From a virus, in IMG/VR virus record IMGVR_UViG_3300020214_000112, positions 1 through 25,211 of that record: DNA of 25,211 nt; one strand, 5' to 3'. The notes below the pieces were generated by a model. The model worked only from the letters and a program-made list of their open reading frames with translations. It made no database searches and was not told the origin of the DNA. The translations under genes and the position numbers were made by a program. Every line of letters begins with the position of its first letter. Positions within the stretch are counted from its first letter, which is position 1. Shown one piece after another: positions 1 through 25,211 of this stretch.

Positions 1-189
1 CTTATAAATGTTTGCCTGTTCTGGATTTAAATCAACATTAGTTCCACTAAAACTTGTATATAATAAATTATTTAATTCTCCAATGTTTGCTTCTAACCAG
101 CCTGAGATTGAACTAATATTGACCTCTGATGTGTCAGCGTCAAATTCATAAAAAAAAATTCCACTAGCGACTTGAAATAAATTAGCCAT
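1..189 (-). CDS. Unknown phage protein, N-terminal part only
   Basis: An open frame begins at an ATG at 189-187 on the minus strand and runs off the left edge of the window, giving at least 63 residues (MANLFQVASGIFFYEFD...). It overlaps the end of the preceding gene by 8 nt, the usual sign of translational coupling in this operon. The visible part is acidic, has no recognisable motif and no membrane segment. Being downstream of the capsid gene, it may be a head-completion or head-tail connector protein, but that is a guess from position only. Confidence 0.6.
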   Translation of the reverse strand, partial: MANLFQVASGIFFYEFDADTSEVNISSISGWLEANIGELNNLLYTSFSGTNVDLNPEQANIYK

Positions 190-577
190 TTAAAATCTTA
201 TACAGCTTTTCTTTTTGCTGTTTTGAGAACAATTCTTTTTGTTCTGGTTGGGGAGAGAAGTATCCTCTGGATTGTATATTTTGAGTGTCAAATTGACGCA
301 AAAGACGCGTTTTGATAGCGGCCATAGTACCAGACCCATCAATTTTGAGTTTTCGCGCAAAATCTTGGAGTTGTAATTGAGACATCGCATCAATGTTCTC
401 TTCAAAAATTTTACGATTAGCTGTGCCAAAAATATTAACTTCCTTTATGCCTAGCGCGACTTCTAGTTCTCTTACTTTCGAACGATATTCGGATGAATTT
501 TTATCCACAATAGAATTAAGCTGATCTAATAGACTAGCTTTAGTAATTTCTTTGGATTGTCCAGTTGAGATTTCCAT
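182..577 (-). CDS. Small protein with SAP-like helix-extended-helix motif
   Basis: The 131-residue product is charged and probably helical. Residues 65-96 (MSQLQLQDFARKLKIDG then SGTMAAIKTRLLRQF) resemble a SAP or HeH DNA-binding motif: a helix with 'L..FA..L.I.GSG' followed by a second helix ending in 'RLL'. SAP-like motifs bind DNA without much sequence specificity, so a DNA-contacting role in the head or at the packaging exit is possible but inferred. The gene lies after the terminator that follows the capsid gene, so it needs either read-through or its own promoter; an AGTGTAA element lies 20 nt before the ATG. The next gene overlaps its stop codon. Confidence 0.6.
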   Translation of the reverse strand: MEISTGQSKEITKASLLDQLNSIVDKNSSEYRSKVRELEVALGIKEVNIFGTANRKIFEENIDAMSQLQLQDFARKLKIDGSGTMAAIKTRLLRQFDTQNIQSRGYFSPQPEQKELFSKQQKEKLYKILNG

Positions 578-597
578 ACTAAATACTATCGTAACAT

Positions 598-604
598 TTA
601 CACT
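598..604 (-). promoter_or_regulatory. Candidate phage promoter element AGTGTAA
   Basis: On the minus strand the sequence AAAAGTGTAAATGTTA lies just upstream of the gene at 577, between it and the capsid terminator. The same AGTGTAA core occurs in the intergenic gaps upstream of the portal gene and the tail-tube-like gene. It may be a phage-specific promoter core; this is inference from three occurrences. Confidence 0.3.
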
Positions 605-617
605 TTTCTATTTTATA

Positions 618-654
618 AATGAAATAAAAAACCCGCCTCTTTCGAGGCGGGTTT
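618..654 (-). terminator. Intrinsic terminator after the major capsid gene
   Basis: On the minus strand an 11-bp perfect stem (AAACCCGCCTC paired with GAGGCGGGTTT) closes on a GAAA loop, a GNRA-type tetraloop in RNA, and is followed by TTTTTTATTTC. It begins 16 nt past the capsid stop codon. This is the clearest terminator in the minus-strand operon. Confidence 0.92.
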
Positions 655-670
655 GGTGGGTTTTTAAACC

Positions 671-1810
671 TTAGACGATCTTACCAACAAGAGCGCGAAC
701 ATCAAGGACTACACGCCCCTCTTCAAGAGAGCCGAAGTAGCCAATTTTGTTCTGGCGGATGCTGTATTGGTCATCGGCAACCAGATTGAACTCCGCATTG
801 GAGTCTGGATCAGTTGCGACAACGCGCAGTAAGGAATCACGGGTACGGTCAAGACCGACGAGGATTTCTGAAGCGTCTCCGTCGAATGCTCCCGAGCTAC
901 CACCAGCAGCTGTGGTGTAAGCTGTAGCACCAGCGGCAGTGTCGAAGATCGTGTTGAACTTCTGACCCTTGCCGAGTTCATTGAACTCAAGGATAGAAAC
1001 GCCATAGAAACTGGGAATGCCAGCGGCGCTATAAATAGCGCTGCGCATTTCGTCAGTAGCTGTAATTCCAACTGTCGAACCTGTGCCGCCAGTGGCTGTA
1101 ACTCCAGCAACGGTGTTGATGGGGTTGTAAGCCATTGCACGAATCTGCTCAACGATTTCTGGAGAAACCAGAAGATCGGTAAGGCCAGCGCGTGAACCAG
1201 TGGCAGGTGTACCCTTGGCCCATGATGTATTGATGCGCTTGGCTAGTGTGAGCAGTTCGTTCAAGTCAGCAAGAAGGAAGCGGCCAGAGGTGTTTGAACG
1301 CTGAACGTGCTTTTTGCTATTTGTGGTAGCGTTGGCAAGAGCAGTCATTGCCAGTGTGGCAGAGGTACGCTCCTGCTTGAGCAGGATTTCCTGAGCCATA
1401 CGGGTGAATGTCTTAGCTACAACGTCCATACGATGTTTGGCCGCATAACGGCGGTCAAACGAGAGGGCGCTGTCTAATGTATAAGTGGACAGCTTCATCT
1501 CGGAGACGGTTGGAAGAACCTGATTTGTGGGAAGACCACCAGCTACGGACTGCGAGTATACAGTGATGTAGTCCTCGTCAGTTACATCGTAATACAGGTC
1601 AAGAGGAATGCTGGGATTATCATCAGCGTTGTAAGAGAGGCTTGTGAACAGATTGCTCAGTGTAGGAGCATTGTTGATTACCTCTGCAAGAACGGGTCCG
1701 ATAAACTCAGCAAGTGCGACTTGAGCGTCATAAGCAACGGTGCGATTACGGCTGGCCATTGCTTTAACAAGCTCAATTTGTTCTGGAGTGCGCTTTAATG
1801 TGATTTTCAT
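671..1810 (-). CDS. Major capsid protein (probable)
   Basis: The 379-residue product has the length and position expected of a HK97-fold major capsid protein: it follows portal, protease/scaffold and a small decoration-like gene, and is directly followed by a strong terminator. The sequence is Ala/Gly/Thr-rich with no membrane segment. The N-terminal 40 residues (TPEQIELVKAMASRNR...) look helical, as in an N-arm that may be trimmed by the prohead protease, and a central stretch is Gly/Thr-rich (AGVTATGGTGSTVGI). The start is supported by AAAGGA 10 nt before the ATG. I recognise it by synteny and composition rather than by a diagnostic motif. It would form the icosahedral shell together with the product of the gene at 1831. 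Confidence 0.8.
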   Translation of the reverse strand: MKITLKRTPEQIELVKAMASRNRTVAYDAQVALAEFIGPVLAEVINNAPTLSNLFTSLSYNADDNPSIPLDLYYDVTDEDYITVYSQSVAGGLPTNQVLPTVSEMKLSTYTLDSALSFDRRYAAKHRMDVVAKTFTRMAQEILLKQERTSATLAMTALANATTNSKKHVQRSNTSGRFLLADLNELLTLAKRINTSWAKGTPATGSRAGLTDLLVSPEIVEQIRAMAYNPINTVAGVTATGGTGSTVGITATDEMRSAIYSAAGIPSFYGVSILEFNELGKGQKFNTIFDTAAGATAYTTAAGGSSGAFDGDASEILVGLDRTRDSLLRVVATDPDSNAEFNLVADDQYSIRQNKIGYFGSLEEGRVVLDVRALVGKIV

Positions 1811-1830
1811 TTAAGTAGTTTCCTTTGTTA

Positions 1831-2451
1831 TTACATGCGCAGGCCGATTACCGCGAAGTTGCCCGCGAAAGCGTCAGTAATGCTTGTGAGCGAGGCGCGT
1901 GAACCTGTGCCGAGAACGATGCCGAGTTTACCGGCATCAGTATGAGCGCAGCCAGTGACTTTACCGCCATTTTCAGAAAGCTTAAAGCCTGAACCGACAG
2001 TAAGGGTTCCGTCAATTGCACCTGCGGACAGAGAGAAAATACCGCGAGTGGCGACTGGAACGGCTTGGCCGGGCAGTACGCACATAAGCTCTTCAGCTTT
2101 TTGGCGATAATAGAGAAGTTTCTCACCGTTCTCGTCGTGCTTTGCGGTCTGACGAAGGGTGATCCCGAGGCAGTTTGTCAAGTCGCCAGAAGCGGCAGGA
2201 GTAACTTTAAGATTTACCTTGGGATATTGATTAACACCGACATGAGGATAGTCGGTCTTGCCGAGATAAGAGTCGGAAGCGTATGAAACAGGGTCAAGGT
2301 CAAAGTTACCAGCGGAAACTTTAACGAAGACTCCTGCGTCACCAGTTCCAACGCCGGTTACGTTATCGTTGACGGCTGCGTCAACGAGAGCGTACATATT
2401 TACCACATCATTGTCGTCGTATTGACGGAATGGTAGGAGACGATTTGCCAT
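1831..2451 (-). CDS. Putative head decoration protein
   Basis: The 206-residue product is Gly/Ala/Val-rich with many short strands and ends in a typical decoration-like pattern (GKLGIVLGTGSRASL, then FAVIGLRM). It sits between the protease/scaffold gene and the major capsid gene, where many phages encode a capsid-stabilising protein. The ATG has an AAAGGA site 9 nt upstream. The gap to the capsid gene is 20 nt, so the two are almost certainly co-transcribed and made in large amounts. No diagnostic motif was seen; a minor capsid protein is the main alternative. Confidence 0.6.
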   Translation of the reverse strand: MANRLLPFRQYDDNDVVNMYALVDAAVNDNVTGVGTGDAGVFVKVSAGNFDLDPVSYASDSYLGKTDYPHVGVNQYPKVNLKVTPAASGDLTNCLGITLRQTAKHDENGEKLLYYRQKAEELMCVLPGQAVPVATRGIFSLSAGAIDGTLTVGSGFKLSENGGKVTGCAHTDAGKLGIVLGTGSRASLTSITDAFAGNFAVIGLRM

Positions 2452-2487
2452 ATTAGTTGTCCTTTAATTGTTTATTACAGTTAATTT

Positions 2488-4077
2488 TTATTGTTTGGAA
2501 TAGCTTACGCTAATATTTTCGCGAGAGAAGGCTTTTGCGAACTTCTCACGGAAAGACTGCTCAACAGCAATTTTGCTGTCGGGTGCTCTGTTGGTTGCTG
2601 TAGCATTATCCAATGCGGCAGCTACATCAGCTTTTTTCTCTTCTTCCACTTTTACTTCGGCAGTGGCAGACGCTTTGCTGACTTCTTTAAGACGAGCCTC
2701 AACCTGCTCTAATATTTTCTTTTCAATCTCAGCGGCTTGGGCTTTAATAAACTCTTTGTTTTTATGCTTCCACACGGTAGCAAACTTGTCTTTGTAAGAG
2801 GCAAAAGCCTCTTCTGTTGCCTCAAGAGACTGAACCTCACCGATAATAAGTTTACGATCTTCGTCAGAAAGATCATAAGCGGCATCAAGTTCACCAACGC
2901 GAGCGTTAAGACGAGCTACGGCTTCTTCTTGGGCCTTGGCTTCTTTAATTTTATTAAGCTCTTCTTGTGTTTTAGAAAGTTCTGCTTTCATTGATTCTAC
3001 TGAAGCGACAGTCTCGTTATAAAGCTTTTCGGCTTTATCTTTTGCAGCTTTTTCGGCGGCAATGGAATCGCGGTACTCCGCATCTTTTTGTTTGATAGCT
3101 TCAGCGAAATGAGTTGTCATTGAAGCGACAGCTTCTTCGCCAAACTTTTTTTCCAAAAGAGCAGATTTTAACTCTGTGATAAGTTTTTCTAAGTCCATAT
3201 GGTTTATTATTTTTACATTTTTTCTGTCTAAAATGGAATTTGATTTTTTATTGGTTAAAAATGCATTGACTTCTTCAATGCAGTTTTCTGTAGCTTCAGT
3301 CTCTTCATTTTTCTTTTCGTCTTCTTGCACAGAAAACGACGGAGTGTTCTCAAATGCCACAACACCATTAACTTGTGCGGCTGGATTTGCAGTAAATCCA
3401 CCCCCAAGAGGATAAATTTCTCCAACAATTAATCTATAAACTGGAGTGCCATCTTTTAATTTACCGGAACCACCCTTTGCTTTTAAAAACGGAGCAAACT
3501 CCTCGATCTGTTTTGGGTCAGTGATAATGTCAGCCTCTTTTAATGACTTGCTGCCGATAGCTAAATAATAATTACTAAAACCAATTTCCCAACTTGCAGA
3601 AATTGAATTATATAAAGAATCTTTTGAATCAGAATTTCTTAACATCAATGATGTAAACTTTTTATCAACTGTCTTATAGATCACTCCAGCTACAGACAAA
3701 TAAACTGGATCAAGAGTTTGGCCAACTTCTTGTTCAGTTAAAAATTTATTATCACTCATTTTATTGAATGAATAATTTGTAATATGACCGACAATGCGCT
3801 CTTTATTATGCTCAATATTAAGATATTTATCCATGAAGCGCTTGGCAATTTTTGAGGCCGTGGCCCCAGAAATTCCATCGCCATTATTATTTATCATGTT
3901 TGGTACGGCAAGATTAAAAGAAACGCCAAGAAGATCAGGATTATCTTCGAAATCAACTTTGGGAGAAAGTTTTTTCAGTTCGTCCAAAGATGCTTTGGAC
4001 ACTTTAAATCTTTCGTCAGAAATGCCATAACAAGCAACAGCAACATTATCTAAAATTGTGCTATACTTAAATGCCAT
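2488..4077 (-). CDS. Prohead maturation protease fused to scaffold
   Basis: The 529-residue product has two parts. Residues about 1-250 look like a capsid maturation protease of the herpesvirus-protease fold: a His at residue 90 in IEHNKERIVGHI and Ser residues at 158-162 in SISASWEIGF match the spacing and setting of the catalytic His and Ser in phage S77/S78-type proteases. Residues about 294-500 are Lys/Glu/Ala-rich, low in aromatic residues and strongly coiled-coil, as in scaffolding proteins. An in-frame Met at 294 (ATG at 3198-3196) opens the scaffold part (MDLEKLITELKSALLEKK), so a free scaffold could be made by internal initiation, although I see no good ribosome site there. The stop of the portal gene is 3 nt away. 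The assignment agrees with synteny between portal and capsid genes. Confidence 0.72.
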   Translation of the reverse strand: MAFKYSTILDNVAVACYGISDERFKVSKASLDELKKLSPKVDFEDNPDLLGVSFNLAVPNMINNNGDGISGATASKIAKRFMDKYLNIEHNKERIVGHITNYSFNKMSDNKFLTEQEVGQTLDPVYLSVAGVIYKTVDKKFTSLMLRNSDSKDSLYNSISASWEIGFSNYYLAIGSKSLKEADIITDPKQIEEFAPFLKAKGGSGKLKDGTPVYRLIVGEIYPLGGGFTANPAAQVNGVVAFENTPSFSVQEDEKKNEETEATENCIEEVNAFLTNKKSNSILDRKNVKIINHMDLEKLITELKSALLEKKFGEEAVASMTTHFAEAIKQKDAEYRDSIAAEKAAKDKAEKLYNETVASVESMKAELSKTQEELNKIKEAKAQEEAVARLNARVGELDAAYDLSDEDRKLIIGEVQSLEATEEAFASYKDKFATVWKHKNKEFIKAQAAEIEKKILEQVEARLKEVSKASATAEVKVEEEKKADVAAALDNATATNRAPDSKIAVEQSFREKFAKAFSRENISVSYSKQ

Positions 4078-4080
4078 GTT

Positions 4081-6003
4081 TTATTTTACAGCAGAATGAT
4101 ATAAAATAGCCGCAGAATATTCATCAAGTAAAAATTCATCAGCCTTATCAAGAACAGATTGCATAGGGTGAAGTTTTTCTATTTCATCGACATTACCTAT
4201 GCATTTTTGCACGTTTGAAACCCAATCTTCTCTTAAACTTGACGCGATAACTTTTTTACAAAGTGTTATCACGTTTGATTGCTGATCTGAATTTAAAGAC
4301 GCTACTCCAAATTTCTTTGCGGTAAAGTCTTCCGCAGCTTTCATAAAGGCATCAATTTCATAAACAGTTGTTTGAATATCTTTTCTTGAGGCTGTTGTCC
4401 CAATTGGTCTTCCAGCACCAGACTCTTTTGGTATCGCGGTTGGAGTCGGTGCTGTGTCTTGAATCATTGGAACCCCGCCTATAATTGGATTGTAATACCC
4501 TTTCTCCCTATCTGAAACAAACTTTTCTTGCGCGGGAGCAAGATCATTTGGATTTGGAAGCTTACCATTACTAATTGATTCAATGCCTTGTTCTGGAGTA
4601 AGAATGCCAATTTCCATTAAACGGCTAATAGTCCTCATGTACTGGGTTTCATCTTTTAAGTCAATCTCAGTAAATTTCGCCATAGGCCAAGTGCGAAACC
4701 CCAAATCTTTTGAAATGCGAATAATTTCTGGCTGAAGAACATCATTTAGAAAAGCATTTCTAGCTTCTTTCAAGCGCTCCATAAAAAAGCTAATTTTCGC
4801 GCTTTGACCGTTATATTTCTCATTACCAAGCATAACGTTCATCAAACCTTCCTTAATGTCTTCGTTTAAAACTTCATATTTTTCTTTACCGATAACTTTT
4901 TTTAGATCAGGAATTATGAAATCAGCCTTTGTTGTATAATCGGAAACAAGAACGCGACCAACGCTTTCGTTCATAAATAAGTTTTGCATAGCTGTCATGT
5001 TGGCGGGATTAATTCCACCCTTGTCTGGTTCTGCTCCCATCGTAATTAACAAAATTACGTTTTCCACAGTACGAGCAATAGCTTGATCGATGCGTTTTAA
5101 TTCGATTTTTGCGTTAATATCTTCAAGAACAGGATAAGAGAAAGGAACCGCAAATGGCTCATAATCTTGTTTTTTATAAAAAGAATAAAGTAAATATTTT
5201 GGGTCAAGTTTCATTTTCAAACCATCTCTGAAATACTGTTTACCTTTGATTTGTTTTTGAACCTCTGGATCAAATCCATTAAGAAGTTCGACATCAGTAT
5301 CATCTTTGGGATTTTTTAGACGTTCGAGTTCATATTCGGAAAGAATTTTTTCGTAAACCGCTTCCGCAAACGAACTAGAAATCTTCGCGACAATGTCGTA
5401 TGGATTAATTAAAATATAACGAAGAGGAACTTTGTTGTTTTTTATGCCGTTTTCACTTAAACCAGAAAGTAGTTTAAAATCCTCTGCATTAAATTTACCG
5501 TCGATTCTATAGAGAAAAATATTTCCACTACGATAATATTCGCGAAAATATTGATCTTTTAATTTCCAAAGCTTGATTTTATTAAACCATTTTTGGAAAA
5601 ACTCCCTGCTTCTTTCAGTCCCCCCTTCAAGATAAACATCGGTATTCGCGAATTCAGTAGCTATATCTATAGTGTTTCTGACTATCGCGACATTAGCATA
5701 TGCTTTTTGACAAAGCATAATTGCGTCTCTTATATCTACTCCATCTTTTGTATATTCATAAGGCAAAAGTCCTTGACTTAAAAGCGAATATCTACCAATA
5801 TTAACATCTCTTCCATTTCTCGGAACTTTTGTTTTTGTTGAAGACTGGTTGTCTTTCGTCCTTGCGTATGAAGCCTGAGATATTTCTTTGTAGAAAGACT
5901 CTCCCATAAGTTTCGGCTCATAAGAAGCTTGAGAAACTTGAACAGTCTCGACTTTATTAAATTTAGTCCAATAATCAGATTTTTTATTATATTGGCGTGC
6001 CAT
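4081..6003 (-). CDS. Portal protein
   Basis: The 640-residue product lies directly after the large terminase in transcription order and before the protease/scaffold, the standard portal position. The length fits a myovirus-type portal. Typical traits are visible: an N-terminal helical region leading to 'VAIVRNTIDIATEFANTDVY' (residues about 105-125), a wing-like alpha/beta section, a long central helical stretch (DINAKIELKRIDQAIARTVEN) of the kind that lines the portal channel, and 'MNVMLGNEKYNGQ' in the clip/crown part. It forms the dodecameric ring through which DNA is packaged and to which the terminase docks. No Shine-Dalgarno sequence is obvious before the ATG; a candidate AGTGTAA element lies 17 nt upstream. 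Confidence 0.85.
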   Translation of the reverse strand: MARQYNKKSDYWTKFNKVETVQVSQASYEPKLMGESFYKEISQASYARTKDNQSSTKTKVPRNGRDVNIGRYSLLSQGLLPYEYTKDGVDIRDAIMLCQKAYANVAIVRNTIDIATEFANTDVYLEGGTERSREFFQKWFNKIKLWKLKDQYFREYYRSGNIFLYRIDGKFNAEDFKLLSGLSENGIKNNKVPLRYILINPYDIVAKISSSFAEAVYEKILSEYELERLKNPKDDTDVELLNGFDPEVQKQIKGKQYFRDGLKMKLDPKYLLYSFYKKQDYEPFAVPFSYPVLEDINAKIELKRIDQAIARTVENVILLITMGAEPDKGGINPANMTAMQNLFMNESVGRVLVSDYTTKADFIIPDLKKVIGKEKYEVLNEDIKEGLMNVMLGNEKYNGQSAKISFFMERLKEARNAFLNDVLQPEIIRISKDLGFRTWPMAKFTEIDLKDETQYMRTISRLMEIGILTPEQGIESISNGKLPNPNDLAPAQEKFVSDREKGYYNPIIGGVPMIQDTAPTPTAIPKESGAGRPIGTTASRKDIQTTVYEIDAFMKAAEDFTAKKFGVASLNSDQQSNVITLCKKVIASSLREDWVSNVQKCIGNVDEIEKLHPMQSVLDKADEFLLDEYSAAILYHSAVK

Positions 6004-6020
6004 TTTTCTTATATTAAAAG

Positions 6021-6027
6021 TTACACT
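6021..6027 (-). promoter_or_regulatory. Candidate phage promoter element AGTGTAA
   Basis: On the minus strand TTTTAGTGTAACTTTTAAT lies in the 53-nt gap between terminase and portal, 17 nt before the portal ATG. It shares the AGTGTAA core with the elements at 598 and 12656. The function is inferred. Confidence 0.3.
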
Positions 6028-6056
6028 AAAAGTATCAAAAGTACTTTCAATAACTT

Positions 6057-7925
6057 TTACCGAGCGAAAAACGGGGCAAATGTAGAAGTACTTTTTTCGA
6101 CTTTCACATCTATCATATCAAAATATACTTTAGTCATCCAATTACCTAAAACCAAACAGGAGTAAGAGTCTTTTCTCGTTTTTTCTGCTCCGCTTTGTTT
6201 TTTTAACTCTGGCGGCAAATCAAAACTCTGGTGTCCATTAGCCGTTGTTGTAGGCATTATAAGAGAGCATTGCGCTTTTACCAATTCTATCATATCAGCC
6301 TGATGGTCAACAAAATCGACCATTTTGGCTTCAATACTTTGGCTATCTTCTTGGTCTCGAATAAATTTTAAACTTTTAATTGGGATAGTTTTATTTTTTT
6401 GGGTGGTAAAATCATTATCGACCGCTTCTGCTCCAAAAAGAATTTTCCTATGGTCGAAGTTTGATTGCAGCAGCTCATTAGCATATCTAATCCATGAACT
6501 TGTTGGTATCCGCAAGTAACAAATTTTATTTGCGCTTTTGTTATATGCATTTCTTGCTTTTCTTAACTCATCTTGATAAATTTCTGGCGTATCAAAATCA
6601 GCTTCATATATCTTAATTTCAATTTTACTATTTTTAAATAATTCGCTTTCGTTTGCGGCGTTTATAAATTGTAATCCACCATTATAGTCACCACACATTG
6701 CAACAATATTAAAGTGATTAAATAAATAATAAAGATATTCAATATGTTTTCTCAAATTTGTTCCTGAAAGCGCATAGTTATGAACAAGAATTCCCTTTCG
6801 AGCCGCTTTATCAATTTTTATTATATTCATGGCAAAGTCGTCAGAAGATTCATTTTCTGCCCACGATGGGTCAAAGCTTAAAATATATTCGGCATTTTTT
6901 TCGCCAGCGACTTCAATTGACTGTCCTTCACCAGCTTTGATTGTGCATTCGTGCATTTTACTAAGTTTAAAATAACCAGACGAATCATCAACAAACTGTG
7001 AGCCAAATTCTCTTTTAAATTGCGATTCGGACATCGTTGCTTTAGCTTGAGTTAGTAAGCTCTCATCGTATAAACCGTTAGGAGCTACATCGTAAGAAAA
7101 ATGTAAAATTGCTCTACTAGCAGAAGCTTTAGCATTCTTTTCGGGGACCATTATCAAATCCTCGTACTGCTTGTATAATTTATACATATATTCAAACTGA
7201 TAAGACGCAGACGAAAGAACGACGATTTTATTATTAGGCCAAATAAATCTGTTCTCTTCTTTTAATTCTCCGCGTTTTATAAGCTCGGTCTCTAAATCAT
7301 AAACTTGTTTTCTTTCGGTCGGATTTTGAACAACAGAAAGAAACGGGATGATAACTTCATTGAAAATACGATCTGGCATTAGTAAAAATTCATCAATCAT
7401 CATACGGTGAAAACGAAAGCCACGAAGCTTTTCACCATCACCCAAAGGTAAACAAGTAATTTTGCTGCGCCCAATATCCATTGTCCATTCATCAGAGCTT
7501 TTGGATACTTTGGTGATACATTGTTTTAAAAATACCGCGTTAGGCTTTTCAGCGATCTCTTCTATCTTTCGGAAAATCATCTTTGCTTGACGGAATGTTT
7601 TACTAACAATGCCAATGTGTACGCCTTGATTTAATATCGCATCCAAAGAAGCGAACACTGCACAGGTAAAGCTCTTTGATAATCCACGACTCCATACCAT
7701 CATAGAATAATCTGTTTCAAACATGGTTTTAATTGCCATGTGTTGAAATGGAAAAAGTTTGACGCCGCAAATAATCTCCGAAGAAAATGAAATATTTGAA
7801 CGCAAGAATTTGTAGAGAAGAATTTTGGCCTCTCTTTCTTCAAGAAATCCTCGCTTATTAAGAATTTCTTGATTTACGTTACGGAATAAGCCGTTTCTTT
7901 TTTGATTTCCTTCGATCCAAGCCAT
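6057..7925 (-). CDS. Terminase large subunit
   Basis: This is the ATPase-nuclease motor that cuts concatemeric DNA and drives it into the prohead through the portal. In the 622-residue product a deviant Walker A motif SRGLSKS lies at residues 79-85, Walker B MMIDEF at 175-180, a coupling motif VVLSSAS near 235-241, and the first nuclease aspartate in LSFDPSW near 352. I chose the ATG at 7925 because AAGGA precedes it by 7 nt; the longer frame reaches 7967 but opens with TTG. Even so it overlaps the ERCC4 nuclease gene by 52 nt. The Walker A lysine is present but the usual GxGK(S/T) is altered to RGLSKS, as in many phage terminases. Confidence 0.93.
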   Translation of the reverse strand: MAWIEGNQKRNGLFRNVNQEILNKRGFLEEREAKILLYKFLRSNISFSSEIICGVKLFPFQHMAIKTMFETDYSMMVWSRGLSKSFTCAVFASLDAILNQGVHIGIVSKTFRQAKMIFRKIEEIAEKPNAVFLKQCITKVSKSSDEWTMDIGRSKITCLPLGDGEKLRGFRFHRMMIDEFLLMPDRIFNEVIIPFLSVVQNPTERKQVYDLETELIKRGELKEENRFIWPNNKIVVLSSASYQFEYMYKLYKQYEDLIMVPEKNAKASASRAILHFSYDVAPNGLYDESLLTQAKATMSESQFKREFGSQFVDDSSGYFKLSKMHECTIKAGEGQSIEVAGEKNAEYILSFDPSWAENESSDDFAMNIIKIDKAARKGILVHNYALSGTNLRKHIEYLYYLFNHFNIVAMCGDYNGGLQFINAANESELFKNSKIEIKIYEADFDTPEIYQDELRKARNAYNKSANKICYLRIPTSSWIRYANELLQSNFDHRKILFGAEAVDNDFTTQKNKTIPIKSLKFIRDQEDSQSIEAKMVDFVDHQADMIELVKAQCSLIMPTTTANGHQSFDLPPELKKQSGAEKTRKDSYSCLVLGNWMTKVYFDMIDVKVEKSTSTFAPFFAR

Positions 7926-8851
7926 AATAAATCCTTGTCTAGAAAATATTGAACGTCCACGCCCCAAAGAAGACTGCCGATTGCAGTCAACTTGGGAATT
8001 AGAATTTCACTATTAGTTCTATTACCTGAAAATATAAATTGGCAATATCCCGCAAACTCATGTTGCAGCAATCTCATGTTGTGGTATATGAATTTCAAAT
8101 TCGCCTTATGAGGAGTAAAGTCGTTATTACTCTTTATACGTTCTAAAGTAGATTCGACAACTATAAACAAATAACATTCCATTTCCTTGCATCTTTGTAG
8201 CTCTCGCCTAAATCTATTCAAGTTATCTCCAACTAAAGTTCCTTTAAAATCAGATTCAGACTTTCTATCAACAAAAGTTTTTGTATAGTTGGCCCCACCA
8301 GCGGTATAGTCACCAAAATCTAATTTAACCTGTCTCTCTCTTTTGAAACTCAAGGGCTGCTGCTCTCTTGTATCAACAAAAATTTCAACGTCAGAAAAGT
8401 CTTCGCGAAATTTTTTAGGCAAACTTTTTCTAAACATAGTCTCAATTTTGATCTCGTCGCATATTGCAGAATATGAACCAAAATATTTTTTATAAAGATC
8501 AATAGTTGGCATATCACTAGTTTCCAACTCTAAATGACATGGTGCATATTTTAAATCTTTACTCTGCACCCTATACACTAGCATTTTTTTAATCTGCTCT
8601 CTTACCTTTTCTGGAGATTCTATTTCACACCACCTTAAAAGCTGCTCTCTATTTTCGAAATCTTTTTCGAAATATGACTCTTTGTCTTTAAACTGCAAAT
8701 AAGTCCCTGTTAAAAGATTTTTTCTTGGGTAATGAGTAGCGTAATACTCATTAATAGTAATCTTGTGCTTTTTTAAATGCGCGTGGAGACTCCTTTCTGA
8801 AGAAAAGGAACTGCGGCAAATTTTGCAGCAGTTAGAGTCGTTAGGTTGCAT
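7874..8851 (-). CDS. ERCC4-fold nuclease with N-terminal C2H2 zinc finger
   Basis: The 325-residue product starts with a classical zinc finger, C9-x2-C12-x12-H25-x3-H29. The middle carries the ERCC4/XPF nuclease signature: VDTRE at 159-163, GDY at 180-182 and VDRKS at 194-198 (the usual form is ERK). This family cuts branched or flapped DNA. The fold assignment rests on the three motifs in correct order and spacing. The gene is wedged between the unknown gene at 8841 and the large terminase, overlapping both (11 and 52 nt), so a link to packaging, such as clearing branches from replicating DNA before translocation, is a reasonable inference. A general recombination or repair role is the alternative. 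Confidence 0.82.
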   Translation of the reverse strand: MQPNDSNCCKICRSSFSSERSLHAHLKKHKITINEYYATHYPRKNLLTGTYLQFKDKESYFEKDFENREQLLRWCEIESPEKVREQIKKMLVYRVQSKDLKYAPCHLELETSDMPTIDLYKKYFGSYSAICDEIKIETMFRKSLPKKFREDFSDVEIFVDTREQQPLSFKRERQVKLDFGDYTAGGANYTKTFVDRKSESDFKGTLVGDNLNRFRRELQRCKEMECYLFIVVESTLERIKSNNDFTPHKANLKFIYHNMRLLQHEFAGYCQFIFSGNRTNSEILIPKLTAIGSLLWGVDVQYFLDKDLLWLGSKEIKKETAYSVT

Positions 8852-9905
8852 CGTCTAATGATATTCCTAATATACGAGCTTTCCATTCTACCATAGTCTC
8901 CATTTTTTTAGCTTCATCGATAACTAAAGACTTTTGCATTTCTGCAATTTTAATCATATTTGCTCGCTCTTCTTCGTCTTGAAAAAGTTGAACGATAGAA
9001 AGAATAGAGGCGTTTTCTTTTTGTTTGGAAGAAATTCTCTCGCGCCTGTCTCCTTGTAATTTTTTAATTAAGCTTTCTACTCGGCCTTCGCATTGATGAT
9101 ATTCACTGCTTTTGGCTTTTATAATTTCGGCCAAACGAATACTCATTTCATTCTGCTCTTGCGTCTCTTCAAACATTTTGTTAAGTTTGTCCAAGTGTCG
9201 AGAGATAGTTTCTAGATTGATAATCTCTTTGCAAACGTTCATATACAAATTAACTTCATCAGCAGTCAAATCAGGCTTGTCCCATGTCATGCGGATAAAT
9301 TCTTGCTCAAAAATATTCCTGTCATCTTCTGCGGTATAGCAATTTATAATCTTTTGAAATCTAGAATTCCCCAGATTAATAGAAAGTTTTTCCGCACACA
9401 TTTTGTGATGTCTGGTCAGTTTATCTTTATCTATTTTTTCTCCAGTTGCCTCATTAATTCGGTTAATAACTCTTTCTATTGATCGCGGCGTTTGGTATTT
9501 AACAAAAATGGCGTCGTCAGATACCCCATTGTTTTCGCAGCCAGAATTTCTAATATGAGCGGCAACAGTTCTATGCTCCAAACCCATTGTTGATATTGGC
9601 CTATCTGAATAAAGAAGTTCAGCAATTCTCAGGCTAGAAATGCCATTATTGGCTTGCTCTTCTATAAACTGTTCCTGTTCTGGGGTAAGGTGCAGATCTC
9701 CAACCTTTTCGTACTTTGACGTTTTATATTGTATTTTATTAGAAGCTAAAAGAGACCTTATCGCAATGCCTTGTTTTGTGCGCCCGTCTAGACTTTCGTC
9801 ATTAAAAAATTTGCGCGTAATACTATTTAAATCTGGAAACTCTTTTGATATTTCCAATATTTTCTTTTTGTCTTCTTCTGAAAAGCTTATTTTATTATTA
9901 ACCAC
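8841..9905 (-). CDS. Unknown DNA-associated protein, candidate small terminase
   Basis: I do not recognise this 354-residue protein. The N-terminal half has helix-turn-helix-like stretches (LTPEQEQFIEEQANNGISSL, then RTVAAHIRNSGC). The C-terminal third (residues about 225-340) is a Glu/Lys/Gln-rich helical region likely to form coiled coil. The start is a GTG with GAGGA about 9 nt upstream, inside the end of the sigma-like gene (8-nt overlap). DNA-binding N terminus, oligomer-forming C terminus and position two genes before the large terminase are consistent with a small terminase subunit, but it is long for that family and the call is only a positional inference. Confidence 0.45.
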   Translation of the reverse strand: MVNNKISFSEEDKKKILEISKEFPDLNSITRKFFNDESLDGRTKQGIAIRSLLASNKIQYKTSKYEKVGDLHLTPEQEQFIEEQANNGISSLRIAELLYSDRPISTMGLEHRTVAAHIRNSGCENNGVSDDAIFVKYQTPRSIERVINRINEATGEKIDKDKLTRHHKMCAEKLSINLGNSRFQKIINCYTAEDDRNIFEQEFIRMTWDKPDLTADEVNLYMNVCKEIINLETISRHLDKLNKMFEETQEQNEMSIRLAEIIKAKSSEYHQCEGRVESLIKKLQGDRRERISSKQKENASILSIVQLFQDEEERANMIKIAEMQKSLVIDEAKKMETMVEWKARILGISLDDAT

Positions 9906-10602
9906 CTAAAATATCCTCGTTTTGTAAAATTTTAATTGCGACTTGTTTAAATATTTTTTTAAGATTTTTGATCTGCTTATACCCAGCTTTCTTGCCCTTT
10001 TCATTTGTTTTGTATCCCATTTCTATCGCAACTTTTTCTTCATCTATCCCATCAATGTAAAGCCTAGAATAAACCTTATATTGTTTAGGCGCTAAACGAT
10101 GCTTCATTTCTTCGTGAAGTCTTGCCGCGCTACCTATAATATTAAAATTTAAATCTCTCATCTCTTGGATAGATTCAAAATGATTTTCTATAGAGACGGA
10201 AAGTTTAACATCATATGCGGCTTTCTTTGTTTTCTCCCATTTTCTATACAATTGGCATTCTGAACATTGTTTACCGCTTGGTGTGATAGAGCAAGCTGGG
10301 GGGTGATTACCCAAATTGAACTTACAAGATAAACATGGACGAACATAATTTGAATAATTATTTCGTAAAAGATTTTTAATTTGATTGACGGTGATGCGCG
10401 CAATCCAAGGCTCAAGTGGACGATCTTGTTTCCACATCTCCCATTTTTTGAAAATATGGAAACGAATTATTTGCGCGACATCTTCGTAATCCATCCAAGC
10501 AACGGCTTTAAGTTGCCAGATATACCTGTGCTTTTCTATGATTTTATCAACTACGTCTTGCTTATCTTCGTATTTAATCTTGTCTGACTTTTGTAGTTCC
10601 AT
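9898..10602 (-). CDS. Sigma-factor-like protein with zinc-binding insert
   Basis: The 234-residue product has a sigma region 2-like segment at about 38-80: MDYEDVAQIIRFHIF, then W...W, then PWIARITVNQIKNLLR, matching 'DL.Q......W.ria.N...d.lR'. A region 4-like helix-turn-helix lies at about 168-215 (LAPKQYKVYSRLYIDG...). Between them is a Cys cluster (C90, C93, C104, C113, C116) likely to hold zinc. This order is that of ECF or phage late sigma factors, which bring host RNA polymerase to phage promoters. Its place at the head of the packaging genes suggests control of late transcription. It overlaps the zinc-ribbon gene by 29 nt and the next gene by 8 nt. A plain DNA-binding protein remains possible. 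Confidence 0.68.
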   Translation of the reverse strand: MELQKSDKIKYEDKQDVVDKIIEKHRYIWQLKAVAWMDYEDVAQIIRFHIFKKWEMWKQDRPLEPWIARITVNQIKNLLRNNYSNYVRPCLSCKFNLGNHPPACSITPSGKQCSECQLYRKWEKTKKAAYDVKLSVSIENHFESIQEMRDLNFNIIGSAARLHEEMKHRLAPKQYKVYSRLYIDGIDEEKVAIEMGYKTNEKGKKAGYKQIKNLKKIFKQVAIKILQNEDILGG

Positions 10603-10945
10603 ATTTGGTAGGAGATAAGCTATCTATCCCACCAACTCTTTTTGGAGTAAATTTCCTTACTCCAGCTTGAGGGTTCCGCGATAAATCTTCTAAATTAAAA
10701 GCTCTGAATCCGCCCTCCATTTCAATCTCGACATCAAGATTATCTATGTGAGGGAGTTCGTTGATATTTGTATTATCTTCCGAATCTTCTTCTATATCAT
10801 CTTGATGTGTATTTCTACTTGGCTTTTTTTGTACTTGCGATGAAGCCTTGCCGTTCATAGGAGAACCGCATTTTGAACAAAAGTTTGGGGCGAAGCCGCT
10901 ATATTCGTGTTTCGCGCCGCAATTTGGACAGAAAGCGCTTGCCAT
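10574..10945 (-). CDS. Zinc-ribbon protein
   Basis: The 123-residue product opens with a four-Cys zinc ribbon: FCPNCGAKHEY followed by FCSKCGSPM, that is C6-x2-C9 and C22-x2-C25. The rest is acidic and low-complexity (EEDSEDNTNINE) with a short basic tail. Zinc-ribbon proteins of this kind often contact nucleic acid or RNA polymerase. As it is encoded directly upstream of and overlapping the sigma-like gene, a shared role in transcription is plausible but unproven. On the minus strand TATAAATT lies a few bases before its ATG, similar to a T4-type late promoter core. Confidence 0.6.
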   Translation of the reverse strand: MASAFCPNCGAKHEYSGFAPNFCSKCGSPMNGKASSQVQKKPSRNTHQDDIEEDSEDNTNINELPHIDNLDVEIEMEGGFRAFNLEDLSRNPQAGVRKFTPKRVGGIDSLSPTKYGTTKVRQD

Positions 10946-10962
10946 ATTAATTTATAAGTTTA
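10946..10962 (-). promoter_or_regulatory. Possible late promoter core TATAAATT
   Basis: On the minus strand the sequence is ACTTATAAATTAATATG, with the ATG of the zinc-ribbon gene at its end. It resembles the TATAAATA late promoter of T4-like phages but sits very close to the start codon. It lies in one of the few gaps (76 nt) in this operon. Any AT-rich gap could contain such a string, so confidence is low. Confidence 0.25.
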
Positions 10963-11021
10963 CTGTTGAGATTTTCTAGCTTTACCAATATTGTATTTGT
11001 ATATCGTTGAATTTCAATTTA

Positions 11022-11792
11022 TTAATTTGATTGTTCGAAAGGAACCCTGTTTTTCTTTATACCCTCTTCGTAATCGATGTTTTTAATTTTTCTGATAATA
11101 AATTTTAAAATTTCGCTGCGTTTTATATCTTCCTCTGTGAACTCGAACGAAAAAACTCCATGTCGCTCGGAATCTTCGTCTGAAAATAAATTGTAAAAGT
11201 CGAAAAATCCATTTTTACCCTTGATGTCTGATTGCATAAAATCTCCGCATAGGAAAATTTTACTCCCATCCCCGATTCTGGTAAGCAGGGTTGTGATTTC
11301 CTTGAATGTAAAATTTTGCACTTCATCTGCTATTATAATTTTATCTGTTAAAGTGCTACCTCTAAGGAAATTAATGGGAGTCGCAGAGATTGAACCAGCC
11401 TCTTTTAATCGGTGAGCGTCAATGGCTTCAATTATTTCTTGGACTTTGTCTTCAAGAGGAAGTAGGTATGGTTGAAACTTTTCACCAATTGTTCCTGGCA
11501 GCGAGCCAAGAGATTTTTCACCGCTTTCAGCGATTGTTCTAATATAGATAATATCTTTTTCATTGTGGTTGATGAGGTTGAGCGCCGCGTAGACTGCCAT
11601 AAAAGTCTTTGAAGTTCCCGCTGGTCCAGCGACAAAGACTATTTTGGTCTCGTCTCCTAAAAGTATTTTTAATAGCTGTTGTTGTTTATCAGTGAATTTG
11701 AATTTACGCTCTTTGAATTTTATTTCTGTTTTCATCTGCGGAATAATTACTTCCGAAGATGCCGACTTTGTTTTCTTGGGCTTTTTTGCCAT
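11022..11792 (-). CDS. PhoH-like P-loop ATPase
   Basis: The 256-residue product has Walker A GPAGTSKT at 56-63, Walker B-like KIIIADEVQNF near 151-161, and a sensor-like IFLCGDFMQSD further on, the layout of the PhoH family, which is common in phages. The family is a predicted ATPase related to helicase superfamily 1; its phage role is not established (RNA metabolism or phosphate-stress links have been proposed). The N-terminal 20 residues are Lys-rich and likely disordered. The gene starts 4 nt after the tail-tube-like gene, so they are co-transcribed and perhaps coupled. Confidence 0.88.
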   Translation of the reverse strand: MAKKPKKTKSASSEVIIPQMKTEIKFKERKFKFTDKQQQLLKILLGDETKIVFVAGPAGTSKTFMAVYAALNLINHNEKDIIYIRTIAESGEKSLGSLPGTIGEKFQPYLLPLEDKVQEIIEAIDAHRLKEAGSISATPINFLRGSTLTDKIIIADEVQNFTFKEITTLLTRIGDGSKIFLCGDFMQSDIKGKNGFFDFYNLFSDEDSERHGVFSFEFTEEDIKRSEILKFIIRKIKNIDYEEGIKKNRVPFEQSN

Positions 11793-11796
11793 AAAA

Positions 11797-12606
11797 TTAC
11801 ACCATCTCTTCGATTATCTGTAGCCCTCCTTTCGCTACACCGTTACTATCAATCGAAACTGTCTGAGAATTTAAAACACCAGACATGTAAAATGAATTTC
11901 CGTCTGCCATCGTTATTGAGCCAGAAACCGTTGTGTTAGGTTGAAAATCAGAAAGCCAATCAATATTGGATATACCATTTATTTGCAATGATTTTGTTAT
12001 TTTACTTACGCTAACTTTTGTTGGGTATGTGCTTCCTATTTCAAAATTAGCTGCTCTGTCGATCTCAATACTAAAATTTAAATTTTCGTACTCGTTAATT
12101 TGCTGCGTAAAATTAATTCCTGACAAATTAATTGTCATGTTTCTCAATGGAGAAATTACTCCTGTTTCAACTGTTTGACCGTCGTATACATATATACCAC
12201 TGCCTGTCGCAAGACCATAAGAATCAAACTGCATGTCTAAAAACATGGGCTTCCAAGGCTCAAGAGAAAAACTCATGCTTTTTAAAAAGCATTTGTCAAA
12301 TCTATACGAAGGTACATGAATAAAAGATCCACTTGTAAAATCTCCAGTTAATGCGAGAAATCCAGTGAATTGATTAACTCCAGCGCCTGTTACGGGCAAT
12401 ACTGTTGTAGACACAGACGAGCTTTTAGGCCCAGTTTGAATATAATAATCTAACTCTTGACCAATTCTTTTTATTCTTTTTAATTGAGTTGTATTATTGG
12501 CGTTAAAATTAGATGCGTATAATACGTTACAAACTCCTGTGCTTGTATTTTGCTCATCTCCATTGGACACAAATGCCCGAATATTATTATATGAAACGTA
12601 AGCCAT
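11797..12606 (-). CDS. Putative tail tube or related beta-rich tail protein
   Basis: The 269-residue product is Ser/Thr/Asn/Gly-rich, predicted beta-rich, with no membrane segment. The repeated pattern of long strands (e.g. KSMSFSLEPWKPMFLDMQF, then SIEIDRAANFEIGS, then KSLQINGIS) and the final 'SGVLNSQTVSIDSNGVAKGG' is reminiscent of phage tail-tube or related ring-forming beta-barrel proteins. The assignment is by general character only. It is the first gene of the minus-strand operon and lies back-to-back with the plus-strand metallophosphoesterase gene, so the promoter for the operon should lie in 12607-12714. Confidence 0.5.
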   Translation of the reverse strand: MAYVSYNNIRAFVSNGDEQNTSTGVCNVLYASNFNANNTTQLKRIKRIGQELDYYIQTGPKSSSVSTTVLPVTGAGVNQFTGFLALTGDFTSGSFIHVPSYRFDKCFLKSMSFSLEPWKPMFLDMQFDSYGLATGSGIYVYDGQTVETGVISPLRNMTINLSGINFTQQINEYENLNFSIEIDRAANFEIGSTYPTKVSVSKITKSLQINGISNIDWLSDFQPNTTVSGSITMADGNSFYMSGVLNSQTVSIDSNGVAKGGLQIIEEMV

Positions 12607-12655
12607 TAGAATTTATTCTAATTTTTTTTTGATATTTTAAAGCCTAATTAATAAT

Positions 12656-12662
12656 TTACACT
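12656..12662 (-). promoter_or_regulatory. Candidate promoter element AGTGTAA for the late operon
   Basis: On the minus strand AAAAAAGTGTAAATTATTAA lies 49 nt before the ATG of the first gene in the leftward operon, within the 108-nt divergent gap. It shares the AGTGTAA core with sites at 598 and 6021. The function is inferred. Confidence 0.35.
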
Positions 12663-12679
12663 TTTTTGAGGGAAAACCA

Positions 12680-12707
12680 TTGACAAAGGAAATTTTTAGA
12701 GTAAGAT
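12680..12707 (+). promoter_or_regulatory. Promoter TTGACA-N16-TAAGAT, 7 nt before ATG
   Basis: A consensus -35 box TTGACA (12680-12685), a 16-nt spacer and TAAGAT (12702-12707) end 7 nt before the ATG at 12715. Start of transcription would fall at or next to the ATG. The same geometry recurs upstream of several genes in 16.5-19.3 kb. Confidence 0.72.
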
Positions 12708-12714
12708 ATTTTTT

Positions 12715-13407
12715 ATGACTAGAATAGTCGTAATTTCAGACACTCATGGTAAGCATGGCGCTCCTTTGCCAGACGGAGACGTTCTCATACATTGTGGTGA
12801 TTTCTGCTCTCATGGCCAATACAAAGATGCAATCCAATTTTTGGGTTGGTTTCAAGCGCAACCCCACCAAAGAAAAATTTTTATTGCTGGAAACCATGAT
12901 CTTGTTTTTGAGCAAGGTTCGCACCATGATATTGAAATGCTCACGCATATCTTTTTGAATGATTCGACCCATTATCTCAACGATAGCGGCATCAACCTTT
13001 TCGGAATAAATTTTTGGGGTAGTCCTGTTCAACCTCGCTTCCTCAACTGGGCGTTCAACAGAGATAGAGGAGAGGATATTAAAAAGCATTGGGATAAAAT
13101 CCCAAGCGGCACCGACGTTCTCATTACTCATGGCCCACCTTACAAGATTTTAGACGAAGCTCCTCGCTCGAATTTTGGCTCTTATGAAAATGTGGGATGC
13201 AAAGATTTGCTAGATAAGGTTTTAAAAGTTAAACCTAAATTGCATGTCTTTGGTCATATCCACGCTTCAGGTGGTCAGATTTTTTCTACGGATCACACCA
13301 TTTACGCTAACGCCTCAATCTGCACTGAGGAATATGTTCCGCTCAACAAGCCTTTTATTTTCGACATTGACGAAAATAAGAATATCGATATTATAAATAT
13401 ACACTAA
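12715..13407 (+). CDS. Calcineurin-like metallophosphoesterase
   Basis: The 230-residue product carries all metal-site motifs of the calcineurin-like phosphoesterase superfamily: DTHG at 9-12, GDF at 28-30, GNHD at 59-62, THGPP at 138-142 and GHIH at 180-183. These coordinate two metal ions and hydrolyse phosphoesters. The substrate is not evident (nucleotide, nucleic acid 3'-phosphate or protein phosphate). The length and order fit small single-domain members. It is the first gene of the plus-strand accessory run and has a near-consensus promoter whose spacing predicts a leaderless mRNA. The next gene starts 1 nt after its stop. Confidence 0.92.
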   Translation: MTRIVVISDTHGKHGAPLPDGDVLIHCGDFCSHGQYKDAIQFLGWFQAQPHQRKIFIAGNHDLVFEQGSHHDIEMLTHIFLNDSTHYLNDSGINLFGINFWGSPVQPRFLNWAFNRDRGEDIKKHWDKIPSGTDVLITHGPPYKILDEAPRSNFGSYENVGCKDLLDKVLKVKPKLHVFGHIHASGGQIFSTDHTIYANASICTEEYVPLNKPFIFDIDENKNIDIINIH

Positions 13408-13408
13408 C

Positions 13409-13600
13409 ATGGATCAAAAAAACATTAACAGAGAAGTTTCTATGGAAGAGGTTAAGAATATTATTCTTAATCTTTATAAAAATCTAGATAAAAATAATAT
13501 TCACTTCAATTCTGTAACAGCTGACGATGCTTTTTTTGATGAGCTTCAGGGTTTGCTGGAAAAGCATTTCGATTATCCTGATTATAAAAATTATAATTAA
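13409..13600 (+). CDS. Small acidic protein of unknown function
   Basis: The 63-residue product is acidic and probably all helical (EEVKNIILNLYKNLDKN, then DDAFFDELQGLLEKHF). It has no recognised motif. It sits 1 nt after the metallophosphoesterase stop and 2 nt before the AbrB-like gene, so it is part of the same transcript. Confidence 0.55.
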   Translation: MDQKNINREVSMEEVKNIILNLYKNLDKNNIHFNSVTADDAFFDELQGLLEKHFDYPDYKNYN

Positions 13601-13602
13601 AG

Positions 13603-13836
13603 ATGAACGGTAAAGGATCAAAGCCTAGACCTCCTTCTGTTTCTAAGGAGGAATTCGACAAAAATTGGGATGAAATTTTCGCTAAAAAAGCAAATGTTCC
13701 GATAAAAACACTTGACAACGGCGACCAATTCATTGAGATTCCTAAAGTGCTACTAGATGGTTTGGGCTGGAAAGTAGACGACGAAATCATTTGGGCCGAG
13801 CAATCTGATGGCGTATTTAAATTAACTAAAAAATAA
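13603..13836 (+). CDS. AbrB/MazE-like swapped-hairpin protein
   Basis: In the 77-residue product, residues about 38-77 (GDQFIEIPKVLLDGLGWKV, then DDEIIWAEQSDGVFKLTKK) match the AbrB/SpoVT/MazE swapped-hairpin pattern 'G.q..tiP..ll..LGl..GD.i.......g.i.l'. Such domains dimerise and bind DNA, as transition-state regulators or antitoxins. No toxin gene of a known family adjoins it, so a regulator is more likely than an antitoxin. The N-terminal 35 residues are a basic, Pro-rich then acidic extension. Confidence 0.68.
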   Translation: MNGKGSKPRPPSVSKEEFDKNWDEIFAKKANVPIKTLDNGDQFIEIPKVLLDGLGWKVDDEIIWAEQSDGVFKLTKK

Positions 13837-13837
13837 C

Positions 13838-14413
13838 ATGGGAATGTTCGATAATATATCTGTAGCAGACAAGCTTCCTTATTCACAGGAAATGATTGAT
13901 CTTGGTTTGAACAAGAACAATAGAGATTTTCAAACCAAAGATTTAGATTGTTCATTGTCTGAATATTGCATTCAGCATGGTGAACTTTTCGAGAAGAAAT
14001 ATAAAAACCAAAGGTGGATTCAAGCCGATCCAAAAGGCAAGTCTTTTGCTGACCGTGCAGGACGCATGGAAAGAACTGATGAGTATTGGGATAAAGTAGA
14101 TTTGCACGGCGTCATTCATTTTTACGATAACCAATACGATGTCCAAGATAAGTGGGATTGCTGGATAGAATTTAAGGCAATTTTTACAGATTCAAAACTT
14201 GAACGCATTGAACTTTTTAAGTTTGAAAAAACTGATAATCAAGGAAGAAAGGAGCAGTCAAAAAAATGGGAGGAGAGATTGGATCGCGAAAATAATCTCT
14301 GGTATAATAAATATTTTTTTCACACCGCTCCCTTTCTCTGGTTCAAAAGAAAAATCTGCAACAAGATTGCGGATGGAATTATTTTCGTTGGTCAAAAAAT
14401 GAGAGGATATTAA
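13838..14413 (+). CDS. Unknown phage protein beginning MGMFDNI
   Basis: The 191-residue product begins MGMFDNISV, a start shared by a set of uncharacterised phage proteins. It continues with an acidic, aromatic-rich middle (a LHGVIHFYDNQ stretch, then WDCWIEFKAIFTD) and a basic C-terminal tail. No catalytic motif is seen and there is no signal peptide. It lies 1 nt after the AbrB-like gene and 1 nt before the next gene. Confidence 0.6.
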   Translation: MGMFDNISVADKLPYSQEMIDLGLNKNNRDFQTKDLDCSLSEYCIQHGELFEKKYKNQRWIQADPKGKSFADRAGRMERTDEYWDKVDLHGVIHFYDNQYDVQDKWDCWIEFKAIFTDSKLERIELFKFEKTDNQGRKEQSKKWEERLDRENNLWYNKYFFHTAPFLWFKRKICNKIADGIIFVGQKMRGY

Positions 14414-14414
14414 A

Positions 14415-15023
14415 ATGAAATATAAAACAATACCAAGTGCATTGCCAATTGAATACGAGAACAAATTGATCAAGCTTTACAGAAAGCCTTGGGCATTATC
14501 CGTGGAGGATTGGGATATTTTTGAAGCCGAGATAAAGAAGAAGCATCCAATTCAATATTTCTTTAGAGAAGAGTTGACTCTAAAACTCTGGGTTTGCAGG
14601 AGAAAATTAAACGATTATATTTGGGCAATTAGAAACCGCATCTCTAATCCAAGAAAAGAGATGAGAAAAATTGTGTTTCCCGCTAGATATGAAGATCTGC
14701 CAGAGATTATATTTAATTTTAATAAACAAGTTATTATAGAAATTTACGAAAGAGAAAAATATTTCGATAAAATTGAGCCTTCGTCGAATAAATCAAAAAG
14801 CGGACAATTCGAAAAAAATTTGAAAAAATATTATAAATATGTTACTGAAACAAGACCGCAAATGCTTAATGAAGCTGATAATTCCCTCCCAATGAAAATA
14901 TCAAAGCTGAAGGCAGACTTTAAAAAGACCAAAACTTGGGCAAGGAAACATGAAACGATAGATAAACTTGATAATGAAATGTGCGTTTGGGTAAGCGCTA
15001 ACAGAGAATATTTTTGGACATAA
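14415..15023 (+). CDS. Basic helical protein of unknown function
   Basis: The 202-residue product is Lys/Arg-rich with many Trp and Tyr residues. It is probably helical, with no recognised domain. The N-terminal part (FEAEIKKKHPIQYFFREEL) and a basic C-terminal stretch (KLKADFKKTKTWARKHETI) might contact nucleic acid, but nothing in it is diagnostic. It is packed 1 nt from both neighbours. Confidence 0.55.
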   Translation: MKYKTIPSALPIEYENKLIKLYRKPWALSVEDWDIFEAEIKKKHPIQYFFREELTLKLWVCRRKLNDYIWAIRNRISNPRKEMRKIVFPARYEDLPEIIFNFNKQVIIEIYEREKYFDKIEPSSNKSKSGQFEKNLKKYYKYVTETRPQMLNEADNSLPMKISKLKADFKKTKTWARKHETIDKLDNEMCVWVSANREYFWT

Positions 15024-15024
15024 T

Positions 15025-15216
15025 ATGAACCCTAAAATTCTATTTAAAATATTTTTTACTCCATTTAGATTTTTAATTTGCGTTCCGCTTTTTTTTCTAG
15101 CCTCTATAATCTTTTTGATTGGTTTTTGTTTTTATGATGAGGCGTTAAAAGATTACTCCGAGTCATTAAAGTCTTTGTGGGTATTTGCTTCAAAAGGTGG
15201 AGAATATTACAGCTAA
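15025..15216 (+). CDS. Small membrane protein
   Basis: The 63-residue product has a single hydrophobic segment at about residues 13-36 (FRFLICVPLFFLASIIFLIG) after a short basic N terminus, followed by an acidic soluble tail. One inner-membrane span is therefore likely. There is no motif to tell a holin, a spanin-like protein or a superinfection-exclusion factor apart. It starts 1 nt after the preceding gene. Confidence 0.6.
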   Translation: MNPKILFKIFFTPFRFLICVPLFFLASIIFLIGFCFYDEALKDYSESLKSLWVFASKGGEYYS

Positions 15217-15259
15217 TCATTTGGTAAAGAAGAAATTGATCGCTTAACTAATATTTTAC

Positions 15260-15412
15260 ATGGATCAAATAGAATTACTAAGCAGAATCCCGAAAGAGCA
15301 TTACACGACTCACGAAGGGAAACAGATTAAAGTAGGCGAACTGCTTTCAATTTTAAATAAAAAAAATACTAATCATGCGTCTTCTCGACGCAAATTGCCG
15401 AAAATAAATTAA
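15260..15412 (+). CDS. Short basic protein, 50 residues
   Basis: ATG at 15260 opens a 50-residue frame ending with TAA at 15410-15412. The product (MDQIELLSRIPKEHYTTHEG...) is basic at the C terminus (SSRRKLPKIN). It fills the gap between the membrane protein and the methyltransferase genes in the same orientation. No ribosome binding site is obvious and no motif is seen, so it could be a chance frame. Confidence 0.4.
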   Translation: MDQIELLSRIPKEHYTTHEGKQIKVGELLSILNKKNTNHASSRRKLPKIN

Positions 15413-15419
15413 AATTTTT

Positions 15420-15920
15420 ATGATAAAAAATAGAGTATTTTTGCCAATTTTATTTAAAAAATTAAATATAAAAATAGGAGCAGAGCTTGGAGTTGCGGCT
15501 GGATTTTATAGTTATAGGCTAAATAGCGCTTATGATTTTGAAAAATTTTATTGTATAGATAAATGGAATGATCATCATAACGAAAATGAAAAAAATAAAG
15601 TTGAGATTTTATTCAAAAATAAAAAAAATGTTACAATAATACATTCTTCTTTTTCTGATGCCGTAGTTAATTTTCAGGACAATTTTTTTGATTTTATTTA
15701 TATAGATGGATATGCGCATACTGGACAAGATGGCGGTAAAACATTAAGAGAATGGTTCCCAAAACTTAGAAAGGGCGGAATTTTTTCTGGTCATGATTAC
15801 TGTCCAAAAAGGTGGCCAAAAACATTTTTTAATGTAAATAAATTTTTAAAGGAAGAGCTTGGATATAAAATACATGTTACTCGCGAAAAAACAGATCCAT
15901 CTTGGTATATAAAAAAATGA
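15420..15920 (+). CDS. Class I SAM-dependent methyltransferase (Methyltransf_24-like)
   Basis: The 166-residue product has motif I GAELGVAAGFYS at about 20-31 (SAM binding), an acidic residue in CIDKWND at about 45-51 after the second strand, and FDFIYIDGYAHTG followed by WFPKLRKGGIFSGHDY, the D-x-[YF]-I-D-G-x-H and 'L.pGG...GHD' features of the Methyltransf_24 group. These often act on sugars or small molecules in glycan pathways. The next frame looks like the start of a glycosyltransferase and overlaps it by ATGA, so a glycan-modifying pair is a reasonable inference. The gene is very AT-rich, more so than its neighbours. Confidence 0.8.
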   Translation: MIKNRVFLPILFKKLNIKIGAELGVAAGFYSYRLNSAYDFEKFYCIDKWNDHHNENEKNKVEILFKNKKNVTIIHSSFSDAVVNFQDNFFDFIYIDGYAHTGQDGGKTLREWFPKLRKGGIFSGHDYCPKRWPKTFFNVNKFLKEELGYKIHVTREKTDPSWYIKK

Positions 15921-16051
15921 GTAACTTTACAATAATCAGCGGCTTTACTTTAAAAACTCCATACGAGTCAGAGGTAAAATTTCTTAAAGAATCTTTAAAA
16001 AAATTTTCTTTAACTGATGAGCCGCCCGGTTTCCAGGCTCAAGAAACATAA
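15917..16051 (+). pseudogene. Truncated glycosyltransferase-like gene start
   Basis: The frame starts in an ATGA overlap with the methyltransferase stop and codes for 44 residues. Residues 1-31 (SNFTIISGFTLKTPYES, then EVKFLKESLKKFSL) read like the first strand and helix of a family of nucleotide-sugar transferase-like proteins, which begin 'I.S.yT..TPY..Ev..L..SL.kF.L'. Then the sequence changes abruptly to TDEPPGFQAQET and stops. The base composition shifts at about the same place. I interpret it as a gene cut by recombination at about 16010; a genuine short protein is the alternative. Confidence 0.5.
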
Positions 16052-16057
16052 ATAAAG

Positions 16058-16073
16058 TGGGGAAATTTCCCCA
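16058..16073. repeat. 16-bp perfect palindrome TGGGGAAATTTCCCCA
   Basis: A perfect palindrome lies 6 nt after the stop of the truncated gene and is followed by TTTTCTATAAAT, so it could act as a weak terminator. A near-identical palindrome (one base different) lies at 25088-25103. Confidence 0.75.
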
Positions 16074-16354
16074 TTTTCTATAAATGGGGTAGGGGGGTAT
16101 AAACCTCTAATACCATAACGCCTTATATATTGGGCATTAACCCCATTATTGTTCAATATATAGCACTATACTGTGCATTAATAAGACCTGATCGAATAGT
16201 TATTAGAATATATAAGAACAAAGAGAGAGAATAAGCATTTGGAGTATGGAAAATTGAAGTAGAGCGGATTAAATACCACCCCCCGCCGCGCCCCACAGAA
16301 GCGCGGGACGCGATTTTTAATTAATGGGGGAGAGTGTCAGGCACGACGGCGACC
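16074..16354. other. Intergenic region with inverted repeats
   Basis: No gene is supported here. Contents: TATATATTG at 16124-16132 and its exact inverse CAATATATA at 16154-16162, with a 21-nt loop; GCAC-TATACT-GTGC at 16163-16176; the word TATAGTGCTATATA in minus orientation at 16157-16170, which recurs at 25052; G-rich and AG-rich runs; and a terminator-like hairpin near its right end. It lies where gene direction and base composition change. An origin or a recombination junction are possibilities, neither proven. Confidence 0.5.
16287..16319 (+). terminator. Terminator-like hairpin between convergent genes
   Basis: CGCGCCCC (16287-16294) pairs with GGGACGCG (16305-16312) with one mismatch, followed at once by ATTTTTAA. 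It would end plus-strand transcription from the accessory genes before the leftward gene at 16355-16534. Confidence 0.5.
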
Positions 16355-16534
16355 TCAACCCCACACCAATTTCGGGAGATAGAGCTTCTCGAACTCCTCT
16401 AGTTCGCTCGGCTCAAGCTTCGCTCCATCTACGAACGCAGCCCATTCGACCCAAGAGTCATCGCCGCAATCGCCTTGAACGTGCAGCTTGTAATCTTCTA
16501 CTTCCTTACCGTTAATCATCATTTTGTTTTTCAT
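16355..16534 (-). CDS. Small acidic protein of unknown function
   Basis: The product from the ATG at 16534 has 59 residues (MKNKMMINGKEVEDYKLHV...). It is acidic with two Trp residues in DDSWVEWAAFVDG and has no recognised motif. A longer frame opens at 16552, but I chose 16534 because a promoter-like module of the window's standard geometry ends 6 nt before that ATG, and 16552 would lie inside the -10/spacer region. The mRNA would be leaderless. The frame stops at 16355. Confidence 0.62.
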   Translation of the reverse strand: MKNKMMINGKEVEDYKLHVQGDCGDDSWVEWAAFVDGAKLEPSELEEFEKLYLPKLVWG

Positions 16535-16540
16535 GCTCTG

Positions 16541-16568
16541 AAGATACCACACGCGCCCCGCATTGCAA
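16541..16568 (-). promoter_or_regulatory. Promoter TTGCAA-N16-TATCTT, 6 nt before ATG
   Basis: Read on the minus strand: TTGCAA at 16568-16563, 16 nt, TATCTT at 16546-16541, then 6 nt to the ATG at 16534. It matches the module found before several other genes in the window. Confidence 0.65.
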
Positions 16569-16653
16569 GCGGAATTTCATTTTTTTCTTTGCGGTTTTGT
16601 AAGTAGCGCAACGACAAGGACTAAAAACACAAGAAGGGAAAACAAGTCCCCGT

Positions 16654-17358
16654 TCACTTGCTGGCCTCCAGTTGCACCACGAACCCCGTTGCGTCTTTCT
16701 TACCGTCGCCCTTGACCTTGAGGCCAACCACCACGTTGCGCTTGTCGAGAAAACGCAAGTCGCTTTCGTCACCGTTGACTACTTCGAACCCTTGCCACGT
16801 TGCGGGAAGAATGCCAGCGAACACCACCGCAACGTTACCACCTGCACGCAATACGTCCAGAGCTTGCGCCTCGTTGCTCTCGCTGCGCGAGAAAGTCAAA
16901 TGGTAGTTGCTGGGCATTGCACCTTTGACAAATTGCAAGGCGCGAATCGGGCTTTTGCTGTAGTCATAAAATTGCACAGTAGGGAACGCAGCGAACACGC
17001 CCAGCCGCTCCCACGCGATGTCAGATGTTCCATTGAGACGAACACAAGCACGCATTCCTTGCTTTTCGCAACTAGCAACGAAAGCGCGGATGTCTGCGAA
17101 AAGAAGAGCCTTGAACGTTGGCGTGTCATCGAAAAACAATTGCGTGCGACGAATACGCGCTTGCTGCACGTTGGACATCTTGCCACGCCCTGCCGAATAA
17201 AGGCACGCAAGCGTGCAACCTTTCGAACGATTACCGCAGACTTCGCCGCGCCCAGCTTGACGCGCTGGCGCAAGGTAGAGAATAGCCGTGAGCCATCCGA
17301 AAGCTTCGCCCTTGCTAGTCTTGGCATCCGAGCCAACCGAAAGAAGATTTAATTTCAT
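16654..17358 (-). CDS. GP88-family phage protein
   Basis: The 234-residue product has the hallmarks of the 'gene product 88' phage family: LYLAPARQAGRGEVC, then a Cys-rich CGNRSKGCTLACLYSAGRG at about 41-59, RIRRTQLFF, VRLNGTSDIAWE at about 105-116, QFYDYSK and YHLTFSRS. The family has no firmly established function. The regularly spaced strand-ending motifs and the Cys cluster suggest a barrel-like enzyme with a metal or Fe-S site, which is my inference. The start is supported by a standard-geometry promoter 7 nt before the ATG, so the mRNA is probably leaderless. It is divergent from the plus-strand genes at 17664 onward. Confidence 0.8.
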   Translation of the reverse strand: MKLNLLSVGSDAKTSKGEAFGWLTAILYLAPARQAGRGEVCGNRSKGCTLACLYSAGRGKMSNVQQARIRRTQLFFDDTPTFKALLFADIRAFVASCEKQGMRACVRLNGTSDIAWERLGVFAAFPTVQFYDYSKSPIRALQFVKGAMPSNYHLTFSRSESNEAQALDVLRAGGNVAVVFAGILPATWQGFEVVNGDESDLRFLDKRNVVVGLKVKGDGKKDATGFVVQLEASK

Positions 17359-17365
17359 GCGCGAG

Positions 17366-17393
17366 AGAGTAGGCCATGCGCGTACACTCGCAA
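17366..17393 (-). promoter_or_regulatory. Promoter TTGCGA-N16-TACTCT, 7 nt before ATG
   Basis: On the minus strand, TTGCGA at 17393-17388, 16 nt, TACTCT at 17371-17366, then 7 nt to the ATG at 17358. A run of T (A-tract on the other strand) lies directly upstream of the -35 box. Confidence 0.72.
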
Positions 17394-17495
17394 GAAAAAA
17401 AAATCAGTTGCAAACGCTAGGGAAAAAAGGCGGGAAGTTTGACACGCTGCGCCGAAAAGGCGAGAAAAAAAAATTGAAAAAAAAATAAAAAAAGA

Positions 17496-17541
17496 CTTGA
17501 CAGGAGGGGGTCCGGGCCGGGCCCGGTCAAATTTTGTCAAG
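17496..17541. repeat. GC hairpin repeat, symmetric copy (1 of 8)
   Basis: CTTGACA (17496-17502), 8 nt, the GC hairpin TCCGGGCCGGGCCCGGT (17511-17527), 7 nt, then TGTCAAG (17535-17541), the exact inverse of the left heptamer. This is the only copy with heptamers on both sides. It lies between divergent promoters (17393 leftward and 17629 rightward), where it cannot act as a terminator of either flanking gene. Confidence 0.85.
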
Positions 17542-17562
17542 CAAAAAAATGAAAAAAAATTG

Positions 17563-17604
17563 CGTGCCAACTGCACAAAAAAAATGACTTGGCACGAAAA
17601 TTGT
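17563..17604. promoter_or_regulatory. Operator-like inverted repeat CGTGCCAA-N18-TTGGCACG
   Basis: Perfect 8-bp arms at 17563-17570 and 17589-17596 are separated by 18 nt. The right arm continues as TTGGCACGAAAATTGT. A second site with the same core arms, the same 18-nt spacer and the same 16-nt right arm lies at 23117-23156, also upstream of a plus-strand gene. Protein binding is inferred. Confidence 0.6.
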
Positions 17605-17628
17605 CCGAAAAAATAATCAAAAAAAAAC

Positions 17629-17658
17629 TTGTGTGCGGCTCTTTTTTCTCCATACTCT
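17629..17658 (+). promoter_or_regulatory. Promoter-like TTGTGT-N18-TACTCT
   Basis: TTGTGT (17629-17634) and TACTCT (17653-17658) precede the ATG at 17664 by 5 nt. The spacer is 18 nt rather than the usual 16, so this is a looser match to the module. It follows a run of A residues. Confidence 0.45.
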
Positions 17659-17663
17659 GAGAC

Positions 17664-17852
17664 ATGAAAAATAACAATACGCTGAAAAAGGGTTACCTCT
17701 ACTTCCACACTAAGCTCGCTCGCGTGGAGCGCATCGTGACGGTCAATGGCAAGACGATTGAGCACCGTCACCACAACTTGTCCAGCGTGTCCAACGCGAA
17801 CAATTTCCGCCGCGCAACCCGTGAGGAAGTGATGGCCTACCTTGGCAAATAA
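17664..17852 (+). CDS. Small RVER-motif protein, paralogue A
   Basis: The 62-residue basic protein is related to the product at 22724-22948. Both share 'K.G.L[YW][FY].T...RVER[IV]', a mid-region His, and 'N.[FY][LR]RAT..EV..YL' at the C-terminal end (here RRATREEVMAYLGK). The family is unknown to me. The fold is likely a small beta-rich domain with a final helix. The gene has its own promoter and is followed after 25 nt by the promoter of the next gene. Confidence 0.62.
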   Translation: MKNNNTLKKGYLYFHTKLARVERIVTVNGKTIEHRHHNLSSVSNANNFRRATREEVMAYLGK

Positions 17853-17877
17853 AAATTCGAAAAAGCAAAAAAAACGC

Positions 17878-17905
17878 TTGCAACCCTCCTGTCCCTCCCT
17901 ATTCT
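17878..17905 (+). promoter_or_regulatory. Promoter TTGCAA-N16-TATTCT, 7 nt before ATG
   Basis: TTGCAA at 17878-17883, 16 nt, TATTCT at 17900-17905, then 7 nt to the ATG at 17913. There is no room for a Shine-Dalgarno sequence if transcription starts 6-8 nt after the -10 box. Confidence 0.75.
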
Positions 17906-17912
17906 TTACAGC

Positions 17913-18104
17913 ATGAACTCCGACAACATCCGCGACATTGCTTTTGCCTCTCTCCTGAAGATGGAGTTGAGGCATCCTTTTTTGCCTGACTCAATCCCTA
18001 CGGAAGCCCACGCTGCGGTTAAGGCTTGGCTCGCTGACCGTCTCGCAGACGCCGAGGCTTACGCCGAGACTCGCGCCGAGGCTTTCGAAAAACGCACGAA
18101 ATAA
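17913..18104 (+). CDS. Small helical AEAYAE protein, paralogue A
   Basis: The 63-residue product is mainly helical and Ala/Glu-rich. It resembles the product at 22006-22203: both have 'KM....P..IP...H....WL' followed by 'AE.AEAYAE'. The family is unknown to me. The C terminus (AEAYAETRAEAFEKRTK) should form an amphipathic helix. The ATG is fixed by the promoter 7 nt upstream. Confidence 0.6.
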   Translation: MNSDNIRDIAFASLLKMELRHPFLPDSIPTEAHAAVKAWLADRLADAEAYAETRAEAFEKRTK

Positions 18105-18107
18105 AGC

Positions 18108-18135
18108 TTGCAACTCTCTACTCAACCCTTACTCT
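18108..18135 (+). promoter_or_regulatory. Promoter TTGCAA-N16-TACTCT, 7 nt before ATG
   Basis: TTGCAA at 18108-18113 begins 4 nt after the previous stop codon, then 16 nt, TACTCT at 18130-18135 and 7 nt to the ATG at 18143. The geometry is identical to the site at 17878, although the spacer sequence differs. Confidence 0.75.
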
Positions 18136-18142
18136 CTTTTTT

Positions 18143-18379
18143 ATGAATAAACATTCCCTCACATGGATCGACGGCTTCATCCTGGACATCGACGGCTGCG
18201 TCATCACTCCTCGCGGTGGTGCGCCGTTGCAAGATTTCGGATGCGCCAACGGGCTGCCAAATAGCTGGTTCGCCCAGTTCAAAGGCATGAAAAAATATGA
18301 GTTCGACACGGCTCGCTGCCTCACTCGTTACGTCGTGCCAGAAGCTGGCGTGACTTACACCATCGATTCTTCGGATTGA
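18143..18379 (+). CDS. Unknown small protein
   Basis: The 78-residue product (MNKHSLTWIDGFILDIDGC...) has no motif I recognise. The string FILDIDGCVITPRGG superficially resembles a HAD-type DxDG motif, but the protein is far too short for that enzyme family and lacks its other motifs. Its start is fixed by a standard promoter. It is followed by a hairpin (GGGGC at 18386-18390 with GCCCC at 18399-18403) and the TATATAG/GC repeat. Confidence 0.55.
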   Translation: MNKHSLTWIDGFILDIDGCVITPRGGAPLQDFGCANGLPNSWFAQFKGMKKYEFDTARCLTRYVVPEAGVTYTIDSSD

Positions 18380-18410
18380 TATAGTGGGGCTATATAAAGC
18401 CCCCGCCTTT

Positions 18411-18489
18411 ACTATATAGTGTCTATATAACGCTATATCAAACATTATATAGGGTGAACCGGGCCCGGCCCGGTCCATTTTTTGTCAAG
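18411..18489. repeat. TATATAG iterons plus GC hairpin repeat (2 of 8)
   Basis: Two tandem 12-nt units of the type TATATAGYGYTN begin at 18413, a further TATATAGGG follows, then hairpin ACCGGGCCCGGCCCGGT at 18458-18474, 8 nt containing a T-run, and TGTCAAG at 18483-18489. The upstream unit closely matches 23031-23060. The hairpin (6-bp stem ACCGGG/CCCGGT, 5-nt loop) plus T-run could terminate the gene at 18143. Confidence 0.85.
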
Positions 18490-18529
18490 AAAAAAAACGC
18501 ATCAAATACCAAAAAAAAATGAAAAAAAA
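18490..18529. promoter_or_regulatory. Phased A-tracts upstream of a promoter
   Basis: A-tracts of 8, 9 and 8 nt centre at about 18493.5, 18515 and 18525.5, spaced about two and one helical turns apart and ending directly at the -35 box. Phased A-tracts bend DNA and can act like UP elements. Confidence 0.55.
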
Positions 18530-18530
18530 T

Positions 18531-18558
18531 TTGACTGCACGAAAAACCGAGTCATTCT
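18531..18558 (+). promoter_or_regulatory. Promoter TTGACT-N16-CATTCT
   Basis: TTGACT at 18531-18536, 16 nt, CATTCT at 18553-18558. Here the ATG lies 24 nt downstream, so this mRNA would have a short leader, unlike most copies of the module. The spacer begins GCACGAAAA, shared with the sites near 17592, 18964 and 23144. Confidence 0.65.
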
Positions 18559-18582
18559 CTCTCCTGTAACCATCATCATCCT

Positions 18583-18843
18583 ATGATCAACCTCGCCCTC
18601 ACCCCCACCGACGCTGCCCTTGTCCTCGCTGCCCTGCGTAACTCCGCGCAGGACATCAACGCCCCGCAGATTGACGCCCTGATCGATATCGTTCAGTACA
18701 AAATCAACCTCGCGGAACGCGAGGCCGACGCGGAGGAGAGCGACCTCTTCCGCAGCGACGCCGAGGCTGATGCCGAACGTTGCCGCGAAGACTGCGAGCC
18801 GATTCACGACTACCACAACCCTTGGGAGGATGACGGGGTCTGA
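18583..18843 (+). CDS. Acidic helical protein of unknown function
   Basis: The 86-residue product is acidic. The N-terminal 40 residues (INLALTPTDAALVLAALRN...) look like paired helices. The rest is Glu/Asp/Ala-rich (LAEREADAEESDLFRSDAE), with a Cys pair and His residues near the end. It shares the AE-rich character of the genes at 17913 and 22006 but is not clearly homologous. It has its own promoter and a strong terminator right after the stop. Confidence 0.58.
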   Translation: MINLALTPTDAALVLAALRNSAQDINAPQIDALIDIVQYKINLAEREADAEESDLFRSDAEADAERCREDCEPIHDYHNPWEDDGV

Positions 18844-18846
18844 TCG

Positions 18847-18869
18847 GGGGGCGCAAGCCCCCTTTTTTT
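18847..18869 (+). terminator. Intrinsic terminator with GCAA loop
   Basis: GGGGGC (18847-18852) pairs with GCCCCC (18857-18862) around a GCAA tetraloop, followed by TTTTTTT. It starts 3 nt after the stop codon of the gene at 18583. Confidence 0.92.
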
Positions 18870-18884
18870 ACAAATTTTTTACAA

Positions 18885-18917
18885 ACCGGGCCCGGCCCGG
18901 CCCATTTTTTTGTCAAG
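18885..18917. repeat. GC hairpin repeat (3 of 8)
   Basis: ACCGGGCCCGGCCCGGC at 18885-18901, 9 nt including a T-run, then TGTCAAG at 18911-18917. Since a strong terminator lies just upstream, this copy is redundant as a terminator. The preceding TTTTTACAAATTTTTTACA is repeated exactly before the copy at 19552. Confidence 0.85.
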
Positions 18918-18956
18918 AAAAAAAAGAAAAAAAATTGAAAAAAAATCTGAAAAAAA
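18918..18956. promoter_or_regulatory. Four phased A-tracts upstream of a promoter
   Basis: A-tracts at 18918-18925, 18927-18934, 18938-18945 and 18950-18956 have centres 9, 11 and 11.5 nt apart, close to the helical repeat, and end at the -35 box. Intrinsic curvature is expected. Confidence 0.6.
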
Positions 18957-18957
18957 G

Positions 18958-18985
18958 TTGACCGCACGGAAAAAACCATCATTCT
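18958..18985 (+). promoter_or_regulatory. Promoter TTGACC-N16-CATTCT, 7 nt before ATG
   Basis: TTGACC at 18958-18963, 16 nt, CATTCT at 18980-18985, 7 nt, ATG at 18993. The spacer starts GCACGGAAAA, close to the site at 18537. Confidence 0.72.
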
Positions 18986-18992
18986 ACCCCGT

Positions 18993-19163
18993 ATGAACCT
19001 CATCAACTCCCTCCCCTCCACCGCCGCCGCCGAAATCGCCACTCTCTCCCCTGCGGAGATTGCCGAGATGGACGCTTGGTTTTCTTTCGTTGATTCCGTC
19101 AACGATGAGATCGAAGCGCGTTGGGTGCAATTCGCGGCGGATGTTGACGCGGGGGTGCGGTAA
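18993..19163 (+). CDS. Small acidic protein, 56 residues
   Basis: The frame from the ATG at 18993 to the TAA at 19161-19163 codes for 56 residues (MNLINSLPSTAAAEIATLSP...). The product is acidic and helical with LSPAEIAEMDAWF in the middle and no recognised motif. It is short but well supported: a standard promoter ends 7 nt before the ATG and an intrinsic terminator overlaps the stop codon, so the gene is a complete transcription unit of under 250 bp. Confidence 0.65.
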   Translation: MNLINSLPSTAAAEIATLSPAEIAEMDAWFSFVDSVNDEIEARWVQFAADVDAGVR

Positions 19164-19178
19164 GCGCCCCTTTTTTTT
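19152..19178 (+). terminator. Terminator overlapping the stop codon
   Basis: GGGGTGC (19152-19158) pairs with GCGCCCC (19164-19170), one G-U pair, and the TAA stop lies in the GGTAA loop. Eight T residues follow. The last codons of the gene therefore form half of the terminator stem. Confidence 0.85.
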
Positions 19179-19192
19179 CTTTCACTTTTTTC

Positions 19193-19220
19193 TTTACTCT
19201 CACCGATTTTTTCTTATTCT
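19193..19220 (+). promoter_or_regulatory. Promoter TTTACT-N16-TATTCT, 7 nt before ATG
   Basis: A weaker -35 box TTTACT (19193-19198), 16 nt, TATTCT (19215-19220), 7 nt, ATG at 19228. The position supports the start at 19228 over the earlier in-frame ATG at 19060. Confidence 0.6.
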
Positions 19221-19227
19221 TCCCCCT

Positions 19228-19518
19228 ATGAATCAAATTACCGATACCGCCTCTGCCTCTCTCACGCCTTGGACTCCTGACCCCAATCTGAAATGGGACG
19301 TTGTTTTCGACAACCTCTGGGAGTATCGCCCCGCTCTGCGCGGCGTGACCCTCCAGCAGATTCGTGACCACGTTGACGGCGAATTTGCTGACGCTCAGGT
19401 TCGCGATGAGTTCTTTGATCTGGACTTCTACGATCCTCGTCAAGGCATCCCCATCTATGCCAGCTATCTCGACTTTCGAGACGATCACTTGCTTGCTCGG
19501 TGCTACCTTAGCAAATAA
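19228..19518 (+). CDS. Acidic protein of unknown function
   Basis: The 96-residue product (MNQITDTASASLTPWTPDPN...) is acidic, aromatic-rich in its second half (FFDLDFYDPRQGIPIYASY) and has no recognised motif. The frame is open back to 19060, but that stretch overlaps the preceding gene and its terminator. The promoter ends 7 nt before the ATG at 19228, which I take as the start. It is followed by two GC hairpin repeats. Confidence 0.6.
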   Translation: MNQITDTASASLTPWTPDPNLKWDVVFDNLWEYRPALRGVTLQQIRDHVDGEFADAQVRDEFFDLDFYDPRQGIPIYASYLDFRDDHLLARCYLSK

Positions 19519-19551
19519 GGTTGGGGCGTAATTTTTACAAATTTTTTACAA

Positions 19552-19583
19552 ACCGGGCCGGGCCCGGTACGTTTTTTGTCAAA
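19552..19583. repeat. GC hairpin repeat (4 of 8)
   Basis: ACCGGGCCGGGCCCGGT at 19552-19568, 8 nt with a T-run, then TGTCAAA at 19577-19583. It starts 33 nt after the stop of the gene at 19228. The sequence just upstream repeats that before the copy at 18885. Confidence 0.83.
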
Positions 19584-19597
19584 AAGGGGCCAAATCA

Positions 19598-19685
19598 TTA
19601 TTTCGTATTTATGTATTTGCTGTTAAGCGCCGGGCCTGGCCCGGTCCCCTTGTCAAGCTTTTATTTCGTATTTTTTTATTTGCTG
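19598..19685. repeat. Tandem duplication including GC hairpin (5 of 8)
   Basis: TTATTTCGTATTT...TATTTGCTG occurs at 19598-19622 and again at 19661-19685, 63 nt apart. Between them lies hairpin copy 5, GCCGGGCCTGGCCCGGT (19629-19645), then 5 nt and TGTCAAG (19651-19657). Together with copy 4 this is a duplicated hairpin, heptamer and AT-rich tail unit. Confidence 0.8.
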
Positions 19686-19735
19686 ATTGTTCTTTTTCTG
19701 TTGCATTTGCCGATTTTTTAATCAGAATTCTAACC

Positions 19736-19960
19736 ATGAAAGTAACCAAACGCTGCCAATTCACAGGCGATCTCCACACGATGGATTTCCCCGACATGAC
19801 TCCCAGCCAATACCATGAGGCTATGGCCAAGTGGGAAAACGGCGCTCTGATTCAAGAAGCTTTTCATTTTCTGCTCGCTGATGAGCGCGAGTTCATCATG
19901 ACTGGAACTCCACCGCACATCTGGTACAAAATTTTCTCTGATGGTGGTGGCTCCGATTAA
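19736..19960 (+). CDS. Unknown phage/plasmid protein with REFIMTG motif
   Basis: The 74-residue product follows a pattern seen in many uncharacterised phage proteins: CQFTGDLHTMDF at the N terminus, 'KWENGALIQEAFHFL', then 'ADEREFIMTGTPPHIWYKIF'. No function is known. A weak promoter-like pair (TTGCAT at 19701, AATTCT at 19726) precedes it, but the spacing is off. It is the first of four closely packed genes (3-nt gap, 4-nt overlap, 18-nt gap) that behave as an operon. Confidence 0.68.
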   Translation: MKVTKRCQFTGDLHTMDFPDMTPSQYHEAMAKWENGALIQEAFHFLLADEREFIMTGTPPHIWYKIFSDGGGSD

Positions 19961-19963
19961 CAC

Positions 19964-20323
19964 ATGAAAATCAAAACAGAAGTCTACTTCAACCTACGCA
20001 AGCACCTGCTGTCGATTCGTGTGAATGGCAAGGTAGTTGCACACGCTCCTGCGATCACTCTGGAAAATCCCACGTTCCACGTTAGCGAATCGGGGCGTCA
20101 GCGGGTGCTGAAGAATCGGCGCAAGAATGTTCACGCATGGATTCGCGGCGATTGGGACAACTACCTCCGCACAGCAATCAGTCAAGTTATCCCCGAAAAT
20201 TCTGTCGAGGTGACTTACAACCCTTACAAATACTCAACTTTTGTGCTTGCAAAGGATGGGTCGCCAATTAAAAATGCCCGTTACGTTGCCATCTACGGCA
20301 AAAGAATCTTTGCTCAAACATGA
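19964..20323 (+). CDS. Conserved-type phage protein of unknown function
   Basis: The 119-residue basic product starts with YFNLRKHLLSIRVNGKVVAHA and contains GRQRVLKNRRKNVHAWIRG, a combination found in a group of uncharacterised phage proteins. It is probably a small beta-rich domain and may bind nucleic acid given its charge, which is inference. The start follows the previous stop by 3 nt; the end overlaps the next ATG by 4 nt (ATGA). Confidence 0.68.
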   Translation: MKIKTEVYFNLRKHLLSIRVNGKVVAHAPAITLENPTFHVSESGRQRVLKNRRKNVHAWIRGDWDNYLRTAISQVIPENSVEVTYNPYKYSTFVLAKDGSPIKNARYVAIYGKRIFAQT

Positions 20324-20685
20324 AAATCAAACTAAAAAACTATTCGATTACGCTCAACAAATATGCCCTGCCCGCTATCATTCGCAAGAACGTGAGGATA
20401 GATTGGGTCAATCTGAAGGAAGGCCACGATGGCGACTATGACCCCAACGATAAAAATGACGAAAATCTTTTGCGGTTCGATGTGTCACGACTTGTGCGTG
20501 AGCCATCTGGCCGCTTGCGCTGGGAAGGCATTGAAGACGGCAGCTATTGCACCCAAGTAATTGCCAGCACTCCTCACACTCAACTTGTTGAGCATCTTGT
20601 TCATTTTCTTGACACGATCTACGACGATGTTAGTGTCCACGGTAAAGCGAAACGCCTTTGCGAAAGTTTAAGCTGGACGAAATAA
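20320..20685 (+). CDS. Unknown protein, 121 residues
   Basis: The product (MKIKLKNYSITLNKYALPAI...) has a basic N terminus and an acidic middle (HDGDYDPNDKNDENLL), and ends in a helical segment. Its first residues resemble those of the preceding protein (MKIKTEVYFNL) but the rest does not. It has no recognised domain. The ATGA overlap with the upstream gene indicates translational coupling. Confidence 0.6.
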   Translation: MKIKLKNYSITLNKYALPAIIRKNVRIDWVNLKEGHDGDYDPNDKNDENLLRFDVSRLVREPSGRLRWEGIEDGSYCTQVIASTPHTQLVEHLVHFLDTIYDDVSVHGKAKRLCESLSWTK

Positions 20686-20703
20686 CCTCAACAAACAAAT
20701 CAT

Positions 20704-21234
20704 ATGCCTAACTGGTGTTTTTGCAAACTGCACGCCTGCGGCGATCTCACTCGCTTCAACAAGTGGCTGGAAGAAAAGGAGGGTTTTTCTTTTTCTGCTA
20801 TCCACCCCATGCCAAAAGAGTTAAAGGAATCTGAACCATTCAACGGCAATCATCCGCGCCGCCACGAATTCAAGCGCAAATATGGTGCGACTGATTGGTA
20901 CGATTGGCGCGTGATTAACTGGGGAACCAAGTGGGACATTGACGATGTAAACATTCAGGAATGTGACCCAACGATGGTTTCGCTTCACTTCTCTACCGCT
21001 TGGTCTCCTCCTCAAATGGCAATTCAATCTCTCGCTGCTTTGTTCCCTGAATTAAAATTCAAGCTCGCTTATCTTGAAGAGGGAATGGGTTTCGTTGGAT
21101 ATGGCACTTGGGAAAATGGCGAGTATCTGGGCGGAAAGCATGAAGACGATGCCTCAACCGATGCATGGAAACGCATTGCAATTGACGAGTTTAGTTGGGA
21201 GCCAATGGAGGAGAACGAAGAAGAAAGTCAATAA
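20704..21234 (+). CDS. Api92/YubB-like ferredoxin-fold protein (DUF1281-like)
   Basis: The 176-residue product begins MPNWCFCKLHACGD and contains 'FSFSAIHPMPKEL', 'WRVINWGTKWD', 'FSTAWSPPQMAI' and 'LFPELKFKLAYLEEG', the ordered signature of Api92-like/YubB proteins, common on phages and plasmids. The family is predicted to have a ferredoxin-like fold; its biological role is not established. The final residues are an acidic tail. It is the last gene of the 19736-21234 group and is followed by a GC repeat. Confidence 0.85.
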   Translation: MPNWCFCKLHACGDLTRFNKWLEEKEGFSFSAIHPMPKELKESEPFNGNHPRRHEFKRKYGATDWYDWRVINWGTKWDIDDVNIQECDPTMVSLHFSTAWSPPQMAIQSLAALFPELKFKLAYLEEGMGFVGYGTWENGEYLGGKHEDDASTDAWKRIAIDEFSWEPMEENEEESQ

Positions 21235-21240
21235 AAAAAT

Positions 21241-21307
21241 CGGTGCCTCGCTGTAACTTTTTGGTTGCGGCTTGGCACCGGGCCGGGCCCGGCACAGGCG
21301 TGTCAAG
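21241..21307. repeat. Inverted repeat and GC hairpin repeat (6 of 8)
   Basis: CGGTGCC at 21241-21247 is inverted as GGCACCG at 21274-21280. The latter overlaps hairpin ACCGGGCCGGGCCCGGC at 21277-21293, followed after 7 nt by TGTCAAG at 21301-21307. There is no T-run after this hairpin, so it is a poor intrinsic terminator. Confidence 0.78.
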
Positions 21308-21350
21308 CAAAATCTTCACCCTCTACCACAAAAAAAATTCAAAATAAATC

Positions 21351-21378
21351 TTGCAGAACGCGCACACTCTGTCATTCT
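21351..21378 (+). promoter_or_regulatory. Promoter TTGCAG-N16-CATTCT
   Basis: TTGCAG at 21351-21356, 16 nt, CATTCT at 21373-21378. The first ATG is 8 nt downstream at 21387 and opens a 16-codon ORF; the gene ATG at 21427 is 48 nt downstream. Confidence 0.68.
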
Positions 21379-21386
21379 TTTGGGAG

Positions 21387-21437
21387 ATGAGCAATGCCGC
21401 TCCAATTTTAATTCAAACTGTTCCCCATGATTGCTGA
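21387..21437 (+). CDS. Possible 16-residue leader peptide
   Basis: The frame MSNAAPILIQTVPHDC starts where the standard promoter geometry predicts the gene start and stops 11 nt inside the next gene (start 21427). Such an arrangement could couple translation of the next gene. It could also be a relic or chance frame. Confidence 0.4.
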   Translation: MSNAAPILIQTVPHDC

Positions 21438-21636
21438 CACTCCCTCGCTTATCCTCGCTTATCGCTTGCTCGCTTTTCGGAGCGCACTAAAGCTCGAAAC
21501 TCTCGGCTTGATCAGTTCACGCGGCTCGGTTTCAAACGATGTTCGCAAACTGTGCAGTTCCCGCACTCGCGACAAAAAGAAACTGCTTGCAGAATACGAA
21601 ACTCACCTCAAGGCTCACAACATCCTCAAATCATAA
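21427..21636 (+). CDS. Small basic helical protein of unknown function
   Basis: The 69-residue product (MIADTPSLILAYRLLAFRSA...) is basic and appears all helical; the C-terminal part (SRTRDKKKLLAEYETHLKAH) is a likely amphipathic helix. No motif was recognised. Its start lies inside a short upstream frame, and the next gene follows after 4 nt. Confidence 0.52.
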   Translation: MIADTPSLILAYRLLAFRSALKLETLGLISSRGSVSNDVRKLCSSRTRDKKKLLAEYETHLKAHNILKS

Positions 21637-21640
21637 TAAC

Positions 21641-21976
21641 ATGAAACTCGTCATCACTAGAACCGACATTGAAAACGCCTTCGTCTACAAGTACGGAGTG
21701 CATCGTCACGAAATCGAAATCGACATTGTGTCGCAGCCCATTGTCCCCTCGTTCCCAAAGGTCAATTCGATTCACGACGCGGATGTTCGCGTCGCAATCG
21801 CATCGATTTTCGATGAGGCTATGACCATTCAAGACAATCACCGTGAGGGCAAGGAGGTTTCCCCCAACAAGATCAGCCTCATCAAAGCGGTTCGCACTCT
21901 CGTCCCCAACACTTCCCTCAAGGATGCCAAGGACTATGTAGAGAATAACCTGCTCAAATTGGATCACAATTTTTGA
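21641..21976 (+). CDS. Protein with ribosomal L7/L12 C-terminal-like segment
   Basis: In the 111-residue product, residues about 83-108 (KISLIKAVRTLVPNTS, then LKDAKDYVENNLLKL) match the pattern of the L7/L12 C-terminal domain, 'KI..IK.VR......LK.AK..VE', which contacts translation factors in the ribosome. The first 80 residues are unrelated to L7/L12. The resemblance is clear in pattern but short. The start is the ATG at 21641; an earlier in-frame ATG at 21539 lies inside the preceding gene. A phage mimic of this domain could bind translation GTPases, which is an inference. Confidence 0.6.
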   Translation: MKLVITRTDIENAFVYKYGVHRHEIEIDIVSQPIVPSFPKVNSIHDADVRVAIASIFDEAMTIQDNHREGKEVSPNKISLIKAVRTLVPNTSLKDAKDYVENNLLKLDHNF

Positions 21977-21979
21977 TAC

Positions 21980-22012
21980 ATGAAACCCAAGATCGACCTT
22001 TCCCTATGCTAA
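21980..22012 (+). CDS. Possible 10-residue peptide overlapping the next start
   Basis: ATG at 21980 begins 3 nt after the previous stop and encodes MKPKIDLSLC before TAA at 22010-22012, 7 nt inside the gene starting at 22006. It resembles the arrangement at 21387-21437. Chance is quite possible. Confidence 0.3.
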   Translation: MKPKIDLSLC

Positions 22013-22203
22013 CTAAACCCACCCTCACGAACATCTCCCTTGCTGCTGAACTGTCGGCCAAGATGCGGTTTGCTCTGGTTCCCTCGACCATTCCCTACGA
22101 ACACCACGAACAGATTCAGAAATGGCTGCGCGAAATGGTTTGCAAAGCCGAAGAAAATGCGGAGGCTTACGCTGAAAATTACCTGAAGACCCACGCGAAA
22201 TGA
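22006..22203 (+). CDS. Small helical AEAYAE protein, paralogue B
   Basis: The 65-residue product from the ATG at 22006 (MLTKPTLTNISLAAELSAKM...) parallels the one at 17913: 'KM....P..IP...H.....WL' and 'AEENAEAYAENYL'. The frame extends upstream to a TTG at 21973, but the ATG aligns best with the paralogue. Its function is unknown. The stop overlaps the next ATG by 4 nt. Confidence 0.58.
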   Translation: MLTKPTLTNISLAAELSAKMRFALVPSTIPYEHHEQIQKWLREMVCKAEENAEAYAENYLKTHAK

Positions 22204-22424
22204 AAACCACCACCGAAAAAATTTATGCCTACCTCCTGCAAAAATATGAATGGAACACCCAGCTTGTTGAAAGCCATCTTCGTTTGCGCGGCTTTGCGCC
22301 TGCTTCTACTGATGCTGCTTTTTGGGGCGGTTTCATCGCTGCGGGGGCAGAGCGATACGGTCAGCGTCTCGCGTGGAGAGATTGTTGCGGCGACTCTGAT
22401 CTTGGAAGCGGGTGGGGAGGCTGA
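22200..22424 (+). CDS. Uncertain ORF nested over the hydrolase start
   Basis: ATGA coupling with the upstream stop starts a 74-residue frame (MKTTTEKIYAYLLQKYEWNT...) that runs over the first 179 nt of the cell-wall hydrolase gene in another frame. Its beginning looks like an ordinary gene start, but most of its length overlaps coding sequence that clearly belongs to the hydrolase. It may be real and short-lived, a coupling device, or chance. Confidence 0.35.
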   Translation: MKTTTEKIYAYLLQKYEWNTQLVESHLRLRGFAPASTDAAFWGGFIAAGAERYGQRLAWRDCCGDSDLGSGWGG

Positions 22425-22719
22425 TCCCCGCGCAATGGCTGCGGTTCGCGAGGTGATCGCGAATCGTGCCAAGAATAAAACGGAACTTGCCGTTTGCCTC
22501 GCGCCGAAACAATTTTCGTGCTGGAATAAAATTTCCCCGCAGCGTGGAATTGAAATTGCAAAGCAGCATCCGAAATGGTCGCAAGCTTTAGCTTTAGTAA
22601 AAAATAAATCGAATTATACAGGCGGCGCGACTCACTACCACGCGAAAAAAGTTTCCCCAAGTTGGGCGAAAAAGCTTGCGCAAACGGTGCAAATCGGCAA
22701 TCATATCTTCTATAAATAA
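22246..22719 (+). CDS. Secreted or membrane-anchored cell-wall hydrolase, SleB type
   Basis: The 157-residue product starts with a basic/hydrophobic signal or signal-anchor (LLKAIFVCAALRLLLLMLLFG, about residues 7-28). The catalytic domain follows: EIVAATLILEAGGE with the likely catalytic Glu at about 54, 'AMAAVREVIANRA', 'CLAPKQFSCW', 'PKWSQALALV' and 'GGATHYHAKKVSPSW'. These are the features of the SleB/hydrolase_2 family, which cuts peptidoglycan glycan strands. I chose ATG 22246 over 22225 because it gives a compact n-region. It could be the lysis enzyme, exported without a holin, or a wall-degrading virion protein. The start lies inside the ORF at 22200. Confidence 0.85.
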   Translation: MNGTPSLLKAIFVCAALRLLLLMLLFGAVSSLRGQSDTVSVSRGEIVAATLILEAGGEADPRAMAAVREVIANRAKNKTELAVCLAPKQFSCWNKISPQRGIEIAKQHPKWSQALALVKNKSNYTGGATHYHAKKVSPSWAKKLAQTVQIGNHIFYK

Positions 22720-22723
22720 CATT

Positions 22724-22948
22724 ATGAAAAACGGTCAACTGTGGTACAATACAATGACGCGCCGAGTGGAGCGCGTGATCGCAACGGGGCCGCGTGTATG
22801 CGCGACTTCTTTTCATCGCGAGGATCTGGCGGGGTGGCCTAACTCTTACTTGCGCCGCGCTACGGGTGGAGAGGTGAAGGAATACCTCGAAGGCGCAGAG
22901 GGTCGTCGTTCTGTAGTTACTACAGAGGGACGCCTCGCCTACGCATGA
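22724..22948 (+). CDS. Small RVER-motif protein, paralogue B
   Basis: The 74-residue product (MKNGQLWYNTMTRRVERVIA...) is a paralogue of the protein at 17664: same 'RVER[IV]', same 'N.[YF]LRRAT..EV.EYL'. It carries an extra basic tail. An in-frame ATG at 22676 lies inside the hydrolase gene; 22724, 4 nt after that stop, aligns with the paralogue. A palindrome CTGTAGTTACTACAG (22911-22925) lies within its last codons. Function unknown. Confidence 0.62.
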   Translation: MKNGQLWYNTMTRRVERVIATGPRVCATSFHREDLAGWPNSYLRRATGGEVKEYLEGAEGRRSVVTTEGRLAYA

Positions 22949-22960
22949 TTGTATAACTTT

Positions 22961-23030
22961 TTCGGTGGAATAGTACGCAAGGAGAGCTTGCGGCACTGGG
23001 GGTTTTCGCCATTCATTAAACACCACCGAA
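22961..23030 (+). ncRNA. Candidate structured RNA or multi-stem element
   Basis: Outer arms TTCGGTGG (22961-22968) and CCACCGAA (23023-23030) pair perfectly and enclose an inner hairpin CGCAAG-GAGAG-CTTGCG (22976-22992). There is room for a third weak stem. The whole is 70 nt, in an otherwise gene-free gap between the genes at 22724 and 23253. It does not fit a tRNA. An RNA role is inference. Confidence 0.35.
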
Positions 23031-23093
23031 ATTATATAGTGTTTATATAGCGCTATATCAAACCGGGCCCGGCCCGGTCCCCCCCCTGTCAAG
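23031..23093. repeat. TATATAG iterons plus GC hairpin repeat (7 of 8)
   Basis: Two TATATAG-type 12-nt units, then ACCGGGCCCGGCCCGGT at 23062-23078, 8 C residues, and TGTCAAG at 23087-23093. The usual T-run is replaced by C, so this copy cannot be a normal intrinsic terminator, yet the hairpin-to-heptamer distance of 8 is kept. Confidence 0.85.
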
Positions 23094-23116
23094 ACTTTTC
23101 TCAAAAAAAGTTTTTA

Positions 23117-23156
23117 TGCCAAGCGCGAATTAAAATTCAGTTGGCACGAAAATTGT
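23117..23156. promoter_or_regulatory. Operator-like inverted repeat TGCCAA-N18-TTGGCA
   Basis: TGCCAA at 23117-23122 and TTGGCA at 23141-23146, 18 nt apart, with right arm TTGGCACGAAAATTGT identical to that at 17589-17604. The spacer contains GAATTAAAATTC. The remaining gap to the gene at 23253 has possible but imperfect promoter boxes, for example TTGAGT at 23190 with CACGCT 16 nt later. Confidence 0.6.
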
Positions 23157-23252
23157 TCGCCGCCGCATCAAAAAAACTTGAAAAAGTTCTTGAGTCTGGT
23201 GCAGTTTAGCCCACGCTTTCCCTTGTCAGTTTAACCTCAACCAAATAAAAAA

Positions 23253-24020
23253 ATGCAAGCGATCAACCTCCGTGTCTGCGGTGCAGACAATTCCGAAATC
23301 AGCCTCCCCGACCTCGCCAAGGTCGCGACTCCCAACGCTACCGATACCTACCAGCCCATCCCTCACGCGAATCTCGTTTCGATTTTCCGCGAGCAGATGA
23401 AGCTTGCGGGTCTCGCGATCAAGCAGGAAATCCACACGACTGCCCGTTTCGGTCAGCGTTACTTCGGTCTTTTCGAGATCGACATGGGCAAGCAAGGTTC
23501 CTCTGGTACTGTTGTGGGCCTACGCAATTCGCATGACAAGTGCTTCCCTGCTGGCTTCTGCGCTGGCAATGCGCCTTTCGTCTGCTCCAATCTAGTATTC
23601 CACAACGAAATTGTGTTTGCTCGCCGTCACACAACCAACGTTCTGCGCGATCTGCCGCAGATCGTTTCGCGTGGAATCGGTGCGCTCTCCGATATGTGGA
23701 ACAAGCAGGAGGCTCGCGTTGCCAAGTACGAGGCGACCCCGTTGACCGATGACGAGGCTGGCACTCTCATCCTGCGCGGCTATCGCGCTGGCGCGGTTGG
23801 CAAGACGATGATTGCCGACGTTCTCGACCAATGGGAAAAGCCCGTGCATGAAGAGTTTGCCCCGCGCAATCTCTGGTCTCTGCACAACGCTTTCACCGAG
23901 GTGTACAAGGGCAACCTCATCGCGCTCCCCAAGCGGAGCCAAGCCCTGCACAGCATCCTCGACCCCTTCGCTGGTCTCAACTTGACGGTTGACCTGAAGC
24001 CCGAGCCTGTGGCAGTCTGA
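23253..24020 (+). CDS. DUF932-like phage/plasmid protein
   Basis: The 255-residue product has the pattern of the DUF932 family found on phages and plasmids: 'DTYQPIPHANLVSIF', 'ARFGQRYFGLFEID', 'VGLRNSHDKCFPAGFCAGN' and 'CSNLVFHNEIVFARRHTTNV', followed by a helical region. The function of the family is not established. It is the largest gene in the GC-rich block, with an operator-like repeat in its long upstream region (305 nt) and a strong terminator directly after it, so it is a single-gene unit. Confidence 0.8.
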   Translation: MQAINLRVCGADNSEISLPDLAKVATPNATDTYQPIPHANLVSIFREQMKLAGLAIKQEIHTTARFGQRYFGLFEIDMGKQGSSGTVVGLRNSHDKCFPAGFCAGNAPFVCSNLVFHNEIVFARRHTTNVLRDLPQIVSRGIGALSDMWNKQEARVAKYEATPLTDDEAGTLILRGYRAGAVGKTMIADVLDQWEKPVHEEFAPRNLWSLHNAFTEVYKGNLIALPKRSQALHSILDPFAGLNLTVDLKPEPVAV

Positions 24021-24026
24021 TCAAAC

Positions 24027-24057
24027 GGGGGGCGGTGACAGCGCCCCCTTTTTTTTT
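24027..24057 (+). terminator. Intrinsic terminator after the DUF932-like gene
   Basis: GGGGGCG (24028-24034) pairs with CGCCCCC (24042-24048) around GTGACAG, followed by nine T residues to 24057. Confidence 0.95.
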
Positions 24058-24123
24058 ATGCTGCTCTCAGTCCTGTTTTTTTTAGTGCTGATAGCTATCT
24101 TACTGAAAAAAAAATTGCTATGA
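24058..24123 (+). CDS. Possible 21-residue membrane peptide
   Basis: ATG at 24058, immediately after the terminator T-run, opens 21 codons: Met, a 15-residue run almost wholly of Leu, Val, Phe, Ile and Ala (MLLSVLFFLVLIAIL), then LKKKLL. Its TGA overlaps the next ATG by 4 nt (ATGA). This looks like a single-span peptide with a basic cytoplasmic end, as in small phage membrane proteins or type I toxin-like peptides. T-rich DNA yields such residues by chance, and no promoter is seen. Confidence 0.38.
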   Translation: MLLSVLFFLVLIAILLKKKLL

Positions 24124-24449
24124 ATGACAAAATCAAATTGGAGTGGATGCTGACACGTTATCAGATTCAACAGAAGCGAATTCAAAAAGCTCTGAAGAGT
24201 CTTGAGGAGCTTGGCGACAAAACGCCAGAGGAAGCCGAAAAGATGTTCGCCCGTGAGTCTGTAGTGACTATATACAGGCGCAACGGCTGGCTGAATGAAG
24301 ATGAGCGTTGGAAGATTGCGTTCTACGCTCAAAAACTCCCTCGCCGCACTCGGCGCAGGGACTGCGCCCTGCACCTGTACGAGATCGCCGCAAAGTTTTC
24401 GGTGAGTCTCCCAACTGTATATAGATACTCCTACTATCAAGGCGAATGA
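24120..24449 (+). CDS. Helix-turn-helix protein
   Basis: The 109-residue basic product begins with a long helical part (LEWMLTRYQIQQKRIQKALK...). Near the C terminus it has a helix-turn-helix (about residues 86-106: LYEIAAKFSVSLPTVYRY) preceded by a basic stretch LPRRTRRR. The pattern resembles the DNA-binding part of resolvase- or MerR-like regulators, but no effector or catalytic domain is present. A small transcription regulator is the likeliest role, perhaps acting on the repeated sites of this block; that is inference. Confidence 0.6.
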   Translation: MNDKIKLEWMLTRYQIQQKRIQKALKSLEELGDKTPEEAEKMFARESVVTIYRRNGWLNEDERWKIAFYAQKLPRRTRRRDCALHLYEIAAKFSVSLPTVYRYSYYQGE

Positions 24450-24465
24450 TTTAGCAGAATCGGGG

Positions 24466-24486
24466 GCGCGTATCGATAACACGCGC
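24466..24486. promoter_or_regulatory. Inverted repeat GCGCGT-N9-ACGCGC before a gene
   Basis: Arms at 24466-24471 and 24481-24486 surround ATCGATAAC, ending 7 nt before the ATG at 24494. It could be an operator or an RNA hairpin affecting translation. Confidence 0.35.
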
Positions 24487-24493
24487 ACTTAAT

Positions 24494-24679
24494 ATGACAA
24501 ACGAACTAAATAAACAAATAAAAGATAAGCAGATTGTGATTGATTGTTTACTCGGATCTCTAGATTCCGCTCGATACGAAATCGAAAGATTGCGAGAGCG
24601 CATAGCCACACTTGAGGCTGAGAATCCTAAGCCTAAAAAGAAAGAGCGTAAAAGCCTACAGTCTTTTGTTCGCACATAG
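24494..24679 (+). CDS. Small coiled-coil protein with basic tail
   Basis: The 61-residue product has heptad-type hydrophobic spacing over residues about 5-43 (a LNKQIKDKQIVIDCLLG stretch, then IERLRERIATLEAE), ending in a Lys-rich tail (PKPKKKERKSLQ). It is likely an oligomerising coiled coil. No family was recognised. Base composition is closer to the left, AT-rich part of the window. Confidence 0.55.
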   Translation: MTNELNKQIKDKQIVIDCLLGSLDSARYEIERLRERIATLEAENPKPKKKERKSLQSFVRT

Positions 24680-24748
24680 ATATAACCCCCCCTCAATACT
24701 TCTTTTCCTAATTTTAGTAATAATAATAACCAATAAAAAAAAATACAA

Positions 24749-25018
24749 ATGAATAAAAAATACCTGATCCTAGTTAATGCCAAGCTGAATCCCGATAAGC
24801 ATGAATATAGTTTTTTCGTCAATAGCTTCGACCAAGCTGTTTATGATATTCAGGAAATCGCGGATGTTTCCAACGCTACCGTTGGCGAAACTAAAAAGTA
24901 TATTCGTTTATACAAGATGAGCAAGGGTAAGCATGAAAATGAGATGGTAGCGACTCAAGTGAAGCTGTCCGTGAAGAATAACAAGGAGGACAGTTACTAC
25001 GAAATAACAAAGGCGTAA
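24749..25018 (+). CDS. Unknown protein, 89 residues
   Basis: The product (MNKKYLILVNAKLNPDKHEY...) has a short N-terminal strand, an acidic middle (FDQAVYDIQEIADVS) and a basic C terminus. No motif was recognised. Upstream is an AT-rich stretch with an A9 run but no standard promoter module. It is less GC-rich than genes in 17-24 kb. Immediately downstream are the TATATAG repeats and the last GC hairpin. Confidence 0.55.
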   Translation: MNKKYLILVNAKLNPDKHEYSFFVNSFDQAVYDIQEIADVSNATVGETKKYIRLYKMSKGKHENEMVATQVKLSVKNNKEDSYYEITKA

Positions 25019-25028
25019 TATAACTAAC

Positions 25029-25087
25029 CCCCGCCTATATAGTGCTGTATATAGTGCTATATAGGGCGGGGCCGGGCCCGGCCCGGT
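25029..25087. repeat. TATATAG iterons plus GC hairpin repeat (8 of 8)
   Basis: CCCCGCCTATATAG at 25030-25043 is nearly inverted as CTATATAGGGCGGGG downstream (one bulged C), forming a long hairpin with TATATAGTGCT units inside. GCCGGGCCCGGCCCGGT follows at 25071-25087. No TGTCAAG follows this copy. Confidence 0.82.
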
Positions 25088-25211
25088 TGGGGAATTTTCC
25101 CCACTTTTTGACCCGGTTACCCGGTCACCCGGTTTCGCACCTTTATTTATTTATTATTAACTCATTATCGATTCACCTTTTATTTATTTAAGGCGCACTC
25201 GTTAATGTTCC
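25088..25211. repeat. Palindrome, ACCCGGT repeats and AT-rich direct repeat
   Basis: TGGGGAATTTTCCCCA (25088-25103) nearly matches the palindrome at 16058. Then three ACCCGGT units at 25111, 25119 and 25127 (8-nt period). Then CACCTTTATTTATTTA at 25138 repeated as CACCTTTTATTTATTTA at 25174, 36 nt apart. No gene is supported up to the window end. Confidence 0.7.

Follow-up and report, generated by a model that had tools for sequence, protein, structure and literature searches.

The sequence studied is a virus record of 25,211 nt (IMGVR_UViG_3300020214_000112), the whole of which, positions 1-25,211, is called the window below. Its minus strand carries a run of genes in the order p269, PhoH, ZnR, sigmaZ, p354, nuclease, terminase, portal-like protein, protease/scaffold candidate, 206-aa protein, capsid candidate and 131-aa protein. 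The main members are as follows.

11797..12606 (-): p269, which opens the run; no family match
11022..11792 (-): PhoH-like ATPase; Pfam PhoH, 7.6e-46
10574..10945 (-): ZnR, 123 aa, N-terminal zinc ribbon and acidic middle; ORF, present in the 25 loci examined
9898..10602 (-): sigmaZ, sigma-like protein of 234 aa; Pfam Sigma70_r2 and fold matches, relatives in at least 592 stretches of viral contigs
8841..9905 (-): p354, a conserved partner that follows sigmaZ; no family matched, a small-terminase role being only a guess
7874..8851 (-): zinc-finger/ERCC4-type nuclease; phrog_3490, 4.6e-10
6057..7967 (-): terminase large subunit, start codon uncertain; Pfam Terminase_6N, 5.8e-9, and phrog_2, 3.4e-28
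4081..6003 (-): portal-like protein, named from position and synteny; no family match
671..1810 (-): likely major capsid protein; weak match to phrog_1005, 0.025

This gene order is kept in 13 large near-relative loci, and more distant contigs keep it from PhoH or ZnR through the capsid gene. The exception is contig G023, where PhoH lies about 11 kb further upstream and ZnR gave no blast hit, yet an ORF with the Cys pattern is found at its place. The original prediction had the sigma-like and zinc-ribbon genes heading the packaging genes; they do belong to the run but are not strictly at its head, p269 and PhoH lying upstream on the same strand. Between PhoH and ZnR, relatives have a gap the size of a small ORF (L007, 9001-9310), which in the window is reduced to 76 nt (10946-11021) and holds a TTGAAA-16-TACAAT-like sequence. 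Near 16 kb the GC content of the window steps up, from about 35% to 48%, and the part beyond this step holds many short ORFs. A chimeric contig was rejected for the left part and the junction because relatives have genes from either side of it in the same order. One gene beyond the step, p234R, is present in 19 related loci, so that the step near position 16000 is probably real; the genes at the far right have few or no matches in relatives.

The prediction that sigmaZ contains parts resembling sigma regions 2 and 4, to be checked by structure prediction, was borne out.

10345..10572 (-): sigma region 2, residues 11-86; Pfam and AlphaFold model, domain-level Foldseek matches to 5or5 (rmsd 3.6) and 8b3z (rmsd 3.6)
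9916..10140 (-): sigma region 4-like helix-turn-helix, residues 155-229; fold matches 3hug_E and 6dxo_A

Pfam Sigma70_r2 matched residues 36-82 above its cut-off (E 8.2e-6, 26 bits against 24), and in each of the 20 records searched PF04542 matched at sigmaZ, in 19 of them above cut-off. Sigma70_r4_2 gave no match to sigmaZ, and region 4 is seen by fold alone. Two structural models were made. The first, built with 15 close sequences, had a pLDDT of 63.5 and a poorly modelled linker; the second, with 53 diverse sequences, reached 77.1, values under 50 being confined to residues 1-4 and 131-151. Their pTM was about 0.4, and the relative placement of the domains is not fixed by them. For each model, all 50 matches listed by Foldseek against the PDB were sigma factors, with weak E-values (best 8e-3 for the first model and 0.11 for the second), perhaps because the domain arrangement of sigmaZ differs. 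The PDB matches listed by a second structural comparison, in which rows below Z 8 may mean only common helical arrangements, were again all sigma factors. The region 4 part aligned with the -35 domain of SigL (3hug_E: Z 8.1, rmsd 2.8, 72 residues aligned) and with BldN (6dxo_A: Z 7.7, rmsd 1.5, 59 residues aligned, 25% identity). A sequence-profile search of the PDB returned nothing significant, the best E-values being 0.096 for a ribosomal protein and 0.52 for 5or5. From sequence and models, sigmaZ is most likely a phage-encoded initiation factor of the sigma70 family, of the two-domain type with region 2 and region 4. The alternative is a packaging protein, with a helix-turn-helix like that of small terminases, that merely resembles a sigma factor. 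The gene lies in the packaging operon and, in the large loci examined, a short way upstream of the large terminase, which would suit such a role. However, beyond the helix-turn-helix there is a region 2 that matches sigma factors both by Pfam and by fold, and p354 is an equally placed candidate for the small terminase; we regard this alternative as highly improbable.

The two sigma parts are separated by a linker of about 70 residues (about 87-154), the first half of which is rich in cysteines.

10237..10344 (-): Cys-rich module, residues 87-122; invariant alignment columns, pLDDT about 67-84
10333-10335, 10324-10326, 10291-10293 and 10255-10257 (-): codons of C90, C93, C104 and C116, invariant in the 53-sequence alignment
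10264-10266 (-): codon of C113, not invariant in that alignment

The five-Cys insert expected between the sigma parts is thus present (C90, C93, C104, C113 and C116). In the alignment of 53 sequences, which reaches down to about 40% identity, C113 is variable and the four others are invariant. Four invariant cysteines are the pattern of one four-Cys metal site, and the linker module of sigmaZ probably binds zinc.

The neighbouring ZnR gene, also expected to encode a zinc ribbon, shares a 29-bp overlap with sigmaZ. Its product combines a zinc ribbon with an acidic stretch and a tail that varies. Of 25 loci selected for sufficient sequence upstream, all 25 have an ORF with the CxxC...CxxC pattern directly before sigmaZ. 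Zinc anti-sigma (ZAS) proteins carry the motif HxxxCxxC, which differs from the CxxC...CxxC ribbon of ZnR. ZnR may be a co-activator or a chaperone.

Scans of viral contigs with three alignments, from each of which the best 80 relatives were kept, gave 300, at least 575 and at least 592 confirmed relatives of sigmaZ. Of the 13 stretches returned by a degenerate pattern search, 11 proved to be true distant homologues, with 39-48% identity. Four sigmaZ proteins had no real match among 50,697 phage records (E of at least 0.6 for that of the window, none for the other three). In the same records, the nearest terminases are about 25% identical to that of the window and its capsid candidate has no match. 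Among GTDB contigs, a first scan found no relative and a second one, made with the distant alignment, found two, in bacterial metagenome bins. The contig L295 (NZWA01000041.1), binned as a Flavobacteriales MAG, has a relative with 61% identity to the query from the distant clade, which is either a hint as to the host or a binning error. The sigmaZ phages are a widespread, uncultured, large aquatic lineage.

A short element, AGTGTAA, had been pointed out before three genes of the operon as a candidate recognition site.

12656..12662 (-): AGTGTAA, promoter-like element before p269, heading the p269-PhoH-ZnR-sigmaZ-p354-nuclease-terminase run; relatives have GTGTAA before their orthologue
6021..6027 (-): AGTGTAA, promoter-like element in front of the portal-like gene; conserved in relatives
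598..604 (-): AGTGTAA, promoter-like element in front of the 131-aa gene and behind a terminator; orthologues in relatives
626..653 (-): intrinsic terminator, a GC hairpin with a T run, following the capsid gene and shortly preceding 598-604; same arrangement in relatives

The window contains exactly three copies, all on the minus strand and all in gaps before genes (starting at 577, 6003 and 12606) that they precede on the right strand. Their number in the window is no excess: 1.88 copies were expected, and 29 of 100 shuffles reached three. Relatives keep the core GTGTAA at the same places with variable flanks; before the gene of contig G001 that corresponds to the 131-aa gene, it lies at exactly 20 nt in eight of eight orthologues.

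In each of 17 contigs all hexamers were ranked by their enrichment in the 60 bp preceding ORF starts, so that the motif was not preselected. GTGTAA came first in nine of them (G001, G002, G005, G007, G009, G011, G022, G023 and G025), third in G004, G010 and G024, fifth in G003, seventh in G008 and G019, the latter a short contig where the enrichment was weak, and tenth in G006; it was not among the hexamers listed for G012, another short contig (15 kb), which showed no enrichment. The proportion of copies lying upstream of starts was 16 of 36 in G001 (p 3e-14), 14 of 34 in the 116-kb G022, and 30 of 45 in G023 (p 2e-32), a contig whose sigmaZ shares 46% identity with that of the window. When ten relatives were pooled, GTGTAA was the most upstream-enriched hexamer (119 of 258 copies at most 60 bp upstream of starts, against 9.5 expected), followed only by words overlapping it. 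In the same ten contigs, the reverse complement gave 23 of 258 and the median of 89 anagrams was 1.06-fold. The first 50 kb of each of three control phages gave 0 of 22 copies upstream for Microcystis phage MaeS, 1 of 23 for Brevibacillus phage Sundance and, for phiEco32, in which no sigmaZ homologue was detected, 5 of 22 against 0.8 expected (rank 15); the top hexamers of all three resemble Shine-Dalgarno sequences. A chance or annotation artefact is rejected by the unselected ranking, the reverse complement, the anagrams and the control phages. The motif discovery that had been proposed as a check therefore shows a strong enrichment of GTGTAA at gene starts over the long contigs of relatives. 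With this enrichment and the sigma-like fold, neither of the two outcomes named as refuting the original proposal was obtained, and the proposal is supported in outline. The logo of 55 sites in 24 gene clusters reads GTGTAAATWW and contains no -35 or upstream activator signal. Among the papers listed by full-text literature searches, none describes a GTGTAA late promoter or a phage sigma factor with a zinc linker.

The distance between element and start codon is constrained. The 154 sites considered come from 14 contigs and, orthologues being included, do not count as independent. The start codon follows at 8-11 nt in 68 of them, of which 66 have no Shine-Dalgarno sequence, and at less than 8 nt in four. 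Such a sequence is present at 25 of the 41 sites located at 20-27 nt. In an unbiased positional scan of the 14 contigs, the sharpest peaks belonged to GTGTAA with the words overlapping it, to Shine-Dalgarno-like words 5-9 nt before the start and to TTGACA 28-31 nt before it. With the ATG at +1, a -35 box would lie where TTGACA does, so that both classes of promoter seem to give leaderless mRNAs. The alternative that GTGTAA is a translation signal is unlikely, given that the 8-11 nt class is devoid of Shine-Dalgarno sequences, that some sites lie directly behind terminators, and that TTGACA peaks at 28-31 nt. Taken together, the sequence data point to GTGTAA as a single-element promoter giving leaderless mRNAs. 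Initiation would take place about 8-9 nt past the hexamer, which would then occupy about -14 to -9, and many mRNAs would start at or beside the AUG; those with longer leaders would more often carry a Shine-Dalgarno sequence. In the window, the element of p269 lies 50 nt before the ATG, outside the usual spacing, in a divergent gap that holds both classes: AGTGTAA points leftward to p269 and a host-like promoter points rightward.

12680..12707 (+): TTGACA-16-TAAGAT, host-like promoter of the divergent gene 12715-13407, whose ATG lies 7 nt past the -10; also seen in relatives

Many, though not all, of the genes that follow the element are structural. In G001 it precedes a tail-fibre assembly gene, the tape-measure operon, the portal gene, the 131- and 113-aa genes, a tail-fibre gene, several genes without assigned function, and the minor-tail operon that runs to a central fibre J-like gene. 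(In the same contig, the protein encoded at 5225-6601 matches PHROG families called 'regulator of chromosome condensation'.) Of ten element-bearing genes of G023 compared with PHROGs, nine had no match. No GTGTAA is found directly upstream of the genes for DNA polymerase, helicase, primase, the RNR large subunit, UvsX and rIIA; the one before the Clp-like ATPase is only 2 nt from the ATG, too close to serve that gene. There are exceptions: gene 48 of G001 (143 aa), just before the replication block, has the element, and so does nrdB in G023. Orthologues of the G001 genes headed by GTGTAA, found for 12 of 16, keep it in 56 of 74 cases, against 0 of 27 for orthologues of 14 chosen control genes, some upstream windows being shifted where alignments did not start at residue 1. 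The signal before many structural and packaging genes points to a dedicated viral gene-expression switch. As for the proposal of a phage-specific late system distinct from the host-like promoters, the distinction holds, GTGTAA forming a separate class from the TTGACA/TAAGAT type, but exclusive lateness does not, in view of the nrdB and replication-block sites: with some non-structural genes bearing the element, 'middle/late' is safer than 'late'.

Which protein reads the element? We think it likely that sigmaZ recognises GTGTAA. The explanation that we favour, with a probability of roughly 0.7 for the whole, is that sigmaZ replaces the host sigma on the host RNA polymerase core and would direct it to GTGTAAATWW, with no -35 element, at the head of the packaging, head and tail operons and of some middle genes; early genes would use promoters of the TTGACA/TATAAT type read by the host sigma. 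Every motif-bearing contig has sigmaZ, as do all four relatives above 100 kb, but these contigs were chosen, and the four relatives found, through sigmaZ. The title of PDB entry 5or5, one of the region 2 matches, is that of an engineered sigmaE region 2 with GTAAAA, a sequence that resembles the second half of the phage motif; this is a hint only. The main rival reader is a second sigma-like protein of 193-209 aa, sigmaZ then serving another promoter class or the regulation of packaging. Such proteins, with partial or weak matches to sigma region 2, region 4 and phrog_351, were found in four of 18 contigs searched, including three of the four above 100 kb.

G001 35791-36372 (-): second sigma-like protein
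G004 606-1193 (+): second sigma-like protein
G023 102820-103449 (+): second sigma-like protein
G024 143757-144350 (-): second sigma-like protein

However, G022, which may be incomplete, has the motif and no full second sigma, only a 67-residue match inside a different, primary-like sigma. This mildly favours sigmaZ as the reader. We consider the second protein an unlikely candidate. Other sigma genes occur on these contigs: primary-like ones in G022 (4930-5820, Pfam regions 2, 3 and 4) and G024 (159316-160134, only region 2 being tested), and a separate ECF-type sigma in G010 (32930-33523, minus strand), with Pfam regions 2 and 4 above cut-off.

It could also be that a host alternative sigma, or the host holoenzyme remodelled by a phage activator such as ZnR, reads the element with the assistance of sigmaZ. 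Activators that appropriate the host sigma exist in other phages, and ZnR adjoins sigmaZ in all of the loci examined. This reading is nevertheless less probable still, for no -35 or activator signal accompanies GTGTAA, the motif is kept in contigs of 30-45% GC, the hosts of which probably differ, and sigmaZ has a region 2 of its own. A search for single-subunit phage RNA polymerases (PF00940) was negative in 11 of 11 records, but likewise in the control genomes, so that it does not show their absence. Recognition of GTGTAA by sigmaZ on the host core remains our preferred reading. It amounts to a programme of transcription that can be tested, with start nucleotides predicted, in a lineage that has no sigmaZ relative among the phage records cited above. 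GTGTAA also offers a simple promoter marker for the annotation of these uncultured genomes.

The late promoters of phage T4, used by gp55 and gp33, consist only of a -10-like element, TATAAATA, which resembles TGTAAATA, and a small partner protein is found in both systems. T4 gp55 has no region 4 and depends on gp33 as well as on the sliding clamp.

Another parallel is gp36 of phiEco32, a phage sigma factor for middle and late genes that uses the single-element promoter tAATGTAtA, with starts 6-8 bp downstream (PMC8948821). The 8-11 nt between GTGTAA and the ATG roughly agree with this, the starts being predicted ones. There are differences: gp36 has no detectable sequence relation to sigmaZ (hhalign probability 0.05%), it lacks region 4, of which sigmaZ has the fold, its element is not GTGTAA, and PMC8948821 mentions no zinc insert. 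The same source describes late-promoter phage sigmas that do have region 4, gp47 of phage 7-11 and the ECF sigma of GAP52, the second of which is among the viral structural matches of sigmaZ. The late promoters of 7-11 are bipartite, GTAAtg-(16)-aCTA (PMC8948821), unlike the single element and Cys-rich linker of the sigmaZ system.

The best fold matches are to ECF (group 4) sigmas such as SigL, SigH and sigmaE, which have regions 2 and 4 only (PMC6372665), regions 1.2 and 3 being absent. In contrast to their short linker, that of sigmaZ has about 70 residues and four invariant cysteines. Region 4 of sigmaZ is not matched by Pfam and, if GTGTAA is its promoter, the bipartite -35/-10 arrangement of ECF promoters is absent, in keeping with the lack of a -35 signal. 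In ECF initiation complexes, the linker between regions 2 and 4 enters the active-centre cleft and exits through the RNA exit channel, a task performed in archaea and eukaryotes by zinc-ribbon factors; why unrelated linker modules, these ribbons included, occupy the same channel is stated there to be unknown (PMC6372665). If a zinc sits in the sigmaZ linker inside the polymerase, it bears on this question. We tentatively suggest, as a speculation more likely wrong than right, that the linker module is the product of convergence on the TFIIB zinc ribbon/B-reader, adapted to starting leaderless phage mRNAs at single-element promoters, and that the system has an obligate second component in ZnR. 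Phage sigma factors and single-element promoters are already known; what sets the sigmaZ system apart is its zinc linker, which its closest functional parallels lack as far as we have seen, together with its fixed zinc-ribbon partner.

Follow-up and report, generated by a model that had tools for sequence, protein, structure and literature searches.

The divergent gap and its repeat

The stretch of DNA analysed here, referred to as the window, is a 25,211-bp virus record from IMG/VR. A megablast search of the window against known phages gave no match, leaving it without a near relative among them. A leftward gene of the GP88 family and a rightward gene for a 62-aa product start on either side of one gap, and the rightward product is without a Pfam or PHROG match. 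The gap contains a GC-rich palindrome, CCGGGCCGGGCCCGG, bracketed by CTTGACA on the left and its exact inverse, TGTCAAG, on the right (Table 1); an Rfam search gave no match. An original prediction, made from the sequence alone, had described this inverse heptamer pair around a hairpin, and both the pair and its position between divergent promoters, concerning both directions, are as described. The spacers from heptamer to 15-bp core are 9 and 8 nt, or, with the flanking T's included, the 8 and 7 nt of the prediction.

The two-sided pattern occurs once in the window, where its symmetry causes it to be listed on both strands, and in none of 100 dinucleotide shuffles. Its description as the only two-sided copy holds for exact heptamers, but not if one mismatch is allowed, as the copy at 21278 shows. 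The half-form, the palindrome followed by TGTCAAG, is found at 17512, 18459, 18886, 19630, 21278 and 23063, and is likewise missing from the shuffles. The inverted repeat inside the rightward spacer recurs at 23104-23159 with 73% identity.

Table 1. Features of the divergent gap and of the other palindrome copies in the window.
Feature	Position	Strand	Basis
GP88-family gene, leftward	16654..17358	-	PF17338, E=2e-49
GP88 promoter-like TTGCGA-N16-TACTCT; -35 17393-17388, -10 17371-17366; 7 nt before ATG	17366..17393	-	
Proximal one-mismatch heptamer, TGTCAAA read leftward; 44 nt from GP88 -35	17438..17444	-	sequence
Heptamer, TGTCAAG read leftward; distal upstream site, GP88 side	17496..17502	-	sequence; invariant in 6 records, same gap
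GC palindrome CCGGGCC-G-GGCCCGG, common to both units	17512..17526	.	sequence; exact copies in 14/20 records; invariant arms
Heptamer TGTCAAG, upstream site of rightward gene at 17664; 87 nt to -35	17535..17541	+	
A-tract spacer of rightward unit	17542..17628	+	sequence; A-tract phasing across units
Inverted repeat CGTGCCAA / TTGGCACG inside rightward spacer	17563-17570 / 17589-17596		sequence
Rightward promoter-like TTGTGT-N18-TACTCT; -35 17629-17634, -10 17653-17658; 5 nt before ATG, leaderless-like	17629..17658	+	
Rightward 62-aa gene, ATG at 17664	17664..17852	+	homologues found in relatives
One-sided copy, tandem gap	18459..18489	+	pattern search
One-sided copy, tandem gap	18886..18917	+	pattern search
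Copy with TGTCAAA instead of exact heptamer	19553..19583	+	
One-sided copy, tandem gap common to 19553 copy	19630..19657	+	pattern search
One-sided copy; CTTGGCA (one mismatch) abuts left arm	21278..21307	+	pattern search
One-sided copy, tandem gap	23063..23093	+	pattern search
Palindrome without heptamer, then TTGGGGAATTTTCCCCA	25072..25086	.	

Sidedness of the copies and gene direction

A simple script based on codon usage served to call genes in the window and in 17 stretches from relatives, and the sides of 54 distinct palindrome copies were classed by the gene end that they face. The exact heptamer is present on 29 of the 46 sides facing a gene 5' end, compared to 1 of the 52 facing a 3' end (Fisher p=6e-12); tolerating one mismatch raises the counts to 34/46 and 2/52. 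Copies in tandem gaps are as a rule one-sided, with a single exception bearing a heptamer on each side (L095:1125 in record G004). Copies in convergent gaps are heptamer-free (6/6 distinct copies), and those in divergent gaps bear both heptamers in four cases out of five. The two-sided symmetry is thus a consequence of divergent gene orientation, as the heptamer sides track gene direction. This replaces the idea that the symmetric copy is the ancestral full form.

The 3'-facing sides often bear TATATAGCGCTATATA-like palindromes or TTGGGGAATTTTCCCCA in the place of the heptamer. The TATATAGCGCTATATA-like palindromes stand at gene 3' ends at 18390-18450, 23030-23062 and 25036-25063, a slot that TACGTAGAACTACGTA holds in one relative (L102 in G018).

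Conservation in relatives

Close relatives were collected through GP88 (PF17338). The arrangement of CTTGACA, palindrome and TGTCAAG is present in the gap upstream of GP88 in G001, G002 and G003; in G005 and G006, the two-sided pattern occupies a divergent gap one gene further out. Altogether, six records from four distinct lineages keep the heptamer pair in a divergent gap, and three different genes stand on its right. The original prediction had staked itself on the heptamers being kept wherever relatives share the gene pair. Relatives that have the palindrome do retain both heptamers, with that gene pair (G001 and G002, whose right-hand gene is a homologue of the 17664 gene) and also with others (G003, G005/G006). 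The homologue of the 17664 gene in G005/G006 sits elsewhere, behind another palindrome copy, with 88 nt from heptamer to -35 (87 in the window). In the alignment of the gap from six records, the two heptamers and the two arms of the palindrome do not vary, with flanks of 48-68% identity. Several other relatives have a GP88 upstream gap without the palindrome.

Exact copies of the palindrome were found in 14 of 20 records, and the backward-pattern control gave none. Among 84,980 species genomes, the heptamer-palindrome pattern returned only three lone matches, all bacterial, which look like chance occurrences in GC-rich genomes. The genes adjoining the palindrome differ across relatives.

The conservation bears on the reading of the two heptamers as one dyad operator, through which a single regulator or a looped dimer would co-control GP88 and the 17664 gene. 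The exact inversion of the heptamers and the retention of the pair in the gap speak for such an operator, but most copies have one heptamer only, on the gene-start side, the half-site separation is not constant in relatives, and the pair persists where the right-hand gene has been replaced, making a dyad operator improbable. Of the earlier suggestion of an operator controlling both directions, the involvement of both directions stands; the pair is better read as two opposed upstream sites with one common palindrome.

Three further observations concern the same region in relatives. Contigs L016, L021 and L022 stop 54-70 nt upstream of GP88, within the divergent gap; the assembly probably broke there in A-rich repeats, physical ends being conceivable as well. 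A second leftward heptamer with promoter-like sequence, without an obvious gene, occupies the interval from palindrome to GP88 in L093 (~1969-2076), L094 (~4560-4663) and L101 (~1561). In a more distant phage group (L034, L068), CTGTTAGA replaces the palindrome about 15 nt upstream of TGTCAAG.

The heptamer as an upstream element

Among orientation-specific 7-mers in the upstream regions of these phages' genes, TGTCAAG ranks first, occurring in sense in 36 of 117 distinct regions and in antisense in 13, with 0.97 expected. It is also seen ahead of genes that lack the palindrome, GP88 of the more distant records G018 and G019 among them; in GP88 relatives outside these groups, a search of the 300 nt preceding the gene yielded no exact heptamer. 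Conservation around it is limited to TGTCAAG itself, C at -2 (73%), M at +7 and W at +10 to +12.

Promoters were predicted with the regular expression TTGNNN-N16-18-[TC]ANNNT and end 4-9 nt before the ATG, a range imposed by the expression; this spacing suggests leaderless mRNAs. Promoter units were grouped by protein families, since clustering by DNA identity failed when A-rich sequence merged everything. Taking one value per family for 14 gene families in related phages, with -35s from the regular expression and genes from the simple script, the distances from heptamer to -35 fall at ~33, 42, 52, 64 and 95-97 nt and are phased at 10.5 bp (R=0.71, n=14, Monte Carlo p=2.5e-4). For homologous genes in different phages, the distances differ by approximately whole helical turns (52 vs 94; 42 vs 95-97; 42 vs 106). 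The A-tract centres are phased as well, at ~5, 16.5, 28 and 39 nt upstream of the -35 (R=0.59, n=93 runs). Phased A-tracts are a known cause of DNA curvature, and they alone could yield the phased distances without any protein at the heptamer. A wider scan, in which TTGACCGCAC had to lie 28-58 or 78-108 nt after TGTCAAG, produced 195 stretches, nearly all of them chance matches; outside the known records, the matches were essentially chance only. The scan thus provides no independent replication of the phasing.

The helical phase holds for the heptamers overall, but the symmetric copy departs from it: its own heptamers lie 87 and 102 nt from their -35s, ~3 bp off the common phase on both sides. 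The distal GP88-side heptamer may be a secondary site, because the nearer, in-phase heptamer with one mismatch lies close to the usual 42-nt position; exact proximal heptamers are found in G001, G003 and G015, 66 nt from the start codon.

Class-I upstream activator sites, such as those of CRP, are helically phased near -72, -82 and -93, and p4 of phage phi29 binds a curved region near -82 at promoter A3. The heptamer resembles these in its helically phased distances; the likeness is one of spacing alone, and no sequence similarity is claimed. In other relatives (upstream regions L098, L099 and L101), the slot between heptamer and promoter is filled by ATGTTCCACG arrays.

The palindrome: fold and role

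The palindrome forms a stable GC stem. Both strands of the symmetric copy fold with the heptamers paired, at -24.9 and -20.2 kcal/mol (z ~-3.5 and -3.2), and in the leftward reading the stem is followed by TCTTTTTTTATTTTT. This would suit one bidirectional intrinsic terminator, in which the heptamers pair in the RNA, extend the GC hairpin and stop entry from either side. However, both flanking genes start in the gap and no gene reads into it, the extended stem is impossible for one-sided copies, and at least 5 T in the 8 nt directly after the palindrome occur in only 3 of 52 copies. Some copies have a distinct terminator-like stem with a T-tract next to them, for example at 18846-18863, directly upstream of the 18886 copy. 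Such a terminator is unlikely.

The palindrome arms are nearly invariant, with few single variants, and the centre base is free (A25 T23 G12 C9). Compensatory changes were sought in the arms, where the near-invariance leaves no covariation by which to judge pairing. This invariance leans towards sequence-specific recognition or recent spread, and the palindrome is most likely a sequence-specific separator or recombination border and not a canonical terminator.

Relation to known systems

Closest in layout are the PeSLs (composite promoter-terminator stem-loops) of T4-type phages and the SAS/ESAS repeats of cluster K mycobacteriophages. PeSLs are reportedly (Comeau, Arbiol and Krisch, writing in 2014) dispersed intergenic cassettes of stem-loop and promoter before small genes, tied to gene shuffling. 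On that account, the window's lineage has the same combination of stem-loop and promoter in one repeated intergenic unit. It differs in that its stem is mostly without a U-tract and in the phased heptamer and A-tract spacer between stem and promoter, and the two groups of phages are unrelated. The SAS/ESAS repeats resemble those of the window in belonging to the non-structural half of the genome, being tied to gene starts and having an inverted repeat beside some of them; SAS sits 3-7 bp before the start codon (PMC3203893), whereas the heptamer sits mostly 66-165 nt upstream.

The stoperators of cluster A are many intergenic, asymmetric sites of fixed orientation that contain TGTCAAG (PMC3029335, PMC6550527, PMC9283540), a description that also fits the heptamers of the window's lineage. 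The heptamer could then be the 3' half of a cluster A repressor site of the L5 type, silencing elongation, as the consensus in cluster A and related phages ends in TGTCAAG or TCAAG (PMC3029335, PMC5559632, PMC13313380) and homologues of L5 gp82 and gp88 are encoded in the window. This reading is very doubtful and already largely refuted. TGTCAAG is mostly antisense to the genes of the right arm in the cluster A phages SweetiePie and Leogania, but sense in the window's lineage; the 13-14 bp consensus with its conserved, GGTGG-like 5' half is absent; and the heptamer distances here, unlike those of stoperators, are phased to the promoter. None of 20 records, which may be fragments, has a homologue of the cluster A repressor at E<=10, with positive controls found. 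The homologue of mycobacteriophage L5 gp82 (PF25735, E=1e-31) lies at 19964-20323 (+); in other respects, the phage is far from cluster A.

A MITE-like mobile element with CTTGACA terminal inverted repeats, its one-sided copies having decayed, would account for cores that are dispersed, lineage-specific and near-identical, with only the three lone matches elsewhere. It is a remote prospect, as the loss of one end would not track gene orientation, the heptamer occurs without the palindrome too, and no target-site duplication was seen by eye, the only way in which it was sought. That CTTGACA is the real -35 of an outward or antisense promoter, fitting the TTGACA consensus with an A/T-rich stretch upstream, is scarcely credible, since the GC palindrome occupies the -10 position and at most 2 mismatches to TATAAT at 15-19 nt are found in 7 of 53 sites vs 16 of 38 gene promoters.

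Proposed organization

We consider the feature to be, with some probability in favor, two promoter-upstream modules placed head-to-head across a common GC-rich palindrome. Many genes of the small-gene arm in this phage lineage are one-gene cassettes. In the direction of transcription, each opens with the GC palindrome; TGTCAAG follows after ~8 nt, then come an A/T-tract spacer and a sigma-70-like promoter, and the ATG lies 5-9 nt past the -10. The spacer carries phased A-tracts and at times an extra inverted-repeat box. In a tandem gap, the far side of the palindrome meets the 3' end of the preceding gene, without a heptamer; in a divergent gap, both sides meet 5' ends, and the heptamer is doubled and mirrored. 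TGTCAAG is a putative directional site for a phage or host regulator, which would act on RNA polymerase over curved DNA at ~-71, -81, -91, -102 and beyond, in the manner of a class-I activator, and the palindrome would serve as cassette border, separator or recombination junction.

On this view, the symmetric copy is an orientation-dependent doubling of a module that is specific to the lineage and sits upstream of promoters; a phased regulatory function of the module is plausible. A fuller version, more tentative, is that TGTCAAG is the site of an undescribed regulator, phage-encoded or recruited, and that single-gene leaderless units are controlled one by one via helically phased curved DNA, with the GC palindromes as borders and the whole mirrored in divergent gaps.

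With this rule, what looked like an odd symmetric repeat can be read as part of a grammar in a family of uncultured phages: the heptamer stands at the upstream edge of the promoter of a gene and indicates the direction in which that gene reads. If the phasing reflects a real activator, it would offer a simple genome-wide means to control many tiny genes separately, with cassettes that could be swapped. The product at 24120, previously proposed among the binders, is a poor candidate: it is present in only 3 of 13 relative records, which are fragments, though the heptamer is in most, and this argues against it.

Separately, a protein with ECF-like sigma factor region 2 (9898-10602, -) is found in 12 of 13 relative records, with no link to the heptamer shown. 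A recurrent box, GTGCCAA...TTGGCACGAnAATTG, lies between heptamer and promoter at 17563-17596, at 23104-23159 and in L012 and L014; its right half resembles a sigma-54 -24/-12 element, with GT replacing GC at -12.
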